A stretch of DNA of 64,000 nucleotides, taken from the NCBI RefSeq assembly GCF_021538675.1, contig NZ_JAJUKH010000009.1, positions 1 through 64,000 on the forward strand, given 5' to 3'. This document shows, piece after piece, positions 1-64,000 of the stretch (positions are counted from its first letter, which is position 1; every line of letters begins with the position of its first letter). The notes under the pieces are model-generated. The model saw only the letters and a program-made list of their open reading frames with translations. It did no database searches and was not told the DNA's origin. The DNA is from Paenarthrobacter sp. AR 02 (GTDB lineage: Bacteria; Actinomycetota; Actinomycetes; Actinomycetales; Micrococcaceae). A program made the position numbers and the translations under genes.

Positions 1-67
1 AACCGCGTCCGAACAACACCACCGCGGCCGCACGCTGTTCCTCGGACAATGAACTGCTCTTAAACAT
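1..67 (-). CDS. Transposase, N-terminal fragment (partial)
   Basis: An ATG at 67 on the minus strand starts a frame open to the window edge, giving 22 residues beginning MFKSSSLSEEQRAAAVVLF. The pattern of short basic start, S-L-S-E-E-Q-R and then a helix resembles the helix-turn-helix N-terminus of IS3-family OrfA proteins. A purine-rich GGGGAG lies about 8 nt upstream as ribosome-binding site, inside the insertion-sequence end. The product would bind the element's ends. The call rests on a very short peptide plus its position. Confidence 0.5.
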   Translation of the reverse strand, partial: MFKSSSLSEEQRAAAVVLFGRG

Positions 68-69
68 CA

Positions 70-124
70 AACTGCTCCCCGTAAGTCAGAACTGAATTTT
101 CAGTCCAACTTTCGGGGAGCAGTT
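70..124 (-). repeat. Inverted repeat covering the transposase ribosome-binding site
   Basis: AACTGCTCCCCG at 70-81 is the exact reverse complement of CGGGGAGCAGTT at 113-124, with 31 nt between. A second small hairpin (ACTGA/TCAGT, 91-104) lies in the loop. On the minus strand the proximal arm contains the GGGGAG ribosome-binding site of the transposase frame. RNA reading in from outside the element could therefore fold and mask that site. Confidence 0.6.
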
Positions 125-157
125 CAATGCTCCGGTCCTTCCGCACTTAAGGCCTCG

Positions 158-541
158 CTACTGTGGCATTCCTGCCCTGCCGACGGTCTTCTGGCGCCGA
201 TGGTTGCTTAGCCTGAGCTGAAGGATCCGGGCTCCGCCCGCCAAGGCCACGAGGACACCTCCACCGACCGCCGCAATGAACAATGTGGTGCCCAATGCCA
301 GGGTTCCTTCAAGTCCAAAGAACCGGACGGTGATCATGTCCTGGTTTTGGACAAAGAAGACAATCAACATCACAAGGACCACCAGTCCAACTGCCACCGC
401 GACCCATAGCGCAGCGGTGCGCGTAGGGCGGTTCCGCCCTGGCGCCGGAGGCTGGACCGCACGCTCTGCTGGCGGCACGGTGACTGGCTCCCCCGGCTCG
501 GATCCGGTGGGAGTTCTTGCGGCATCATCCTGGAACCTCAT
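158..541 (-). CDS. LapA-domain (DUF1049) membrane protein
   Basis: 127-aa protein. A proline-rich, charged cytoplasmic N-terminus of about 40 residues is followed by two hydrophobic segments at about 45-65 and 83-105. Between them is the short N-Q-D-M-I-T-V-R-F-F-G stretch typical of the LapA/DUF1049 family (canonical form x-N-x-x-x-V-x-F-x-F). The C-terminus is short and basic. Family members are small inner-membrane proteins of poorly defined role; in Gram-negatives LapA acts in envelope assembly, but no such role is established in actinobacteria. It is monocistronic and points toward the insertion-sequence end. Confidence 0.75.
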   Translation of the reverse strand: MRFQDDAARTPTGSEPGEPVTVPPAERAVQPPAPGRNRPTRTAALWVAVAVGLVVLVMLIVFFVQNQDMITVRFFGLEGTLALGTTLFIAAVGGGVLVALAGGARILQLRLSNHRRQKTVGRAGMPQ

Positions 542-574
542 GGCTGGACCCCTACCCGTCGGCTGCTGTCGTTC

Positions 575-597
575 GTAAGCATCATAAGCATGCTTAC
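575..597. promoter_or_regulatory. Overlapping palindromes upstream of the LapA-like gene
   Basis: GTAAGCAT at 575-582 is the inverse of ATGCTTAC at 590-597. Between them sits the perfect 12-bp palindrome TAAGCATGCTTA (585-596). The cluster is 34-56 bp upstream of the LapA-like start and could be its operator. It could instead serve as the end signal of the small gene that stops at 643. No regulator is identified. Confidence 0.3.
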
Positions 598-642
598 TTA
601 TTTGTGGACAGGGGGCGTAACGAAAATGGGGCGAGCCAGCGC

Positions 643-879
643 CTACTTCATTGAGTAGTCGGTACTGGTTGGACCTGGATCGTTGTTGCGGACAGCGTAG
701 TGGTGCCCCTCGGAATCGGTCTCGACGTCGAAGTTCTTCAGGTCTTCCTCCGAAGCCGTCTCGAAGTCATCATGCTTGTGCACAACGGGGCTGTCAGTGT
801 CGCCGTGCGTCGCCGGACCAAAGACGTATTGCAGCCGCTCCGTGACGTGTTGGAAACCTTCCAATCTGCGTCCCATCAT
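643..879 (-). CDS. Small protein, FGPA family copy 1
   Basis: Uncharacterised hydrophilic acidic protein of 78 aa, counted from the ATG pair at 879/876. A GTG at 885 is also possible; the purine-rich AAAGGGGG just upstream fits either. It has no signal peptide or membrane segment. The N-terminal part contains L-Q-Y-V-F-G-P-A and the C-terminal part H-H-Y-A-V-R-N-N-D-P. The same two landmarks (F-R-I-I-F-G-P-A and Y-V-V-P-R-N-P-D-D) occur in the next gene at 978-1202, so the two are probably distant paralogues from a tandem duplication. Function unknown. Confidence 0.6.
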   Translation of the reverse strand: MMGRRLEGFQHVTERLQYVFGPATHGDTDSPVVHKHDDFETASEEDLKNFDVETDSEGHHYAVRNNDPGPTSTDYSMK

Positions 880-977
880 CTCCACCCCCTTTCCACAGGA
901 GAGAGAAGCGCGGCAGGGCTGATGCGGTGCCGTTCAGTGAGCCAATTTTACGCCCGGATCACCCCATGCGAGAGGGC

Positions 978-1202
978 TTAGCGCAGGGACTTGTCGTCCG
1001 GGTTGCGGGGCACTACATAGGTGCTGCCGTCGGGGCGGCGGAGGGTTTCCCACTGCTGGGTCTCAGCCTGGCGCTGGGCGAGCAGCTGCCGGTTGGCCTC
1101 GGTCATCTCGTGGTCAAGGGAACTGCTCTGCGCCGGTCCGAAAATGATCCGGAACTTCCCGGTGGCGCGCATGAACTTCCGGGTCAGGGATTCCTTTGCC
1201 AC
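978..1202 (-). CDS. Small protein, FGPA family copy 2
   Basis: 74-aa uncharacterised basic/hydrophilic protein starting at a GTG (1202), with GAGGAG about 9 nt upstream supporting that start. Residues about 17-24 read F-R-I-I-F-G-P-A, and the C-terminus has Y-V-V-P-R-N-P-D-D. Both match landmarks in the neighbouring 643-879 gene. The middle is a charged, Gln-rich probable helix. It is divergent from the OhrR-like gene at 1299, so the palindrome at 1257-1268 could influence both. No function can be assigned. Confidence 0.65.
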   Translation of the reverse strand: MAKESLTRKFMRATGKFRIIFGPAQSSSLDHEMTEANRQLLAQRQAETQQWETLRRPDGSTYVVPRNPDDKSLR

Positions 1203-1256
1203 GGTTGATCGACTCCTCTTTTTAGACGGTTCAACACCTTCATAGTACGCTAATCA

Positions 1257-1268
1257 TTAGTGCACTAA
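1257..1268. promoter_or_regulatory. Candidate OhrR/MarR operator
   Basis: TTAGTGCACTAA is a perfect 12-bp palindrome, 31 bp before the ATG of the OhrR-like regulator and 55 bp before the divergent small gene. AT-rich palindromes of this size are typical MarR/OhrR autoregulatory operators. A further partial copy of TTAG/CTAA lies on each side (1251-1275). Confidence 0.5.
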
Positions 1269-1298
1269 CTAATCCGCAGGCTGTCGGAAAGGAAAGAC

Positions 1299-1760
1299 AT
1301 GACCAGCGTCAGCGAGACCACGGAGGAAACCGATGACCTCCTTCTGGAGCGTCAACTGTGCTTCGCATTGACTGTGGCTTCCCGGAGCGTCGTCGGCATC
1401 TATAAACCTGTCCTGGAGAAGCTGGGACTCACCCACCCCCAGTACCTGGTGATGCTGGCCCTCTGGGAACGAAGCCCCCGGACACTCAAGGACATCAGCG
1501 ACAGCCTCCTCCACGAGCCCGCCACCCTCTCCCCCTTGCTGAAGAGGCTCGAAGACGCCGAGCTCATCACCCGCGAGCGCGTGGCCGGCAACGAACGCGC
1601 CTTGGCCATCAATTTGACGCCGAAGGGCGCCGCCCTGCGTGAACAGGCGACGGCGGTCCCGGGGCAGATCCGCGAGCGCCTGCAACTGAGCCGTGAAGAG
1701 GTGGCGGAGCTCCATCAGGCCATGATCGGGTTGATAGCCACTACCCAACGCACCCCCTAG
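1299..1760 (+). CDS. OhrR-like MarR family redox regulator
   Basis: 153-aa winged-helix repressor. The N-terminal stretch E-R-Q-L-C-F-A-L (Cys21), followed by V-A-S-R and then L-G-L-T-H-P-Q-Y-L-V, is the signature of OhrR, where that cysteine senses organic hydroperoxides. The helix-turn-helix lies at about 70-95 and the wing carries R-E-R-V-A-G-N-E-R-A. OhrR normally represses an adjacent ohr peroxidase gene, but none lies in this window, so its target is elsewhere or it controls the small divergent gene. The ATG is preceded by GGAAAGGAAAG. The regulatory target is inference. Confidence 0.8.
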   Translation: MTSVSETTEETDDLLLERQLCFALTVASRSVVGIYKPVLEKLGLTHPQYLVMLALWERSPRTLKDISDSLLHEPATLSPLLKRLEDAELITRERVAGNERALAINLTPKGAALREQATAVPGQIRERLQLSREEVAELHQAMIGLIATTQRTP

Positions 1761-1853
1761 CCAAGGACGGGCGGCGGTGCTCTGCTTGGGAGTGAACACC
1801 GGCGTAAAACACCACAGGTGCCACGTAAAATGGACGCAAACCCAGGAGATCCC

Positions 1854-2393
1854 ATGCGCATGCGATTTGTTCGCCCCCTACTGACGGTACCGGCACTGAC
1901 CGTGTTGACCGTTGCCGGCCTTGTGGCATGCTCAGGCGCCCCCACGCCGGGTTCCACGGGAAGCGCAACCCAGGCACCGTCGTCGTCCGCTCCTGCAAGC
2001 AGCAGCCCCGCAAGCGGCGCTCCGACAAGCAGCGCTCCGACAAGCAGCAGCAGCGGCACCGCCGAACTGTCCATCACGCTCATGGAAACACCGGAAGCCG
2101 CACCGAAGACCTTCACCCTTGTTTGCGCCGATGGGAAGCCCGCAGCCGAAAGCAAGCACCCCTCCCCCGCTGAAGCCTGCGCCACGCTCAAGAACAACCC
2201 CGCCATCCTCAGCCCCGCCCCACCCCGGACCGACCAGGCCTGCACCATGCAGTACGGCGGCCCGGCAATAGCCAAGGTGACCGGCGCCGTGAACGGCAAG
2301 GAAGTGACGGCCGCCTTCAGCCGCACGGACGGTTGCCAGATCGCCATGTGGGACGCCGCCAAGAGTATTCTCGGTTCAGATGGCGGCGCCTAA
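1854..2393 (+). CDS. Subtilisin-inhibitor-like (SSI) lipoprotein
   Basis: 179 aa from the ATG at 1854, chosen because AGGAGAT lies just upstream; an earlier in-frame ATG at 1818 lacks one. It begins with a signal peptide ending in the lipobox L-V-A-C, then an Ala/Ser/Thr/Pro linker, then one SSI-like domain with four cysteines: L-V-C-A, E-A-C-A-T, A-C-T-M-Q-Y and D-G-C-Q-I. In Streptomyces subtilisin inhibitor the scissile bond follows the Met of C-P-M-V-Y; the matching site here is C-T-M-Q-Y. It probably guards the cell surface against serine proteases. A shortened paralogue lies at 3348. It overlaps the next gene by 14 nt. Confidence 0.75.
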   Translation: MRMRFVRPLLTVPALTVLTVAGLVACSGAPTPGSTGSATQAPSSSAPASSSPASGAPTSSAPTSSSSGTAELSITLMETPEAAPKTFTLVCADGKPAAESKHPSPAEACATLKNNPAILSPAPPRTDQACTMQYGGPAIAKVTGAVNGKEVTAAFSRTDGCQIAMWDAAKSILGSDGGA

Positions 2394-3318
2394 CCTGCGG
2401 CACCTCCCCCAGGAGCAATGGCTCGGGCTGGAGGCAACCCATCATGCCCGGGTGGCGCGCTACGCCGACCCGTACCTGGCCCGGCGTTCGGCGGGGAAGA
2501 AACACCCCGTGGAAGACTTCCTCTTCACGTATTACACCCAAAAACCGGGACAGTTGCTGCGCTGGCATCCCGGCCAGGCAGTGCTGCTCAGTGGCGATCG
2601 TGCCTTGGAGCGCGCCAACTGGAAGTTCTACCGGACAGCCGACGACGGCGAACTCGCCGCAGCGGGCCTGCCCGCGGGAACCCCTGCGGTCACCTTTGAC
2701 CGCGGCAGTTTCCTGGCCGACCGCGCAGAGGCAGTCCGGTTCGCGGGAATCATCCTTGCCGGAACCGCAAAGCGCCCGGCACAATTCGGCTGTTTTGGAC
2801 TGCACGAATGGGCCATGGTCTACCGGCAGGAGAAGTTCGAGCTGCGGCATGAATACCTGAAACTGAGGTTGGGTGGCCAGGGCACGGACACCGTGGTGGA
2901 ACAGAACAGGATCCGTTGCTCCCACTTCGATGCCTTCCGTTTCTACACCCCGGACGCCCTGCCCTTGAACGAGCTCACACCCACGCGCGAGAACCAGCGG
3001 AGCATGGAACAGCCGGGCTGCCTGCACGCCAACATGGACCTTTACAAGTGGGCTTACAAGCTGGCGCCCGCGCTGCCGAGTGAGCTGGTGATGGACTGCT
3101 TCGAGTTGTCGTGGCGGATCCGGGCCATGGACATGCAGGCCTCACCGTACGATCTCGAAGAATGGGGCTACCCACCCATCAGGATTGAGACACCGCAGGG
3201 CAAGGCCGAGTACGTTGAATACCAGCGGGCTTTCGCGGCCGAATCCCAGGAGCTGCGGACCCGCGTGCTCCAGGCAGTAGGACCGCTCTTGGACGAGCTG
3301 AGCGGGCTCGCCGCCTGA
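2380..3318 (+). CDS. Predicted 3-methyladenine DNA glycosylase-like protein
   Basis: 312-aa soluble protein without signal peptide or membrane helix. It resembles a conserved actinobacterial family usually labelled 3-methyladenine DNA glycosylase, with landmarks H-H-A-R-V near the start, G-L-H-E-W-A-M-V-Y in the middle and a conserved N-M-D-L-Y-K-W region. I recognise the family label but cannot point to a helix-hairpin-helix motif or a proven catalytic residue, so the repair role is tentative. Its start lies inside the 3' end of the upstream lipoprotein gene, which suggests co-translation. Confidence 0.6.
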   Translation: MAAPNLRHLPQEQWLGLEATHHARVARYADPYLARRSAGKKHPVEDFLFTYYTQKPGQLLRWHPGQAVLLSGDRALERANWKFYRTADDGELAAAGLPAGTPAVTFDRGSFLADRAEAVRFAGIILAGTAKRPAQFGCFGLHEWAMVYRQEKFELRHEYLKLRLGGQGTDTVVEQNRIRCSHFDAFRFYTPDALPLNELTPTRENQRSMEQPGCLHANMDLYKWAYKLAPALPSELVMDCFELSWRIRAMDMQASPYDLEEWGYPPIRIETPQGKAEYVEYQRAFAAESQELRTRVLQAVGPLLDELSGLAA

Positions 3319-3347
3319 GCACCCGACGCCACAAGCGAAAGGTCACC

Positions 3348-3752
3348 ATGGTTTCCGATAACACCGTTGACACAGCCACAAGCGAGTACGACGTCGAGCT
3401 GACAGTGACGTTGACAGAGGCACCGGGCGCTGAGGAAAGGACGTTCCACCTCCGGTCCGCGGGCGGCGTCCTCTCACCCGATCCGACGTCAATGGATTCG
3501 AACCTCCCGGACGCGCCTGCGGCGCTTGCCGCCGTCGAGCAGTTCGGGGAGGAAATCTTCTTCCCCGAACCACGCCCGGACAGGATCTGCACCCAGCAAT
3601 ACGGTGGCCCGCAGGTTGCCGTTGTTAAAGGCTGGTTCCGCGGACGGAAAGTCCACAGCCACTTCAGCAGGACCGACGGCTGCGAGATCGCCCGTTGGAA
3701 AGCGTTGGCGGCGTTGCTGGGCAATACGGGAGGCTCAAGCGGCGCAGTGTAG
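3348..3752 (+). CDS. SSI-like protein without signal peptide
   Basis: 134 aa, preceded by GAAAGG. It is clearly paralogous to the lipoprotein at 1854: C-T-Q-Q-Y-G-G-P and F-S-R-T-D-G-C-E-I match C-T-M-Q-Y-G-G-P and F-S-R-T-D-G-C-Q-I. It lacks signal peptide, lipobox and linker, so it should stay in the cytoplasm. The first cysteine pair of the SSI fold is absent (L-R-S-A where the paralogue has L-V-C-A), and the residue equivalent to the P1 methionine is Gln. A role other than extracellular protease inhibition is likely; its nature is unknown. Confidence 0.7.
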   Translation: MVSDNTVDTATSEYDVELTVTLTEAPGAEERTFHLRSAGGVLSPDPTSMDSNLPDAPAALAAVEQFGEEIFFPEPRPDRICTQQYGGPQVAVVKGWFRGRKVHSHFSRTDGCEIARWKALAALLGNTGGSSGAV

Positions 3753-3770
3753 ATTGGGCTGCCCAACAGG

Positions 3771-3809
3771 CCCAGCCAGTCCAGTGATGATGTCGCTGGA
3801 CTGGCTGGG
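3771..3809. terminator. Bidirectional terminator hairpin
   Basis: CCCAGCCAGTCCAG (3771-3784) pairs perfectly with CTGGACTGGCTGGG (3796-3809) across an 11-nt loop. It lies between the convergent SSI-like gene and the MFS transporter gene and could end transcription from both sides. There is no clear U-tract. Confidence 0.6.
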
Positions 3810-3851
3810 ACCTGGCGGCGGCGTATGCCGCCTCAGCTAGGGTGTGCTGCC

Positions 3852-5321
3852 TTAGCTAACGGCAGGCGCCGGCTTGCGGAGGAACAACCCCACCACCAGC
3901 GCTGTGAGCAGGCACAGGGCCGCATTCACCCAGATGGCCGTGGTGACGCCGCTGAGCACGGCCGGGGCATCGTTGTTCCCGATGGCGAGGATCTGTGCGG
4001 TAAAGATCGCGCTCATGATCGGGATACCCATGGTGATGCCGACCTGCTGGCTCATGGTCGCCAACCCGGTGGCAAGGCCTTGCTCGGCGTCAGGCAGGCC
4101 GGACGTTGCGGTGACCATGAATCCGACGATAACCACGAGGTTTGCCACGCCCCCAATAAACGTGGCAACCAGCAGCAGGGCGATGGACGCCGGGGCGGCG
4201 CTGAGCAGGACCAGGGAACCAGTGGCAATTGCCTGGACGATGAATCCGTAGACGATTGCCTTCTTGTTGCCGATTTTCCCGATGACCTTGGGGCCAAGGA
4301 CACCACCCAACACCGTTCCGAGACCCAGGACAGCGAAGGCCAGGCCGGCACCGAGCGGGGTGTAGCCGAGGACCTGCTGCAGGTACAGCGTCAGCAAGAA
4401 CACCAAGGACGTTTCGGTGACGAAGGCAAGGATGCCCGCAATGTTTCCCCACGCGACCGTGGAACGCTTGAGGATTTCCAGTGGTACCAAGGGCGAGGCG
4501 GCTTTCCGCTCGACGGCCACGAAAGCAACGAACAAGACCACAGCGGCTGCGAGGCTGCCCAACGTGAGCGGATCAGCCCAGGAGTGTTCTGCGGCGTTCG
4601 TCAGACCGAACACCAGGGCCAGAAGGCCGAGTGTCACCGTGATGGCACCCGGTACGTCAAGCCGCAACTTGGTGGTGGGCTTGCTCTCGGCGAGGACAAT
4701 GCGCGCAATGATGAGCACCGCGATGGCCACGGGAACGTTGATGAAGAACGCCCAGCGCCAGCTGAGCAGGTCAGTCAGCAGGCCGCCGAGGATTGCCCCC
4801 GTGGTGAACCCGGCAGCCATCAGGGAACCGTTCAGGCCCAGGGCTTTGTCTCGCAAGGGGCCTTCAGGGAAGGACGCCAACAGCAAGGACAGGGCGGCTG
4901 GAACGACGATGGCCGTCGCGATGCCCTGGCCGACGCGGGCGATGAGCAACAGTGCGGGGTCTGCAGCAAGGCCGCCGGCGAGCGAGGCTGCACCCAGCAG
5001 TGCCATGCCGATGATGAACATCCTGCGGCGGCCCGCGATGTCCGCGACGCGCCCGAACAAGAGGGTCAACCCGGCGGCGCACAGTGCGAACGCCGTCGCG
5101 ATCCACTGGAGGTTCTCCAGGCTGAATCCGACGTCGGCACCGATGGCCGGGAGCGCGACGTTGAGGATCGAGAAGTCGACGGCGAGGGTAAAGCCCGCCG
5201 CGAGCAGGACGATGAGTGCCAGCCGTTGGCGGCCATTCATCCGTCCCGAGGAGGCAGGCGCCTCGGTTTCCATCAAGGGTGGAACGCGGGGTCCTGTGGT
5301 GACATCCGGTTGCGTGGTCAT
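3852..5321 (-). CDS. DHA2-family (EmrB/QacA-type) MFS drug efflux transporter
   Basis: 489 aa from the ATG at 5321, preferred to a frame start at 5381 because AAGGAA precedes it. About 14 hydrophobic segments are spread over the length. The loop after the second helix has the MFS motif A G-R-V-A-D-I-A-G-R-R-R. The family exports diverse toxic compounds by proton antiport. It is divergent from the XRE/MmyB-type regulator at 5472, the usual pairing for an inducible efflux pump. Substrate unknown. Confidence 0.85.
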   Translation of the reverse strand: MTTQPDVTTGPRVPPLMETEAPASSGRMNGRQRLALIVLLAAGFTLAVDFSILNVALPAIGADVGFSLENLQWIATAFALCAAGLTLLFGRVADIAGRRRMFIIGMALLGAASLAGGLAADPALLLIARVGQGIATAIVVPAALSLLLASFPEGPLRDKALGLNGSLMAAGFTTGAILGGLLTDLLSWRWAFFINVPVAIAVLIIARIVLAESKPTTKLRLDVPGAITVTLGLLALVFGLTNAAEHSWADPLTLGSLAAAVVLFVAFVAVERKAASPLVPLEILKRSTVAWGNIAGILAFVTETSLVFLLTLYLQQVLGYTPLGAGLAFAVLGLGTVLGGVLGPKVIGKIGNKKAIVYGFIVQAIATGSLVLLSAAPASIALLLVATFIGGVANLVVIVGFMVTATSGLPDAEQGLATGLATMSQQVGITMGIPIMSAIFTAQILAIGNNDAPAVLSGVTTAIWVNAALCLLTALVVGLFLRKPAPAVS

Positions 5322-5415
5322 GGGGGTGTTCCTTCTTTGGAGGGGTCGCCGTCCGCGGACGGCATCTTCACAACTCCACATTCACGGAATGCCCAGGGAT
5401 CAACCACACCCCCTT

Positions 5416-5432
5416 CTGCCTACCCCTGGCAG
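5416..5432. promoter_or_regulatory. Candidate operator between efflux pump and XRE regulator
   Basis: CTGCC at 5416-5420 and GGCAG at 5428-5432 form an inverted repeat with a 7-nt spacer, 39 bp before the regulator start and 95 bp before the pump start. Its central place in the divergent intergenic region suggests it is bound by the XRE/MmyB protein. Confidence 0.35.
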
Positions 5433-5471
5433 TGACAGGACATTGCTGCGCAAGACCGGCAGAATGGGCCC

Positions 5472-6344
5472 ATGAGTAATCCAAGTGAACTTGGGGAGTT
5501 CCTTCGCGTCCGAAGAGCTGCCTTACAGCCAGAGGACGTTGGCCTTCTGAATTACGGCATCCGCCGTGTACCCGGCCTCCGCAGGGAAGAGCTGGCCATG
5601 CTGGCCGGCGTCAGCAATACGTATTACACACGCTTGGAGCAAGGCCTCAGCAACAACGCCTCCGAAGCGGTCATCGATGCAATCGCCCGGGCTCTTAACC
5701 TGAACACCGACGAGCGTGCGCACCTTTTCAATCTCGCCCGGCCAGGGACCACCAAAAGGCGCACCCTGACCAAGCCAGAGAAGGTAAGGCCCGGCATGTT
5801 GCGCCTCATCCAGTCGATGTCCAACACACCCGCCGTCGTCCTGGGGCGCCGCAGCGAAGTGCTCGCGTGGAACCGGATCGGTCACAGGCTTGTGGCTGGC
5901 CACTTGGATTTCGCCGCGCCGGAGACGCCGTCAACGAGGCCCAACATGACGCGGCTCTTGTTCCTGGACCGCCACACCCGGGAGCTTTACAGCCGATGGG
6001 CCGAAGAGGCTACACGTGCAGTGTCCTCGCTGCGACTGGTCGCGGGCCGCGCGGCTGATGACGCGGAACTCGCATCGTTGGTTGGCGAGTTGACCATGAA
6101 CAGCGACGAGTTCGCCAAACTGTGGGCACGCCACCCCGTTGAGAACTGCATGTCCGGACTGAAGTACATGCATCACCCCGAGGTCGGCGACATTGAGCTC
6201 AACTTCGAGGTCCTGACCCCTCCCGACGAATCGGGACACCGGATCCTGATGTATACCGCTGACCCCGGCACGCCTGCGGCCGAGGCCCTGCAATTATTGG
6301 AGTCCAGCGATGTCAACGTGGTGGAACCCGCTTGGACCTCGTGA
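5472..6344 (+). CDS. XRE family regulator with MmyB-like ligand-binding domain
   Basis: 290 aa. Residues 1-75 form an XRE helix-turn-helix: V-P-G-L-R-R-E-E-L-A, then A-G-V-S-N-T-Y-Y-T-R-L-E-Q-G. The remaining about 190 residues match the MmyB-like ligand-binding region, with V-L-G-R-R-S-E-V-L-A-W-N near its start and P-E-V-G-D-I-E-L-N-F-E-V-L near its end. Such proteins control adjacent divergent transporters or dehydrogenases in actinobacteria, so the MFS pump at 3852 is the expected target. The effector is unknown; the family can bind fatty acids. Confidence 0.85.
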   Translation: MSNPSELGEFLRVRRAALQPEDVGLLNYGIRRVPGLRREELAMLAGVSNTYYTRLEQGLSNNASEAVIDAIARALNLNTDERAHLFNLARPGTTKRRTLTKPEKVRPGMLRLIQSMSNTPAVVLGRRSEVLAWNRIGHRLVAGHLDFAAPETPSTRPNMTRLLFLDRHTRELYSRWAEEATRAVSSLRLVAGRAADDAELASLVGELTMNSDEFAKLWARHPVENCMSGLKYMHHPEVGDIELNFEVLTPPDESGHRILMYTADPGTPAAEALQLLESSDVNVVEPAWTS

Positions 6345-6382
6345 ACTACCAACGAGTTGCGACAGCTGGAGCATAGGACCTC

Positions 6383-6422
6383 AGCACAGTGGCCGGTGGG
6401 AAATCCCACCGGCCACTGTGCT
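6383..6422. terminator. Strong bidirectional terminator
   Basis: An 18-bp perfect stem, AGCACAGTGGCCGGTGGG (6383-6400) with its reverse complement at 6405-6422, and an AAAT loop. It separates the convergent XRE regulator and subtilase genes. Confidence 0.8.
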
Positions 6423-6439
6423 TATTGGATCAAGCCGGA

Positions 6440-9400
6440 CTAGCTTGCGTTATTGCTCTGTGCCGGCTCGTCTCCACGGATCTTGCCGTGGTTCTTCTTG
6501 TCCTTCTTGTCCTTCTTCGGGTCCTCATCGTCAGGAACCACCACGGTTCCGCCCGGGTTGACCAGGACGGTGACGAAGCTTGGTTCGCTGGTTCCGGCGA
6601 AGGTCAGGCGGCCAATGTAGGAGCCCGGCTCCAGGTTCTTCCAGTTCAGCGAAATCTGGCCCGTCTTGCCGTTGGCGAGACGGATCGGGTTAGGCGTCAC
6701 GGTGGCGTTGCCCTGGTTCGCTCCCAGCACGGCGGCATCAACGGTGGCCTTGGTGGCCTGGTTGTTGGGGCTCGCGTAAAGGTTGGCGAAGACGTAGTAG
6801 TCGCCCGGCGCGGGGTTGGGAACGGACAGTGTCTCACTGGCGGAGGCTGTCGCTGCCGGCAGCTGCTGGCCCGACGGTGTCAGCACCAGCATGTCGAAGT
6901 CCGCGGCGTCGTTGGAGGAGATGACCGAGAACTTGGCCAGGGCGCTGCCCTCACCAACGGTCACCTTCTTCACGAAGTTGGATGCGTTGGTCTCACCGGC
7001 GAACGGGCCGGGAACCAGTTCCACTGCCGAGGAATCGGCCTTGGACAGTCCATCAATGGTCACACCCACCGGGAGGTTCGTGCCGGAGGTGATGTTGATC
7101 GATCCCGAGCCGTTGGGACCCGTTCCTGTGAACGCCAGCGCCTTGTCCGCGATGACGGACTGTGGCCGGACCGCGATCGGCGAGGTGACGGTCTTGTTGG
7201 CACCCGTCCAGCTGAGCGAACCCATGGCGAACTTGCCGAGGGCTGCGTTGTTGTTCTCGAACTGGACCTTGAAGGTCTTCTTCTCGCCCGGTGCACCGAA
7301 GTTCAGCACAGACGGAGTGACCTTGACGTTGACGCCCGGCACGTTGACCGAGGCACGGTAGAGGCCCGGTGTCAGCGCGGTCACCGTACGGGTGACCTCG
7401 ATTTTGCCTGCGAGGTTACCGAGGGCGAAGGAAGGAACGTTCATGTCCCGTGGCGCTGTGGTGCCGAGCCCTTCCATGCCCAGGTCCATGCCCGTTCCCT
7501 GGATGAACTTGAGGTAATCCTCTGTGGTGGCGTCGTAGACAAGGCCTGGCGAGAGGACCTTTGCCGGATCGACCTGTCCGGCACCGGTGGCGAAGACGTC
7601 CTTGTTGATGGCGCCGTTGGCGAGCTTTACCGGACCAGCGGTGGTCATCATGGCAGACTTCACGGTGGCCGGAGACCACTGCGGGTTCTTGCCCAAAATC
7701 AGCGCACCGAAACCGGCTACGTGCGGTGAGGCCATGGACGTTCCGGACAGGAAGCCGAAGTTGTCGCCTCCGGTTCCGATGGGAGAAACACCGGCGAGGA
7801 TGGCGACGCCGGGTGCTGACACGTCAGGCTTCAGCAGGTCCGAGTCCGTGGCAAGCAACGGACCGCGCGACGAGAAGCCGGCAATCTGCGGCTGCGCTTC
7901 GGCAGGCAGGCCCGTGGTATCGCGGTTCAACAGGGACACGGTAATGGCCGGATTGGCCGTGACCTTGTCCTTGATGGCCTGGGTGGCCGGCGGGTTCACG
8001 TGGACCGTGGGGATCACGTGCTTGTCGGTGTCCAACGAGGAGTCAGTCAGGTTCACCAGGATCATGCCCACGCCACCGCCGCGCAGTACTTCTGCGCTCT
8101 TGGCGGTCCGGTCAACTACGCCGCGGTCACAGACCACAACCTTGCCGGCGACCTTAGCCGGGTCCAGGGAACCGGGAGCGCAGAGCGCAGCGTTACCTTG
8201 ACCGCTTGCGGCGTTGGTGGAAAGCACGACGCCGGCCCCGGTCACCTCACGGTTCATGATGCTCGCTCCGCGGAATTTGCTGCCGTCGGAGAATTGGACC
8301 GTGCCTTGCAGTTCCTGGGAAAACGAGGTGGCGGCAACAGTGGTCAGCCACGGGGCTCCGTGGTTCACCGTGCTGGCCGTCGGGCCGGAGTTGCCGGCCG
8401 AGGTAGCCACGAAAATACCTGCCGACGCTGCTGACAGGAACGCCAGCGAGACAGGATCCGTGGTGGTAGTGGTGGAACCGGAAATGGAGTAGTTCAGGAC
8501 ATCCACGCCGTCCAGGATGGCTTGCTCGATCGCGTCCACGGAAGCGGAGCCGTAGCAACCGCCCGTAGCGGGATCAGTGTCTTCCCAGCAGACCTTATAA
8601 ATGGAGAGTTTGGCGGCAGGTGCGATCCCACTGGTGGTTCCAAAGCTGCGGCCGTCCACTACGGCGTCGACGTTGGCGTTGCCCGCCGCGGTGCTGGCCG
8701 TGTGGGTTCCGTGGCTGTCGACGTCCACTGCGGAGATGACTTCTTCCGGGGCCCGGTTTTCCGGTGCCACGGTGTCAAGGAAGGCGTCTGCGAAGTAGTG
8801 GGTGCTGAGGACCTTGGAGTTACAGGCGCTGCCATCGTAGTCAGCGCCCGTACCTGTTCCGGGCTGGCATTCACCGACGAATGTGTCACCGTCGGCCTTG
8901 AGCATGGCGATCTTGCCGTCGGCGGTGCGGTAGGGAACGCCTACCTGGGGGTTGCCTACCAGCGGGCCTACGGGCTCCCCGGCGAAGAAGGGGTTGGACG
9001 GGGTGTAGCCGGTGTCAATGACACCAACGACGGTTCCCTTACCTGCGTTTTCCTGCCCGCCGTACTGGGTGGCCCAGGTTCCGTTGGGGCCGCTGAGCTT
9101 GAGGAAGTCGCTGGTTGAGTAGTCCGGTGCGTACTGCGTGTCTGGTGCAACCATGAGGACTTTGGGGTCCTTGGCAAGATTGATGGCCTGATCGGCGGTG
9201 AGGTCCGCGCTGAAACCATTGACGGCAGTGGTGAACTCCCGCTTGATGTTCACATTTTCCTGCTTGGCGACTTCCTGCTGCTTCTGCTGGAGGTGGGATT
9301 GGTATTCCTTCACCTCTGCGCTGTCGGCGTCGAGCTTTTTGCCTTCCTCCGGTTTAGTGGGCGCAAGGCCCGGCGTGCCGCCGTCGTAAGTCGCCGCAGG

Positions 9401-9628
9401 CTTTTCGGCGAGGACCACCATGTAGCGGCCGTCCTTGTAGGCACTGGGGTCAAGGTTCTTCTTGGCCACGTCTGCAACATTCCCGGGCGCCTCCGGGGCG
9501 GGAGCGGCCTGGGCCGGCATCGCCACCGACGAGAGCAGCAACGGCAGTCCGACGGCGAGTGCCGCGGCCTTCCGGAGGCTCCCGCTTCTGGCGGAGCTCT
9601 TTCCTTGTGGTTTCACGTGTGGTTGCAC
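6440..9628 (-). CDS. Secreted S8 family serine protease (subtilase)
   Basis: 1062 aa. Signal peptide with A-Q-A-A cleavage near 42, inhibitor I9-type propeptide (about 65-165), then the subtilase domain. The catalytic triad is visible: Asp205 in V-I-D-T-G, His306 in D-S-H-G-T-H, and Ser near 629 in G-T-S-M-A-S-P-H. A PA domain is inserted at about 470-550. Fn3-like and pre-peptidase-C-like beta domains follow, with a Lys/Asp-rich tail. It is an extracellular protein-degrading enzyme. The GTG at 9628 has AAAGG directly adjacent; an in-frame GTG at 9616 with better spacing is an alternative start. It ends at a strong terminator. Confidence 0.9.
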   Translation of the reverse strand: MQPHVKPQGKSSARSGSLRKAAALAVGLPLLLSSVAMPAQAAPAPEAPGNVADVAKKNLDPSAYKDGRYMVVLAEKPAATYDGGTPGLAPTKPEEGKKLDADSAEVKEYQSHLQQKQQEVAKQENVNIKREFTTAVNGFSADLTADQAINLAKDPKVLMVAPDTQYAPDYSTSDFLKLSGPNGTWATQYGGQENAGKGTVVGVIDTGYTPSNPFFAGEPVGPLVGNPQVGVPYRTADGKIAMLKADGDTFVGECQPGTGTGADYDGSACNSKVLSTHYFADAFLDTVAPENRAPEEVISAVDVDSHGTHTASTAAGNANVDAVVDGRSFGTTSGIAPAAKLSIYKVCWEDTDPATGGCYGSASVDAIEQAILDGVDVLNYSISGSTTTTTDPVSLAFLSAASAGIFVATSAGNSGPTASTVNHGAPWLTTVAATSFSQELQGTVQFSDGSKFRGASIMNREVTGAGVVLSTNAASGQGNAALCAPGSLDPAKVAGKVVVCDRGVVDRTAKSAEVLRGGGVGMILVNLTDSSLDTDKHVIPTVHVNPPATQAIKDKVTANPAITVSLLNRDTTGLPAEAQPQIAGFSSRGPLLATDSDLLKPDVSAPGVAILAGVSPIGTGGDNFGFLSGTSMASPHVAGFGALILGKNPQWSPATVKSAMMTTAGPVKLANGAINKDVFATGAGQVDPAKVLSPGLVYDATTEDYLKFIQGTGMDLGMEGLGTTAPRDMNVPSFALGNLAGKIEVTRTVTALTPGLYRASVNVPGVNVKVTPSVLNFGAPGEKKTFKVQFENNNAALGKFAMGSLSWTGANKTVTSPIAVRPQSVIADKALAFTGTGPNGSGSINITSGTNLPVGVTIDGLSKADSSAVELVPGPFAGETNASNFVKKVTVGEGSALAKFSVISSNDAADFDMLVLTPSGQQLPAATASASETLSVPNPAPGDYYVFANLYASPNNQATKATVDAAVLGANQGNATVTPNPIRLANGKTGQISLNWKNLEPGSYIGRLTFAGTSEPSFVTVLVNPGGTVVVPDDEDPKKDKKDKKNHGKIRGDEPAQSNNAS

Positions 9629-9689
9629 CTTTCACTGAAGAGGCCCGGGTTTCATCGCCGGGGCCGGTCACCTATGAGTTGGTTGAACC

Positions 9690-9708
9690 TTTGACAGTTC
9701 TTGTCAAA
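9690..9708. promoter_or_regulatory. Inverted repeat upstream of the subtilase gene
   Basis: TTTGACA (9690-9696) and TGTCAAA (9702-9708) flank a 5-nt centre about 62 bp upstream of the subtilase start. On the minus strand the distal arm is also a consensus TTGACA -35 box, but I see no good -10 at 16-18 bp. It may be a repressor site, a promoter element, or both. Confidence 0.4.
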
Positions 9709-9821
9709 CACGCGCAACCAGTCGAGTCACAGAGTACCTAGTGAGAGACGAATATGATATACAGCACATTTAAGGAAATTTGTCTTGTCACAACATGGGC
9801 GATTCGTCATGGAACGACCAA

Positions 9822-9855
9822 CGACGGACCGCAGGATTCAACCTCCGGTCCGTCG
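9822..9855 (-). terminator. Hairpin after the sialidase gene
   Basis: CGACGGACCG (9822-9831) pairs with CGGTCCGTCG (9846-9855) around a 14-nt loop, 20 bp beyond the sialidase stop on the minus strand. No U-tract follows, so the strength is uncertain. Confidence 0.5.
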
Positions 9856-9875
9856 CGGATCTCCAGCCGGTGAGG

Positions 9876-12806
9876 CTAGCCCTTCGGCGTCACCTGCAGG
9901 CGGTCAAACGAAACCCGGATACCGTCTTTGTCCAGGACCACAACATCGTCCCGTCCGTTCTTGACGTCCGGGGGAAGGATGAATTCCACGGTGTTGTCAG
10001 TGGTGGGGAAAATCCACCCCAGACGATAACCCGTCTTATTCAGGTACACGTAGTACCACTCTCCGTACTCGAGGCCCTTCAGTACCACCTTTTGACCCGT
10101 GCGGTACTTGTCCGCGGTCCCAAGATCCGTAGGCGGCGTCCCCAGATCCTGGACGGTCAGAGCCGGCTCTGTGCTGGGTTGCGCAGGCTGCACAGCCAGA
10201 ACCAGCGCATCGCCTTCAGCTCCGGCGACAACCTCACGGGAACCATTCATTGCCTTCACCTCAAAAGACGCAGCGGCCAATCTCCCGCCGGCAATGTCCG
10301 CTGCTGGCAGTACGTGCTCGCGGGTGGCTGTCACGCTGGAACCGGCTGCGAGCGCAGCTGCCGAGATACCTGCGTCGGGTGCTTCCAATCCGGTCACGGC
10401 GACATTGCCCGCGTTGCCCACAGTGTAGGTGTACGTAACGGGATCGCCGGCACTGGCAAACCTGTCACCATCCGCGTCCTCCCACGCGGCGGAGACCGTT
10501 GCTTCAAGCTTGGGGTCACGAACCGTAAGGTCCACTTCGCCGCCATCCACCGTGAAGGTTTCGGTGCTTTGGCCTGCGGAACTGACCTCCCAGGTGGTCT
10601 TCGGAACGAAGAATCCCTGTTCGGCTTCTTCAGCGGTCACGGTGTGCCTTGGGGTGGCGCATTGGTAGCTCTGCCCGGCCGGCAGGACACTGTAGCGGCA
10701 GTTGCCCGGCCCTTCCGGAAGGAACGGGCTGAAGTTACCGGCAGTCGGAACTACCTTCTCAACCAGCGGACTGGTGTTCTTCACTGAGAACGTATAGGGA
10801 ACCAGGTCACCTGCAGCGTATGGCTGCGTGGCTAGGTCACGCCCGACGTCGGCACGCGCCCCGCTGATGTCTGCCGTTAACAGTCCATCGCGCAAGGCGA
10901 CAGCAGCGCCGGTGAATGGAACAGTCCCGGTAAGGGACGGCGTTGAACTTGCGGCGATGCTGAAGCTGGCTTCCGGCACGAAGAAGCCCCGCTCAACGTC
11001 TGCTGCCGTAATGACGTGTTTGGCAGTGGTGCAGTTGTAGCTCGCGCCCGCAGCCAGGTTGTTGTAGCGGCAGTTAGGGGCCGACGGCGGCAGGAACCCG
11101 GAGTCGAAGGTTCCGGATACCGGCACCGCGTTGGCTGTGACATTGGCGGTGCTCTTGACGTTGAGCGAGTAGCTGAGGACATCGCCCACCTGGTATGGGC
11201 TGGCGGCGACGTCGCGTGTCGGCGCCGTTCCGGTGATGGCCAGGCCGACTTGCGGGGCCACCGGCACCGTGGCGGTGAAGGTGAACTGCGAAACCCGGCC
11301 ATCCGCCGTCGTGAATGCAGCATTCAGGTTCTGCGGGCCGCTCGCATTGGCGGGCGCGGTGAGGGCTACGCTGACGGTGACTGATGCCCCCGGTTGCAGG
11401 GAAGGAACACTCACTGTGGTGGCTGACCAACCGCTGGGTGTGTACACCGTAGCCGTGCCTCCGGACAGCGTGGTGGCTTCCTGGTTGGTGACCGTCACGG
11501 GCACCTGCTGGGTGGCGCCGGCCGCTGTGGTCACCGCAGGTACTGCCAGCGGGGCGCAGGCGTAGTTCAGCCAAGCGTCGTCGAACGTGGCGAAGGGCAT
11601 GTTGTCGGTGTAGTTGCCTTCGTAGAGGACTCCGAACGTACCCGCGGCCATCCGGGTGACAGTGGAGTAAGCCGAGAATCCGGAACGGATGGTGCGGACG
11701 CCCGGCCAGGTGGCGCCGTCGTCGCAAGAGACCCGGGCCGAGACATTTTCGCGGCCGGTCTTGGAGTTCGCGTTGGTGAAGATCAGCTTTTTGGCGTCGG
11801 CAGAGCCTTGGGCAGCATCAGGGAACATCCTTGATATGGAGCCATTGTTGGCGGGATCCGGGAGCTCGGTATCCTGCGTGACCGGACCATAGGTGGCGCC
11901 GCCGTCAGTGGAGATGGCCACCTTGCGGTACCCCTGGTTGGCGTTGTCGCGGGAGTTCAGCAGAACACGGCCGTCGGAGAGTTCAACCGTTTTGTTCTCA
12001 TCCATCCGGTCCCCGACGTTGGAACCCTTCTTCCACGTAGCACCATGGTCATCGGAGTAGACCGAGTAGGCCTGGATTTTGTTGGTGCCGTCAGACTGGC
12101 GGACATCACCGGCGTACTGCTGGATCAGGCGGCCTTTGTAGGGGCCGTACTTGAGTTGGATGCCCTCGCCGGAGGACGCAAAGTTGGAACGGATGTCGCC
12201 TGCCACGGGGCTGGTCTTGCTGGTTCCGGGCTTGGTGACGTTGGTGATGAGCCGCGGTTGGCTCCAGCTGACGCCGCCGTCGGAGGATTCGATGACGGCC
12301 GAAGAGATCACCGTCCGGTCGGCGTCGTCATTGCCGAACTGGCTGCCGCCGAAGCCCTGGTCCTTGGAGTACACGAAGAAAGCGAAGACCTTCCCCGCCT
12401 CGGCGTCGTAGACATACGAGGGGTCGCTGTATCCGAATTTGGGGCCGCTGGCATCGCCCACATGCCCGGCCGCGATGACCGTGACCGGTCCCCAGGTCTG
12501 GCCGCCGTCAGTGCTGCGGCGCTGCACGATCGAGTTCGGGTTGGGGGCATCTGCGGCTGAGCCCGGACGTCCGTCCCATGCCGCGAGCACCACGTTGTTA
12601 CCGAGGTATGTCAGGGCTGGGATCCGGTAGAAGAAGTTGGCGGCCGTGCGGTCCGCGCCGAGGTTGGCCTCGGCGAAGATGCCTGGGGAGGCTGTGGGGT
12701 TGACGGGTGGGATGGGTGCGGCGGTGGCGGGCAGGGCCAGCCCGGCCAGAAGGCCCAGGCTCAGCATGCCGGTAACTGCGATATGGGCGGGCGATGGTGA
12801 TCTCAA
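9876..12806 (-). CDS. Secreted exo-alpha-sialidase with C-terminal beta domains
   Basis: 976 aa from a TTG start with AAAGGA upstream. Signal peptide ends near A-T-A-A (30). The GH33 propeller has the Y-R-I-P arginine motif near 60 and five Asp boxes of the S-x-D-x-G-x-T-W type, e.g. S-T-D-G-G-Q-T-W and S-D-D-H-G-A-T-W; L-Y-E at the end fits the Tyr/Glu pair. A NEW3-type domain follows (about 430-510), then two about 118-aa tandem repeats with paired cysteines, a third related domain and a final beta domain. It likely releases sialic acid from glycoconjugates. No LPXTG anchor is seen. A GCTACGT tandem pair (12829-12842) lies upstream. Confidence 0.88.
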   Translation of the reverse strand: MRSPSPAHIAVTGMLSLGLLAGLALPATAAPIPPVNPTASPGIFAEANLGADRTAANFFYRIPALTYLGNNVVLAAWDGRPGSAADAPNPNSIVQRRSTDGGQTWGPVTVIAAGHVGDASGPKFGYSDPSYVYDAEAGKVFAFFVYSKDQGFGGSQFGNDDADRTVISSAVIESSDGGVSWSQPRLITNVTKPGTSKTSPVAGDIRSNFASSGEGIQLKYGPYKGRLIQQYAGDVRQSDGTNKIQAYSVYSDDHGATWKKGSNVGDRMDENKTVELSDGRVLLNSRDNANQGYRKVAISTDGGATYGPVTQDTELPDPANNGSISRMFPDAAQGSADAKKLIFTNANSKTGRENVSARVSCDDGATWPGVRTIRSGFSAYSTVTRMAAGTFGVLYEGNYTDNMPFATFDDAWLNYACAPLAVPAVTTAAGATQQVPVTVTNQEATTLSGGTATVYTPSGWSATTVSVPSLQPGASVTVSVALTAPANASGPQNLNAAFTTADGRVSQFTFTATVPVAPQVGLAITGTAPTRDVAASPYQVGDVLSYSLNVKSTANVTANAVPVSGTFDSGFLPPSAPNCRYNNLAAGASYNCTTAKHVITAADVERGFFVPEASFSIAASSTPSLTGTVPFTGAAVALRDGLLTADISGARADVGRDLATQPYAAGDLVPYTFSVKNTSPLVEKVVPTAGNFSPFLPEGPGNCRYSVLPAGQSYQCATPRHTVTAEEAEQGFFVPKTTWEVSSAGQSTETFTVDGGEVDLTVRDPKLEATVSAAWEDADGDRFASAGDPVTYTYTVGNAGNVAVTGLEAPDAGISAAALAAGSSVTATREHVLPAADIAGGRLAAASFEVKAMNGSREVVAGAEGDALVLAVQPAQPSTEPALTVQDLGTPPTDLGTADKYRTGQKVVLKGLEYGEWYYVYLNKTGYRLGWIFPTTDNTVEFILPPDVKNGRDDVVVLDKDGIRVSFDRLQVTPKG

Positions 12807-12968
12807 ATCGAGGTCCTTTCGAGTGGATGCTACGTGCTACGTCGAACGTCCTACCACCATAGGGTGTTCTGGGTCACATGGCCAGCATTACGGTGTATTC
12901 GGCTCTTGTGGGACGCCAAGCGGTAGCCTCGAGAAAGAACCACCCACCCCCATGACCTTGGAGTTGCC

Positions 12969-13937
12969 GTGAAGATCCTTGCCCCGGACACCATCGAACT
13001 GGACCTTACCGAGCTCACCCGTGCCGGGGACGAGGTAGCCACCTACGCTGTGGACCAGCCCATCCCCGGCGATCACCGCGATGCCGAGGTCCTCATCGTG
13101 TGGCGCAACACCGCGGAAAACCTGGCGGATGCGGCGCACGGACTGCCAGACCTCAAGCTGGTCCAAACGCTGGCCGCCGGACCCGACTCCGTGCTGGCGG
13201 CTGGCTTCGCCCACCATGTGGCCATTACCTCCGGCCGCTCGCTGCACGACGGCCCTGTCGCTGAGCACGCGCTGGCGCTGGTTCTTGCAGCGGTCCGGCG
13301 CCTGGACGTCCTGCAGGAAGCCCAACGGGACACCACCTGGAACGCGGAGTTCAACGCCGCGCAGTCCGATCCCGCGACCGAAAAGCTTTACACGCTCGAC
13401 GGCGCCAACGTCACCATCTGGGGCTTCGGCTCGATCGCCGGACGGCTCGCTCCCCTGCTGGCCGCCCTGGGTGCGAATGTCACCGGCGTGGCCAACTCCA
13501 AGGGTGAGCGCTACGGCTTCCCGGTGGTCTCAACAGAGGAACTGCCCGGCGTCCTGGGCACCACCGACGTGCTGATCTCCATCCTTCCCGCCACGCCCGA
13601 CACCGCCGATGCCCTGAACGACGACATCCTTCGGCAGCTTCCCGCCAGCGCCGTTTTCGTCAACGTGGGCCGCGGCGCCACCGTTGACGAAGACGCACTG
13701 CTGGCCGCCCTGCGGGAGGGACGGCTCCGTGTGGCAGTCTTGGACGTCACCAAGCAGGAACCGCTCCCGGCGTGGTCGGAGCTGTGGGCTGCGCCCAACC
13801 TGATCATCACCCCGCACGTGGCCGGCAACCGGCCCAAGGGCTCATCCCAATTGATCGTTGGCAATGTCGCCGCACTCAAGGATGGCAAACCTCTGACGAA
13901 CCAGGTTGCCGGCCAGGGGCACGAAGCGGCAACGTAA
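12969..13937 (+). CDS. D-isomer-specific 2-hydroxyacid dehydrogenase
   Basis: 322 aa, GTG start with GGAG upstream. NAD(P)-binding fold with V-T-I-W-G-F-G-S-I-A-G-R-L near 150. The catalytic trio of the family is visible: Arg in V-N-V-G-R-G-A, Glu in T-K-Q-E-P-L, and His in I-T-P-H-V-A-G-N. It reduces 2-keto acids to D-2-hydroxyacids or the reverse; phosphoglycerate and glyoxylate/hydroxypyruvate are common substrates, but the motifs do not decide. It is divergent from the sialidase gene and ends at a terminator. Confidence 0.85.
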   Translation: MKILAPDTIELDLTELTRAGDEVATYAVDQPIPGDHRDAEVLIVWRNTAENLADAAHGLPDLKLVQTLAAGPDSVLAAGFAHHVAITSGRSLHDGPVAEHALALVLAAVRRLDVLQEAQRDTTWNAEFNAAQSDPATEKLYTLDGANVTIWGFGSIAGRLAPLLAALGANVTGVANSKGERYGFPVVSTEELPGVLGTTDVLISILPATPDTADALNDDILRQLPASAVFVNVGRGATVDEDALLAALREGRLRVAVLDVTKQEPLPAWSELWAAPNLIITPHVAGNRPKGSSQLIVGNVAALKDGKPLTNQVAGQGHEAAT

Positions 13938-13940
13938 AAA

Positions 13941-13970
13941 CGGGCCTGACCTCCGCTGAGGTCAGGCCCG
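13941..13970. terminator. Rho-independent bidirectional terminator
   Basis: CGGGCCTGACCTC (13941-13953) and GAGGTCAGGCCCG (13958-13970) form a 13-bp stem with a CGCT loop, flanked by AAAAA on the left and CTTTT on the right. It can stop both the dehydrogenase and the convergent DUF1540 gene. Confidence 0.9.
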
Positions 13971-13985
13971 CTTTTGCGGTAACGG

Positions 13986-14276
13986 TCAGGCGTGCTCGTA
14001 GGTCAGGCAGTCAGCCGCTTCACGACCGGGCCCTACCCTTACGTCGTGTGCCTCGCACATGAGGTTGTTGTTGTGGACGCACTCGGACCGCTGGCACGCA
14101 CCCACATGGGCAAGGACCTTGGGAAGGCCACCCATCGCATTGGTGTCGATGAACGTGGCGCAGGAGGCGTGATCCTGGGTGCCACCAATGGTGATTCCAA
14201 ATGCGGTGCAGCCGTCGTGGTTGAAGCCACAGCTGCCCACGCTACAGGCGGATACTTCGGCAATGTGTTCGGTCAT
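13986..14276 (-). CDS. DUF1540 double-domain cysteine-rich protein
   Basis: 96 aa from the ATG at 14276, which has AGGAGG at the right spacing; an in-frame extension to 14333 has no such site. Two copies of the DUF1540 pattern are visible: C-S-V-G-S-C-G-F-N then C-T-A-F, and C-Q-R-S-E-C-V-H-N then C-E-A-H. The eight or more cysteines suggest metal binding, possibly zinc. Function unknown. It is monocistronic, on the minus strand, and convergent with the dehydrogenase gene. Confidence 0.85.
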   Translation of the reverse strand: MTEHIAEVSACSVGSCGFNHDGCTAFGITIGGTQDHASCATFIDTNAMGGLPKVLAHVGACQRSECVHNNNLMCEAHDVRVGPGREAADCLTYEHA

Positions 14277-14398
14277 TGTTCCTCCTGGCTGGATCCTGAA
14301 TGGTACGGGGGCGAACACCCCGTGTACCTCCAAGCTACGCCGGAATCACATGATTGAACCCGAACCATTAGCGCATTTGTCCGTGCGCTATTAGCCGG

Positions 14399-14584
14399 CT
14401 AATTGCGGGGTGTACGCAGTGCTTCGCTGATCTTTGCCCGCGTTTCCTGGTCCAGCGGTGCCGTGAGGTGCCGCTCCCGCGCAGCCCTGTCGGACAGGAT
14501 CTTTTGGATGACCATCCGGCCAAGCCCGGCAAAAACGGCCGCAGCCACAACGCCCAGCACCATCGATTTCGGTTTCTCAGCCAT
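14399..14584 (-). CDS. Small membrane-associated protein
   Basis: 61 aa, ATG with AGGA about 9 nt upstream. One hydrophobic segment (about 8-26: M-V-L-G-V-V-A-A-A-V-F-A-G-L) is followed by a charged tail with Arg/Glu-rich helix character. It is a conserved-looking short actinobacterial protein of unknown role, lying upstream of the DUF1540 gene in the same direction. Confidence 0.55.
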   Translation of the reverse strand: MAEKPKSMVLGVVAAAVFAGLGRMVIQKILSDRAARERHLTAPLDQETRAKISEALRTPRN

Positions 14585-14960
14585 GCCGCAATCCTAGTGA
14601 CGCAGGCCACCTGCGGCCAGCGCCGCCGCCGAACCCTGGCAGCGGCGACCGTCGAAGCCTGGCAGCGGCGACCGTCAGGGCTTGGCGAGTGCCGCCGTCG
14701 GGCCCTCAAACAGGGCATTTTCCGCCGTGACGGCGGGGGGTCCTCGCGGAAACGGGCTGAATAGGGTATGTGCGCCGCTCCCGGTAGAATAGGTGTGCAA
14801 GCTCGCGGAGCGCCCCCCATGCCGTTCAAACATTGCAGTTCACAACCGTGTTTAACCCTGTGTTCAAGACGCTGTTTGGATGCGGCTGAACGGCGTGAGA
14901 CGGCACCTCCGCGGCAGCCTTATTTAAGGTTCACCCAACTCACCGCACAGGAGTTACCGG
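14585..14960. other. Intergenic region before purS
   Basis: 376 bp without a convincing gene. It holds a 23-bp tandem duplication (14631-14676, one mismatch, core CCTGGCAGCGGCGACCGTC), a TAGAAT -10-like hexamer at 14785-14790 without a good -35, and about 160 bp of possible leader. CCTTATTTAAGG near 14918 is nearly palindromic. AGGAG at 14950 precedes the purS ATG. No known purine riboswitch fold could be recognised by eye. Confidence 0.5.
14631..14676. repeat. 23-bp tandem duplication
   Basis: Two adjacent 23-bp units at 14631-14653 and 14654-14676 differ at one position (GAAC versus GAAG before the common CCTGGCAGCGGCGACCGTC). It lies between the small membrane protein gene and the pur operon. 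It looks like simple replication slippage. Confidence 0.8.
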
Positions 14961-15212
14961 ATGCCCCGGATCGTCGTTGACGTCATGCCCAAGCCCGAGA
15001 TTCTGGACCCCCAGGGGAAGGCCATTGTGGGTGCCCTGCCCCGCCTCGGCTTCAACAGCTTCAGCGCAGTCCGCCAAGGCAAGCGCTTCGAACTGACGGT
15101 CGATGGCGAGGTGACCGACGCTATCCTGGCCCAGGCCCGCGAAGCTGCAGAGACCCTCCTGTCCAACCCAGTGATCGAGGATGTCGTCAACGTCGAGGTC
15201 GTCGAGGCCTGA
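14961..15212 (+). CDS. purS: Phosphoribosylformylglycinamidine synthase subunit PurS
   Basis: 83 aa, normal for PurS. The N-terminus reads [18 protein letters not shown] and later L-G-F, then K-R-F-E-L, as in the family. PurS bridges PurQ and PurL in the FGAM synthase complex, which converts FGAR, glutamine and ATP to FGAM in the fourth step of purine synthesis. It is the first gene of purS-purQ-purL; one base separates its stop from the purQ start. Confidence 0.95.
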
Positions 15213-15213
15213 T

Positions 15214-15996
15214 ATGACGTCGATCCCCCTGATTGGCGAGGCTGTAGCCGTCGCCGCCGAGCCCAGGCTCGCAGGCGCCAAGGTTGGCGTCGTCACCTTC
15301 CCCGGCACCCTGGACGACCGCGACGCCGCCCGTGCAGTACGGCTCGCCGGCGCCACAGCGGTTCCGCTCTGGCACGCCGACTCCGAACTGGGCGACGTTG
15401 ACGCTGTCATCATCCCCGGCGGATTCTCCTACGGCGACTACCTCCGTGCAGGCGCCATCTCGCGTTTCGCGCCGCTGATGACCAAGATCATCGATGCTGC
15501 CAACTCCGAGGCGAAGCTTCCGGTTTTGGGTATCTGCAACGGTTTCCAGATCCTCACCGAGTCGCACCTGCTGCCCGGTTCGATGATCAAGAACGACCAC
15601 CTGAAGTTCATCTGCCGCGACCAGACGCTGCGCGTGGAAAACGCCAACACTGCCTGGACCGTGGATTACACCAATGGCCAGGAAATCATCGTGCCGTTGA
15701 AGAACCAGGACGGCCAGTACATCGCGGACGAGAAGACCCTGGACGCTCTTGAAGCCGAGGGCCGCGTGGTGTTCCGTTACGTTGGCTTCAACCCGAACGG
15801 CTCCCGCCGGGACATCGCCGGCATCTCCAACGCCGCAGGCAACGTGGTGGGCCTCATGCCGCACCCCGAGCACGCAGTTGAGGCCGGTTTCGGTCCGGAA
15901 GCTGGTCTGTCCGGCTCCGCCGGCGAGCCCCGCGACACCGACGGCCTCGGTTTCTTCACCTCCGTACTGACCAAGATTGTGGGAGGCGACAAGTGA
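15214..15996 (+). CDS. purQ: FGAM synthase glutaminase subunit PurQ
   Basis: 260 aa from the ATG at 15214, immediately after the purS stop. Class I glutamine amidotransferase: the nucleophile lies in G-I-C-N-G-F-Q, and the His/Glu of the triad in P-H-P-E-H-A. It releases ammonia from glutamine for PurL. The core begins at [14 protein letters not shown]; the first about 20 residues are a poorly conserved extension. It overlaps purL by 4 nt. Confidence 0.95.
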
Positions 15997-18302
15997 CCAC
16001 GGAAACCACCAAGAAGTTCAACATCGACACCGTTGAGCACGCTGCCAAGACCCCGGACACGGAACTTCCGTGGTCCGAACTGGGCTTGAAGAAGAACGAA
16101 TTCGATGAGATCGTCAAGGTCCTTGGCCGTCGCCCCACTGGCGCCGAGCTGGCCATGTACTCCGTCATGTGGAGCGAGCACTGCTCCTACAAGTCCTCCA
16201 AGAACCACCTCCGCCAGTTCGGCGAGAAGGTCACCGAGGAAATGAAGAAGGACATGCTGGTGGGCATCGGCGAAAACGCCGGCGTCACCAACCTTGGGGA
16301 CGGCTGGGCCGTGACCTTCAAGATCGAGTCCCACAACTCGCCGTCGTTCGTTGAGCCTTACCAGGGTGCCGCAACCGGCATCGGCGGCATTGTCCGCGAC
16401 ATCATCTCCATGGGCGCCCGCCCGGTCGCCGTGATGGACCCGCTGCGTTTCGGCGCGATCGACCACCCGGACACCGCCCGCGTCATGCACGGTGCCGTTG
16501 CCGGCATCGGCGGCTACGGCAACTGCCTGGGCCTGCCGAACATCGGCGGCGAAATGGTGTTCGATTCCGTCTACCAGGGCAACCCGCTGGTGAACGCCCT
16601 GGCCGTTGGCGTTATGCGCCACGAGGACATCCGCCTGGCCAACGCCTCCGGCAAGGGCAACAAGGTTGTCCTGTTCGGTGCCCGCACGGGTGGCGACGGC
16701 ATCGGCGGCGCATCGGTGCTCGCCTCCGAGTCCTTCGACGACACCAAGCCCTCCAAACGCCCCGCCGTCCAGGTGGGCGACCCCTTCGCTGAGAAGGTCC
16801 TGATCGAGTGCTGCCTGGAGCTCTTCAAGGGCTCCCTGGTTGAAGGCATCCAGGACCTCGGCGCCGCAGGCATTTCCTGTGCCACGTCCGAGCTCGCCTC
16901 CAACGGCGACGGCGGCATGGAAGTTGAACTGACCTCCGTCCTGCTGCGCGATCCCACGCTGACCCCGGGCGAGATCCTGATGTCCGAGTCGCAGGAACGC
17001 ATGATGGCCGTGGTCACCCCGGAGAACATCGAAGCGTTCGAAGCAGTCATGGACAAGTGGGCTGTGGAGTACTCCTGGTTGGGTGAGGTCACCGACACCG
17101 GTCGCCTCATCATCACCTGGGAAGGCGAAGTAATCGTCGACGTCGATCCCCGCACCGTTGCGCACGACGGCCCGGTCTACGACCGTCCGTTCGCCCGCCC
17201 GGAGTGGCAGGACTCGGTCCAGGCCAACACCTTCACCGGCTCCGTCGAGGACGCCGGCCGCCCGTCAGCTCCGTCCGAGCTGGCAGCAGCTGTCACCGAG
17301 CTCATCGCATCGCCGAACATGTGCAGCAAGTCCTGGATCACCAAGCAGTACGACCGCTACGTCGGCGGCAACACTGCCATGGCATTCCCGGACGACGCCG
17401 GCGTGGTACGCGTTGACGAAGAGACCGGCCTGGGCGTTGCCCTGGCCACCGACGCCAACGGCCGCTACACCTACCTTGAGCCGTACCAGGGTGCACAGCT
17501 GGCATTGGCCGAGGCCTACCGCAACGTCGCCACCTCCGGCGCCGTTCCGATGGCCGTCAGCGACTGCCTGAACTTCGGTTCCCCCGAGGACCCGGATGTC
17601 ATGTGGCAGCTCGCGGAAGCCATCCGTGGCCTCTCCGATGCCTGCATGGAGCTCGGCATCCCCGTCACCGGCGGCAACGTCTCGCTCTACAACCAGACGG
17701 GCACCACGCCCATCCACCCCTCCCCCGTGGTGGCAGTCCTGGGCAAGCTCGACGACGTTGCCCGCCGCACGCCGTCGGGCTGGCGCGAAGACGGCCAGGC
17801 CATCTACCTGCTCGGTACCACCGCAGCGGAACTGGATGGTTCGGAATGGTCCAACCTGCGCGGGCACCTCGGTGGCCTGCCGCCGAAGGTCGATCTCGCT
17901 GCCGAGCGTGAATTGGGCCAGATCCTGATCAACGCTTCCCGCGATGGCATGGTTGACGCCGCACACGACCTCTCCGAGGGAGGCCTCGCGGCTGCCCTGG
18001 TTGAGTCCTCGCTGCGCTACGGTGTTGGCGCCCGCATTGCCCTTGAGGAATTGATGGAGCGTGACGGCGTGGACCTGTTCACGGCCCTCTTCTCCGAATC
18101 CCAGGCCCGCGCCATCGTCTCAGTGCCGCGTTCCGAGGAAGTCCGCTTCAAGGACATGTGCACGGCACGCGGCTTCGCCCACATCCGGATCGGCGTCGTT
18201 GACGCTGCCGGTGGAAAGCTGGAGATCAACGGGGTGGACGAGCTCTCCCTGGATGCCCTCAGCGAAGCACACGAAGGTACGCTGCCGAAGTACTTCGGCT
18301 AG
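15993..18302 (+). CDS. purL: FGAM synthase synthetase subunit PurL
   Basis: 769 aa, the usual length of the small PurL that works with PurS and PurQ. GTG start overlapping the purQ stop, with GGGAGG upstream. Landmarks include [17 protein letters not shown] near 110 and G-I-Q-D-L-G-A-A-G in the first half, and D-L-S-E-G-G-L in the second. It carries out the ATP-dependent amidation. The operon ends at a long hairpin shared with the convergent GGDEF-EAL gene. Confidence 0.96.
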
Positions 18303-18311
18303 AACCTCCCC

Positions 18312-18392
18312 GCTTAAAGCAACGCGGGGTCACGTACGGCCCAAAAATCCCCTCGGGATGGGCCGTAGTGACCCCGCGTTACTGCTTTAAGC
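18312..18392. terminator. Long hairpin between purL and the GGDEF-EAL gene
   Basis: The arms at 18312-18343 and 18359-18392 are complementary over about 31 bp with two small bulges, around a central AT-rich then CCCCTCGGGA loop. The distal arm includes the last codons and stop of the minus-strand gene. It probably terminates transcription from both sides. Confidence 0.75.
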
Positions 18393-19805
18393 CGGCCAGG
18401 CGTCCTGCCGGGCCAGCTGGGCCGTGAACTCAGCCTCCGGCAATGGCTTGCCGAAGTAGTAGCCTTGTCCGCTCGTGCAGCCAATACTTCGGAGCGCTTC
18501 AGCCTGCTCGGCCGTCTCGATGCCCTCCCAGACACCGTCGAGGCCGCAGGAGCGGATCACCTGCTGGATGGCAGCAAGGAAGCCGAGCTGCGTGGAATCC
18601 TTGCCCAGTTCCTTCACGAACTGACGGTCCACTTTCACGCGGTCCACGGGAAGTTTCCGGAGGTAGCCCATGGACGAATAGCCCGCGCCGAAATCGTCGA
18701 TTTCCAGTCCCACTCCCAGCCTCTGCAGGCTGGCCAAGGTGTAACGGTCCAGTTCATTGTTGTGGATGATGGCGCTCTCCGTTAGCTCAAGCACCAAGGA
18801 CTCCGGGGCCAGGGACTCCTCCGCCAAGGCCTCGCTGACGTCGTCCACGAACTCAAGGCTTTGCAGGTCTGCGGCGGAGACGTTGATCCGCATGGAAAAG
18901 TCGTGGCCCGCGGTGGCAGGATTCTGACGCCACTCGCGCAGTTGCCGCACGGCCGTCCGGAGGACCCAGCGGCCCAACTCAGCAATGAGGCCCGTGGCTT
19001 CGGCCACCGGAATGAACTGGTCCGGCATGATGAGGCCATGCACGGGATGGTTCCAACGGACCAATGCCTCGGATCCCTCGATCCGGCCCGTGGCAAGCTC
19101 CACGATCGGCTGGTAATACAGGACCAGTTGCTCCGAACGGATGGCGTCGCGGAGTTCCCCCACGATCTGGCGTTGAAGCTGCCGGGCGTGCAGTGTTCCC
19201 GGGTCGAACACCTTGAGCTTGTTCCGGCCCTCGTTTTTCGATTCCTCCATAGCCAGGTCGGCTTCCTGGAGGAGGTCCTCGGCGCTGTGGTGTGCTTCGG
19301 CGATCCGCAGGCCCATGCTCGCCCCGCACCGGACGGAGTTGTTTCCCAGGTCGATGTTTGGTTCCAGGGCGGCAAGGATGCGGTTTCCGACGGCGGTGGC
19401 CCGGCTTTGCGGGGTGGCCGGCAACAGCACGGCGAACTCGTCGCCGCCCAGGCGGGTGACGACGTCGTTATCGCGGACGGCCGACCTAATGCGCATGGCG
19501 ACCGTCACCAGGATCTGGTCCGCGGCGGCATGGCCGGCCGAGTTCTTCAGCGCCTTGAACCCGTCCAGGTTCAACAGGAGCAGCGCTGGCGGTGCGGCAC
19601 CCTGGGCCGTGGCAGCCTGGGCATCGTTGTAGGCGTTGATCAACGCCAGGCGATTGCCCACCCCGGTCAGGGCGTCGGACAGGGTGTCCCGGCGCTGTTC
19701 GTAGCGGGCCTGGTGCAACTCCTCCATGAGGTCCTGGATGTGCCGTTCCAGCCTGCCGATCCTGGGATCCAGGCCTGCTGGAGAGCCGGACGAAATGCTG
19801 GTCAC
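18387..19805 (-). CDS. GGDEF-EAL protein (diguanylate cyclase/phosphodiesterase)
   Basis: 472 aa from the GTG at 19805, chosen because GTGA overlaps the stop of the upstream gene; the frame stays open to 20063 but over that gene. A short coiled N-terminus (about 1-45) leads to a GGDEF domain with intact G-G-D-E-F and an R-D-N-D inhibitory site five residues earlier. The EAL domain follows, with S-E-A-L-V-R-W, E-I-D-D-F-G-A-G-Y and E-G-I-E-T. All key residues for synthesis and hydrolysis of c-di-GMP are present. No membrane segment. Last gene of the c-di-GMP/exopolysaccharide locus. Confidence 0.9.
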   Translation of the reverse strand: MTSISSGSPAGLDPRIGRLERHIQDLMEELHQARYEQRRDTLSDALTGVGNRLALINAYNDAQAATAQGAAPPALLLLNLDGFKALKNSAGHAAADQILVTVAMRIRSAVRDNDVVTRLGGDEFAVLLPATPQSRATAVGNRILAALEPNIDLGNNSVRCGASMGLRIAEAHHSAEDLLQEADLAMEESKNEGRNKLKVFDPGTLHARQLQRQIVGELRDAIRSEQLVLYYQPIVELATGRIEGSEALVRWNHPVHGLIMPDQFIPVAEATGLIAELGRWVLRTAVRQLREWRQNPATAGHDFSMRINVSAADLQSLEFVDDVSEALAEESLAPESLVLELTESAIIHNNELDRYTLASLQRLGVGLEIDDFGAGYSSMGYLRKLPVDRVKVDRQFVKELGKDSTQLGFLAAIQQVIRSCGLDGVWEGIETAEQAEALRSIGCTSGQGYYFGKPLPEAEFTAQLARQDAWPA

Positions 19806-20299
19806 GACTCTTCCAGGCGGCGCAACGTGGTGTCGGCAACTGCCTGTGGTTTGGAAACGGGGTTCCTGCGCTCGTCCAGGAAAAGGCGGTAGGAGGCGAT
19901 GTCCAGGCGGCCGTCCGGTTCTACCTTGTACCCTGCCCGGTAAACGTGGGTGATCCAGGACCCGCCCAGGATGGCTTCGATCCAAGCGTCGCATTCGGCC
20001 AGCGGCAGGTGAACCCGGCTGCCTGTGTTGCGGCGGTGCCCTGCGATGGACACTGTGATGCAACTGCCCTTGAGGCCTCTGTCCGTCGTGAACCGGGCGA
20101 GTCCTTCGACGTCGGCCACTATGGTCAGGTTGGCGTTTCCGTCCTCGACCGACTGGACTGGACTCATCCGCACTGACCGGCGGCCGGCGTTCAGGGACGG
20201 GATTGCCGCTCCTTGGTATGGTGCGCTGGTGATGTCCTGCCTGAAAGCGGACAACTCGTGGTTGTGCTGGATCTGGATCCTGGTGGTGAGTTCATTCAT
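19802..20299 (-). CDS. Unknown 165-aa protein in c-di-GMP operon
   Basis: 165 aa, no signal peptide or membrane segment. It lies between two c-di-GMP genes and overlaps both: ATGA with the cyclase upstream and GTGA with the GGDEF-EAL gene downstream, so the three should be co-translated. The centre (about 55-90) looks like mixed alpha/beta, and W-I-E-A-I-L-G-G-S-W-I-T-H-V-Y-R-A-G-Y is the most distinctive stretch. The R-x-x-x-R plus D-x-S-x-x-G signature of PilZ is absent, and I recognise no other family. A receptor or adaptor for the flanking enzymes is possible; function unknown. Confidence 0.7.
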   Translation of the reverse strand: MNELTTRIQIQHNHELSAFRQDITSAPYQGAAIPSLNAGRRSVRMSPVQSVEDGNANLTIVADVEGLARFTTDRGLKGSCITVSIAGHRRNTGSRVHLPLAECDAWIEAILGGSWITHVYRAGYKVEPDGRLDIASYRLFLDERRNPVSKPQAVADTTLRRLEES

Positions 20300-21474
20300 G
20301 ATCGTGCCTCATCCGCGATAACGGCCGCCTGCAGGCGGTCTGCTCCGACAATCCGGTTTCTTCCTTGTGCTTTGGCGCTGTACAGGGCCGCGTCCGCTAC
20401 CTCGATCATGAAAGTGAGGTCCGCGGCAGCGTTGGGGCTGGACGTGACGCCGTAACTGATCGTGGGGAACGTGACGCCTTCGGGAACGGCCGTGGCGGCC
20501 ATGCGGCGACTGATCTCGCCGGCGATGTTCTCGGCCCGTTCCTGGGTGGCCCCCGGGAGGAAGAGGATGAATTCCTCGCCACCGTAACGGGCTATGAGGT
20601 CGGTGGACCTGGCAGAGGCAGTGCAGGCCGCCGCGAAGGCTTTAAGGGCGACGTCCCCCGTGCCGTGTCCATACTCATCATTGACGGCTTTGAAGTGGTC
20701 GAGGTCCGCCAGGATGATCGCGACGTTGGACTCGGTGGCACGCAAGCGTTTGAGTTCGCCAGTGGCGAGGTCCAGGAAGGTTCCACGGTTCAGCAGGCCC
20801 GTCAGGTGGTCCCGGGCGGCCCGTTCCTTGAGGCCCTTGATGAGCTGGTCACTGGTCAGTGCCGTCATGCTGAAGGACACGGTGACCAGCAGGACCATGG
20901 ACACGAGCCCGGATGGTGCGGGCCCAAAGTATGTTCGGAAAGTAGCGCCGGCGGGACCTTCCATGGCGTAGACGGCCCAGCGGCCCAGATAGTAGAGGGC
21001 CAGCAGGCCAGCGGCCAGCGAGAGTGCCTTATGCGCCTGGGAGTGGGAAGACTTGATGAGCCAGAGGTCGGTGGCCGCCAGTGCGATGCCCGCTGTCATC
21101 ATGGCCAGGTAAACAAAACCCCCGGACCACACGTTGGTTGCGGGTTCTTCAAGCATGGAGGCAATGGCCGTGATTCCGGGGCCCGCCGCCAGCTGCCACG
21201 GCGCTGTTTTCAGGTCCCGCAACGACCTCGCTCCGGCCCACACACTGAATGCGCCGGCAACCACCAGGACGTTGCCCACCGGGTTGGCCCACTGCTGATG
21301 GGTGGTGCCGTTGAGGAGGAACGCCGCGTTGCCCACCATGAATTCCAGCAGGGCAATGCTCCACCAGCCTGCGTAGGGTGAGCGGGTGCGGTAGAAAGAT
21401 GCGCAGAAAAGTGCGAAGAGCGTCAGTGTGACCACACCCAAGGCCACCCGCACAGAGAATGCGTCGAGAACCAT
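20296..21474 (-). CDS. Membrane-bound diguanylate cyclase
   Basis: 392 aa. About six or seven hydrophobic segments in residues 1-195, then a GGDEF domain (about 215-380) with R-Y-G-G-E-E-F and an R-S-T-D inhibitory site exactly five residues before it. It should make c-di-GMP from two GTP at the membrane and be product-inhibited. The membrane part resembles none of the named sensor domains I know. It follows the GT2 synthase gene by 120 bp, and a pair of 11-bp repeats lies in that gap. Confidence 0.88.
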   Translation of the reverse strand: MVLDAFSVRVALGVVTLTLFALFCASFYRTRSPYAGWWSIALLEFMVGNAAFLLNGTTHQQWANPVGNVLVVAGAFSVWAGARSLRDLKTAPWQLAAGPGITAIASMLEEPATNVWSGGFVYLAMMTAGIALAATDLWLIKSSHSQAHKALSLAAGLLALYYLGRWAVYAMEGPAGATFRTYFGPAPSGLVSMVLLVTVSFSMTALTSDQLIKGLKERAARDHLTGLLNRGTFLDLATGELKRLRATESNVAIILADLDHFKAVNDEYGHGTGDVALKAFAAACTASARSTDLIARYGGEEFILFLPGATQERAENIAGEISRRMAATAVPEGVTFPTISYGVTSSPNAAADLTFMIEVADAALYSAKAQGRNRIVGADRLQAAVIADEARS

Positions 21475-21549
21475 GGCCCAACCCCCTCAGCTGGTGATGC
21501 ATCGGCCTTTGAGCCCAGTGTGATGTGGCTCGCTCAACCTCACTGCGGC

Positions 21550-21571
21550 ATTACCTCAAGATTGGCTCAAG
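21550..21571 (-). promoter_or_regulatory. 11-bp direct repeats upstream of the cyclase gene
   Basis: On the minus strand, 21571-21561 reads CTTGAGCCAAT and 21560-21550 reads CTTGAGGTAAT: two tandem 11-bp units, 76-97 bp before the cyclase start. Nearly the same arrangement occurs at 27312-27333 before the BcsB-like gene. An 11-bp period is the hallmark of sites for OmpR/PhoB-class response regulators. The regulator is not identified. Confidence 0.5.
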
Positions 21572-21594
21572 ATCCCTGGCTTCAGGGCGGCTTC

Positions 21595-23553
21595 TCACCC
21601 GGCCCAGTGGCCGTCGTCGTGGAATTCCGCTTCCAGGCCGTGAGGTGTCTTCTCCCACTTGTGGGGACTCGTCAGCATCTGCCACGCGGCCCGCCAGGCG
21701 GCCACCGAGTGCAGCACCCAGTAGAAGGGGTTCAACAACGCGAAGATGGCGATCCGCCAGCCATGGCGACGCAGCGTGGCAACCCCGGAGACGATGATCA
21801 TCATGGCGTTGCCGAACAGCATGGACACCACACCTCCCGCCAGCAGCCATTGGGGCAGTACCAATCCAACAATGTCGTAGCCGATGTACGTGACCACGGT
21901 GAACCCGACCACCAGCGGATAGGCCAGGAAAGCCAGCGGTGTGCCCAGGATCAGGCCGAGGAAGCCGATGGTGCCGGCGATCCCGGTGCTCTTGACGTAG
22001 CGCAGCGAGTTCCTTGTGTTGACGGCGGAGGTCACCATGTAGCCCTTGATCCACCGGGTGCGTTGCTTGATCCAGGCGGGAACCTGCGAGCAGGCTTCTT
22101 CCCACGTGGTGGAGTCAATGACGCCCACCCGGTACACCTCCACAGCGGCACGGAGTCCCAGGTCGGCATCCTCCGTGACGTTCCAGGGGTCCCACGCACC
22201 GACTTCCTTGAGCAAGGAGGTGACGAAGTGGTTGGAGGTCCCTCCCAACGGCAGAGGAATCCCGGAGTTGTCCAGCCCGGGAAGCATGGAGTCGAACCAG
22301 TGGGTGTATTCGATGGTGAACATGCGGGTGAGGACGTTTTGGTCTGCGTTGAAATAGTTCAAGGCTGCCTGGACACAGATGAGGGGTTTGCGGTCCGGGT
22401 TGAGGTGTTGCCGCTCGAACTCGTCCTTCTTGAACGCTGCGATGGATGCCCGCAACTGGCCCGGATCCGGACGGTCCTCGGCGTCGTAGATCACCACGTA
22501 CTCCCCCCGGGCGAAAGTCAGCCCGTAGTTGCAGGCACGGGGCTTGGTTTGCGGCTCGCCCTTGGGCACGATCAGGATGCGCACGTACTCCGGCGGCCTG
22601 GAAGCTTTCGCGGCGGCGATGGTCTCGGCGTCGTCCTCTTCCAGGAGCACAAGGACGTCAAGCTTGGAGCGAGGGTAGTCCAGTTGCCCAAGGTTGACCA
22701 GAAGTTTGTCAATGATGTTGGCCTCGCGGAACACCGGAACCAGGATGGTGTAGATGGGCAGGTCTGCATCAGGAACCCGCTCTTCCGCCAGGGGTGGGAG
22801 TCCACGGCTGGCCCGTTCCCTGTTCCTGGCGTTGGCCACTGCGGCCTCATGCAGGCTGTCGAAGGGCCGGCGGAGGCTCGCCAGGGACTTGAAGGCGATG
22901 CTGACCAGGAACACGATGTTGGCCGCTGCCAGCAGCACGACGACGGCGGTCAGCGGGGACACCACGAACGCCGCCACGATGCCTGCCACGAGGACAACCG
23001 GGAGGAGTCGCTGCCACCGCGTCAGGGCCGTGCGCGCAGATTCCCCCGGGCGTTCTTCGGCCAAGCGTTCGGCCGATTCATAGAGAAGGTGCCGACGGAA
23101 CGATCGCTGGATGGATTGGTTGATGTCCCAGTCGGTGGTGGTGCGGAACTCGACAGCGGCGGCCCCGAACGTCAAGGCTGCTTCGTGCGCAATGGCGTCC
23201 GTGGGTGCCACTGCGGTGGCTATGGTGAGGACATCCCCTTCCATCCGCCACGGCAACCAGAAGGGTTCCCCAAGCTCGCTGTAACCGAGCATCTCCATAA
23301 GTGCGTCATCCGCCGGTTCAGCCACCAGGTCAACCAAGGGGGCCTGCCACTGCTGGGCCAGCACTTCATAAATCCGACGGCGGTCCAGCCCCGCTTCCAG
23401 GATCAGGTGCCGGCCGAGCAGCCCGCCTTCAGCTGCGGCCCGGTCAAGTGCCCGCTGGAGTTGCTCGGGGGTCACGAGCCCTGCTTCGAGCAGTGTCTGG
23501 CCGATTGACTTCCGGTTCAGCCGCTGCTCCGCAACGTGGGATGGAGGTGTCAT
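21595..23553 (-). CDS. Processive GT2 synthase with N-terminal MshEN-like domain
   Basis: 652 aa. Residues about 10-75 resemble the GSPII_E N-terminal (MshEN) fold: I-G-Q-T-L-L-E-A-G-L-V, then L-Q-R-A-L, then L-L-G-R-H-L-I. MshEN domains are known c-di-GMP receptors, and NfrB-type glycosyltransferases carry one. Two membrane helices precede a GT2 domain with Y-D-A-E-D, T-E-D-A-D and Q-R-T-R-W, the set found in BcsA and other processive synthases; about four more helices follow. No PilZ domain. It likely polymerises and exports a polysaccharide. Its ATG overlaps the GT-C gene stop (TGATG). Confidence 0.85.
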   Translation of the reverse strand: MTPPSHVAEQRLNRKSIGQTLLEAGLVTPEQLQRALDRAAAEGGLLGRHLILEAGLDRRRIYEVLAQQWQAPLVDLVAEPADDALMEMLGYSELGEPFWLPWRMEGDVLTIATAVAPTDAIAHEAALTFGAAAVEFRTTTDWDINQSIQRSFRRHLLYESAERLAEERPGESARTALTRWQRLLPVVLVAGIVAAFVVSPLTAVVVLLAAANIVFLVSIAFKSLASLRRPFDSLHEAAVANARNRERASRGLPPLAEERVPDADLPIYTILVPVFREANIIDKLLVNLGQLDYPRSKLDVLVLLEEDDAETIAAAKASRPPEYVRILIVPKGEPQTKPRACNYGLTFARGEYVVIYDAEDRPDPGQLRASIAAFKKDEFERQHLNPDRKPLICVQAALNYFNADQNVLTRMFTIEYTHWFDSMLPGLDNSGIPLPLGGTSNHFVTSLLKEVGAWDPWNVTEDADLGLRAAVEVYRVGVIDSTTWEEACSQVPAWIKQRTRWIKGYMVTSAVNTRNSLRYVKSTGIAGTIGFLGLILGTPLAFLAYPLVVGFTVVTYIGYDIVGLVLPQWLLAGGVVSMLFGNAMMIIVSGVATLRRHGWRIAIFALLNPFYWVLHSVAAWRAAWQMLTSPHKWEKTPHGLEAEFHDDGHWAG

Positions 23554-25241
23554 CAGTGTGAGGACCTTTCATAGATCCGGTGTGTTGGCGTGGAGAAAGC
23601 GACTGAGTAACGCACGGTGAATCCGGGGTCCTTCACCATGGCCTGGTACACCAAGTCGGTGGGGCCGGAATCGCGGGCACCTGAGCCTGCCTCCACATTA
23701 ACGAAGACCCACTTGGCGTACTTCGCCGGATCCTCCAGGGCGGGGGCAAAGTAGTCGCCGGACGCGCGGTTGTAGATTTCCTTGAGGGGAATTCCCATGA
23801 CGGGAAGGATCGCATTGCCGCGGGCGCTTTCATCCATGAGGATTCCTCCGGACTCATAATGGGCGTTGAGCCAGCGCGCTGCAGCGGTTGAATTGGTGGT
23901 GGATTCCGCGGACATCCGGCCTTCTGCCAGAACGGCCAGGCGAGCAGTCGGGTCCTCATTCCACCACAGGTTCTGCCCCACCAGTCCTGCCAGCAAAGCA
24001 CCGACCACCCAGGGCCTGAACCGCCGGGCCCGCGTGATGTCCTGGACGAACACAGCCACCAGGATCGCCACCAGCGGCAAGGCCGTCAGTGCGAATCTGT
24101 TGTTCCACCACGTGGACGGCAACGAATGGTCGTTGTTGATCGCGGTTTGGCCCAGGAACAGGCTCAACAACGCAAAGGCGTAAGCACTGCCGGTCACCGC
24201 CACCAGCAAGGTACTGTTCGCGAATCCCCGCCTGAAGACAAGCACGACGGCGCCGCACGCTGCCATCGCGAGGACCAGGACGCCGGCTGTCTCCAGCAGC
24301 GACCAATGGAAAGTAGTCAGCGTCAGTCCCAGGTTGCCCTTGGTAGGCAACAGGCCGCCGTCGGTGATGTTCTTCTGCTGGGCGTAGGCGGAGTACTGCC
24401 CGAACATGAACTCCAGCGGGTTGCCGTAGATGGCCCAGTTGTAGGACACCCACCACAGCACGGCGGCTGCGGGAATCATCACGTAACCACCGGCCATGAT
24501 GAGTGCCTCGCGCCAGGCGCCAGTGCGGCGTTTGGCGACTATGAGCACGAACACGGTCCCCGTCATGACCAGCGCCCAGCCTTCGTACCTCGAGAGCACG
24601 GCGGCCGCCGACGGGATGCCGGCGAAGACAGCGAGTTCACCGGCGCTCATGCGGCGACGGCTGGTTGCCCAATGCGCCAGGCCTGCCATGCCGCCCACGA
24701 TGCACATGATCAGCACGGGCTCGGTGAGGGCCGTGGTGTAGACGTACAGGACCGCGGGGTTGGCCAGGACAACCAGAGTGGTGGCCAGTCGGCCGGCCCG
24801 CCCCAACCCCAGCCGGGCTGCAATCAGGTACAGGCCCGTGGTGGTGGCTGACAAGGCCAGGATTCCCAAGAGCCCGGCCGCCCACCCCGTGCTGAACAAC
24901 CACATGTTCACCACGAATGGTGCCAGCAGCAGGTGGGGCATGGGCAACCAGACCGTTCCCAACTGCTCGAAGCCCGGAGCCTTGCTGTCGAAAATCCGGC
25001 GTGCGATGGTCAGATGGCTCTGGGCGTCCGAATAGTCCAGGTTGGTGCCGTGCCCGATCGTGTACAGGCAGGCGAGGTAACCGACCACGGCCGACAGGAG
25101 TGCGACGATCCTGGTCCCCGGAACCTTGCGGCCGGCAACCGGGGCGTCGAGCCGTTCCCATGCCCGGGCGAGCAAAGCCAGGGCTCCAGGCACTGCCTCC
25201 TTCCGGTGGCCGGCACGACGCGTGGCGAGGCTAGTTGCCAT
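23553..25241 (-). CDS. GT-C family membrane glycosyltransferase (GT39/ArnT-like)
   Basis: 562 aa with about 10-12 hydrophobic segments. The first periplasmic loop has N-L-D-Y-S-D-A-Q-S-H-L-T-I-A-R, the acidic motif typical of GT-C enzymes that use polyprenyl-phosphate sugars. The C-terminal about 150 residues are soluble and probably extracytoplasmic. It may add a sugar to the polymer or to an anchor. It overlaps the BcsB-like gene by 11 nt and the GT2 gene by one, so the three are tightly coupled. Donor and acceptor unknown. Confidence 0.78.
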   Translation of the reverse strand: MATSLATRRAGHRKEAVPGALALLARAWERLDAPVAGRKVPGTRIVALLSAVVGYLACLYTIGHGTNLDYSDAQSHLTIARRIFDSKAPGFEQLGTVWLPMPHLLLAPFVVNMWLFSTGWAAGLLGILALSATTTGLYLIAARLGLGRAGRLATTLVVLANPAVLYVYTTALTEPVLIMCIVGGMAGLAHWATSRRRMSAGELAVFAGIPSAAAVLSRYEGWALVMTGTVFVLIVAKRRTGAWREALIMAGGYVMIPAAAVLWWVSYNWAIYGNPLEFMFGQYSAYAQQKNITDGGLLPTKGNLGLTLTTFHWSLLETAGVLVLAMAACGAVVLVFRRGFANSTLLVAVTGSAYAFALLSLFLGQTAINNDHSLPSTWWNNRFALTALPLVAILVAVFVQDITRARRFRPWVVGALLAGLVGQNLWWNEDPTARLAVLAEGRMSAESTTNSTAAARWLNAHYESGGILMDESARGNAILPVMGIPLKEIYNRASGDYFAPALEDPAKYAKWVFVNVEAGSGARDSGPTDLVYQAMVKDPGFTVRYSVAFSTPTHRIYERSSH

Positions 25242-27216
25242 GGCCCGGTTCGGAAGATTTCAGCTCAGCATCCACGTAGGCCTGCGCTTCCTTGGCACGC
25301 CTCCTGGCCAGCAGGGTGCGCAGCGCAAACGCGAGCCCGAGGACCAGCACGGCTCCGCCGATCCACCAGGCGTACGGACGGTAGTCATCGGTGACAGCCT
25401 TCTGCGGAACAACGACGTTGCTCTCCAACAACACCGGCGTACCGGACGGTTGCGTCACCAGGAGGTTGCGGGACAGGGAACCCCAGCCGCCTTCAACCCC
25501 GCCCACATGCGCGGCCAGCGATCCTTGGAGCGCAGCAGCTGCCGCGGCGTCGCCTTCGGGGGCCCACGCACCCAGCAACAGCAGGTTGCGCCCGCCCTGC
25601 TCAAAAGCTTCCAGCACGCCATAGGGGGCGGAGACGCCCACGCCATATTCGACGTCGTCAGGTGAGATCGTGCGGAACTCCGCCAAACGCAGGGGTGCTG
25701 AGAGCTTGTTGGCCACCTCTGCCGTGGCACCCACCACCAGCCCGGATTCACTCGATCCGGCCAGTGAATCGATGCCCACCACCCGGGTGTCCAGCAGCGA
25801 GGCACTGTCCCGCTGGAGGGCAGCGATCAGGGTGGCGGCGTTGAGGGTGTTCGCCTGGGCGTTCCCGTCGCCGAAAGCTACCGGAACGCTCTGGCCCAAA
25901 ACCTGCGGGAAACGCGCGAAACCGGCCTGGGTGGAGTCACCGCGGACAGCCGTCACGGTGCTGCCCGCCGTATCCAGCGTGACTTCCATGGGCATGACGC
26001 CTGCCGGTCCGGAACAATCGCCGCCGGCGGGGAGGGCAGCCAGCCGGATCCGCAAGCCGTTCTTCGCCTGGAGCTGGCCGGCTGGAACCTCAGCGTCCAC
26101 ACTGAAGGTGTCGCCGCCGTCGAGGTTCCTGGAACTGAGCAGGTAGTCGTTCCAGAAAACTGAAAGCTGCGCCTGGGCGTTATTTGGCACGGCCGTGTGG
26201 GTTCCCTTGAGCTGGACCTTCACCGAGGAAACAGGTCCGCCGAACTGTGATTGCGAGATACCAACATAGGATTCCGGGGTGCCATAGCCCGAGAGCTTGA
26301 GCGTGGTGCTCCCGAGGTCCTTGATGGTCTGGGTCAGGCCCTGCGCGGCGGGCAGCGCCGAGGTCAGGCCGGTGACCGACGGTGTCACTGCGAGCGCGGT
26401 CTTGTCGCTGGCCAGGGCCCTGGCCGCGGTACGGAGCTGTTCCTCGTGGCCGCTAAGGACCAGCTGCGGCAGTCCCGCGGTGGTGGTGAGCTTGGTGGCA
26501 ACCTCGCCCTGGTCGGCGACGACGCTGAGGATTCGGCTGCCGGCGGGCAGGTTCGCCACGCGCGCCGCCAGCTCACCTTCCGGAACCACAGTGACTGCGG
26601 CGTCCGGATAACGGTGCGACATCGCTGCCGAGGCAGTCATGATGGCCGCCGACACATCGGAGCCAGGATCCGCCGGGACGGGAAGAACGACGGCGGGCAC
26701 GGACGCCGGGAAGAACTCACCCACTGTGGTGGGTGCTTTGGCGGTCCCGCTGAAGTCCACCACCGTGTTGTTCAGGGTTGCCGTGGCGTTGGAGAGCACG
26801 CACATGGTCTGGGTTGCGGGAACGATTTGAAGGCCCACGGTCAACTGCTGGTCCAGCACGTCGGAATTGCTGACAGCGGCATCGAGGGCAATGTTGGCAG
26901 CAGCGGCAGTCTCCAGCACAACACGGCCGTTAACCGTTGCCCGGACTGTGCCCTCCAGCTTCCCGGACACCACGATTGTTCCCTTGACCCGTGTGGGCTC
27001 CAGGCCCGAAGCCACCGGAACCACCAGGACCTGCTCCGACTGCCCTGCGAGGGCAGAAACGCTGGACGATGCCTTCAGGGTTGATCCCTGGGAGGGTGCA
27101 GCGACTGCCGCCGGAATGGTGGCCGCAGACAGGGCCAAAGCGGCAGCGAAGGCGAGCGTCACCGCCGCGGCACGGTAACGGGTATGGGGTCTGGTTCGGG
27201 CAGGGGCTAAGGGCAC
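25231..27216 (-). CDS. BcsB-like secreted/membrane-anchored subunit
   Basis: 661 aa from a GTG start with AGGA upstream. Signal peptide ending near V-A-A-P, then about 550 residues of beta-rich extracellular sequence, then one C-terminal membrane helix (about 620-640: W-W-I-G-G-A-V-L-V-L-G-L-A-F-A-L) and a basic cytoplasmic tail. This architecture and its place before a processive GT2 gene match BcsB, the subunit that guides cellulose through the periplasm. Homology is judged by architecture and general similarity, so the assignment is moderate. First gene of the locus, with a promoter-type repeat 100 bp upstream. Confidence 0.72.
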   Translation of the reverse strand: MPLAPARTRPHTRYRAAAVTLAFAAALALSAATIPAAVAAPSQGSTLKASSSVSALAGQSEQVLVVPVASGLEPTRVKGTIVVSGKLEGTVRATVNGRVVLETAAAANIALDAAVSNSDVLDQQLTVGLQIVPATQTMCVLSNATATLNNTVVDFSGTAKAPTTVGEFFPASVPAVVLPVPADPGSDVSAAIMTASAAMSHRYPDAAVTVVPEGELAARVANLPAGSRILSVVADQGEVATKLTTTAGLPQLVLSGHEEQLRTAARALASDKTALAVTPSVTGLTSALPAAQGLTQTIKDLGSTTLKLSGYGTPESYVGISQSQFGGPVSSVKVQLKGTHTAVPNNAQAQLSVFWNDYLLSSRNLDGGDTFSVDAEVPAGQLQAKNGLRIRLAALPAGGDCSGPAGVMPMEVTLDTAGSTVTAVRGDSTQAGFARFPQVLGQSVPVAFGDGNAQANTLNAATLIAALQRDSASLLDTRVVGIDSLAGSSESGLVVGATAEVANKLSAPLRLAEFRTISPDDVEYGVGVSAPYGVLEAFEQGGRNLLLLGAWAPEGDAAAAAALQGSLAAHVGGVEGGWGSLSRNLLVTQPSGTPVLLESNVVVPQKAVTDDYRPYAWWIGGAVLVLGLAFALRTLLARRRAKEAQAYVDAELKSSEPGHGN

Positions 27217-27311
27217 GATGTCAGTCCTGGTAACTAGCAGCGAATGAGTCCGTCAGCCTCTTGGGCCAACCTCATAGACACTGCCAAGTCCAACTCAAGG
27301 TGCCTTGCTGC

Positions 27312-27333
27312 GTTTCCTCAAGATTCCATCAAG
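27312..27333 (-). promoter_or_regulatory. 11-bp direct repeats upstream of the BcsB-like gene
   Basis: On the minus strand, 27333-27323 reads CTTGATGGAAT and 27322-27312 reads CTTGAGGAAAC. This matches the pair at 21550-21571, with 15 of 18 core bases identical. It lies 96-117 bp upstream of the BcsB-like GTG. A third CTTGAG is found at 27298-27293. Likely a shared activator site for the locus. Confidence 0.5.
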
Positions 27334-27375
27334 TCCTTGCCGTTCCATCCCACTGACCTGCGGTGATAATGAACT

Positions 27376-27669
27376 ATGTGGATCGGTTGGATCGAGTTCG
27401 ACGTCCTCTTGGGCGATGTCCATAGCTTGAAGGAAAAGCGCTCGCTGCTGCGGCCCCTGGTGGCGGAGCTGAAACGGCGTTTCGAGGTTTCGGCCGCAGA
27501 GACCGGGTTCCAGGACCAGTATCGTCGCGCCCTGATCGGCGCGGCACTGGTGGCCCCGGACAACGTGCATCTTCAGCAAGTGCTCGACGCCGTTGAACGG
27601 TTCGTGGCTGCCCGGCCCGAGTTTGAGCTGCTGAGCGCCCGCCAGCGGGAGCTGCACAGCGAGGACTAG
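27376..27669 (+). CDS. DUF503 (YlxP-like) protein
   Basis: 97 aa. Starts M-W-I-G-W-I-E-F-D-V-L-L and contains S-L-K-E-K-R-S-L-L-R-P-L, the family's strongest signature. Small ferredoxin-fold protein of unknown function; in many bacteria it is encoded near infB-rbfA, but not here. Divergent from the exopolysaccharide locus, sharing its 160-bp upstream region. Confidence 0.85.
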   Translation: MWIGWIEFDVLLGDVHSLKEKRSLLRPLVAELKRRFEVSAAETGFQDQYRRALIGAALVAPDNVHLQQVLDAVERFVAARPEFELLSARQRELHSED

Positions 27670-27728
27670 TAGCCAGTCTCAAGGATCCCCGGATGCTCCC
27701 CGTCCCCGCTGCCGCCAAGCCCCGCGGA

Positions 27729-28049
27729 TTAAGCGATGGTCAGCTCGCCCATTCGGTCCCAACCGCTGCCTTCGAACTGCCGGCTGATGATGTGGGGAGT
27801 CTCCACCAGGGCCTGGGGCATGTCCGCCATGGCCTTCTTGAAGTGCTCGCTGTTGACGTGTGCCTCGGCCGCGTCATCCTGGAATGCTTCCACCAGCACG
27901 AACTCATTCGGGTTCTCCACACTGCGGGACCAGTCGAACCACAAGTTGCCGGGCTCGGCGCGGGTCGCTTCGGTGAAGTCGGCCACCAGGTCCAGCCAAC
28001 GCTCGGACCACTCAGGCTTGACGTTGAACTTAACCACAATGAAAATCAC
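27729..28049 (-). CDS. Antibiotic-biosynthesis-monooxygenase (ABM) domain protein
   Basis: 106 aa, one dimeric ferredoxin-like ABM domain. Landmarks are F-N-V-K-P-E-W near the start, E-P-G-N-L-W-F-D-W-S-R-S, and E-F-V-L-V-E-A-F-Q-D-D-A-A-E-A-H. Relatives include YgiN-type quinol monooxygenases and heme-degrading proteins; the residues visible do not tell which. It follows ngcEFG in the same direction but is separated by a hairpin terminator. Confidence 0.8.
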   Translation of the reverse strand: MIFIVVKFNVKPEWSERWLDLVADFTEATRAEPGNLWFDWSRSVENPNEFVLVEAFQDDAAEAHVNSEHFKKAMADMPQALVETPHIISRQFEGSGWDRMGELTIA

Positions 28050-28106
28050 GGGCTGCTGCCTTTCGTTGGACTACTGATCCGTTCCAGTCTTTCAGAGTTA
28101 ACGGCC

Positions 28107-28142
28107 GACGGCGGCCCCCACCGGAAGGTGGGGACCGCCGTC
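28107..28142 (-). terminator. Terminator after the ngc operon
   Basis: A 16-bp stem with one mismatch (arms 28107-28122 and 28127-28142, tip CCCCACC-GGAA-GGTGGGG), 26 bp beyond the last permease gene. It separates that operon from the ABM gene. Confidence 0.75.
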
Positions 28143-28167
28143 GAACGCTGTTTTTGGCTTGGTTGAA

Positions 28168-29061
28168 CTACTTGGAGGTGCCCTGCGATACGGAACCCTG
28201 CAGCTGGCGCTGGAAGATCACGTAGACAATGAGCACCGGAATGACTGTGACGCTTACGGCCGCGAACAGCGCACCGTAGTCCACCGCGTAGCCCATCTGG
28301 CCGGCGAAGGCCGCGAGTTCCTGGGAGAGGACACGCGGACCGGCAGCGTTGATGGACACCGGGATGAGGAACTGGTTCCACAGGCCCAGGAAGTTGAAGA
28401 TGGCAACCGAGGCGAGGCCCGGCTTGGCCATCGGCAACATGACCTGGAAGAACGTCCGCCACTCCCCTGCTCCATCAAGGGCTGCGGCCTCTGTAATTTC
28501 GTGGGGCAGCGACTTGAAGAAGGAGAACAGGAAGAACACGGTGAACGGAAGCGCGAAGCCCACGTAGACCAGGATCAGCCCGGGCAGGGTGTTCAGCAAG
28601 CCCATGTTCTTCAGGACGAAGAACAACGGGACCATGGCCAGGAAGATCGGGAAGGTCAGGCCGGCGAGCATCAGGTAGTAGATGGCCCTGCTGCCCGGGA
28701 AGGTGTAGCGGGCGAGGACGTAGGCACACATGGCGCCCAGAACCATCACGATCACCAAAGCCACGGCCACAACGATCACCGAGTTCAGGAACGCACTGCC
28801 GATCCCGGCTTCACTCCACGCTTTGACGTAGTTGTCCAGCTTCCATTCGGCCGGCAAGGAGAACGGTGATGCGAAGATCTCGCTGGACGTCTTGAAGGAG
28901 GACATGAAGGTCCACAGGAGGGGCAGGATGACGATGAGCGTCCAAATGGTCAACGCCGTGTGCGAAACGGCTCCCACCACTTTGTCGCCCGTCGAGGTGG
29001 CCGGTGTCCGCGGCTGGAAGTGCAGCGACTTCATCTCGGGTGTCGAAACTTTGGTACTCAT
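28168..29061 (-). CDS. ngcG: Carbohydrate ABC transporter permease (NgcG/MalG type)
   Basis: 297 aa with six hydrophobic segments. The EAA loop reads E-I-T-E-A-A-A-L-D-G-A-G, then a segment ending in P-M-A-K-P-G-L-A. MalG-like inner-membrane half of a CUT1 importer. Overlaps the upstream permease by one base. No ATPase gene is nearby, as is usual for actinobacterial CUT1 systems that share the MsiK ATPase. The gene symbol follows from the NgcE-like binding protein. Confidence 0.82.
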   Translation of the reverse strand: MSTKVSTPEMKSLHFQPRTPATSTGDKVVGAVSHTALTIWTLIVILPLLWTFMSSFKTSSEIFASPFSLPAEWKLDNYVKAWSEAGIGSAFLNSVIVVAVALVIVMVLGAMCAYVLARYTFPGSRAIYYLMLAGLTFPIFLAMVPLFFVLKNMGLLNTLPGLILVYVGFALPFTVFFLFSFFKSLPHEITEAAALDGAGEWRTFFQVMLPMAKPGLASVAIFNFLGLWNQFLIPVSINAAGPRVLSQELAAFAGQMGYAVDYGALFAAVSVTVIPVLIVYVIFQRQLQGSVSQGTSK

Positions 29062-30086
29062 TACAGGCTCACATCCTTATCGCCGCCGGTGAGCTTGTTG
29101 ACCGCGAAGACCAGGCCGGAGAAGATCAGGGTCGCGATGGCAAGCACAACGCCCATGGCGCTTGCGAGTCCGAACTGCCCCTTGCTGAATGCGGTGAAGA
29201 ACAGTTGCTGTGCCATGACCAGAGTTGAGTTGTCCGGACCACCGCCGGAATTCAGCGCGGCCATGTAAACGAAGGCATCCAACGCCAGGATGCCCATGTA
29301 GATGTAGGCCGTCTGGATGTTGTCGCGGATCAGCGGGATGGTGATGGACACAGCGGTGCGGAAGCGACCGGCGCCATCGATCCTCGCGGCTTCGAAAAGC
29401 TCGGCGGGGATGCCCTTGATGCCGGCCACGAACAGCACCATGTAGAAGCCCACGAAGCCCCAGACGATCACGAACATGGTGGCAATCATCGCGGTGTTCT
29501 TGTCGCCCAGCCAGGCGAAGTCCTTGAACTGGTCCAGGCCCACGCCGGTGAGGATGCCGTTAAGAAGCCCTCCCGAGGGATCGTAGATCTGCCCCCACAT
29601 GATGCCGATCGCGATGGCGGGGATGGTGTACGGGAAGAACGAGACCACACGGTAGAAGCTGGAGTTGCGCAGGCCCTTGATCTGGCCCTTGCTGCTGCCG
29701 CCAACCGTCACCAGGGACGCAAGTACCAGGCTCAGGATGATGGTGATGATCGGGAGGAAGATGACCAGGAGGATGTTGTTCCCCATGGCCTTCATGAAGA
29801 TGTCGTCAGTGAAGATCTTGGCGTAGTTCTCAAGGCCGATGAAGTTCTGGTTGGGCGAGAAGCCCGACCAGTCAGTCAATGAATAGCCAAAAGCCTGGAT
29901 AAAGGGCCAAATCACGAACAACAGGTAGATCGCCAGCGGCAGTCCGAGGAATACCGCAAAGAAACTGACCTTGTCCCACGTCAACGGCTTCCGCCGCCGC
30001 TTGATCACCTGCGGTGGGGCGGTCGCCGGAACGACGGCGGCCAGGCCGTCGCCGTTCCGGCTCTGCTGAGTTTTCACTGAAGTCAC
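29061..30086 (-). CDS. ngcF: Carbohydrate ABC transporter permease (NgcF/MalF type)
   Basis: 341 aa, six membrane segments after a basic cytoplasmic N-terminus (about 40 aa). EAA loop I-P-A-E-L-F-E-A-A-R-I-D-G-A-G. MalF-like partner of the following permease. Its ATG overlaps the binding-protein stop by 4 nt and its stop overlaps the ngcG start. Confidence 0.82.
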   Translation of the reverse strand: MTSVKTQQSRNGDGLAAVVPATAPPQVIKRRRKPLTWDKVSFFAVFLGLPLAIYLLFVIWPFIQAFGYSLTDWSGFSPNQNFIGLENYAKIFTDDIFMKAMGNNILLVIFLPIITIILSLVLASLVTVGGSSKGQIKGLRNSSFYRVVSFFPYTIPAIAIGIMWGQIYDPSGGLLNGILTGVGLDQFKDFAWLGDKNTAMIATMFVIVWGFVGFYMVLFVAGIKGIPAELFEAARIDGAGRFRTAVSITIPLIRDNIQTAYIYMGILALDAFVYMAALNSGGGPDNSTLVMAQQLFFTAFSKGQFGLASAMGVVLAIATLIFSGLVFAVNKLTGGDKDVSL

Positions 30087-31492
30087 TTCACTTCGATCTT
30101 CTTGACCGAGCTGTCGTTACGGACCTTGTCGGTGATGTTCTGGAGTGCGGAAGTCAGCGTCGCGACGTCGGACTTGCCATCCAGGAAGGTGTTCCAGACA
30201 ACCAGCTGGTCCTTGTTGGTGCCGTACAGGTCAATGAAGTTCCAGGTGTAGATGTGCTCACCGGCATCGCTGAGCATCTTCGTCTGCGAAACCAGGGCGG
30301 TTGAACCAAAGCCATCGGCCGGAACGGTGTCCTTGACGATGGTCGGCGCCAGCTTGGTCTTGGCGAAGTTGGTGGCTGCTTCCTTGGAGAGCATGATGCG
30401 GAGCAGTTCCTTGCCGCCGGCAGCGTTCTTGCCCTGCGAGGGGACAATGAACGGTTCGCCTGCAGCGCTGTGAAGTGCAGTCTGCGGCATCTTGGGGCTG
30501 GCAGTCACGGACGGAGCGGGAGTGCCCATCATGTTGAAGCCGGCCTTGGTCTGGTCCTTCATTTCGTTTTCGATCCACGAACCCGAGGGGTAGAACACGG
30601 CTTCCTGCGCGTTGCTCCACTGTGCCTGGGCGGCAGTGAACTGGGTGCCCGAACCGCCCGGTTTGAAGAAGCCGGCCTTGACGATCTTGTCCAGCGCAGT
30701 GAAGACGGACTGGATGGCCGGGTGCGACCAGCAATCGGCCTTGAGGTTCTCCAAGGCGAGGCGCACCTCGTCGCCGCCTTCCTTGATGGCGGACGCGATG
30801 GCCAGTTCCTGGTAGTACGTGGCGGCTTCCTTGCCCCAGACAAACAGGTACTTGCCCTTGGCCTTGGCTTGCTCGCCGAGGGCGTACATCTCATCCCAGG
30901 TCTTGGGAACGGTCCAACCGTTTTCCTTGAGGAGGGAATCCGAATACCACACTGCGTAGACGGTGAGCACGTAGTTCAAGGCGGCAAGCTTGCCGTCGAA
31001 GGTGCCTGGAGCCAGTACGCCGGTGTACAGGGTGTCCTTGATGACCTTGCCTTCGAGGTTCTTGGCCTCAACAAGGGGCGTGAGGTCCTCGAGCTGGCCG
31101 AGGATGGTGCTGAAGCCGATGGCCTTGGCGCCGGAGTTGTCGATCAGGTCCGGCGGGTTGCCCCCAACGAAGCGCGGCTGCAGCTCCTGGGCGATGTCAG
31201 TGGACGGGGCAATCTTGGCCGTGGAACCCGAGTGGTTCTTTTCGAAGAGCTTGCCCGCGAACTCGACGTAGTCGATGCCGTAGCCGCCCTTGAAGATCAC
31301 GGCGTCCAGGGTGGCCTTGTCAGCCATGCCGAACGGGTTGGTGTCGGAGACAGTTCCTGTGGGACCTGCGGTTGTTCCACCGCCGCCCGCAGCACATGAA
31401 GCAATGGTTCCCCCCATAGGAACGAGGACAGCTGCGGCGAGTGCTCCGCGCAGGAATCCACGGCGACCAACGGACTGGTGCTGAACGTTCAT
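30083..31492 (-). CDS. ngcE: N-acetylglucosamine/chitobiose-binding lipoprotein (NgcE-like)
   Basis: 469 aa. Twin-arginine start G-R-R-G-F-L-R-G followed by a lipobox (T-I-A-S-C at about 34), so a Tat-exported lipoprotein. The mature start N-P-F-G-M plus V-I-F-K-G-G-Y-G-I-D-Y and G-G-N-P-P-D-L-I-D-N-S-G match Streptomyces NgcE, which binds GlcNAc and chitobiose. It feeds the two permeases encoded after it. CAGACAGTCTG lies 56 bp upstream. Specificity is inferred from family resemblance. Confidence 0.83.
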   Translation of the reverse strand: MNVQHQSVGRRGFLRGALAAAVLVPMGGTIASCAAGGGGTTAGPTGTVSDTNPFGMADKATLDAVIFKGGYGIDYVEFAGKLFEKNHSGSTAKIAPSTDIAQELQPRFVGGNPPDLIDNSGAKAIGFSTILGQLEDLTPLVEAKNLEGKVIKDTLYTGVLAPGTFDGKLAALNYVLTVYAVWYSDSLLKENGWTVPKTWDEMYALGEQAKAKGKYLFVWGKEAATYYQELAIASAIKEGGDEVRLALENLKADCWSHPAIQSVFTALDKIVKAGFFKPGGSGTQFTAAQAQWSNAQEAVFYPSGSWIENEMKDQTKAGFNMMGTPAPSVTASPKMPQTALHSAAGEPFIVPSQGKNAAGGKELLRIMLSKEAATNFAKTKLAPTIVKDTVPADGFGSTALVSQTKMLSDAGEHIYTWNFIDLYGTNKDQLVVWNTFLDGKSDVATLTSALQNITDKVRNDSSVKKIEVK

Positions 31493-31547
31493 TTCTAAAC
31501 CCTCCAGTGACTCGTAGTGTCGACTGTTGCGGCAGGAACCGTTCAGT

Positions 31548-31558
31548 CAGACAGTCTG
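31548..31558. promoter_or_regulatory. Inverted repeat upstream of ngcE
   Basis: CAGAC-A-GTCTG, a perfect 5-bp inverted repeat 56 bp upstream of the ngcE ATG. It could be a repressor site for chitobiose control. It does not match the Streptomyces DasR consensus (TGGTCTAGACCA) well. Confidence 0.3.
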
Positions 31559-31666
31559 GGTTGGCGCTCTGGCAGCACCAACCTTCTGTGACATAATTCA
31601 CCACGAATGATCGAAAATCAATATTTCGCGGCAGTTTCGATCAACATTTGTCAAAGCGTGATCTTT

Positions 31667-32128
31667 CTACGGACCCTCCGCGAGCGCCTTTCCGCACTCC
31701 GTGATCGCCTCCCGGGCGAGCGCCCTCTGCCGCTCAGTTCCCAGTCTTTCCGCCCATTGTTCGGCCAATTGGAACTCCACCATGGCCTCCGTGAGACGGT
31801 TTTTACCGCGCAGAAACGACCCCAAGCCCGCGTGCAAAGCAATCATCCAGCGCTTGGTTCGCTCATCGCGGGCGGAGGACGCATATTCCAAGCCGCTCCG
31901 CATCCAGACCTCGGCGTTGCCGGAGTCGGCGATGGAGAGCATGTGGAGCGCGTCAGCTTCCTCGAAACGACCCTGCAACCCGATGGCCCGCCCAAGCTGG
32001 GTGGCAAGCTCAGCCCGCTCATCGGCGTCGTACATTTCCTCAACCATGGCGGCACGGAACCTGGCTTCGGAAGCCGCCGGATCGCCAAACTTCCACAAGT
32101 GGTCAAGCGTCTTCTGATCCAGCATCAA
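31667..32128 (-). CDS. Tetratricopeptide-like helical protein
   Basis: 153 aa, all-helical by composition, no signal peptide. Repeated 34-residue-like units are visible, e.g. A-I-G-L-Q-G-R-F-E-E-A-D-A-L-H and G-S-F-L-R-G-K-N-R-L-T-E-A-M-V-E-F-Q. TPR proteins mediate protein contacts; no partner can be named. The gene lies upstream of ngcE in the same direction, 174 bp away, and is probably separate. Confidence 0.65.
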   Translation of the reverse strand: MMLDQKTLDHLWKFGDPAASEARFRAAMVEEMYDADERAELATQLGRAIGLQGRFEEADALHMLSIADSGNAEVWMRSGLEYASSARDERTKRWMIALHAGLGSFLRGKNRLTEAMVEFQLAEQWAERLGTERQRALAREAITECGKALAEGP

Positions 32129-32221
32129 ACTGCTCCTGACCAGCCCATGGCTGTGGTCTCAAGGTATGCAGTATCAATCTATCCCCATGTCAGCACCATG
32201 GGGAGGGCTGTTATGAGGGCG

Positions 32222-32632
32222 TTACTTCCCGCGCGGAGCGGCCAGCCTGGCCCACCCCAGCTGTTCCTGTTGCTTGCGGCTGAGGGTGGCCACCACCAGG
32301 TCGTAGGAGTCCTCCACCATGTCCCGGACCATGTCGTCCGGGAGGGCGCCGTCCAGCCGGACACCATTCCAATGGGTCTTGTTCATGTGCCAGGCACCAG
32401 TGATTTCCGGATGGGCCGCCCTGAGCTGTTCGGCCAGCGCCGGTTCACATTTGAGGCTGACCGACCAGTTGTCCGGGTCCATGTAGGACAGGGCAAACAT
32501 CTTGGCCTCGTGCCGCGCCCCGCCGGCAACAGCTGACCTGACCTTGAAGACGGACGCCTCGGGGCCAAACGGAAAGTCTTCGAAAGCGCCAGGGAAGCCC
32601 AGGCAAATCTCGCGCAAACGGGAAACATCCAT
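32222..32632 (-). CDS. MmcQ/YjbR family protein
   Basis: 136 aa. E-D-F-P-F-G-P-E-A-S-V-F-K-V near 20 and H-M-N-K-T-H-W-N-G-V-R-L near 85 are the family signature. The fold resembles CyaY, and the family is annotated as DNA-binding without clear biochemical proof. Monocistronic, between the TPR and deacetylase genes. Confidence 0.85.
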   Translation of the reverse strand: MDVSRLREICLGFPGAFEDFPFGPEASVFKVRSAVAGGARHEAKMFALSYMDPDNWSVSLKCEPALAEQLRAAHPEITGAWHMNKTHWNGVRLDGALPDDMVRDMVEDSYDLVVATLSRKQQEQLGWARLAAPRGK

Positions 32633-32694
32633 AGAGTGAGCCTACTGGCGGGACGGCTCCGGAGCGAGCCCTCTTGCGACGCTTATGCGACGCC

Positions 32695-33546
32695 CTACGC
32701 GACGCCCAGGAAATCCTCCAACAACACCACTTCCAGCCCTGCCGCCAGCTGGGCGGCCCGGAATGCAGCGAGGTCCGCTGCAAACTCGGCCCGGAAATGC
32801 ATCAGGACAATGTCGCCGGGACGCAGCGAGTCCCCCACCTGGTAGTCCATCTTTCCGGCGTTTGCCTTTGCCTCCCACGTGACCACCGCTTTCAGGCCCG
32901 CAGCCGCCACGGCCTGCCGCATCGCGTTTGAATAGGCTCCACCGGGTGGCCGGAACAGCGTGGGCTTGCGGCCATACTGTTGGACCGCGTACTCCTGCAT
33001 CCCCACGATATCGTTCAGCTGCTGCTGATAGCCCCACTGCCGCACCATGTTGATGTTGTGTGTCACCGTGTGGTTCTCCACCAGGCTGCCCTGGGCCTTG
33101 AAGGCATTGAAGAACGCCGGGTTGTCGGCAATGGTGTTTTTGGTGAGGAACAGTGAGGCCGGGTAGTCGTACTCCGCCATGAGCGTCACGGATTCCGGGG
33201 TCTTGATGTTCCCGTCATCGATGGTCAGGAACACGATCGGATGCTTGGTGGGGATCTTGGTGATCACCGGCGCGAGCCCGCCGACAATCGGGGGCAATTG
33301 GTAGTCCGGGATGAAACTCCGCCGGATTCGCTTCGTCGCGGTCGGTGTTGCTGTTGGTGCGCCTGGAGCAGCCGGAACCTCGGGCGACCCGACGGCGGCA
33401 TCCGGCGTCAGCGCCGTCGTCGTGCTTTCCGCGCCCTCACCGGGAGTGCACGCGGTGAGGCCGGCCGCGACCGAAGCGCCCACGAGACCGAGGAGAACCC
33501 TCCTGCTGGGCATGGAAAAGGGCATTGCAGAGTGGTCGCCAGTCAT
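32695..33546 (-). CDS. Polysaccharide deacetylase (CE4) lipoprotein
   Basis: 283 aa. Signal with R-R and lipobox L-T-A-C near 33, a Thr/Pro/Ala linker, then a NodB-type domain: F-L-T-I-D-D-G (motif 1, Ile in place of the usual Phe), E-N-H-T-V-T-H (motif 2, metal-binding His pair) and R-P-P-G-G motif 3. It should remove acetyl groups from extracellular GlcNAc polymers such as chitin or peptidoglycan. The ATG at 33546 has GGGGGA upstream; M8 is an alternative start. Confidence 0.85.
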   Translation of the reverse strand: MTGDHSAMPFSMPSRRVLLGLVGASVAAGLTACTPGEGAESTTTALTPDAAVGSPEVPAAPGAPTATPTATKRIRRSFIPDYQLPPIVGGLAPVITKIPTKHPIVFLTIDDGNIKTPESVTLMAEYDYPASLFLTKNTIADNPAFFNAFKAQGSLVENHTVTHNINMVRQWGYQQQLNDIVGMQEYAVQQYGRKPTLFRPPGGAYSNAMRQAVAAAGLKAVVTWEAKANAGKMDYQVGDSLRPGDIVLMHFRAEFAADLAAFRAAQLAAGLEVVLLEDFLGVA

Positions 33547-33609
33547 GGCTGTCCCCCGGGGCTAAAGAGATGAGTCAGCAGCAATCTAGCAGAGGAACCC
33601 GTCCCGGGA

Positions 33610-34035
33610 TCACAGACCGTAATGCCAACCTTCACGCGCCGGGCAGGAGTTCACCACGACGTCCAGTCCTGCGTCCCTGGCACGCTGCGTTGCTTGGTCG
33701 TCAAAGACGCCAAGTTGCAGCCAGACAGCCTTTGCACCGATCGCAATCGCCTGGTCAATCACGGCCCCCACGCGTTGGGAGTTGACGAAGCAATCCACGA
33801 CGTCGATGGGGTGTTTGGCGGGCGGAATGTCAGCCAAGGTTTTGTACCCCTTTTCCCCGTGCACGTCCTCGCCCTTGAGGTTGATGGGGATGATCTCCAT
33901 GCCCATCGTGTCCCGGACGTACAGCGAAACATCGTAGGCGGAGCGCCACTCATTGCTACTCAAGCCCACAATGGCCCACGTGCCTTTTGTTCGCATCAAC
34001 CGCTCCACGACGGCGGGATCGTTGACGTGCATCAT
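33610..34035 (-). CDS. CoA-binding (YccU-type) protein, copy 1
   Basis: 141 aa. Rossmann-like CoA_binding_2 domain: W-A-I-V-G-L-S-S-N near 20, I-D-V-V-D-C-F-V and K-A-V-W-L-Q-L-G-V, ending in a V-V-N-S-C-P stretch. Divergent from acs. A paralogue with the same W-L-Q-L-G core closes the acs-sfnG-metY operon at 38870. The role of these small CoA-binding proteins is unknown; acyl-carrier or regulatory functions have been suggested. Confidence 0.8.
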   Translation of the reverse strand: MMHVNDPAVVERLMRTKGTWAIVGLSSNEWRSAYDVSLYVRDTMGMEIIPINLKGEDVHGEKGYKTLADIPPAKHPIDVVDCFVNSQRVGAVIDQAIAIGAKAVWLQLGVFDDQATQRARDAGLDVVVNSCPAREGWHYGL

Positions 34036-34155
34036 GACCTAAGCCTACTCCTGCGCACAATCGGGCAGCTGGCCGAATAATCTGCATTTTCTGTCCATCC
34101 CGGGTTGCCTCAGTCGAATATTACGCACCAATACCCCCGGGTTTTGAGCCAAATG

Positions 34156-34208
34156 GACCATCGGCTTAAGTGAAGAGTGACCATCCCCGCGGATGAGGGC
34201 GACCATCC
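34156..34208 (+). promoter_or_regulatory. Three GACCATC repeats upstream of acs
   Basis: GACCATC occurs at 34156-34162, 34179-34185 and 34201-34207, spaced 23 and 22 bp apart, all in the same orientation and close to two helical turns. They lie 51-103 bp before the acs ATG and could be an activator array for the acs-sfnG-metY operon. No promoter hexamers are clear; TTGAGC at 34144 is the best -35-like candidate. Confidence 0.4.
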
Positions 34209-34258
34209 TTTCTTCGCACCCTTAGCACTGCGCCTGCAATTCCGGGCAAGGAGCATCC

Positions 34259-36364
34259 ATGACTTTTGACGTACCCACACACACCACTTCAGGCGCGACG
34301 GCCCCTGAAGCAGGGCTGCTTGACGCGCCCGGCTCACTTCACGGCTCTTCGGGATGGTCCTCGAGCGAGCCAACGGGCGGCGCAGTGCACGGCGCCGATA
34401 CCGGCGAGCGGGCGCGTCACAGCAGTTTTGACGGCAGTTTTGACGGGAACGGGTCAGCCGTCGGATTCTGGGAAGAGCAGGCGCGCCGCCTGCACTGGGC
34501 AGCCCCGTGGCACACGGCCCACACCTGGACTCCGGTTGACGTTGAAGCCAGCCGCGGGCCGGAGATCAGATGGTTCGACGGCGGCAAGCTAAACGTTGCG
34601 TACAACTGCGTGGACCGGCACGTGCTCGCCGGAAAAGGTGACAGGGTTGCCCTTTACTTCGAGGGCGAACCCGGTGACCGCCGCGCCATCACCTACGCAG
34701 AGTTGCAACGCGAGGTGTCCAAGGCCGCGAACGCACTGATTTCGCTGGGAATCACCAAAGGCGATCGTGTAGTCATCTACCTCCCGGTGATCCCCGAAAC
34801 CGTGATCATCACCCTGGCCGTGGCGCGCATCGGGGCAGTCCATTCACTGGTGTTTGGCGGGTTCTCTGCCGAGGCATTGCGGTTCCGGGTAGAGGACACC
34901 CAGGCGAAACTCCTGGTCACCACCGATGGCCAGTTCCGCCGCGGGGTTGCAGTGCCGGTCAAGGACAACGCCGACGCCGCAGTCTCCGGTGATAACGCCA
35001 TTGAGCACGTGCTCGTCATCAACCGGACCACACCTGCTGAGGATCTGGGCACCGTAACCATGAAGGAGGGCCGGGACGTCTGGTGGCACGACGTCGTTGA
35101 TACTGCCTCCGAGGTCCACGAGCCCAAGGCCTTCGACGCCGAGACTCCGCTCTTCATCATGTACACCTCCGGAACCACCGGAAAGCCGAAGGGACTGGTC
35201 CACACGTCCGGGGGCTACCTGACGCAGGCATCGTGGAGTTTCGAGTACCTGTTCAGCAACCCCGATCCTGCGCTGCGGGACCAGGACGTCCACTGGTGCA
35301 CGGCGGACCTTGCCTGGGTCACCGCCCACACCTACGAGATCTACGGTCCGCTGTCCAACGGAGCCACCCAGGTGATCTTCGAGGGCACGCCCAACACCCC
35401 GCACCCCGGCCGGCACTTCGAGATCATCGAACGCTACAAGGTCACCCAGTACTACACGGCACCCACGCTGGTCCGCTCCCTCATGGGCTGGTTCCCGGAC
35501 GGCGTGCCGGACAGCTACGATTTCTCCTCGATCCGGGTGCTGGGAACCGTGGGCGAGGCCGTCAATCCCGAGGCCTGGCGCTGGCTTCGCCACAACATCG
35601 GCGGTGGCACTGCGCCCATGGTGGATACCTGGTGGCAGTCCGAGACCGGCGCCACCATCATGTCCCCTTCGCCCACGGACACGTCCTTCAAGCCGGGCTG
35701 CGCGGCGCGCGCCCTTCCGGGCGTGAGCACCCGCGTGGTGGATGAGGCCGGTCGACGCACCCGGCCCGGCGAGCAAGGCTTCATCGTGGTGGACCGCCCC
35801 GGCCCCGCCATCGCCAGGACCGTGTGGGGAAACCCTCGGCGCTACTTCGACTCTTATTGGAGCCAGTACGCGGAACAGGGTTGGTTCCTTGCCGGCGACG
35901 GCGCCAAATACGATTCCGACGGCGACATCTGGATCCTTGGGCGCGTGGACGACACCCTCAATGTCTCCGGACACCTGCTGTCCACCATTGAGATCGAGTC
36001 CGCATTGGTGTCGCATCCGGATGTGGTGGAAGCCGGAGTCTGTCCGGTGCCCGATCCCACCACCGGGCACGCCGTCGTCGCGTTCGTCGTGCTTCGAAGC
36101 GGCTCCAATGAGCGTGAAGCGGAAGTCGCCAACAACCTGCGCAACCACGTTGCCAAGGAGATCGGCCCGATCGCCAAGCCGCGCGACGTCGTCGTGGTCG
36201 CGGACGTACCCAAGACCCGCAGCGGCAAGATCATGCGCCGGCTGTTGACCCAACTCTTTGAGGGGACCGCTTTGGGCGATACCACCTCACTCCAAAACGA
36301 GCCGGCAATCGCCGGAATCCAGGACGTCCTGCGCGAGCGGGCACTAGTGAAGGAAAATTCATGA
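34259..36364 (+). CDS. acsA: Acetyl-CoA synthetase (acetate-CoA ligase)
   Basis: 701 aa, about 30-50 longer at the N-terminus than typical Acs; AAGGAG supports this start. The extension contains a duplicated S-F-D-G. ANL-enzyme motifs: Y-T-S-G-T-T-G-K-P-K-G (P-loop), D-T-W-W-Q-S-E-T-G (acetate pocket Trp), and R-S-G-K-I-M-R-R (the lysine acetylated in Salmonella Acs). Makes acetyl-CoA from acetate, CoA and ATP via acetyl-AMP. First gene of a coupled set with sfnG, metY and a CoA-binding gene; it overlaps sfnG by 4 nt. It may recycle acetate released by MetY. Confidence 0.92.
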   Translation: MTFDVPTHTTSGATAPEAGLLDAPGSLHGSSGWSSSEPTGGAVHGADTGERARHSSFDGSFDGNGSAVGFWEEQARRLHWAAPWHTAHTWTPVDVEASRGPEIRWFDGGKLNVAYNCVDRHVLAGKGDRVALYFEGEPGDRRAITYAELQREVSKAANALISLGITKGDRVVIYLPVIPETVIITLAVARIGAVHSLVFGGFSAEALRFRVEDTQAKLLVTTDGQFRRGVAVPVKDNADAAVSGDNAIEHVLVINRTTPAEDLGTVTMKEGRDVWWHDVVDTASEVHEPKAFDAETPLFIMYTSGTTGKPKGLVHTSGGYLTQASWSFEYLFSNPDPALRDQDVHWCTADLAWVTAHTYEIYGPLSNGATQVIFEGTPNTPHPGRHFEIIERYKVTQYYTAPTLVRSLMGWFPDGVPDSYDFSSIRVLGTVGEAVNPEAWRWLRHNIGGGTAPMVDTWWQSETGATIMSPSPTDTSFKPGCAARALPGVSTRVVDEAGRRTRPGEQGFIVVDRPGPAIARTVWGNPRRYFDSYWSQYAEQGWFLAGDGAKYDSDGDIWILGRVDDTLNVSGHLLSTIEIESALVSHPDVVEAGVCPVPDPTTGHAVVAFVVLRSGSNEREAEVANNLRNHVAKEIGPIAKPRDVVVVADVPKTRSGKIMRRLLTQLFEGTALGDTTSLQNEPAIAGIQDVLRERALVKENS
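34422..34445 (+). repeat. In-frame 12-bp tandem duplication in acs
   Basis: GCAGTTTTGACG occurs twice back to back (34422-34433, 34434-34445), adding S-F-D-G in the poorly conserved N-terminal extension. Consistent with replication slippage; no effect on the catalytic core is expected. Confidence 0.9.
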
Positions 36365-37551
36365 CCGAGATCAGCAACGTCGCACGACTCTCCGAGCCGC
36401 TCAAGTTCGCCTACTGGGTGCCCAACGTTTCCGGCGGCCTGGTGGTCTCCACCATCGAGCAGCGCACCGGCTGGGACTTTGACTACAACAAGAAGCTCGC
36501 CCGGATCGCGGAGAACTCCGGCTTCGAATATGCGCTGACCCAGACCCGTTACGCCGCGTCTTACGGGGCCGACAAGCAGCACGAGGCAACATCCTTCAGC
36601 CTGGCCCTCCTTGCAGCCACCGAACGCCTCAAGGTCATCGCCGCCGTCCACCCGGGAATGTGGCACCCCGGCGTCCTGGCGAAGTACATCATCACCGCCG
36701 ACCACATCTCCAACGGACGTGCCGCCGTCAATATCGTCTCCGGCTGGCTCAAGAGCGAGTTCACCAACTTCGGCCTCGAATGGCTGGAGCACGACGAACG
36801 CTACGTTCGCACCGAGGAATTCATCAACGTCCTCCGCGGCCTGTGGACTGAGCAGGGCTATAGCCAAGACGGCAAGTACTACAACATCACCGACTTCACC
36901 CTGAACCCCGCCCCGGTTGCGGTTCCCGGCCGGGCGCACCCGGAAATCTTCTTCGGTGGAAATTCGACGGCGGCCCAGGCCACCGCCGGCCGGGTGGCCG
37001 ATTGGTACTTCTCCAATGGCAAGGACCTTGAGGGCTTCAAGGAAAACATCGCCGGCGTCGTTGCGGCGGCAGGCGAAACGAAGCGCGGCACCGAAGGCGC
37101 CCTTGCTGCGCCGCGGTTCGGCCTCAACGGCTTCGTGATCGCCCGGGATTCAGAGAAGGAAGCCCGCGACACCCTCCGCGAAATCGTCGAGAAAGCACAC
37201 AAACCGGCAGTCCAGGGCTTCCGCGACGCCGTGCAGGAAGCCGGCGCCTCCACGAAGGACGGCAAGGGCATGTGGGCCGACTCCACCTTCGAGGACCTGG
37301 TCCAGTACAACGATGGCTTCAAGACCCAACTGATCGGCACTCCGGAGCAGATCGCTGAGCGGATCGTGGAGTACAAGAAGATCGGCGTGAACCTGTTCCT
37401 CACCGGCTACCTGCACTTCCAGGAAGAAATCGCGGCCTTCGGCCAGGACATCCTGCCGATCGTCCGCGAACTCGAGGCCGACCTTGCCCGCAGGAACGGC
37501 ACTGAGCTGGACCTTTCCTCCACACCCGTCGCCGAGTCGGTGGCAGTCTGA
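36361..37551 (+). CDS. sfnG: Dimethyl sulfone monooxygenase, SfnG-like
   Basis: 396 aa, bacterial luciferase-like (LLM) flavin-dependent monooxygenase. The start F-A-Y-W-V-P-N-V-S-G-G-L-V-V-S, then T-Q-T-R-Y, N-I-V-S-G-W and E-I-F-F-G-G-N-S, fit the SfnG group that converts dimethyl sulfone to methanesulfinate with FMNH2 and O2. A flavin reductase gene is not nearby and must be supplied from elsewhere. ATGA overlap with acs and TGATG overlap with metY indicate one operon for organosulfur use. Confidence 0.85.
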   Translation: MTEISNVARLSEPLKFAYWVPNVSGGLVVSTIEQRTGWDFDYNKKLARIAENSGFEYALTQTRYAASYGADKQHEATSFSLALLAATERLKVIAAVHPGMWHPGVLAKYIITADHISNGRAAVNIVSGWLKSEFTNFGLEWLEHDERYVRTEEFINVLRGLWTEQGYSQDGKYYNITDFTLNPAPVAVPGRAHPEIFFGGNSTAAQATAGRVADWYFSNGKDLEGFKENIAGVVAAAGETKRGTEGALAAPRFGLNGFVIARDSEKEARDTLREIVEKAHKPAVQGFRDAVQEAGASTKDGKGMWADSTFEDLVQYNDGFKTQLIGTPEQIAERIVEYKKIGVNLFLTGYLHFQEEIAAFGQDILPIVRELEADLARRNGTELDLSSTPVAESVAV

Positions 37552-38873
37552 TGGCTGACCGCACTTTCGGTTTCCGCACCCGCGCGCTTCACGCCGGCGG
37601 CACCCCCGACGCCGAGCACGGCGCCCGGGCGGTGCCGATCTTCCAGACCACGTCCTTCGTGTTCAAGGACACCGACGACGCCGCCAACCTGTTCGCGCTG
37701 CAGAAGTACGGCAACATCTACTCACGCATCGGCAACCCCACCGTGGCCGCTTTTGAAGAGCGCATCGCTTCCCTCGAGGGTGGCATCGGCGCTGTTGCGA
37801 CGTCGTCGGGCATGGCTGCCGAGTTCATCACGTTCGCCGCGCTGACCCAGTCCGGCGACCACATCGTGGCCGCATCCCAGCTTTACGGCGGTACGGTCAC
37901 CCAGCTGGACGTATCGTTGCGCCGCTTCGGTGTGGACACCACGTTCGTGCCGGGAACCGACCCTGCGGACTACGCCGCGGCCATCCAGGAAAACACCAAG
38001 GCGCTCTTCGTCGAGGTAGTGGCCAACCCGTCGTCGGAAGTCCAGGACCTTGCCGGGCTGGCCAAGGTAGCGCACGACGCCGGTATCCCCTTGGTGGTCG
38101 ATGCCACCTTGAGCACGCCTTACCTCGTGCGTCCGATCGAGCACGGCGCCGACATCGTGATCCACTCCGCCACCAAGTTCATCGGCGGACACGGCACCAC
38201 CCTTGGCGGCGTCATCGTGGAAAGTGGGCGCTTCAACTGGGGCAACGGCAAGTTCCCCATGATGACCGAGCCCGTGCCGTCCTACGGAAACGTCTCCTGG
38301 TGGGGCAACTTCGGCGAATACGGCTTCCTGACCAAGCTGCGTTGCGAGCACCTCCGCGACATTGGTCCGGCGCTCTCCCCGCTCTCCGCCTTCCAGCTCC
38401 TGCAGGGTGTGGAGACACTCCCCCAGCGCCTGGACGAGCACTTGAAGAACGCGCAGGCCGTCGCGGAATGGCTGGACGCCGATCCGCGGGTTGCCTACGT
38501 GAACTACTCCGGCCTGCCATCGCACCCGCACTTCGAACGAGCACAGAAATACTTGCCCAAGGGCCCAGGCTCCGTGTTCTCCTTCGGTGTTGCCGGTGGA
38601 CGGGCAGCTGGACAGAAGTTCATCGAATCGCTGCAGCTGGCATCCCATCTGGCCAATGTGGGCGATTCACGGACGCTCGTCATCCACCCGGGTTCCACCA
38701 CGCACCAGCAGCTCAGCGCAGCACAGCTCGAATCCGCGGGTGTCCCGGAAGACCTGGTCCGGATCTCCGTGGGTTTGGAGGACCTGGATGACATCATCTG
38801 GGACCTTGACCAGGCACTTACCGAGGCGCAAGCAGCTGTCGAAGTCCCATCAGAAGTAGGAGCGAAAGCATGA
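37551..38873 (+). CDS. metY: O-acetylhomoserine sulfhydrylase (MetY-like)
   Basis: 440 aa PLP enzyme of the Cys/Met metabolism family. Y-S-R-I-G-N-P-T near 60, and the PLP lysine in [12 protein letters not shown]. The about 50-residue insertion after it (S-G-R-F-N-W-G-N, then [10 protein letters not shown]) is typical of O-acetylhomoserine rather than cystathionine enzymes. It makes homocysteine from O-acetylhomoserine and sulfide (or methionine from methanethiol), releasing acetate. Overlaps the next gene by 4 nt. Confidence 0.9.
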
Positions 38874-39364
38874 GCACCACGGAACGAACCTGGCAGGGCC
38901 CTTCCGCTCCCGAGCGCCTGTCGCTCCTGCGCCAGGCCAAGTCCATCGCGATCGTTGGTGCCTCGGACAAGCCGTCCCGCGCCAGCTACTTCGTGGCCAC
39001 CTACCTGCAGTCGTCCACGCGCTACAAGGTGTATTTCGTGAACCCCGTGGTGAAGGAGATCCTGGGCCAGCCGACGTACGCTTCGCTGGCCGATCTTCCC
39101 GAGTCCCCGGACATCGTCGACGTTTTCCGTAAACACGACGACCTCCCCGGGGTCCTGGACGAAGCTGTCGCGGCCGGCGCCAAAACCCTGTGGCTCCAGC
39201 TGGGTTCCTGGCACGAACAGGTGGCCCGCGATGCTGAGGCGGCGGGCCTCAACGTGGTCATGGACCGCTGCGTGAAGATCGAGCACGCCCGATTCCACGG
39301 TGGACTCCACCTGGCCGGCTTCGACACCGGAGTGATCTCCTCCAAGCGCCAGGTCCTCGCCTAA
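38870..39364 (+). CDS. CoA-binding protein, copy 2
   Basis: 164 aa CoA_binding_2 protein: I-A-I-V-G-A-S-D-K near 27, V-D-V-F-R-K-H, and K-T-L-W-L-Q-L-G-S. Paralogous to 33610-34035. It overlaps the metY stop (ATGA), so it is made with the sulfur enzymes. Proteins of this type often sit next to O-acetylhomoserine sulfhydrylase genes. Exact role unknown. Confidence 0.82.
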   Translation: MSTTERTWQGPSAPERLSLLRQAKSIAIVGASDKPSRASYFVATYLQSSTRYKVYFVNPVVKEILGQPTYASLADLPESPDIVDVFRKHDDLPGVLDEAVAAGAKTLWLQLGSWHEQVARDAEAAGLNVVMDRCVKIEHARFHGGLHLAGFDTGVISSKRQVLA

Positions 39365-39406
39365 GCGGCACCCCGCCGCAGCAGGTCGTCCCCAAGGCGC
39401 CCGGCA

Positions 39407-40240
39407 CTAGCGGGTCCAGCTGCCGCCGTGCTTCTTCCACTGCTTCAATTTGTCCGTGATCTCGTTGACCTGCTCCCCGGACCACTGCCTGGGGTAGGAC
39501 GGCAGTGCTTGGCCCTTGTTCCCGGGTTTGCCGGGCGTCTGCTTGCCCGGTTTGTCCGCCTCAGCCTTGGACATATCGGGCTTGGGCGCAGCGGGACGTT
39601 GCAGTTGGTCCTGGCCCGGGCTACCCGGGGCCGGCTTTTCCTGCTGGCCTTTCGCGAAGCCGGACTTGGCCTCATCCGCACCAGGGACATGGGGAGGCTG
39701 ACCTTCGGGGCCGGGGGCCGGCGCTGGCGCGTTGGCCGCGTCCTGCGCTGGCGTGCTTGGCGCGGCTGGCTCAGCCGGCGCTGGTACGGGGATCGAGGGT
39801 GCAGGTGTCGCGGGCGGGAGCGCCGCAGGATCCACCGCGGGCGCTGGCTCGGTGCTGATCTTGGGCGCATCCGGGGCGGGCAGCACAGGCGTGGACGCTG
39901 ACCAGCGCGGCGCAAAGTTGCCCAGGAGTCCGTCAAAGGACGGGCTGCGGGTGAAGCCCGAACTGGCGGCGGCTACGCCGCTGACGCCCAGTCCCATCGC
40001 CGCCACCACAGCAACACTGACGACGGCGGTGCGGTGCTTGTGGCGCCAACGGCGCTTGGAGAGTTCGTCGTGCGGACCGGCCAGCATCGCGGCGAGCTCG
40101 GTGCCAGGAGCAGGAGCGGGCACGTTGGCGAATGAACCCAATGAAAGGAGCGCCTGCCGGACATCCGGCGCGTCAGCAAGCTCCGCGTCGAGCATGAGCC
40201 CGTCCACGATGGCTTCGCGCTCTGTATCCCTGTATGTCAT
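39407..40240 (-). CDS. Putative anti-sigma factor / Pro-rich membrane protein
   Basis: 277 aa. About 65 hydrophilic N-terminal residues, a basic R-R-W-R-H-K-H-R stretch, one membrane helix (about 70-92: A-V-V-S-V-A-V-V-A-A-M-G-L-G-V), then about 180 extracytoplasmic residues very rich in Pro/Ala and later Lys/Pro/Gly. Topology and its 4-nt overlap with an ECF sigma gene suggest it is the cognate anti-sigma factor. The zinc-binding HxxxCxxC of ZAS anti-sigmas is absent, so the interaction is inferred from context. Confidence 0.65.
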   Translation of the reverse strand: MTYRDTEREAIVDGLMLDAELADAPDVRQALLSLGSFANVPAPAPGTELAAMLAGPHDELSKRRWRHKHRTAVVSVAVVAAMGLGVSGVAAASSGFTRSPSFDGLLGNFAPRWSASTPVLPAPDAPKISTEPAPAVDPAALPPATPAPSIPVPAPAEPAAPSTPAQDAANAPAPAPGPEGQPPHVPGADEAKSGFAKGQQEKPAPGSPGQDQLQRPAAPKPDMSKAEADKPGKQTPGKPGNKGQALPSYPRQWSGEQVNEITDKLKQWKKHGGSWTR

Positions 40241-40791
40241 GGGGCCACGTATTCCTTTACTGCCGAGTGCTCACGGAGGGTAATCAGTGCCCGTCGTTGC
40301 AGCTGTTTCACTGCCCCGGCGGATTTCCCCATGATGTCGGCCACCTGTTCCACCGTCAGGCCTGCCACGATGCGCAAGGTCAGGACTTCCCGTTGGTCCT
40401 CGCCAAGATGGTCCAACAGCGCCATGACCTCATATGGTGCCAGCCGGTCCAAGGCTTCCGCCTCTGCGGAATTCGATTCGCGGGTATCCCGCTCGGGCTC
40501 GAACTCGTGATGATCGGGCGCCCGGAGTTTCTTCCGGTGCTCGTCCACCATGCGTGCGTGGGCGACCGAGAAGATGAAAGTCCGCAGGCCGTTGACGCCT
40601 CCGCTCACATCGTCCAGCCGAGGCAGGACCGCCAGGAACACATCCTGCGTGACTGCCTCAGGATCGGGCACGCCTTTGGCTGTCAGGTAACCGAGCACCT
40701 GGCCCGCATAGGCCTGGTAGATGGCGCTGAACAGTTCCGCGTTATTGTCCTTGAGTGCGTGAAGCGCTTCGTCGGTCAATGCGTCGGTCAC
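40237..40791 (-). CDS. ECF-type RNA polymerase sigma factor
   Basis: 184 aa from the GTG at 40791, a typical ECF length; the frame stays open to a TTG at 40851. Region 2 (A-I-Y-Q-A-Y-A-G-Q-V, V-T-Q-D-V-F-L, L-R-T-F-I-F-S-V-A-H) and region 4 (L-R-I-V-A-G-L-T-V-E-Q-V-A-D-I-M-G-K-S-A-G-A-V-K) are clear. It directs RNA polymerase to a small regulon, probably including itself. The overlap with the membrane protein gene implies paired production. Confidence 0.86.
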   Translation of the reverse strand: MTDALTDEALHALKDNNAELFSAIYQAYAGQVLGYLTAKGVPDPEAVTQDVFLAVLPRLDDVSGGVNGLRTFIFSVAHARMVDEHRKKLRAPDHHEFEPERDTRESNSAEAEALDRLAPYEVMALLDHLGEDQREVLTLRIVAGLTVEQVADIMGKSAGAVKQLQRRALITLREHSAVKEYVAP

Positions 40792-41046
40792 AGGATTTGG
40801 GACTTTCGATCGGCGGCAGGTCCGTGGTTGTGGAGCCAGGTCTTCCGCCAAAGCTCGACGGACAACCCCACCAAGGGTAACTGCTCATCCGGACCATCCG
40901 TAGGGAAGACCCGCTTGCCTGAGGAAAACTCCCTCGGGCAAAGAAGAGCCGAGCTGGAACATGATGGGGGACAAATTCCAGCTCGGCCCTTTCAATGACG
41001 TAATCGTCAGGGGACGCCAAAGGGTTACGCGGGGTACGAATCTTTT

Positions 41047-42387
41047 TTAAGGAATTTTCTGAGGGGATTTGCCAGGCCGGTATCCGGGCAGTGGTGGTGC
41101 TTGTGATTGGTAGCTGTGGCCGGTGGGTGTGGTGATTCTGAGCGTGTGCCGGTTTCCTGCTTCGGGTGTGGACTTCCAGCCGGGGATTTCTTTGGTGTGG
41201 TTGCAGGCTTCGCAGAGCCCGGCCCCGTTGTGAACGGTGGTGGGACCGTCTGAGTGCCACGGGACGATGTGGTCCAGGTGCAGGCTGGGCGCGTCGCAGT
41301 AGGGGGTGCGGCAGGTGTTGTCTCGTGTTTGGATGAAGCGTCGTATTCCGGGTGGGAAGAAGCGTGCCCGTGAGTTGGATGCGAGCAGTTCACCGGTCTC
41401 CGGAGCGGTGTAAAGCCGGCGGACCCAGACGTTGAAGTCCTGGTAGTAAGCCCCGGGCCCTTCACCGACTTGTCCGTTGCTGAGCAGTTCCCGGGCCCAG
41501 CCGGCGGGAACGATCCCGTAGCCATTCAGCCGTGCCGGTTCGCTGTCTCCGGCCAGGAGGGTCCTGTCGGTCATGACCAGTTGCAGGTCGATACCCGTGT
41601 ACCCGGCCGCGGTGCCGGTGATCCGCTCCACCAGGGTGTCGGCCATGACCTGGCCCTTGGACCGGGTATCACCGGCGGACCGGGCCGTACCAGCTTGCCG
41701 GGTCAGTGCCGCGAACACGGCGACGCCTTGGGCGACGGGCAACAGGGCGGTCAGGTAGGCCATGGTGTCCGGCGCCGGGCGGAGGCTGACATACCGTTCG
41801 GACGCGGCGTGCGCTGCGCGTTCGGTCACAGAGCGGGGATCACGCCGGTACGCCGCGGCCTTCACGGCGGCAGCGATGGCTTTGTCCCCGGCACCATCGA
41901 ACGTGCCGGTGTCGGGGGCCAGTTCCTCATCCACTGCGGCCCGGTCCTCAGCAGATAAGCACGCCGTTTCCTTGACCAGCAGCGTTGCCCGCCACTCGTT
42001 CAACTGACCTGACTCCAGCGCGGCCATGGTGTGCGGCATCTCCGTGACCAGAGCCTTGGCCAGGCCCAGCAGCCGGGAGCCTTTGTTTGGTGACTCCCGC
42101 CGGGCCAACGCCACCTGCGCCCCAATACCCTTGCCCCGCTCCGAAGCCGGGATACCTTTCTCTGCCTGCTCCTGCCGCTGGGCCAGGTCAAACGCCACGG
42201 CGATCTTGGCCTGCAAACTCGAGATGGCCGACTTCATATCCTCCAGCACCCGCAACTGCTGGATCAGATCACCACTGACCGTGCCCTCTGGCCCACGGTC
42301 AAGGCCTGCCGCAAGCACTGCGGAAGCAGCAGGCACCGGCGCAGCTATAGCTACCCCACCTGCTTGCTGTTCCCGTACCTGCTCCAT
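41047..42387 (-). CDS. DUF222 / HNH endonuclease domain protein
   Basis: 446 aa. The N-terminal about 300 residues are the actinobacterial DUF222/13E12-like region (L-R-V-L-E-D-M-K-S-A-I and R-R-E-S-P). The C-terminus is an HNH nuclease: T-C-R-T-P-Y-C-D, L-D-H-I-V-P-W, C-E-A-C-N-H-T-K. These multicopy proteins are common in Arthrobacter and Mycobacterium; they probably cut DNA but have no proven role. The catalytic His and zinc-binding Cys pairs are intact. It stands alone between the sigma gene and a TetR gene. Confidence 0.88.
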   Translation of the reverse strand: MEQVREQQAGGVAIAAPVPAASAVLAAGLDRGPEGTVSGDLIQQLRVLEDMKSAISSLQAKIAVAFDLAQRQEQAEKGIPASERGKGIGAQVALARRESPNKGSRLLGLAKALVTEMPHTMAALESGQLNEWRATLLVKETACLSAEDRAAVDEELAPDTGTFDGAGDKAIAAAVKAAAYRRDPRSVTERAAHAASERYVSLRPAPDTMAYLTALLPVAQGVAVFAALTRQAGTARSAGDTRSKGQVMADTLVERITGTAAGYTGIDLQLVMTDRTLLAGDSEPARLNGYGIVPAGWARELLSNGQVGEGPGAYYQDFNVWVRRLYTAPETGELLASNSRARFFPPGIRRFIQTRDNTCRTPYCDAPSLHLDHIVPWHSDGPTTVHNGAGLCEACNHTKEIPGWKSTPEAGNRHTLRITTPTGHSYQSQAPPLPGYRPGKSPQKIP

Positions 42388-42447
42388 GACAACACTCTCC
42401 CAGCAGGCACCGACAAAATAGAGCCACCAGGCTGGGCACGACGTTGG

Positions 42448-43059
42448 TCAGGAAGTTCCCTGTTCGTGGATCATCCACTGCGCCGCGCGAATGATGGCTT
42501 GATCACCGGACTCCGTTCGAAGACCCGCGATGTCCGAGCGTGTGACCGCAGCACCCTCGAAGAGGCTGATGATGGCCGCGGCAACCCCCTCCACCTCTGG
42601 CTCCGGGAGGCCTGGCCTTCCTCGCCGCACCACACCCTGGACGTGCCCCGAGTACTGTTCGTAGAAGGCCCTGAGGGCAGCGGCTGCCTGCTCGTCCGAA
42701 GCGGCGAGGGCCCAGATCTCGAGGTGCATCTTGACGTCTGCCAAACCCGAATGTTCGTGGATCAGGGCCGCTAAAAGACGGTGGGAATCGTCCCGGGTCA
42801 GTCCACCACCTGCCCCGGGATCGAGGTCCAGCCCGGCGACTTCCGTCAGCCGGTGCAGCGACCGTTCAAGTGTTCTCTCAAGGACAGCCCGAATGAGGTC
42901 AGCCCGGGTGGGAAAGTAGTGCTGCAGGTGCCCGATCCGTACGCCGGCGGCAGCGGCAAAGTCCCGCATCGCAGCGTTGGCGTTGCCCTTCGTGACCAGG
43001 ACTTCTTCAGCAGCGTCCAGCAGCGCCGCTTTCCTCAGGGCGCCCTTGCTTTCGGTCAT
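42448..43059 (-). CDS. TetR/AcrR family regulator
   Basis: 203 aa. N-terminal helix-turn-helix (A-A-L-L-D-A-A-E-E-V, M-R-D-F-A-A-A-A-G-V-R-I-G-H-L-Q-H-Y-F), then an all-helical ligand domain. It overlaps the dehydrogenase gene by 4 nt and follows it, so the regulator is encoded by its own target operon. It probably binds TAGGTCA-TT-TGACCTA at 44114-44129. Confidence 0.88.
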   Translation of the reverse strand: MTESKGALRKAALLDAAEEVLVTKGNANAAMRDFAAAAGVRIGHLQHYFPTRADLIRAVLERTLERSLHRLTEVAGLDLDPGAGGGLTRDDSHRLLAALIHEHSGLADVKMHLEIWALAASDEQAAAALRAFYEQYSGHVQGVVRRGRPGLPEPEVEGVAAAIISLFEGAAVTRSDIAGLRTESGDQAIIRAAQWMIHEQGTS

Positions 43060-44102
43060 GACCTCAATATTGTCACACCCTGTGCTTCCATTTCCGCGAG
43101 ACGAGAGAGCGGATCAGGCGCGGATTCGGGGAAGGAAACACCCGGTCGGGCGCCCTCTGCAAGCACCGTCTGCAACCCGAGCAAGCCGCCCAGCGCCGTG
43201 AGGTGCGCTTGTCCTTGGGGATCGGAAATGACAGCAGTCCGCGTTCCATTCGGGCCCTCCACATCCACCCGGATGTGCGCGGTTCCGCCTGCACCCGGCG
43301 AGTACAGCAAGGATCGGCGCAGCGGCGTCCACCGCTCACCGCTCCCCCAGCGGAACAGTCCCACCGCACGGGCGGCGAGCAACGCCGTCGTCGATGCGTT
43401 AGAACTGAACCCGATCCTGGTAGCCACCGAGCCCGCGCCGATGGTCAGCGGCAGGGTGAACTGCTCGGGGGTGTCCAGCCGCGCCACTTTGGTGCGGTGC
43501 CCGGCGATGTCCACCCAGCGCGCATCCGTCAACGGGCTGACGACGGCGGCCTGGCCGCGTTTGCGTACTTCGAAGTCCAGTCCCAGCCGGTCCATGAAGT
43601 CCACGGAGTCGACTCCGGCCTGGTCGTTGATGTCGTAGCGGATGGCGATATCAATCTGGTCCGCACCGCCGGCCTCCTGCGCCAAGGCTGCGGCGACGAT
43701 GTTGGTGACTCCGCCCATCCATCCGGAGCTCAGCAATACGGGAGCCGTCGGCTGGAGGAGGGTTGCCCGAGTGACTGCCCTGGTGACCCGGCTGGTCCAA
43801 CGCGTGACATCCACGTAGGGAATTCCGGAAATGGCGGCGGCGCGAAGGACCCTGTCGTCGGGGTCATTTACGGTGCTGATCACAGCCCTGACCTTGGCCG
43901 CGAAGGGTTCGGGGTGGTTGAGGTCCCACTTCCTGACCGTCACATTCCCGCTGGCCAAGTGGCTGCCACGGGCCGGGTTTCTGCCGGTGAGGAGCAGGGG
44001 CCATTCTTTCGGGGCAAGCCGGGTCAGCGCTGTGCCGACGGTGCCGTATCCGCCCACGATCAGCACTGGACCGGCGGTATCAAGTTCAAGGAGATCATTC
44101 AT
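43056..44102 (-). CDS. Saccharopine dehydrogenase-like NAD(P)-binding protein
   Basis: 348 aa. Starts with a Rossmann motif V-L-I-V-G-G-Y-G-T-V-G-T-A-L, then L-L-T-G-R-N-P-A-R-G and A-V-I-S-T-V-N-D-P, as in the saccharopine dehydrogenase family of trans-acting reductases. Substrate unknown. A TATAAT box ends 8 bp before the ATG, so the message is probably leaderless. First gene of a two-gene operon with its TetR regulator. Confidence 0.75.
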   Translation of the reverse strand: MNDLLELDTAGPVLIVGGYGTVGTALTRLAPKEWPLLLTGRNPARGSHLASGNVTVRKWDLNHPEPFAAKVRAVISTVNDPDDRVLRAAAISGIPYVDVTRWTSRVTRAVTRATLLQPTAPVLLSSGWMGGVTNIVAAALAQEAGGADQIDIAIRYDINDQAGVDSVDFMDRLGLDFEVRKRGQAAVVSPLTDARWVDIAGHRTKVARLDTPEQFTLPLTIGAGSVATRIGFSSNASTTALLAARAVGLFRWGSGERWTPLRRSLLYSPGAGGTAHIRVDVEGPNGTRTAVISDPQGQAHLTALGGLLGLQTVLAEGARPGVSFPESAPDPLSRLAEMEAQGVTILRS

Positions 44103-44109
44103 GAAAATT

Positions 44110-44129
44110 ATTATAGGTCATTTGACCTA
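44110..44129 (-). promoter_or_regulatory. TetR operator overlapping a -10 box
   Basis: TAGGTCA (44114-44120) and TGACCTA (44123-44129) are a perfect 7-2-7 inverted repeat. On the minus strand the repeat runs into TATAAT (44115-44110), a consensus -10, with seven bases left before the ATG at 44102. Binding there would block RNA polymerase, and the transcript would begin at or next to the start codon. No good -35 is seen. Confidence 0.7.
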
Positions 44130-44225
44130 GAAATCCCGTTGGGGTGGGCCTGTAGCCCATGGCCGGGCCGGAGTAGGCTGCACTTATCTGCCGGAGCAAT
44201 ACCCCTGAGTAGGCAAAGGAGAATC

Positions 44226-44414
44226 ATGACACTTCCTCCGATCCACGAGCCCGAACCGTTTCCCCCGGATCCCGGGCCCGTGCCGCCACCGCCGGATCCC
44301 ACTACCCCGTTCCCCCCAAGCCCCATCCCGGATCCCAATCCCACACCGGGCCCGACGCCCACTCCCGATCCAGGCCCCGTGCCGCCGCACCCGAACCCGG
44401 ACCCCACCTTCTGA
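44226..44414 (+). CDS. Half-proline mini-protein (62 aa)
   Basis: 62 aa with AAGGAG 4 nt before the ATG. Thirty-one residues are proline; the rest are mainly Asp, Glu, Thr and Gly. P-D-P-G-P-V-P-P occurs twice, near 14-21 and 47-54. It should form an extended polyproline-II rod and is acidic. No signal peptide. The longer open frame in the same phase (from 43203) is antisense to the dehydrogenase gene and is not used. It is followed by a terminator. Function unknown; ribosome stalling at Pro runs would call for EF-P. Confidence 0.6.
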   Translation: MTLPPIHEPEPFPPDPGPVPPPPDPTTPFPPSPIPDPNPTPGPTPTPDPGPVPPHPNPDPTF

Positions 44415-44431
44415 CGCTCCTGGATTAAATA

Positions 44432-44473
44432 CGACGGCGGCCGGTTGCCTGGGAGGGCAACCAGCCGCCGTCG
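44432..44473. terminator. Bidirectional terminator
   Basis: An 18-bp stem with one mismatch (arms 44432-44449 and 44456-44473, loop TGGGAG) between the convergent Pro-rich gene and the DUF1801-like gene. Confidence 0.8.
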
Positions 44474-44487
44474 GGGTTTAAGTCGCT

Positions 44488-44943
44488 TTAGGCGACGGCC
44501 CTCTTGATGAGTTCCACGATCTTCGCTTCAACCTCCGGCGTGATCTCCTTGAGGGCAAAAGATGTAGGCCACATGGGTCCGTCGTCGAGGGCGGCGTTCT
44601 CTTCGAAGCCGAGCGTCGCGTAACGGCTCTTGAATTTGTCGGCGCTCTTGAAGAAGACGATGTTCTTCCCGTCCTTGGCGTAGGCCGGCATGCCGTACCA
44701 AGTCTTTGGAGTCAGCTCCGGGGCGTGCTCCCTGACGATTTCGTGGAGGCGCTTGGCCATGGCCTGGTCCGACTCAGGCATTTCGGCGATCTTCGCCTGG
44801 ACGTCCGCCTCACCATCTGCGGCGGACGATTTCTTCCTGGCGGTCTTCTTCAGTTCCTGCGCGCGCTCCTTCATTGCCGAGCGTTCATCATCGCTGAATC
44901 CGTCGTAGGACTTTGTCTTGTCAGCTGTTCCTGTCCCAGCCAT
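44488..44943 (-). CDS. DUF1801-like protein
   Basis: 151 aa. The C-terminal two thirds match the DUF1801/YdhG fold: [24 protein letters not shown] and Y-A-T-L-G-F. The N-terminal 60 residues are Lys/Glu-rich and probably helical. Relatives are thought to be intracellular iron chaperones or have no known role. Monocistronic. Confidence 0.8.
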
Positions 44944-45201
44944 TTCGCGGCCCCCTGATCTGTTGGACGTTGTTTGGATACCTCAACGGTAGGTGCGCCT
45001 TGCGCCGGATGCTTCTCCGATCCTGCTCGCTTGCCGGTGCGGCAGTCTTGAGGTTTTCCTGAGGAACTGTTGCAGGTTTGCACGAGTGGTTCTTGAGGGT
45101 GGCCCGGCAGAGTAGTTCCCAAGCCCCGCCGGGTCTGATCGGATTCTTCAACCCCAGCCCGATCAGGCCCGGCGCGAAACACCAGAAGGAGGATGACCAC
45201 C

Positions 45202-45636
45202 ATGACCACGCAGAACAGCGTCCTGCGCAGCCTGGTGATCGCCGCCGTCGTTATTCTTGGCCTGGTGGGGGCGCCGGCAGCGGCGTTTGCCGCGTTCAGC
45301 GACACTGACCAAAACGCCTCGCAGTTCTCCACGGCCAGCCTCGCCGCACCGGCAACGGCGAACGTGTCCATGAGCTGTTCGCTCGGTATCCGGGCCACTG
45401 TCACTGTCAATTCCTTCGGGGCAGTAGCCAACGCGAACTACCACGACATCAAACTCTTCAACCGCTCCGGGACACTCGAGTTCACCGGCGACCTCAGCAA
45501 AGCCAGCGGAAAGACCTACACCTCCGGCTACCAAGTGATCGGAACCTGGACCTACGAAATCCGCGGCTACTACAAGGTCCCGGGCACCACCAATGTCTGG
45601 ACGGGCAAAGTCCTCAAGGGCACGCTGACCTGCTGA
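45202..45636 (+). CDS. Secreted protein with SipW-type signal region
   Basis: 144 aa from the ATG at 45202, because AAGGAGG ends 9 nt upstream; an ATG at 45193 touches it. Signal peptide of about 30 residues, followed by A-A-F-S-D-T-D-Q-N then S-T-A-S-L-A-A-P, a context seen in SipW-dependent TasA/camelysin-like proteins. The mature about 110 residues look beta-rich with two cysteines, one at the very end. No sipW gene is nearby. Function unknown. Confidence 0.65.
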   Translation: MTTQNSVLRSLVIAAVVILGLVGAPAAAFAAFSDTDQNASQFSTASLAAPATANVSMSCSLGIRATVTVNSFGAVANANYHDIKLFNRSGTLEFTGDLSKASGKTYTSGYQVIGTWTYEIRGYYKVPGTTNVWTGKVLKGTLTC

Positions 45637-45657
45637 CCCGGCGGGCACCCACACACT

Positions 45658-45704
45658 CCAACGGCCCCGACACGCTTATGCAGATGGCGTATCGGGGCCG
45701 TTGG
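45658..45704 (+). terminator. Rho-independent terminator
   Basis: CCAACGGCCCCGA (45658-45670) pairs with TCGGGGCCGTTGG (45692-45704) and is followed by CCTTTT. It ends the secreted-protein gene and faces the convergent oxidoreductase gene. Confidence 0.85.
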
Positions 45705-45720
45705 CCTTTTGCGTTCCGGG

Positions 45721-46839
45721 CTAGGAGAACCGGCCCGGCCGGAACGTAGCGAACATGGGGTGCTTGTCCCCGGTCAGGATCTCACCGGAAAGCAATTCGC
45801 CTGCGATGAGGCCCAGAGTGGCACCTGAGTGGGTGAAAGCTACGAAGCAGCCCGGTACCTGGCCGAGTTCCCCGAAGACGGGTTCGCCGTCGCCCGGGAT
45901 TGGCTTGTACCCGATCTTCCACGATGCAGGCTTAAGCTCGGGGTTTCCCGCGATCAGCCTGGACGACTCGTCTGCCAATTCCTGGACGACATCATCAGGG
46001 ATGGTGAACGAACCGTCCGCATGCTCCGTGATGTGCTCTTCATACCAGTCGTGGTCCAAGGCAAAAGTGTTGCCCGGGTTAGGTCGCACGGCGGCGCGCG
46101 GCGTATTCATCACTGCGGCGACCTGGTGCTCAACGGGCTTGGTAACAACAAGCATGGAGACCGGCGAACCGTTCGGTATCTCGACGCCGAGCGGCCTCAC
46201 GACGGCGGGCGTTGCAGCGCCGCAGGCTACGAGCACGGCGTCCGCCGGGTACGTTGCACCTCCGGCGGTTTCGACGCCGGTGGCCCGGCCGCCGTCGACC
46301 ATCACCGAGGCTTTGCCTGCATTGAGGACCAGCCGGCCGCCAAGGGCGTGGAATTCTTCCATCAGGAAGTTCACCAAATCCGGCAGGCTGACCCAGCCCT
46401 CGCCGGGATTGAAGATTGCGTTCTCCGGGACGGCACTGGCGTCGATCCCGGGAGTAGCCGAGGCAATCTCTTCCGGCGCCAGGAGCCTGGAGTCGTAGCC
46501 GATTGACGTCTCGTAGGCGTGCCGGGCTTTGGTGACTTCGCTTTGACCGGCGGAGTTCCACATGAGGCCGCCGCCGAACTGAAGCCATTCACGGTTGGGA
46601 TCGGCGGCGAAGAGCGTGCGGTACCGGTCAACGCCGGCCATGCGCAACTGGTGATAGGGAGTGGAGCGCTCTCCAGCAGAGTTGAGCCAGGACAGGGAAC
46701 GGCCGGAAGCCTCGCTGGCCAGCCCCTGCTCGGTCAAAAGGGTAACGGTTGCACCTTGGCGGAGCAGGTGCACCGCGGTGGAGACGCCCAGGATGCCGCC
46801 GCCAATGACGGCGACATGCTTGGTAACGGTGGAAGACAT
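45721..46839 (-). CDS. FAD-dependent oxidoreductase (DAO family)
   Basis: 372 aa from the ATG at 46839; the frame is open to 47202 but overlaps the upstream gene. The N-terminal FAD motif V-A-V-I-G-G-G-I-L-G-V-S is followed by E-A-S-G-R-S and a C-terminal G-A-T-L-G-L-I-A-G. The family oxidises secondary or D-amino acids (sarcosine oxidase, D-amino acid dehydrogenase, fructosyl-amino acid oxidase). The last gene of an operon with a polar-amino-acid ABC importer under a LacI regulator; an amino acid conjugated to a sugar is an attractive but unproven substrate. Confidence 0.82.
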   Translation of the reverse strand: MSSTVTKHVAVIGGGILGVSTAVHLLRQGATVTLLTEQGLASEASGRSLSWLNSAGERSTPYHQLRMAGVDRYRTLFAADPNREWLQFGGGLMWNSAGQSEVTKARHAYETSIGYDSRLLAPEEIASATPGIDASAVPENAIFNPGEGWVSLPDLVNFLMEEFHALGGRLVLNAGKASVMVDGGRATGVETAGGATYPADAVLVACGAATPAVVRPLGVEIPNGSPVSMLVVTKPVEHQVAAVMNTPRAAVRPNPGNTFALDHDWYEEHITEHADGSFTIPDDVVQELADESSRLIAGNPELKPASWKIGYKPIPGDGEPVFGELGQVPGCFVAFTHSGATLGLIAGELLSGEILTGDKHPMFATFRPGRFS

Positions 46840-46894
46840 GCGTGATCTCTCTTTCAGGTTCTGGCGGGTGGAGCATGTTGGCGCTATGCGCCAC

Positions 46895-47941
46895 CTAGGC
46901 GAAGGCGTGAATGTTTTCGATGATTTTGAGGGTTTCCAGTGCCTCTGCCGGATGCACGGGCAACGGTCCTTGGCCACGGATCGACGCTGCAAGTTCCGCG
47001 TAGAACCGGGGGTAGTCGCCTCCTTCCGCCGGCACTGGCGTGGCCAAACCGTCAACTCCCAAGAGGCCCCAGGATTCTTCGGGTTCATTGCCGTAGGCAG
47101 CGTCCGACGGCGTGACTCCGGCTGCCAGCGCGGGTTCCTGTCCGTCGAGCCCCCACTTGGTGTACCCGGCTTGGGAGCCCAGGACGTGGAACCGTGGGCC
47201 AACCTGGGCCGCCATGCCGTTCATCCACAGCCGTGATCGAACGCCCGATTCGTGACGCAAGGAGACGAAAGCCTCGGTGTCCGCAGCCTCCGGATGCGGC
47301 CCGTGGTTGGCGGTCTCGCCATAGCTCTCCTCCACAGGACCGAAAAGTTGGATGGCTTGGTCGATCAGATGGGCGCCGAGGTCGTGAAGTATGCCGCCGC
47401 CTTCGGCCAGTGTCGCTGAATCACGCCAGTTGCCAAAGCCTGCAGGCCGCCACCATTCAAACCGGGACTCAAAGGTCCGCACATCCCCGAGTGCGCCGTC
47501 CTGCAGCAGCCTTCGGAGTGTAAGGAAGTCGGCATCCCACCGGCGGTTCTGGAAAACCGTCAGTTGCACACCGGCGTCGGAAGCCCGGGCGGCCAACTCC
47601 TCACCGTGGGCGACCGTGATAACAAAAGGCTTGTCGACTACTACGTTCAGCCCGTGGGCGATGGCCATGGCCCCCAGCTCCAGGTGCGTCAGCGGCGGTG
47701 TTCCGAGCACCACCAGGTCAAGCTCCCCGGCAAAAGCGAACAGCTCCTCCGGCGTGGCCACGATTCTCGTCTGCGGGTACTGCCGGGCAGCCTCCGCCCT
47801 TCGGTGCGGATCGGCCGTGACGATGATGTCCAGCGAGTAGTTCGGGTCCGCCGCGATCAGCGGAGCGTGGAAAACCTTGCCGGAGACACCAAACCCGACG
47901 ACGGCGGTTCGGATGGGTGCCACTGCTGGCCTGCCCATCAC
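46895..47941 (-). CDS. Gfo/Idh/MocA family oxidoreductase
   Basis: 348 aa. Rossmann start V-G-F-G-V-S-G-K-V-F-H, then V-V-D-K-P-F (the family's E-K-P equivalent) near 97 and L-H-D-L-G-A-H-L-I-D-Q near 185. NAD(P)-dependent sugar or inositol dehydrogenase-like enzymes. Encoded between the ABC ATPase (4-nt overlap) and the DAO-family enzyme. Its presence next to an amino-acid-type importer supports a sugar-linked substrate. Confidence 0.84.
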   Translation of the reverse strand: MMGRPAVAPIRTAVVGFGVSGKVFHAPLIAADPNYSLDIIVTADPHRRAEAARQYPQTRIVATPEELFAFAGELDLVVLGTPPLTHLELGAMAIAHGLNVVVDKPFVITVAHGEELAARASDAGVQLTVFQNRRWDADFLTLRRLLQDGALGDVRTFESRFEWWRPAGFGNWRDSATLAEGGGILHDLGAHLIDQAIQLFGPVEESYGETANHGPHPEAADTEAFVSLRHESGVRSRLWMNGMAAQVGPRFHVLGSQAGYTKWGLDGQEPALAAGVTPSDAAYGNEPEESWGLLGVDGLATPVPAEGGDYPRFYAELAASIRGQGPLPVHPAEALETLKIIENIHAFA

Positions 47942-48735
47942 AGGACTTCCGAGAGAAAGCGTTGCAGGCGTTCACTGCGCGGGTTGTCGAAGAGCTCGTT
48001 AGGGGTGCCGATCTCCACCACTTCGCCCTCGTCCATGAACACCACTTGGTCGGCTACCTTGCGGGCGAAGCCCATCTCGTGGGTAACAACCAGCATGGTC
48101 ATGCCGCGGCGGCCAAGGCCTGCCATGAGGTTCAAGACGCCTTTGACGAGTTCGGGGTCCAGTGCGCTCGTGGCTTCGTCGAACAGCATGACCTCTGGCT
48201 CCATGGCAAGCGCGCGGGCGATGGCAACACGCTGCTGTTGACCGCCGGAGAGGTCCCTTGGCCTATGGTCGGCCCGCTCAGCGAGACCGACTTCCGCCAG
48301 TCGGCGGCGGGCCCGTTCCCGTGCCTCCGCCTTGGACATTCCCTTGACGCTCCAGAGGGCGAGCGCCACGTTCTCGAGGGCGGTGTGGTCCGGGAAGAGG
48401 TTGAAGTGCTGGAACACCATGCCTATGCGTGCTCGGAGAACGTCAGGCTTGACGGTGAGGGCGCTCTCTCCTGCAAGGAGGACGTCACCGCTTTTGGGTT
48501 CGTGGAGTCGGTTGACTCCTCGCAGCAGCGTGGACTTGCCGGATCCGGATGGGCCAATGATGCATGTGGTGGTTCCCGGAGCCACGGAGAGGGTGACGTT
48601 GCGGAGCACTTCAACGTCGCCGTAGGCCATGGTCAGGTTCTGCAATTCCAGGCTGGACCCGTGGAACTTTTCGATGTCCTGGTTTGGCTTGTTGGTGCTG
48701 GTCGCACTGCTGCTTGTGAGGTTCACGTGTTGCAC
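47938..48735 (-). CDS. Polar amino acid ABC transporter ATPase
   Basis: 265 aa. Walker A G-P-S-G-S-G-K-S-T, signature L-S-G-G-Q-Q-Q-R, Walker B V-M-L-F-D-E, H-loop V-V-T-H-E-M. GlnQ/HisP class. A Ser/Thr/Asn-rich extension of about 27 residues precedes the ABC core. Drives the permease encoded upstream, with which it overlaps by 13 nt. Confidence 0.92.
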   Translation of the reverse strand: MQHVNLTSSSATSTNKPNQDIEKFHGSSLELQNLTMAYGDVEVLRNVTLSVAPGTTTCIIGPSGSGKSTLLRGVNRLHEPKSGDVLLAGESALTVKPDVLRARIGMVFQHFNLFPDHTALENVALALWSVKGMSKAEARERARRRLAEVGLAERADHRPRDLSGGQQQRVAIARALAMEPEVMLFDEATSALDPELVKGVLNLMAGLGRRGMTMLVVTHEMGFARKVADQVVFMDEGEVVEIGTPNELFDNPRSERLQRFLSEVL

Positions 48736-49511
48736 CCGGTGATGAGCGGCGAAGCCGCGTCGAGTTCCTTGACTTCCTTCAGCCCACTGGTTGGTGCGGT
48801 GGGACGGCGTCGGCCGGTTCGGAACTTGTTGTCGAAGTAGTTGACCAGGTGGGTCAGGGGGACGGTGATGATCAGGTAGAAGATACCGGCCATGACCAGG
48901 GGCGAAAGGTTGCCGGAGAGCACTGCTGCGTCCTGCCCTACCCGGAACAGTTCGCGCTCGCTGACCAAGAGCCCCAGGAAGTACACCAGCGAGGAATCCT
49001 TGACGATGGCAATGAACTGGTTCACCAAGGCAGGCAGCACGCGGCGCACTCCTTGCGGGACCACCACGAGTGCCATGGACTTGGTGTAGCTCATGCCCAG
49101 GGCGCGGCAGGCTTCGCCCTGGCCCTTGTCCACGCTAAGGATGCCGGCGCGGAAGATCTCTCCGATGTAGGCACTGGCGATGAGGCTCAGCGCGATGATT
49201 CCCAGCGGGTAGGGGGAGGGACCGAACACGGACTGGCTCAGCCGGGCAAAACCCTGGCCGATCAGCAGGATCGTAAGGATCGCAGGGAGCCCGCGGAAGA
49301 GGTCGGTGTAGATCCTTGCAGGGATTCGCAACCACTTCGACCGCGAGATTCCCATCACCGCTACCACCATGCCCATGACTACGCCAAGGATGGTTGCTGC
49401 GAAGGAGATGATCAGGGTGTTGAGGAGGCCAACTCCGAGGAGTTGGGGCAGCACTTCGACCATGGCATCAAAGTCGAGGAACGTGCGGCTGATGGTGTTG
49501 AGCCAATCCAT
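48723..49511 (-). CDS. Polar amino acid ABC transporter permease
   Basis: 262 aa, five or six hydrophobic segments. His/Glu/Gln family permease with the EAA loop G-Q-G-E-A-C-R-A-L-G-M-S. It probably homodimerises, since only one permease gene is present. It follows the binding-protein gene by 33 bp. Confidence 0.9.
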   Translation of the reverse strand: MDWLNTISRTFLDFDAMVEVLPQLLGVGLLNTLIISFAATILGVVMGMVVAVMGISRSKWLRIPARIYTDLFRGLPAILTILLIGQGFARLSQSVFGPSPYPLGIIALSLIASAYIGEIFRAGILSVDKGQGEACRALGMSYTKSMALVVVPQGVRRVLPALVNQFIAIVKDSSLVYFLGLLVSERELFRVGQDAAVLSGNLSPLVMAGIFYLIITVPLTHLVNYFDNKFRTGRRRPTAPTSGLKEVKELDAASPLITGCNT

Positions 49512-49544
49512 TGGGTGCTCTCAGACGTTGGTTGGTGGGCCGAC

Positions 49545-50411
49545 TTACTTGGTGGCGGAAGCGGACGGGTTGGAGGTCTGCTCTGCCTTGGGGAGGTATT
49601 GTTCCGGCATCGGTGAACCCGGGAACCACTTCTGGTAGAGCTTCTTCCAGGTGCCGTCTTCCATCGCTGCCGCGAGGCCCTTGTTCAGCGCGTCCTTGAA
49701 GGCGGGCTTGTCTTTGGCGATAGCGAACCCGGCCGGAGCGTCAAAGGATGGAATGTCGGCAGCACTGACCAGGCCAAACTGCTCCTGGTAGGCCTTTGCA
49801 GCCTCGTAATCGAGGAAATGGGCATCCACGGAACCGCTGTTCACGGCCGCGATGGCAGTGTTGTTGTCAGGGAAGCGGACCAGTTGCGCCGAGGTGAAGT
49901 TCTTCACTGCGTAGGCTTCCTGCAACGTGCCTTGGACTACGCCCAGGCGCTTGCCGTTGAGGCCGTCAACGTCGCTGATGCCCGAGGTCTTTGTGGTGAT
50001 GACCGTCAGGTAGCCGGCGAGGTAGCCGTCGGAGAAGTCCACTGTTTCTTTGCGCTTGTCGGTGATGCCGATAGCTGCCACACCAACGTCGAACTGGCCG
50101 TTGGCTACGGCTGCGAGCAGTCCCGAGAAGTCCTGCCCGGTGAAGACAACCTTGTCTACGCCGGCGCGGTGGGCAACATCCTTGAACAGCTCCACGTCAA
50201 AGCCCGTGAAGTTACCCGAGCTGTCGGTGAAGGTATACGGCTTGGAGTCGCCCAGGCTGGCAACCCGGATGGTGCCCGACTCGATCAGGCCGTAGGGATT
50301 GTCGGCGGAGGGCGAGGAGCTGGCGGAGGATCCACCGCAGCCGGAAAGGGCGAGGATTGCCGCCAAGGCCGCTGCTGCCAGCGCTGCCGGGCGGAAGTTC
50401 AATTTGATCAC
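49545..50411 (-). CDS. Amino-acid-type ABC substrate-binding lipoprotein
   Basis: 288 aa from the GTG at 50411; a TTG at 50423 is also in frame but lacks a ribosome-binding site. Lipobox L-S-G-C near 25, then a periplasmic-binding-protein-3 fold: [10 protein letters not shown] near 75 and [11 protein letters not shown]. Binds the imported solute at the cell surface. First gene of the operon, divergent from lacI-type 50593. Confidence 0.9.
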
Positions 50412-50488
50412 AGCGTTGTCCAATCGTGGGAGGGAAAAGCGGTGCTGTCAGGAGCCGCTGGAGATATTGCTCGATGCGGGAGTCTTGC

Positions 50489-50527
50489 TGAGTCCGGTCT
50501 CATTCTCTAGGATTGAGACCGGACTCA
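50489..50527. promoter_or_regulatory. Two LacI-type operators
   Basis: TGAGTCCGGTCTCA (50489-50502) and its exact reverse complement TGAGACCGGACTCA (50514-50527). Each is itself nearly palindromic, TGAG-N-CCGG-N-CTCA, with the central CpG typical of LacI-family operators. Centres are 25 bp apart. They lie between the divergent binding-protein and regulator genes. Confidence 0.75.
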
Positions 50528-50592
50528 CATCGATTGATTAGAATGTAGCGGAACTCACAAAGCCGCGTCAACACCCCTTTGGAAAGGTGAAC

Positions 50593-51654
50593 ATGAGCAC
50601 TGAGGGATCCCGACGGCGGGACGTAACGGTTGCCGACGTCGCCAAGGCCGCGCAGGTGTCCAAGGCCCAGGCTGCACGGGCCCTGGGCAATTACGGGGCT
50701 GTCAGCGACGACGTCCGCGAGCGTGTCCTCGCCGCCGCCGAGGAGTTGGAGTACCGGCCCAACGAATTGGCCCGCAGTATGAATACCGGGAAATCGAACA
50801 CCATCGGGGTGGTGGTGGGCGATATCGAAAACCCGCATTTCGGCCTTGCCATGAGAGGCATCACAGACACCGCCAAGAAGAGCGGGTACCACGTCATCCT
50901 CATCAACACCGACGAGGAAAGAGCCGCCGAAGTAGACGCCGTGCGGGTGCTCCTGGATAAAAGGGTGGATGGGCTGATTGTGGCCCCGGCATCGTCCGTG
51001 CATACCGCGCACCTCCAACAGCTCCGCGAGTCGGGGCGCCCCCTGGTACTTCTGGACCGTGCTGCGGAGGGGCTGGATGCCGAGGCGTTCGCCGTGGACA
51101 TGACCGGCATCTCCTACGAATCCACCAAACACCTCCTCGCGGCCGGGCACCGTCGGATCGCCTTCGTGTCCACGCTGACCTCGGACAAGCCCTACCAGGA
51201 AGGAATGGCCTTGGAGTCCTCGCAAATCGCCGACCGCCTGGATGGAATCCGCCGCGCCTTCGAGGAAGAAGGGCTGACCCGACCCGCCGACCTTGTCCGG
51301 CTCAACGCCGGCGACGCCGAATCGGTGAAGAAAATTACCCTGGAACTCCTGGACGGACCCAACGCCGCCACCGCCATCATTGCCTCCGACGGCCTGATCG
51401 CACTGGGCGTAGTGGAAGCCATCCAGGAATCAGGCCGATCAATTCCCGACGACGTCTCTTTCCTCATGTACGACGACTTCGCTTGGACGCGGCTCACCAC
51501 TCCCCCGCTCACGGTCATTGCACAACCCGTTTACGAGATGGGTCAGGCCGCAGCCTCGGCACTCATCAGGCAGATCGAAGGCAGGAGGACCTCCGCACCC
51601 AGCCCGGAGTTGGCGGCCCGCCTGATCGTGCGTGGCTCAATCGGTGCGGCCTAG
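50593..51654 (+). CDS. LacI family transcriptional regulator
   Basis: 353 aa from the ATG at 50593, with GGAAAGG upstream; an earlier GTG (50587) overlaps that site. Helix-turn-helix T-V-A-D-V-A-K-A-A-Q-V-S-K-A-Q-A-A-R-A-L, hinge Y-R-P-N-E-L-A-R-S-M, then a periplasmic-binding-protein-like sensor domain ending in R-L-I-V-R-G-S. It probably represses the divergent importer operon through the sites at 50489-50527 and is relieved by a sugar-like effector. Its stop overlaps that of the convergent gene. Confidence 0.9.
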   Translation: MSTEGSRRRDVTVADVAKAAQVSKAQAARALGNYGAVSDDVRERVLAAAEELEYRPNELARSMNTGKSNTIGVVVGDIENPHFGLAMRGITDTAKKSGYHVILINTDEERAAEVDAVRVLLDKRVDGLIVAPASSVHTAHLQQLRESGRPLVLLDRAAEGLDAEAFAVDMTGISYESTKHLLAAGHRRIAFVSTLTSDKPYQEGMALESSQIADRLDGIRRAFEEEGLTRPADLVRLNAGDAESVKKITLELLDGPNAATAIIASDGLIALGVVEAIQESGRSIPDDVSFLMYDDFAWTRLTTPPLTVIAQPVYEMGQAAASALIRQIEGRRTSAPSPELAARLIVRGSIGAA

Positions 51655-52787
51655 GCCTTTCCTCCAGCTACGTCGCCTTCCTCGGGATCGTCCGCGGACC
51701 TGACTTCGCCCCGGATGATGCCCAACTCCTCGAGTTGCGCGGACATGCCTGCGCCATCAGGGGCGTAGATCCACGGGACACCGGGGGTGGGCTGGCCGCC
51801 GGACTTTGACCGGCCACCGGCGAGGACGGCTTCACCGGGGGAAAGTTGGCGGATGGCGATTGCTTTGACGTTTTCGGGGTGCCGCTGGGCGAAATCGGAG
51901 TAGATGGCTTCATCGTGTTGTCCGTCGTCACCCACCAGCAACCATTTGATGGTGGGAAATTCCTCTGCGAGGCGTTCCAGGGAGTTCTTTTTGTGTTCCT
52001 GTCCGCTGCGGAACCACCGGTCCGGGGTGGGACCCCAGTCGGTCAGGAGTTTGGGGCCGGCGGGGTACAGGTTCCGGCTGAGGAACCGGGACAGCGTGGG
52101 GGCCACGTTCCAGGCGCCGGTGGACAGGTAGAGCACCGGGGCGGAGGGGGCGGTCCGCGCGATGCGTTCGTAAAGCACGGCCATGCCCGGGGTGGGCGTC
52201 CGTGCATGCTCGTTGAGGACGAAAGTATTCCAGGCCGCCAGGAAGGGGCGCGGCAGTGCGGTCACCATGACGGTGTCGTCGATGTCGGACACCACACCGA
52301 AGTCCGCGTCGTCTGCCACGACCTCCACGGGAGCTTCCACCGTGCGGGAGTCCCCCGACTTCAGGATGATCGTGTGCCAACCGGCACCCAGGGCCACCGG
52401 AATGCGTGCGTCCACAACACCGCCGCGGTCGGCAACAACATGGTGCACCTCGCCGGCGACAGTCACTTGCACGGCCGCGTTAGCCACCGGCGCGCTGGTG
52501 AAGTTGCGCCATCCGCGCATGCTTTCCTGCAAGGGGTTGGCATGTCCGGCCGCATCTCGTGGGTCGCTGCGGACCACGCGCGCGAGGACCCTGATCCAGG
52601 AGGTGCTGCCGTAGCCGGTGTAAGGGATGACGGTTTCCACCCGGCCCCTTCGGATGGCCAGCTTCGTCTGGAACCTCAGCCACGCGTCGTCGAGCCGCAT
52701 TGCGATATGGCGCGCCTGCTCCTTTGAATGCTTCAGGCTTTTGGCGGCGTCGGACTCCGGGCGTGGTCTCACGGTACGGAAAGGCAT
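51651..52787 (-). CDS. App1-like (DUF2183) phosphatase
   Basis: 378 aa from the ATG at 52787; a TTG extension to 52820 is less likely. An N-terminal beta-rich region of about 190 residues is followed by a HAD-like App1 domain: V-V-S-D-I-D-D-T-V (catalytic D-x-D-x-T), Y-L-S-T-G-A-W-N, L-V-G-D-D-G-Q-H-D. In yeast, App1 is a phosphatidate phosphatase; bacterial members are uncharacterised. Convergent with the LacI gene, sharing CTAG as stop codons of both. Confidence 0.85.
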   Translation of the reverse strand: MPFRTVRPRPESDAAKSLKHSKEQARHIAMRLDDAWLRFQTKLAIRRGRVETVIPYTGYGSTSWIRVLARVVRSDPRDAAGHANPLQESMRGWRNFTSAPVANAAVQVTVAGEVHHVVADRGGVVDARIPVALGAGWHTIILKSGDSRTVEAPVEVVADDADFGVVSDIDDTVMVTALPRPFLAAWNTFVLNEHARTPTPGMAVLYERIARTAPSAPVLYLSTGAWNVAPTLSRFLSRNLYPAGPKLLTDWGPTPDRWFRSGQEHKKNSLERLAEEFPTIKWLLVGDDGQHDEAIYSDFAQRHPENVKAIAIRQLSPGEAVLAGGRSKSGGQPTPGVPWIYAPDGAGMSAQLEELGIIRGEVRSADDPEEGDVAGGKA

Positions 52788-52826
52788 GCGTCCAGTCTTC
52801 CACGGCCCGTGCCCACCCAAAGGCCT

Positions 52827-52855
52827 TTGACGTATTCCACGTCACATCGTATGCT
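52827..52855 (+). promoter_or_regulatory. Sigma-70-type promoter of the MHS transporter gene
   Basis: TTGACG (52827-52832) and TATGCT (52850-52855) with a 17-bp spacer, 71 bp before the GTG start. The predicted start of transcription, near 52862, lies in the operator palindrome. Confidence 0.6.
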
Positions 52856-52858
52856 TTA

Positions 52859-52870
52859 TGAATCGATTCA
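52859..52870. promoter_or_regulatory. Candidate LacI-type operator at the MHS transporter promoter
   Basis: TGAATCGATTCA, a perfect 12-bp palindrome with central CpG, lies just after the -10 box and so would block initiation. It does not match the TGAG-N-CCGG operator of the nearby LacI gene, so another regulator is expected. Confidence 0.55.
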
Positions 52871-52925
52871 AGCTGCCTATCCAGTCACTTGATCTTTGCC
52901 AACGACGCCAGAGGAGTACAGCGAC

Positions 52926-54275
52926 GTGACAGTCATGCACCGGAGGGAAACCACCCCCATCACCGACGGCGACGCCGCGCGTAAAGACCCGAAGAAGGCC
53001 GCGATGAGCGGGTGGATCGGAAGTGCGCTGGAATACTACGACTTCGCCCTGTATTCACTGGCGGCAACGCTCCTGTTTCCCACGATTTTTTTCCCTACCG
53101 AGAACCCCACCGTCGGCATCATCGCCTCCTTGGCGACGTACGCCGTCGGCTATGTCTCCCGACCACTCGGCGCCGTGGTGCTGGGCGCCTACGGCGACAG
53201 TCATGGGCGCAAAAAGGTCCTCGTCTTCGCGATGCTGCTCATGGGTTTCGCCACCTTCGCAGTGGGACTCCTGCCCACCTACGGACAAGTTGGCCTCCTG
53301 GCACCTGTCCTCCTGGTCATCCTCCGGCTGATTCAGGGCTTTGCCGTGGCCGGTGAACTGGGTGGGGCAAGCGCGATGATCGTGGAACACTCCCCCGATG
53401 CCCGGCGCGGCTTCTTTGCCAGCTTCAGCCTCCAGGGCACACAGGTGGGTTCGATCCTGGCCACCGCAGTCCTGATTCCACTCGCCGCCCTGCTGCCTGA
53501 CGAGGAATTCCACTCCTGGGGCTGGCGGCTTCCGTTCCTGCTCAGCGCCGTGGTGATCGTGGCCGGATACGTCATTCGACGCCGGGTGCAGGAACCTCCC
53601 GCCTACCTGGCCCAATCCGAGGGAGCCGAGACCAAGCGTCGATTCCCGCTGATCGACCTCCTGCGAACCCACCCCTGGGTACTGGTCCGCTGCATCGCCA
53701 TGACCTTTACCAACGTCATTGGTATGGCCACCCTGATCTTCGGCGTCTCGTATGCCACCCAGAAGGGCTATGGGGTCGGTTTCTCCAGCAGCGAGTTCCT
53801 GTGGGTGACCATGGCGGCCAACGTGACGGCCGTGCTGACCATCCCTGTCTTCGGCGCACTGTCCGACCGGATCGGCCGGCGGCCACTGATGGTGGCCGGT
53901 GGAATCTCCGGTGGCTTGCTGACCATGGCCTACCTTTGGGCCATCCAGCAGGGCAGCCTGCCACTGGTGTTCGTCTGTGTCGTGATTGTGCAGGGCGTCC
54001 TGTTCCAAATGTGGAATGCCACCTTCGCCACTTTCTTCCAGGAACAGTTCCCCATGCGCATGCGCGTGACGGGCTTCGCGGTCTCCCAGAACATCGGACT
54101 CATGATCGCCTCGTTCTTCCCCAGCCTTTTCACAGCCATCGCTCCCCCGGGGTCGGCCAACATCCCGCTGGTCATCGGCATGACCACCTTAGGCATCTGT
54201 CTCGTGTCAGTTGTCGCCACCCTGATGTCCGCGGACACCAAGGGCAAGTCGCTCGACGACCTCGAGGCCAGCTAG
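52926..54275 (+). CDS. MHS-type MFS transporter (metabolite:H+ symporter)
   Basis: 449 aa from the GTG at 52926, which follows GAGGAG by 9 nt; the frame is open to 52896. Twelve membrane segments. Starts S-G-W-I-G-S-A-L-E-Y-Y-D-F-A-L-Y, the hallmark of the shikimate/proline-betaine/citrate symporter family, and has G-D-S-H-G-R-K-K between helices 2 and 3. Likely takes up an organic acid. The stop lies inside the first unit of a 17-bp tandem repeat. Confidence 0.88.
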   Translation: MTVMHRRETTPITDGDAARKDPKKAAMSGWIGSALEYYDFALYSLAATLLFPTIFFPTENPTVGIIASLATYAVGYVSRPLGAVVLGAYGDSHGRKKVLVFAMLLMGFATFAVGLLPTYGQVGLLAPVLLVILRLIQGFAVAGELGGASAMIVEHSPDARRGFFASFSLQGTQVGSILATAVLIPLAALLPDEEFHSWGWRLPFLLSAVVIVAGYVIRRRVQEPPAYLAQSEGAETKRRFPLIDLLRTHPWVLVRCIAMTFTNVIGMATLIFGVSYATQKGYGVGFSSSEFLWVTMAANVTAVLTIPVFGALSDRIGRRPLMVAGGISGGLLTMAYLWAIQQGSLPLVFVCVVIVQGVLFQMWNATFATFFQEQFPMRMRVTGFAVSQNIGLMIASFFPSLFTAIAPPGSANIPLVIGMTTLGICLVSVVATLMSADTKGKSLDDLEAS

Positions 54276-54316
54276 CAGGGAAGGCCAGCTAGCAGGGAAG
54301 GCTCGCTAGCAGGGAA
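54266..54316. repeat. Three 17-bp tandem repeats
   Basis: GGCCAGCTAGCAGGGAA at 54266-54282 and 54283-54299, and GGCTCGCTAGCAGGGAA at 54300-54316. The first copy contains the last codons and stop of the MHS transporter gene; the others fill the gap to the TetR gene. Probably slippage. Confidence 0.9.
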
Positions 54317-54333
54317 GGCTCGACGGCGGTCGG

Positions 54334-55832
<1,499 letters not shown>

Positions 55833-55854
55833 GCAGCCTTTTCAGCAACAACGC

Positions 55855-55913
55855 ACGACGACGGCAGGTTACCGACGGTTCCATCCGAACCGAAGGCGGC
55901 CTGCCGCCGTCGT
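55855..55913 (+). terminator. Terminator between hydrolase and desaturase genes
   Basis: The outer stem ACGACGACGGCAGG (55855-55868) pairs with CCTGCCGCCGTCGT (55900-55913) with one mismatch and encloses a smaller CGGTT/AACCG hairpin. TTGTTTGC follows. The flanking genes are convergent. Confidence 0.75.
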
Positions 55914-55941
55914 TGTTTGCAGCTTTGCTTCTTGGCGCGCC

Positions 55942-56934
55942 TTACGTCCTTGGCGGCAAGGCCAGCTTGAAAACCTTGGCCCATGCGGAACCGACCTGCT
56001 TCAGCAGCGGGCCAGTGGTGTATTTCAGGCCGTAGCGTTGGCAGATCTCCCGGACCTTGGGGGCCACCTCCGCGTACCGGTGCGAGGGCAGGTCCGGGAA
56101 GAGGTGGTGCTCAATCTGGTGGGAAAGGTTCCCGGTCATCAAGTGCATGAACTTCGAGCCGGAAATGTTGGCTGACCCGATCATCTGCCGGACATACCAA
56201 TCTCCACGGGTTTCGCCTTCCACCATCTCCTCGGTGAACGTGTCCGTTCCTTCCGGGAAGTGGCCGCAGAAGATCACCGCGTGAGCCCACACGTTGCGCA
56301 CGGCGTTGGCGGTGAGGGTGCCCATCAAGGCCTGCTTGCCCGAGCCCGTCAGCATGGCGACAGCGGGCGTTGCAGCGTAATCCTTGGCGAACTGCTTGGC
56401 AGCCTTGCGCCCCAGAGCCTTAAGGTCCTTGACCATGGACTCCTTGGACTTGAGGCCTTCCTTGTACTCCGGGATCTCCAGGTCATAGATGGCGATCCCC
56501 CATTCGAACACCGGCGCCAGCAAGGCGTTGTAGAGCGGGTTGCCCAGGTTGTAAGGCTTCCATTCCTGGTCCGGGTCCATGCGCAGCAGGTTGTATCCGA
56601 CATCGCGGTCCTTGCCAACAACGTTGGTCCAGCGGTGGTGGAGGTCGTTGTGGGTGTGCTGCCACGACCGCGAAGGGGTGACGAAGTCCCACTCCCACGT
56701 AGTGGAGTGGATGTCAGGATCGCGCATCCAATCCCACTGGCCGTGCAGGATATTGTGGCCCAACTCCATGTTTTCCAGGATCTTGGCAACGCTCAGCAGC
56801 GCCGTGCCGGTCACCCAGGCAGCCTTGTTCTTGCTGACCAGCAGGGCAGCGCGTCCGGAGATCTCCAGGCCGCGCTGGATCTTGATCATCCGCTTGATGT
56901 ACGTGGCATCAGTGGCACCGCGCTTGGCCAGCAT
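55942..56934 (-). CDS. Fatty acid desaturase (acyl-CoA type), 5' end disrupted
   Basis: 330 aa from the first usable ATG. All three His boxes of membrane desaturases are present: H-N-I-L-H, H-N-D-L-H-H and H-Q-I-E-H-H, with two hydrophobic segments. The same frame stays open and coding-like upstream for about 55 codons (reading A-N-N-S-P-A-K-T-R, later L-S-D-E-Q-V-A-E-L-G-R-E-L-D-A-I-R) but has no ATG, GTG or TTG. A well-placed ATG at 57098 is one base out of phase. A one-base deletion near 57093-57095 would explain this. Works with the ferredoxin reductase upstream. Functional status uncertain. Confidence 0.75.
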   Translation of the reverse strand: MLAKRGATDATYIKRMIKIQRGLEISGRAALLVSKNKAAWVTGTALLSVAKILENMELGHNILHGQWDWMRDPDIHSTTWEWDFVTPSRSWQHTHNDLHHRWTNVVGKDRDVGYNLLRMDPDQEWKPYNLGNPLYNALLAPVFEWGIAIYDLEIPEYKEGLKSKESMVKDLKALGRKAAKQFAKDYAATPAVAMLTGSGKQALMGTLTANAVRNVWAHAVIFCGHFPEGTDTFTEEMVEGETRGDWYVRQMIGSANISGSKFMHLMTGNLSHQIEHHLFPDLPSHRYAEVAPKVREICQRYGLKYTTGPLLKQVGSAWAKVFKLALPPRT

Positions 56935-57110
56935 GTCATCGCGGATGGCGTCGAGCTCACGGCCCAGTTCCGCTACCTGCTCATCGCTGAGGTGGGCCGC
57001 TGCGGGCGGACGCAGGGTGGGGCTGCCGGACTCGGCAAGCGCACCCGGGCGGGTCTTCGCGGGGCTGTTGTTCGCCTGTTCGCTGAAATTATCGACATAA
57101 AGTGGGACTC

Positions 57111-58250
57111 TCAGATTTCAAGGTTGACGGGCCCGACAGCTGCCGAGACACAAGTTTGGATGAGTTGGCCGGGCTCCCCGTGGACCTCGCCAGTGCGCAG
57201 GTCGCGGACACTGCCTGACAACAGGGGAGTCAGGCAGCTGTGGCAGATGCCCATGCGGCAGCCGCTTGGCATAAGAACCCCGGCGTCCTCGCCGATGTCC
57301 AGGATGGGGGTGCCGCCGTCGGCCTCCACCTCGCGGTCGGACGCCTCAAAGGTGACGGTTCCACCTTCGCTGCCGTCACCGGAGACCAGTTTGGTGCTGA
57401 AACGCTCGATGGTCAGCGTGCCTTGGCTGCCACACGTGCCAACCTCGCTGCCGGACGTGTGCGCGGCTTCCAGGGCCGCCTGGTGCCACATGGCCTCGGC
57501 GTCGTCCAGGAAGCTCTCCGGACCGCACGCATAGGCGGCCCGCTCCTGCCAGTCGGGACAAATCTCGCCGATCTCCGCCGTGGTTGTGAAGTCCAGGCGG
57601 TCGCGGCCATGGGTGAACCACTGGGCCAGGCGGAAGTTGGGAAACTGGTCTGCCAGTTCGGCCAGCTCTTCCCGGAAGATGCTTTACTTCTCGGTCCGGC
57701 ACGAGTGGATGAGGACCACATCTGCGTCCGGCCGGCTGGGAATGAGCGTCCTGATCATGGACATGACCGGGGTGATGCCGCTGCCTGCCGTGAGCATCAA
57801 CAGGGGCCGCGGGTGCTCGGGGAGGACGAAGTCACCCTGCGGCGGGGCCAGGAAGAGGACATCGCCAACTTTGGTTTTGCGGACCAAAGTTCCGGACACG
57901 GAGCCGACGTCGGTCACGGTGATGGCGGGGTCCTTGCCGGCGGGCGCGCTCAAGGAGTAGGACCGCCACTGGCGGACGCCGTCCAGCTCGACGCCGATGC
58001 GCGCCCACTGGCCAGCCAAATGGGCGCGCCAGCCGCGGCCGGGTCGGAAGAATATCGTCGCCGATTGGGCTGTCTCCTGGACCACCCGGGTCACTACTCC
58101 CCGCAACTGCCGCGAGGAATAGACCGGGTTGAACAAGGCAAGGACATCTTCGGGGGCAAGGGGCGTTGTAAGGACCGAAGCGAGGTTGGAGAGTGGCCGA
58201 AAACTGAACATGGGGCCTAACCGGGGAATGGGGGTTGGGGACTCATTCAC
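57111..58250 (-). pseudogene. Ferredoxin reductase-ferredoxin fusion with in-frame stop
   Basis: One continuous frame of 379 codons broken by a single TAA at 57684-57686 (codon 189). Before it: an FAD domain (R-S-Y-S-L-S) and the start of the NAD domain (T-A-G-S-G-I-T-P-V). After it: the rest of the NAD domain and a plant-type 2Fe-2S domain, C-R-M-G-I-C-H-S-C, then Q-T-C. This is the electron donor usually paired with the desaturase encoded next. Both halves are intact in sequence, so the mutation is recent or a sequencing error. A restart at the internal ATG (57491) would yield only the ferredoxin part. Confidence 0.8.
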
Positions 58251-58321
58251 CTTTTCCCATAGTGACGGGTATTACGCCGTTGTCCAAACCCGCTGGTCAA
58301 TCCACGCCCGGGGACCATCAA

Positions 58322-59314
58322 TCACCCCGGCGGTTTCTCCCGGGTCCTGTTGCGCGGACGGGGACGTGCCGGCACCCGTGTGGACGCTTCCCGGCGCTCC
58401 CCCACCGTGTTGTGGATGGCTCCGATTCCCTCAACCGTCAGTGTGACCACGTCCCCGGTTTCCAGCGGTGGTGGCGTTTTGGATCCGTTCCGTCCCCACA
58501 GTTCCGCCAGGCAGCCGCTGCCACAGGTCCCGGAACCCAGAACATCCCCCGGCCGCACCACTGAATCCTGGGAAGCGTAGGCAACCAGTTCGGCAAACGG
58601 CCAGCCCATGTTGGAAAGCAGGTCCTGGCCGATGAATGCGCCGTTGACCTCAACGGACATGGAAATGGGCAGGAAACCCTCGTCGTCGTGGAGGTCCTCA
58701 AACTCGTCCGCGGTGACAATCCAAGGCCCCAGGGTGTTTGCGAAATCCTTGCCTTTGCAAGGGCCAAGGCTGACTTTCATTTCACGGCGTTGCAGGTCCC
58801 GGGCGGACCAGTCGTTGAGGATGGTGTAGCCAAAAATATGCCCGTGGGCTTCTTCCGCAGTCAGATTGCGCCCCTCACTGCCGGGAACACGCCCGACGAC
58901 GGCAGCTACCTCGGTTTCGAAGTCCAGTTCCTCGCAGCCCGCCGGAATTCCGATCACCTCACCCGTTCCGCTGACAGTGTGCGGATTGGTGAAGTAGAAG
59001 GTGGGCGCCTGGTACCACTCGTCCACCACGCCGGCTGCTCCGTCGATACTCTTTCGCACGCCTTCAACGTGCTCCTCGAAGGCAACGAAATCGCGGATGG
59101 TGGAGGGCTGCAAGGGTGCCAGGAGCCTTACGTCATCCAAGGAGACGGCGGCTGCGGAGCGGATCGTTTCTTCGGCGCGCTCCAAGGTCGCCGCAAGGCC
59201 TGCTCCCAGCAGGGTGGAGACGGTATGCCCGTCCGGGAGCGCATAGCATTTCCCGTCGTCGACGAATCCTGCGTACGTACCGTCGCCGTGATTCCAGCGC
59301 GCAATCTTGACCAT
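58322..59314 (-). CDS. Fumarylacetoacetate hydrolase family protein 1
   Basis: 330 aa. FAH-fold motifs: D-F-V-A-F-E-E-H, L-D-F-E-T-E-V-A-A-V-V-G (acidic metal ligands), D-W-S-A-R-D-L-Q, and a C-terminal G-S-G-T-C-G-S-G-C-L-A-E-L. The last about 25 residues are Arg/Pro-rich and unlike the family. The family hydrolyses or decarboxylates diketone products of aromatic ring cleavage. Last gene of the catabolic operon, 11 bp after the amidohydrolase gene. Confidence 0.85.
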   Translation of the reverse strand: MVKIARWNHGDGTYAGFVDDGKCYALPDGHTVSTLLGAGLAATLERAEETIRSAAAVSLDDVRLLAPLQPSTIRDFVAFEEHVEGVRKSIDGAAGVVDEWYQAPTFYFTNPHTVSGTGEVIGIPAGCEELDFETEVAAVVGRVPGSEGRNLTAEEAHGHIFGYTILNDWSARDLQRREMKVSLGPCKGKDFANTLGPWIVTADEFEDLHDDEGFLPISMSVEVNGAFIGQDLLSNMGWPFAELVAYASQDSVVRPGDVLGSGTCGSGCLAELWGRNGSKTPPPLETGDVVTLTVEGIGAIHNTVGERREASTRVPARPRPRNRTREKPPG

Positions 59315-59325
59315 GTGAATCGTCC

Positions 59326-60405
59326 TTAAACGGTGGTGCGGGTGGATTGGTCCGACGCGGCCGTGATACCCAGCCTTCGGGCGTTCCCGGCAAGGACCTG
59401 CTGCCCGGAATCCTCCTCCAAGGCCGCCGCGTGGACCTCACCCACGGGATCATCCGAGCCCATGTCGAACGGGTAATCCGAGCCCAGCAGGACTTGCCCT
59501 GCACCTGAAGCGTTGACAAGCGCCTTGAGCTCTTCCGGGTTGTGGACCAAAGAGTCGAAGAAGATTTTCCGCAGGTAGCTCGACGGCGGGTGGGCGCAGG
59601 TTTGCGCTTCGGGGCGCATTTTCCATGCGCGGTCGGACCGGCCGATAGTGGTTGGAAGGTATCCGCCGCCGTGGGCTGCCAGGACTTTCAGGTCCGGGTA
59701 CCGGTCCAGCACTCCGCTGAAAATGAGATGGGACAGGGCAACCGCGTTTTCCGCAGGTTGCGACACGGTGTTGGCCAGGTAGAAGCTGTCCAGCCGTTCG
59801 TCCAGCGAGCATCCGAACGGGTGGAGGAACACCAGGGCACCCAGTTCCTCCGCCCGGGCCCAGAAGGGCTCCAGGCGGGGGTCCGAAAGTTCCACGGTGG
59901 TGCGCTCAGCGGAGGCCGGCGTGGCAGCGAATGATCCAATCTCCACACCCAGCAGTCCGCACTCCACCACGGCGTGCTCAAGGGCTTCCACCATGAGGTG
60001 CGGGTGCTGCAGGGGCACCAGGCCCAGCCCGTTGAGCCGCTCCGGCGCTTGGTCCACGTAATCCCGCACGGCCGTGTTCGCCCGGTGCGCCAACTGCAGT
60101 GCCAACTCTTCGTTGGCGAAGTAATAGAAGTGCGACGGGGACGGGGAAACCAGCTGGACATCGACGCCTTGGGTGTCCATGTCTGCTAAACGGCGTGACA
60201 CATCCGTCAGCTGGGGCCACCGTTCTTTGATCATGCGGCCCGAGGATGCCATGGACTCAGGCCCGTTCCTCTTAGCCTCCAGTGCTTGCAGTGCCGCGAA
60301 CCCCTGGGGGTCGTTGGTTGACACCAACTCCTGGAGCGCGGGCAGCAGGACATGTGCGTGCACGTCCACTACCGGCTGGCTGGGAATCGAAGTGTTCGTG
60401 TTCAT
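59326..60405 (-). CDS. Amidohydrolase-2 family, ACMSD-like decarboxylase
   Basis: 359 aa TIM-barrel metal enzyme: D-V-H-A-H-V near 15, F-L-H-P-F-G, A-A-H-G-G-G and G-S-D-Y-P-F give the His and Asp ligands. This is the pattern of aminocarboxymuconate-semialdehyde decarboxylase and related non-oxidative decarboxylases. In this operon it probably removes the carboxylate from a ring-cleavage product or an aromatic acid. Overlaps the monooxygenase gene by 4 nt. Confidence 0.82.
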   Translation of the reverse strand: MNTNTSIPSQPVVDVHAHVLLPALQELVSTNDPQGFAALQALEAKRNGPESMASSGRMIKERWPQLTDVSRRLADMDTQGVDVQLVSPSPSHFYYFANEELALQLAHRANTAVRDYVDQAPERLNGLGLVPLQHPHLMVEALEHAVVECGLLGVEIGSFAATPASAERTTVELSDPRLEPFWARAEELGALVFLHPFGCSLDERLDSFYLANTVSQPAENAVALSHLIFSGVLDRYPDLKVLAAHGGGYLPTTIGRSDRAWKMRPEAQTCAHPPSSYLRKIFFDSLVHNPEELKALVNASGAGQVLLGSDYPFDMGSDDPVGEVHAAALEEDSGQQVLAGNARRLGITAASDQSTRTTV

Positions 60406-61526
60406 GCGGGTTCCTTCACCATGGTGGAAAGCGAGTTCATCAGGCCGGGCACGTCAGCATCGCGGACGCCGTCCAGCATCCACTGGCCCAGTTGGACCGA
60501 GGCCGTGACAACCGCCGCTGCCCTGTCCTGGCGGCGGTCCGTGAATTCCTTCCACAGGGTTTCCGTCACATGGTCGGCGGCGATCAGGAGTTCGGCCAGG
60601 ACGGCCGCGTCTTCCAAGGCCATTGCCGCGCCCTGCGCCACCGTGGGAGGGCAACTGTGTGCGGCATCGCCGATGATGACGCTCCGGCCCCGGTTCCATG
60701 GCCCTTCAACCAGGTGTGAAGTGAACCAGGTGTAATTGATCCGGGCACTGTGATCCAGGTTTTCGCGGATCTCCCGCCACGGACCGCCGTACTCGGCGGC
60801 AAGCCCGGACATGGTCTGCGGGCCGTCTTCTGGCCTGCGTTCCTGGGCCTTTTCCACCAGGTAGGCATAAATGCTGTCTTCACCTGTGGGGCAATACCCG
60901 GCGATGAAGCAAGGTCCGCCATAGGTCAGATCCGTGCGGACAACCTCCGCCGGGCGGGGAACGAAAGCACGCCAGATGCCCATGCCGGTGGGGGTGGGCT
61001 CCACGTCGATTCCAATGGCCCTGCGCACCGAGGAGTGCAGCCCGTCAGCACCGATGAGCAGGTCATAGCGTGAGCTGGCGCCGTCGGTCGTACGGACGGT
61101 GACGCTGCCGCCGTCGTCAATGACCTCGGCTACGGCCTTGCCGTAGGAGATCCTGGCACCGGCCTGGAGTGCTCGCTCGCGGAGAATGGCCGTGAGGTCC
61201 GGGCGGTACATGCCGAGGGTGGCGGGAAGGTCATCGCCGCCAGTACGGATGTCCTCCAGAACCGCAATTACCGTCCCGGCGGGATCGGGAGCGCGGAGCC
61301 CAAGGTTGCTGAAGGAATACCCTTTGGCTTCCACCTGGTCCCAGACGCCCAACTGGCGGAGGATCCGCAACGCATTTCCCTGCAGCGTGATTCCTGATCC
61401 CAGAACCTGCGGCTCGCTGGCCTTCTCCAGGATTTCGACGTCCACGCCGGCGTCGGCCAGGAGGATGGCAGCAGCCAGGCCCGCGGCTCCGGCTCCGGCT
61501 ATACCCACTGTCTGTACTGCTGCCAT
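60402..61526 (-). CDS. FAD-dependent aromatic-ring monooxygenase
   Basis: 374 aa, group A flavoprotein hydroxylase. V-G-I-A-G-A-G-A-A-G-L (FAD GxGxxG), L-L-I-G-A-D-G-L-H-S (DG motif) and V-I-I-G-D-A-A-H-S (GD motif). Adds a hydroxyl to an aromatic ring using NAD(P)H and O2, like salicylate or hydroxybenzoate hydroxylases. It would prepare the ring for the extradiol enzyme encoded upstream. Substrate not determined by motifs. Confidence 0.87.
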   Translation of the reverse strand: MAAVQTVGIAGAGAAGLAAAILLADAGVDVEILEKASEPQVLGSGITLQGNALRILRQLGVWDQVEAKGYSFSNLGLRAPDPAGTVIAVLEDIRTGGDDLPATLGMYRPDLTAILRERALQAGARISYGKAVAEVIDDGGSVTVRTTDGASSRYDLLIGADGLHSSVRRAIGIDVEPTPTGMGIWRAFVPRPAEVVRTDLTYGGPCFIAGYCPTGEDSIYAYLVEKAQERRPEDGPQTMSGLAAEYGGPWREIRENLDHSARINYTWFTSHLVEGPWNRGRSVIIGDAAHSCPPTVAQGAAMALEDAAVLAELLIAADHVTETLWKEFTDRRQDRAAAVVTASVQLGQWMLDGVRDADVPGLMNSLSTMVKEPA

Positions 61527-61589
61527 CGTTGACTCCTTTGTTAGGACGGCGTTTATTGCATTGTGTGCCCGGTTCCGGAACCGGGCCGG

Positions 61590-62582
61590 CTACCTGACGG
61601 CGATCGGGTTCACCGGGGACCCCACCGCACCCGTGATGGGGAGCGGGGCTGCGGTCAACATGAACTCGTACCTGCCGTCCAGGGCGCAGGCTTCCGCGAG
61701 GGCGTCCGGATCCCACATTTCGCCCAGGAACAGGCCCAGGTTGGGAATGGCGACCTGGTGGAGTGGCTGGAAAGCACCCTCGAATTCGTTCGGCCTGACC
61801 TCGAAACCCCACGTATCCGTTGCGATACCCGCGATCTCGGATGCGTGGAGCCACGGTGCCGTGGTGAAGGACAGGCCAGGGGCGGAGCCTCCTGCATAGT
61901 CACCCCACCCCTCGCGGCGAACACGGCTGTAATGGCCCGTGCGGATGATCACGATGTCCCCGCGCCGTACCTCCGAACTGGAACCTTGGGCCTGGATGGT
62001 CTGCTCGAGGTGCTCCGGGGTGATGGCAAAACCATCCGGCAACTCCCCGTCGACGCCCAGAACGCGCCCAACGTCCAGCAGCACGCCACGGGTGACGATC
62101 TTTGCCGCTGCCGTTTCAATACCCGTGACCAGATCGCCTTCGGAGGTGACGACATCGCCCGCTGCCCTGCCGTTCCAGGCCTTGCCGCGATCGAAGATGT
62201 GCCCCAGCCCGTCCCACTGCGTGGAACATTGGAGAGGCATGGCAATGACATCATCGGCCCCGCCAAAACCGTGCGGAAAACCTTGGTTCCCGCGTTCGGC
62301 GTCAACCCCGGTGTCCGTCATGGTGTGCACCGGGTTGGTGCGGCGCCGCCAGCCCTTTTGCGGGCCGTTGGTGTCGAACGGCTGCGAGAGTGAGAAAGCC
62401 TCGCCGGAGGTAACCAGCGCTGCTGCCTCGATCCTCTTTCCGGCATCAATGAAGTTCAACGTCCCCAGCACGTCCCCTTCACCCCAACGGCCCCAGTTGT
62501 TGTACTGCCCGGCTGCTGCCATGATGCTGGCCAAGGGATCGTTGCGCCGGATCAACGGCACCTCAACCGGGTTGGCTGTCAT
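61590..62582 (-). CDS. Cyclase family protein (kynurenine-formamidase-like fold)
   Basis: 330 aa. Metal-binding H-x-x-x-x-x-H/D regions are less classical; G-G-A-D-D-V-I-A-M-P-L-Q-C-S-T-Q-W-D-G-L-G-H and V-T-R-G-V-L-L-D place it in the cyclase family, and G-D-I-V-I-I-R-T-G-H-Y fits too. Members are Mn- or Zn-dependent hydrolases, including isatin hydrolase and KynB. It overlaps the FAH gene start by 4 nt. Its step in the pathway is uncertain. Confidence 0.78.
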   Translation of the reverse strand: MTANPVEVPLIRRNDPLASIMAAAGQYNNWGRWGEGDVLGTLNFIDAGKRIEAAALVTSGEAFSLSQPFDTNGPQKGWRRRTNPVHTMTDTGVDAERGNQGFPHGFGGADDVIAMPLQCSTQWDGLGHIFDRGKAWNGRAAGDVVTSEGDLVTGIETAAAKIVTRGVLLDVGRVLGVDGELPDGFAITPEHLEQTIQAQGSSSEVRRGDIVIIRTGHYSRVRREGWGDYAGGSAPGLSFTTAPWLHASEIAGIATDTWGFEVRPNEFEGAFQPLHQVAIPNLGLFLGEMWDPDALAEACALDGRYEFMLTAAPLPITGAVGSPVNPIAVR

Positions 62583-63520
62583 TTCTCGTCCCGGCAGTGG
62601 ATGAGCTGTGTTCCCAGCCCCGTGATGGTGCCTTCCATGACATCGCCGTCCTGGAGCAGGCGGCCCCAGTGCTGGCCGTTGCCTGCGGGGCTTCCTGTGA
62701 GGACAAGATCGCCCGGGCGCAGCGGCATGGTCTGGGAGGCTTCGCTGACCAGCTTGGCAACACCAAAGATCATGTCCTGGGTGGACTCGTCCTGCATTGC
62801 CTTGCCGTTGAGCTTCAGCGTCACCTGGACATCCTGCGGATCGCCGAAGAATTTGGCGGGAACCAGCAACGGGCCTGTGGGCAGGAAGCCCGGCGCATTC
62901 TTGGCCCGGTACCAGTCAGAACCAATGGCCGGCATGTCCCTGCGGAAGACGAACTCCCGCGTGGTGATGTCATTGACCATGGTGTAACCGAAAACGTAGT
63001 CGAGGGCTTCCTCCGGGGTGACCCGGAACGCCTCCTTGCCAATCACCGCTGCCAGTTCCAGTTCCCAGTCGTGCGACTTGCTGTAGGAGGGCAAGGTGAG
63101 CGGATCCGTGGCGGAAGCGATCGCCGTCGGGAGTCCTATGAAGAAGTACGGCGTTCCCTGACCGGCGCGCTGATCCATCATCGCGGCGGTCTTGGCCCTG
63201 ACTTCCTCCGCATCCTGACCGTCTTCGCGGTGTGCCACCGCCAGGTCAACCACGTGCTTGCGGTAGTTGGCGCCGGTCTGCAGGACCTGCGCCGGTTCAA
63301 CGGGAGCAAGAATTTCGACGACGGCACGGTCCAGGCCGGTGTCGGCACCGGCCGAAGCCGCCAGGGTGTCCAGTTCCGCTTCGATGCTGTCCCAGTGCTG
63401 GATCAGGGAGTTGATATCCGAGTCCAATGGAAGGACACGCCCGCCCACCAACAAGCCAGTGCGGGCTTTGTCCGAGCCGGCTTCCAGGAAACGGACCAGC
63501 GAGTAGCTTGCCTCAGTCAT
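62579..63520 (-). CDS. Fumarylacetoacetate hydrolase family protein 2
   Basis: 313 aa. G-A-N-Y-R-K-H near 80, D-W-E-L-E-L-A-A-V-I-G (acidic metal ligands) and L-T-G-S-P-A-G-N near 280. Distinct from the copy at 58322, so the two probably act at different steps such as hydratase and decarboxylase/hydrolase. Start and stop touch the neighbouring genes, consistent with one polycistronic message. Confidence 0.86.
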   Translation of the reverse strand: MTEASYSLVRFLEAGSDKARTGLLVGGRVLPLDSDINSLIQHWDSIEAELDTLAASAGADTGLDRAVVEILAPVEPAQVLQTGANYRKHVVDLAVAHREDGQDAEEVRAKTAAMMDQRAGQGTPYFFIGLPTAIASATDPLTLPSYSKSHDWELELAAVIGKEAFRVTPEEALDYVFGYTMVNDITTREFVFRRDMPAIGSDWYRAKNAPGFLPTGPLLVPAKFFGDPQDVQVTLKLNGKAMQDESTQDMIFGVAKLVSEASQTMPLRPGDLVLTGSPAGNGQHWGRLLQDGDVMEGTITGLGTQLIHCRDEK

Positions 63521-64000
63521 CAGCCGCGGCCCTGCTGGGCGTAGGGGTTGAGCAGGGCTTCCTTCATTTCAGGAGAAGCGCCTTCTTCAGTGGCCGTGAA
63601 ACCTTCGGCGGGCGGGAAGGACTCGGTCATGGAGTGCGGCATGGCACCGTTCTTGTAGAAGTTGTTGGAGCCCTCGGACGGCTTCCAGGTGTTGGCTTCC
63701 CAGTCCGGTACGTAGTTGCGGTAACCGCCGGAGTTGAGCTCAACGCGCATGCCGGACGGGTCACGGAAGTAGAGGAAGTTCTGCTCGCCAACGCCGTGGA
63801 TGGAGGGTCCGTATTCCATGGGGGTGCCGTTTTCCATCATGACGTCCGCAGTGCGGAGCAGATCCTCGGTGGCGTCCACCCAGAAAGCGATGTGGTTGAC
63901 GCGACCGGCCCGCTTCGAGGTGTCCATGACCACGCCAAGGTCGTGGGACTTCTCGTTGGTGGTGAGCACGGAGAAAACGGTGATGGGGGCTTCGTCCAGG
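63520..64000 (-). CDS. Extradiol (VOC family) ring-cleavage dioxygenase, partial
   Basis: The C-terminal about 160 residues; the 5' part lies beyond the window, since the frame is open to 64000. R-V-N-H-I-A-F-W gives the second metal His and D-P-S-G-M-R-V-E-L-N the Glu ligand of type I extradiol dioxygenases, followed by G-G-Y-R-N-Y-V-P-D-W-E. Cleaves a catechol-type ring next to the hydroxyls using Fe(II) or Mn(II). Furthest upstream gene visible in the aromatic operon. Confidence 0.85.
   Translation of the reverse strand, partial: LDEAPITVFSVLTTNEKSHDLGVVMDTSKRAGRVNHIAFWVDATEDLLRTADVMMENGTPMEYGPSIHGVGEQNFLYFRDPSGMRVELNSGGYRNYVPDWEANTWKPSEGSNNFYKNGAMPHSMTESFPPAEGFTATEEGASPEMKEALLNPYAQQGRG

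Follow-up and report, generated by a model that had tools for sequence, protein, structure and literature searches.

The window, the whole 64,000-nucleotide stretch of the soil actinobacterium Paenarthrobacter sp. AR 02 that was analysed, carries on its minus strand six genes that we read, on balance, as a c-di-GMP module coupled to a machine for synthase-dependent exopolysaccharide production, in which the synthase would be switched through an MshEN domain and one operator-reading regulator would serve both transcription units. A preliminary description of this DNA had proposed the six genes, and all six open reading frames are present and real. They form a triad (bcsB, the GT-C gene and the MshEN-GT2 gene) and a trio (the genes for the cyclase, the 165-aa protein and the GGDEF-EAL protein). 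The coupling within each half is as tight as had been described, with overlaps of 11, 1, 4 and 4 nucleotides, and a 120-bp gap separates the halves. The features are as follows:

27295-27333, minus strand: three-box operator (CTTGA-N6-CTTGA-N17..19-TTGA) upstream of bcsB, from pattern matches
25231-27216, minus strand: BcsB-like secreted, membrane-anchored subunit, 661 aa, GTG start, from PF03170, Foldseek and hydrophobic helices
23553-25241, minus strand: GT-C fold glycosyltransferase, 562 aa, from AlphaFold and Foldseek
21595-23553, minus strand: processive-type GT2 synthase, 652 aa, with an N-terminal MshEN at about residues 14-155, from PF05157, NF053729 and PF13641/PF13632
21534-21571, minus strand: three-box operator upstream of the cyclase gene, from the conserved upstream region and the strict pattern
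20296-21474, minus strand: membrane diguanylate cyclase, 392 aa, RSTD I-site, GGEEF, from the GGDEF profile, motifs and two TM-like stretches
19802-20299, minus strand: 165-aa protein without an assigned family or TM-like stretch, from a conserved ORF and hydropathy
18387-19805, minus strand: GGDEF-EAL protein, 472 aa, GTG start, 4-nt overlap with the 165-aa gene, from EAL and GGDEF profiles

An Rfam search of 18000-28600 gave no family at gathering score, and sigma-70-like and terminator-like sites were not more numerous than in shuffled sequence.

The preliminary description placed the synthase on MshEN instead of PilZ and proposed profile searches of both ends of the triad. The N terminus of the GT2 protein does score above the cut-offs of the MshEN models PF05157 (33.7 bits against 23.1) and NF053729 (42 against 38), VcMshE matches the same region at E 4.5e-7, and PilZ has no match on this protein or anywhere in the genome, in which profile searches count one MshEN and five GGDEF matches. 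The protein also matches PF13641/PF13632, and its profile search finds BcsA (E 3.5e-16) and hyaluronan synthase. Catalytic motifs were said earlier to be intact, and the DxD, TED and QxxRW of this protein indeed are, being invariant in all 19 aligned sequences.

For the other two triad proteins, PDB profile searches with their alignments (that of the BcsB-like protein made with L041 excluded) matched no relative, and folds were therefore compared. The AlphaFold model of the BcsB-like protein (pLDDT 73.1, pTM 0.57) has BcsB chains as all of its top 22 Foldseek matches, the best being E. coli BcsB (E 1.7e-25, TM 0.58/0.59). PF03170 just passes, with a marginal 23.5 bits against a cut-off of 21, and hydropathy places hydrophobic helices at the N- and C-terminus. 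A BcsB fold for the product of 25231-27216 is supported by this predicted structure. BcsB partners are associated with the export of polymers. On the GT-C protein, Pfam and NCBIfam scans gave no family above its cut-off. Its AlphaFold model (pLDDT 84.8) has 21 Foldseek matches at E<=0.001, with TM 0.37-0.54 by query length, among them DPY19, OST, ALG12, Pmt4, AftA, PglB, ArnT and EmbA; we take all 21 to be GT-C enzymes or OST complexes, and the modelled membrane fold agrees with the identity first given to this transferase. Residue D72, at least 90% conserved across 16 rows, is a candidate for the catalytic acidic residue of the first outer loop known from the GT-C literature. The further claim that a GT-C partner is unusual in such a set was rejected: of 76 named loci at least 28 have one, and so do 8 of the 56 that lie beyond the close relatives.

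The MshEN pocket is a variant one, and the more serious of two alternatives, which we consider unlikely, is that the MshEN of the glycan synthase no longer binds c-di-GMP and plays a structural role only, the trio being an unrelated neighbour. Both motif arginines and one of the two glutamines are substituted: motif I has R9S, L10I and Q32A, and motif II has Leu for R38, and Ala for G47 with a Gly one residue further on. In the excerpted text of PMC12002112, measurable binding by PilF GSPII-A required Arg at the start of motif II and Gln at both motif ends, and binding was gone with Ser for the motif-II Arg, in a construct whose Gly position still held Ala. However, the pocket retains glycines 11 and 40, the leucine clusters and Gln61, unchanged or with conservative changes, the LLG start of motif II falls within the extended (R/K/L)LG form, and across 9-61 variation is lower at the 14 contact positions than elsewhere (0.51 vs 1.11 bits, permutation 0.009). 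That loss of the motif arginines alone rules out binding was rejected, given that Thermus PilF GSPII-B, whose motif II is matched here, binds c-di-GMP with a KD of 6 nM without arginine contacts, a double Gln change abolishing binding, according to an excerpt of PMC11731258. The MshEN of E. coli NfrB itself has P at position 9 and N at position 32. On sequence, the evidence for c-di-GMP binding by the variant pocket of the GT2 protein points both ways.

Both enzymes of the trio are well matched. The cyclase has a GGDEF profile score of 136.5 bits, the motif RxxD-x5-GGEEF and two TM-like stretches. The GGDEF-EAL protein, scanned on a longer ORF, scores 247.6 bits for EAL and 119.2 bits for GGDEF, and carries RxxD-x5-GGDEF, EALVR, DDFGAG and EGIE. 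A 558-aa ORF reaching up to 20063 was rejected as its gene for being over-long; among 12 whole-gene relatives, the first in-frame start gives the 4-nt overlap with the 165-aa gene in nine (L020, L021, L034-L036, L039, L040, L047 and L052, not L038, L048 and L051), and here that start is the GTG at 19805. The 165-aa protein has a mean column identity of 91% across 13 rows including the window, and matched no family at all in Pfam and NCBIfam scans. Six 20-kb stretches at its distant homologues (L121-L126) have no match to the GGDEF proteins of this locus at E 1e-6.

The two halves share an operator. The strict three-box pattern, which was built to fit the two sites of this locus, has five matches in the 4.42-Mb genome against none for the reversed-pattern control, and the pattern upstream of the cyclase, with 3 mismatches allowed, has 2 matches in the window vs 0.03 expected. 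The distance from operator to downstream gene is about 120 bp for bcsB and 88-97 bp for the cyclase. Of 15 relatives measured, 14 have the former site at -118 to -121 relative to bcsB, and the cyclase operator is likewise a strict match in 14 of 15. The region upstream of the cyclase is conserved, and 7 of 12 triad-less loci keep the strict operator there; none occurs in 943,852 bases of L054-L109. The same operator is found beside an Hpt-like gene, in an orientation to that gene opposite to that at bcsB and the cyclase gene, and between the Hpt-like gene and a kinase gene lies a gene for an OmpR-type response regulator, which, judged from sequence, is a candidate reader of the three-box operator.

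In the gene-neighbourhood survey that had been suggested, the six genes do not hold together as a single conserved set. Of 33 genus genomes, 12 have the trio but no triad, and the triad stands without the signalling trio in 8; on these counts a single conserved operon was rejected. The trio is a separate gene set, probably the older one. This separability speaks for an unrelated trio, as do the other cargo that occupies the triad's interval in relatives and the background among more distant loci, where 6 of 56 GT2 loci outside L034-L053 have a GGDEF/EAL match within the stretch examined; by that count, GGDEF/EAL neighbours of GT2 loci are not very rare. The common operator argues the other way, and so do the GGDEF genes that again adjoin the triad in two further lineages, Tersicoccus (2/2 in that genome) and Glutamicibacter soli (1/3). 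These flanking genes score higher against other paralogues, by modest margins (41.6 vs 37.7, 38.2 vs 35.9 and 35.1 vs 33.9% identity), and are apparently different from the GGDEF genes here. No GGDEF match lies near the triad in L041-L046 (L045 begins near a contig end), and in Glutamicibacter G142 the nearest is 11.1 kb away. As for the replacement cargo, another polysaccharide set was rejected for L181 and L188, the two inserts read (L185, L187, L189, L190 and L191 are not covered). Judged by their ORFs, both resemble a cassette of the aromatic-hydroxylase / MFS / nitrilase / GntR kind.

OST, PglB, AftA and ArnT, which are among the top GT-C fold matches, use lipid-linked donors. An improbable second alternative is that the GT2 is no polymer synthase and instead builds or extends a glycan on a lipid, which the GT-C enzyme would then pass on to a wall polymer or protein, with the BcsB-like protein as scaffold: a GT2/GT-C pair does occur with no bcsB detected and no MshEN, as in Sinomonas (L091), with another small GT2 (PF00535) ahead of the GT-C, but TED and QxxRW are invariant, the GT2 profile matches BcsA and hyaluronan synthase, BcsB partners are linked to polymer export in the excerpt of PMC4125290, and the BLAST absence of bcsB elsewhere is weak evidence because the gene diverges fast (34-35% in Glutamicibacter).

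In the exopolysaccharide machine that we favour, the GT2 would polymerise the glycan in the cytoplasm and extrude the product, the BcsB-like protein would guide the emerging glycan outside, and the GT-C enzyme would decorate it on the outer face, probably from a polyprenyl-phosphate sugar. c-di-GMP on the N-terminal MshEN domain would turn the GT2 on, with the adjoining membrane cyclase supplying the dinucleotide and the GGDEF-EAL protein removing it, and one regulator at the three-box operator would turn on both transcription units. We infer, as the preliminary description did, that the synthase is controlled by the dinucleotide of its neighbours; the shared operator and the repeated GGDEF neighbours favour such control. 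A more specific version is doubtful: an arginine-free N-terminal MshEN would gate a GT2-BcsB pump, a GT-C in the same complex would decorate the emerging chain, the whole would have been assembled when the triad came beside an existing c-di-GMP module that shared its operator, and one phosphorelay would set both machine and messenger.

If the favoured reading is true, it gives a likely c-di-GMP output to an actinobacterium whose genome has five matches to GGDEF, one to MshEN and none to PilZ, extends MshEN-gated synthesis to Gram-positives, and would put arginine-free c-di-GMP recognition to the test in a synthase. It would also show a route to local messenger control, apparently different cyclase/GGDEF-EAL genes adjoining the same triad across lineages. 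The common operator is a simple genetic handle.

Of the systems already described, E. coli NfrB (with NfrA and DgcJ) is an MshEN-controlled exopolysaccharide synthase published in 2021, according to excerpts of PMC8669469 and PMC8669472, the latter also placing a BcsB homologue in a cluster with nfrB in A. xylosoxidans. As described there, NfrB resembles the GT2 here in carrying a TED and QxxRW GT2 and an MshEN on one chain, and in the diguanylate cyclase proposed as local source. However, its MshEN is C-terminal and the one here N-terminal, and NfrA is an outer-membrane protein, with none such among the six genes here and BcsB-like and GT-C partners instead. The MshEN domains are 29% identical over 120 residues (BLAST), the GT parts are barely alignable (22%, E 3e-5), and the NfrB equivalog NF008411 scores 24.7 bits on the GT2 against a cut-off of 1170. 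The BcsA-BcsB cellulose synthase is alike in GT2 profile match and BcsB fold, whereas here PilZ is absent and a GT-C partner is added; the CelA/BcsA model TIGR03030 scores 26.5 on the GT2 against 699.1. For the pocket, the excerpt of PMC11731258 gives Thermus PilF GSPII-B the same LLG in motif II, with Leu for Arg and the Gly, hydrophobics and Gln kept, but its motif I has Lys first and keeps the Gln, where Ser and Ala stand here, and the host protein differs. Listeria Pss is a c-di-GMP-dependent synthase of a Gram-positive, and its PssD is a BcsB orthologue, although c-di-GMP is received there by the degenerate GGDEF protein PssE (PMC4125290, in excerpt), and here MshEN on the GT2 is proposed; such a degenerate receptor was not found among the two local GGDEF domains, both GG[DE]EF. 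MshEN-controlled synthesis, in NfrB, and a BcsB in a Gram-positive c-di-GMP system, in Listeria Pss, are already known.

All six minus-strand genes named in the preliminary description are present in the window, as two gene triplets each preceded by a three-box operator (CTTGA-N6-CTTGA-N17..19-TTGA):

25231-27216, minus strand: bcsB-like gene (triad)
23553-25241, minus strand: GT-C gene (triad)
21595-23553, minus strand: GT2 gene with MshEN-like N-terminus (triad)
20296-21474, minus strand: membrane GGDEF cyclase gene (trio)
19802-20299, minus strand: gene for a 165-aa protein (trio)
18387-19805, minus strand: GGDEF-EAL gene (trio)
27295-27333: operator before bcsB
21534-21571: operator before the cyclase

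The bcsB and GT-C genes overlap by 11 nt and GT-C and GT2 by 1 nt, both trio junctions are 4-nt overlaps, and a 120-bp gap (GT2 to cyclase) separates triad from trio. By ORF reading, an ABM-like gene and a sugar ABC transporter lie 5' of the set and purL and purQ, on the opposite strand, lie 3' of it; these genes served as synteny markers for locus comparison.

The expected MshEN identity of the GT2 N-terminus held, with PF05157 and the NCBIfam c-di-GMP motif model both above cut-off, and PF13641 and PF13632 are above theirs on the same protein (Pfam scan). The N-terminus matches V. cholerae MshE (5htl) at E 4.5e-7; its strongest match is the Thermus PilF chain, best via the first, non-binding GSPII-A domain, and a GT2 profile of 19 rows also has PilF as top match (E 9.4e-34), with BcsA at E 3.5e-16. 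The proposed BcsB relationship was marginal in Pfam (23.5 vs 21 bits) but held in predicted fold, and the PDB profile search with the BcsB-like alignment found no relative; the top 22 Foldseek matches of the AlphaFold model (pLDDT 73.1, pTM 0.57) are all BcsB chains (best E 1.7e-25, TM 0.58/0.59). The 562-aa GT-C protein passes no family cut-off in Pfam or NCBIfam and has no PDB relative by profile search. Its AlphaFold model (pLDDT 84.8) gives 21 fold matches at E<=0.001, all of them GT-C enzymes or OST complexes; the catalytic part of OST belongs to the GT-C class. Active-site and I-site motifs are retained in the cyclase and in the GGDEF-EAL protein. Searches of the window genome gave one MshEN match, five GGDEF matches (two within the six-gene set) and no PilZ match.

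The GT-C partner, previously considered unusual, is in fact recurrent: of the 76 named loci, at least 28 have a homologue next to GT2, by a BLAST threshold blind to distant GT-C genes. A script detected 24 of them; the others are L043, L044, L045 and L053, obscured by over-long ORF calls. Twenty are the close relatives L034-L053; beyond them the count is 8 of 56, comprising Propionibacterium (L054), two actinomycete MAGs (L056, L057), a Chloroflexi MAG (L058), a Cellulomonas MAG (L059), two Patescibacteria (L065, L105) and Sinomonas (L091). A bcsB match occurs in 20 of the 76, 19 of them within L034-L053. In the Chloroflexi GT2 (L058 47-4015, an ORF of 1322 aa), some five MshEN-like repeats stand in tandem, of which the last is near-canonical.

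The six genes do not form one conserved set. GT2 is matched in 31 of 198 genomes of the genus; a close orthologue of the 165-aa protein is present in 21 of these (close by and on one contig in 20, on separate contigs in G241) and absent from eight, the remaining two having a broken triad (G322) and a distant paralogue (G315). The 165-aa orthologue itself occurs in 33 genomes of the genus (34 matches minus one weak, G359), and the triad is absent from 12, all of which retain the cyclase, 165-aa and GGDEF-EAL genes adjoining purL (BLAST). In the wider family GT2 is matched in 17 of 197 genomes, eight near full length. When 30 loci, 28 of them different, were placed on a tree (quick method, midpoint root; triad present in 18 and absent in 12), the triad label needed three changes, all forced by starred branches. 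The plainest history is that the triad was gained beside an older trio and then suffered losses, and an ancestral triad with several losses could also account for the pattern. The triad-less locus L120 keeps a GT2 3' remnant, and therefore the triad was lost there. In G322 (L192 7568-9501) a deletion leaves only part of bcsB and the GT2 3' half. The triad interval looks like an insertion-prone site. In two relatives (L181 10600-17145; L188 783-7997) it holds an apparent hydroxylase/MFS/nitrilase/GntR catabolic cassette.

Within the 120-bp gap lies a conserved region upstream of the cyclase, which contains direct repeats spaced by 11 bp and is kept also by several triad-less relatives. Allowing up to 3 mismatches, this pattern has one further match in the 64-kb window, 101 bp before bcsB (0.03 matches expected, 2 found). 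The three-box form has five matches in the window genome, none for the reversed control, and zero in 943,852 bases of the more distant loci (L054-L109). Among 15 relatives with triad and trio, strict sites stand at both places in 13 and at one in two (L193, L195). Their positions run from -118 to -121 relative to bcsB and from -88 to -97 relative to the start of the cyclase, and the stretches measured contain no further match. The Pseudarthrobacter group has the operator before bcsB despite having no adjacent cyclase. Strict sites lie 35-62 bp before the bcsB ORF start used in L041, L042, L044, L045, L046 and L199, and L043 has one mismatch (two-box scan); second strict sites lie elsewhere at L041 1301, L042 13900 and L199 2509. 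The operator was not found upstream of bcsB in Glutamicibacter and Tersicoccus (L049, L050, L053). Seven of the 12 triad-less loci have a strict site before the cyclase, which is missing in L182, L185, L188, L189 and L191. The three distant sites of the window genome, with neighbouring genes called by GC3, are:

C22:229185-229222 (L213): operator some 50 bp ahead of an Hpt-like gene and oriented opposite to it
L213 2682-4352, 4452-5195, 5223-5636: the locus that jointly comprises the HisKA kinase, OmpR-type response regulator and Hpt-like genes
C11:612697-612734: operator 106 bp before a 166-aa HATPase_c gene (L214 2304-2804)
Fifth operator: some 440 bp ahead of a DUF1206 gene

The OmpR-type regulator adjoining the Hpt-like gene (21.6 bits, under the Pfam cut-off of 24.6) and the HisKA kinase is a candidate regulator of the cluster. 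The HATPase_c gene precedes a penicillin-binding protein gene.

The Tersicoccus genome (G069, L053) has two GGDEF genes, at distances of 1.6 and 3.7 kb from its GT2. Glutamicibacter soli (G051, L049) has three, one of which begins about 270 bp from bcsB, divergently. Other window-genome paralogues outscore the window pair against these proteins (379 vs 286, 228 vs 201, 303 vs 230 bits), which suggests separate recruitment, though the identity margins are modest (41.6 vs 37.7, 38.2 vs 35.9, 35.1 vs 33.9%). Given these neighbours and the operator common to both units, the link between triad and c-di-GMP genes still looks functional. Against it, the nearest GGDEF gene in Glutamicibacter G142 is 11.1 kb from the triad, none of the four in Glutamicibacter G231 is close, and the examined flanks of the Pseudarthrobacter group (L041-L046; three named Pseudarthrobacter, three Arthrobacter sp.) gave no GGDEF match. 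A GGDEF/EAL match falls within the stretch in 19 of the 76 named loci, 13 of L034-L053 and 6 of 56 others, a background of about one in nine. DUF7793-type small genes adjoin GGDEF-EAL genes in Tersicoccus (L053 14303-14725; 64.6 bits against a cut-off of 26) and G. soli (L049 4122-4511; 22.3, below it); the model does not recognise the window 165-aa protein.

In VcMshE numbering, GT2 motif I carries R9S, L10I and Q32A and keeps G11, L25 and L29; motif II carries R38L and L54I and keeps L39, G40, L58 and Q61. Ala replaces G47, and a Gly stands at the next position. According to portions of PMC5013675, G11L and G40I each abolish ligand stabilisation in VcMshE, and changes at R9 and Q32 cost no more than about fivefold. 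Thermus GSPII-B, in excerpts of PMC11731258, binds at 6 nM with Lys and Leu replacing both arginines, its authors widening the consensus to (R/K/L)LG; Q190E, taken to affect the motif-I Gln, gives a KD of ~500 nM, and binding is lost altogether when Gln is changed twice over in a double mutant. GSPII-A is a non-binder, for which passages of PMC12002112 describe measurable binding as requiring Gln ending both motifs and Arg opening motif II. The window GT2 lacks the motif-I Gln and opens motif II with Leu, not Arg or Ser. Across 21 Micrococcaceae sequences weighted in four groups, the 14 contact positions are less variable than the rest of 9-61 (0.51 vs 1.11 bits, permutation 0.009), which may partly be due to fold constraints. 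Judged from sequence, the domain probably binds c-di-GMP, an estimate lowered because of the GSPII-A requirement for Gln at both motif ends.

The mechanism first proposed, a synthase governed by c-di-GMP through MshEN rather than PilZ, is plausible. We somewhat favour a synthase-dependent exopolysaccharide machine, MshEN-switched and joined to a c-di-GMP module that shares its operator. The GSPII-A Gln requirement, the paralogue margins, the GGDEF background and the operator orientation weaken this reading and strengthen another, in which MshEN no longer binds c-di-GMP and is only structural, the trio being an unrelated neighbour; that alternative seems unlikely all the same. The same points also lower the chance, less than even, that an arginine-free MshEN gates a GT2-BcsB pump while GT-C decorates the chain and one phosphorelay controls both machine and messenger.

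Among the papers listed from open-licence PMC literature, by title and abstract opening, we recognised no actinobacterial MshEN-GT2/BcsB/GT-C set, and Arthrobacter is unmentioned in the main text of an operon survey of five synthase-dependent exopolysaccharide systems (PMC7112194). Elsewhere, in partial texts, a BcsB orthologue belongs to Listeria Pss (PMC4125290), NfrB is described in PMC8669469 and PMC8669472, and a BcsB homologue clusters with nfrB in A. xylosoxidans (PMC8669472). NfrB, for which binding is proven, carries Pro and Asn at positions 9 and 32 and retains Arg38, where the window GT2 has Ser, Ala and Leu. The reading that fits the mechanism best is a Bcs/Pss-like synthase that has a GT-C partner and is controlled in the manner of NfrB, its ligand binding, product and activation being putative.
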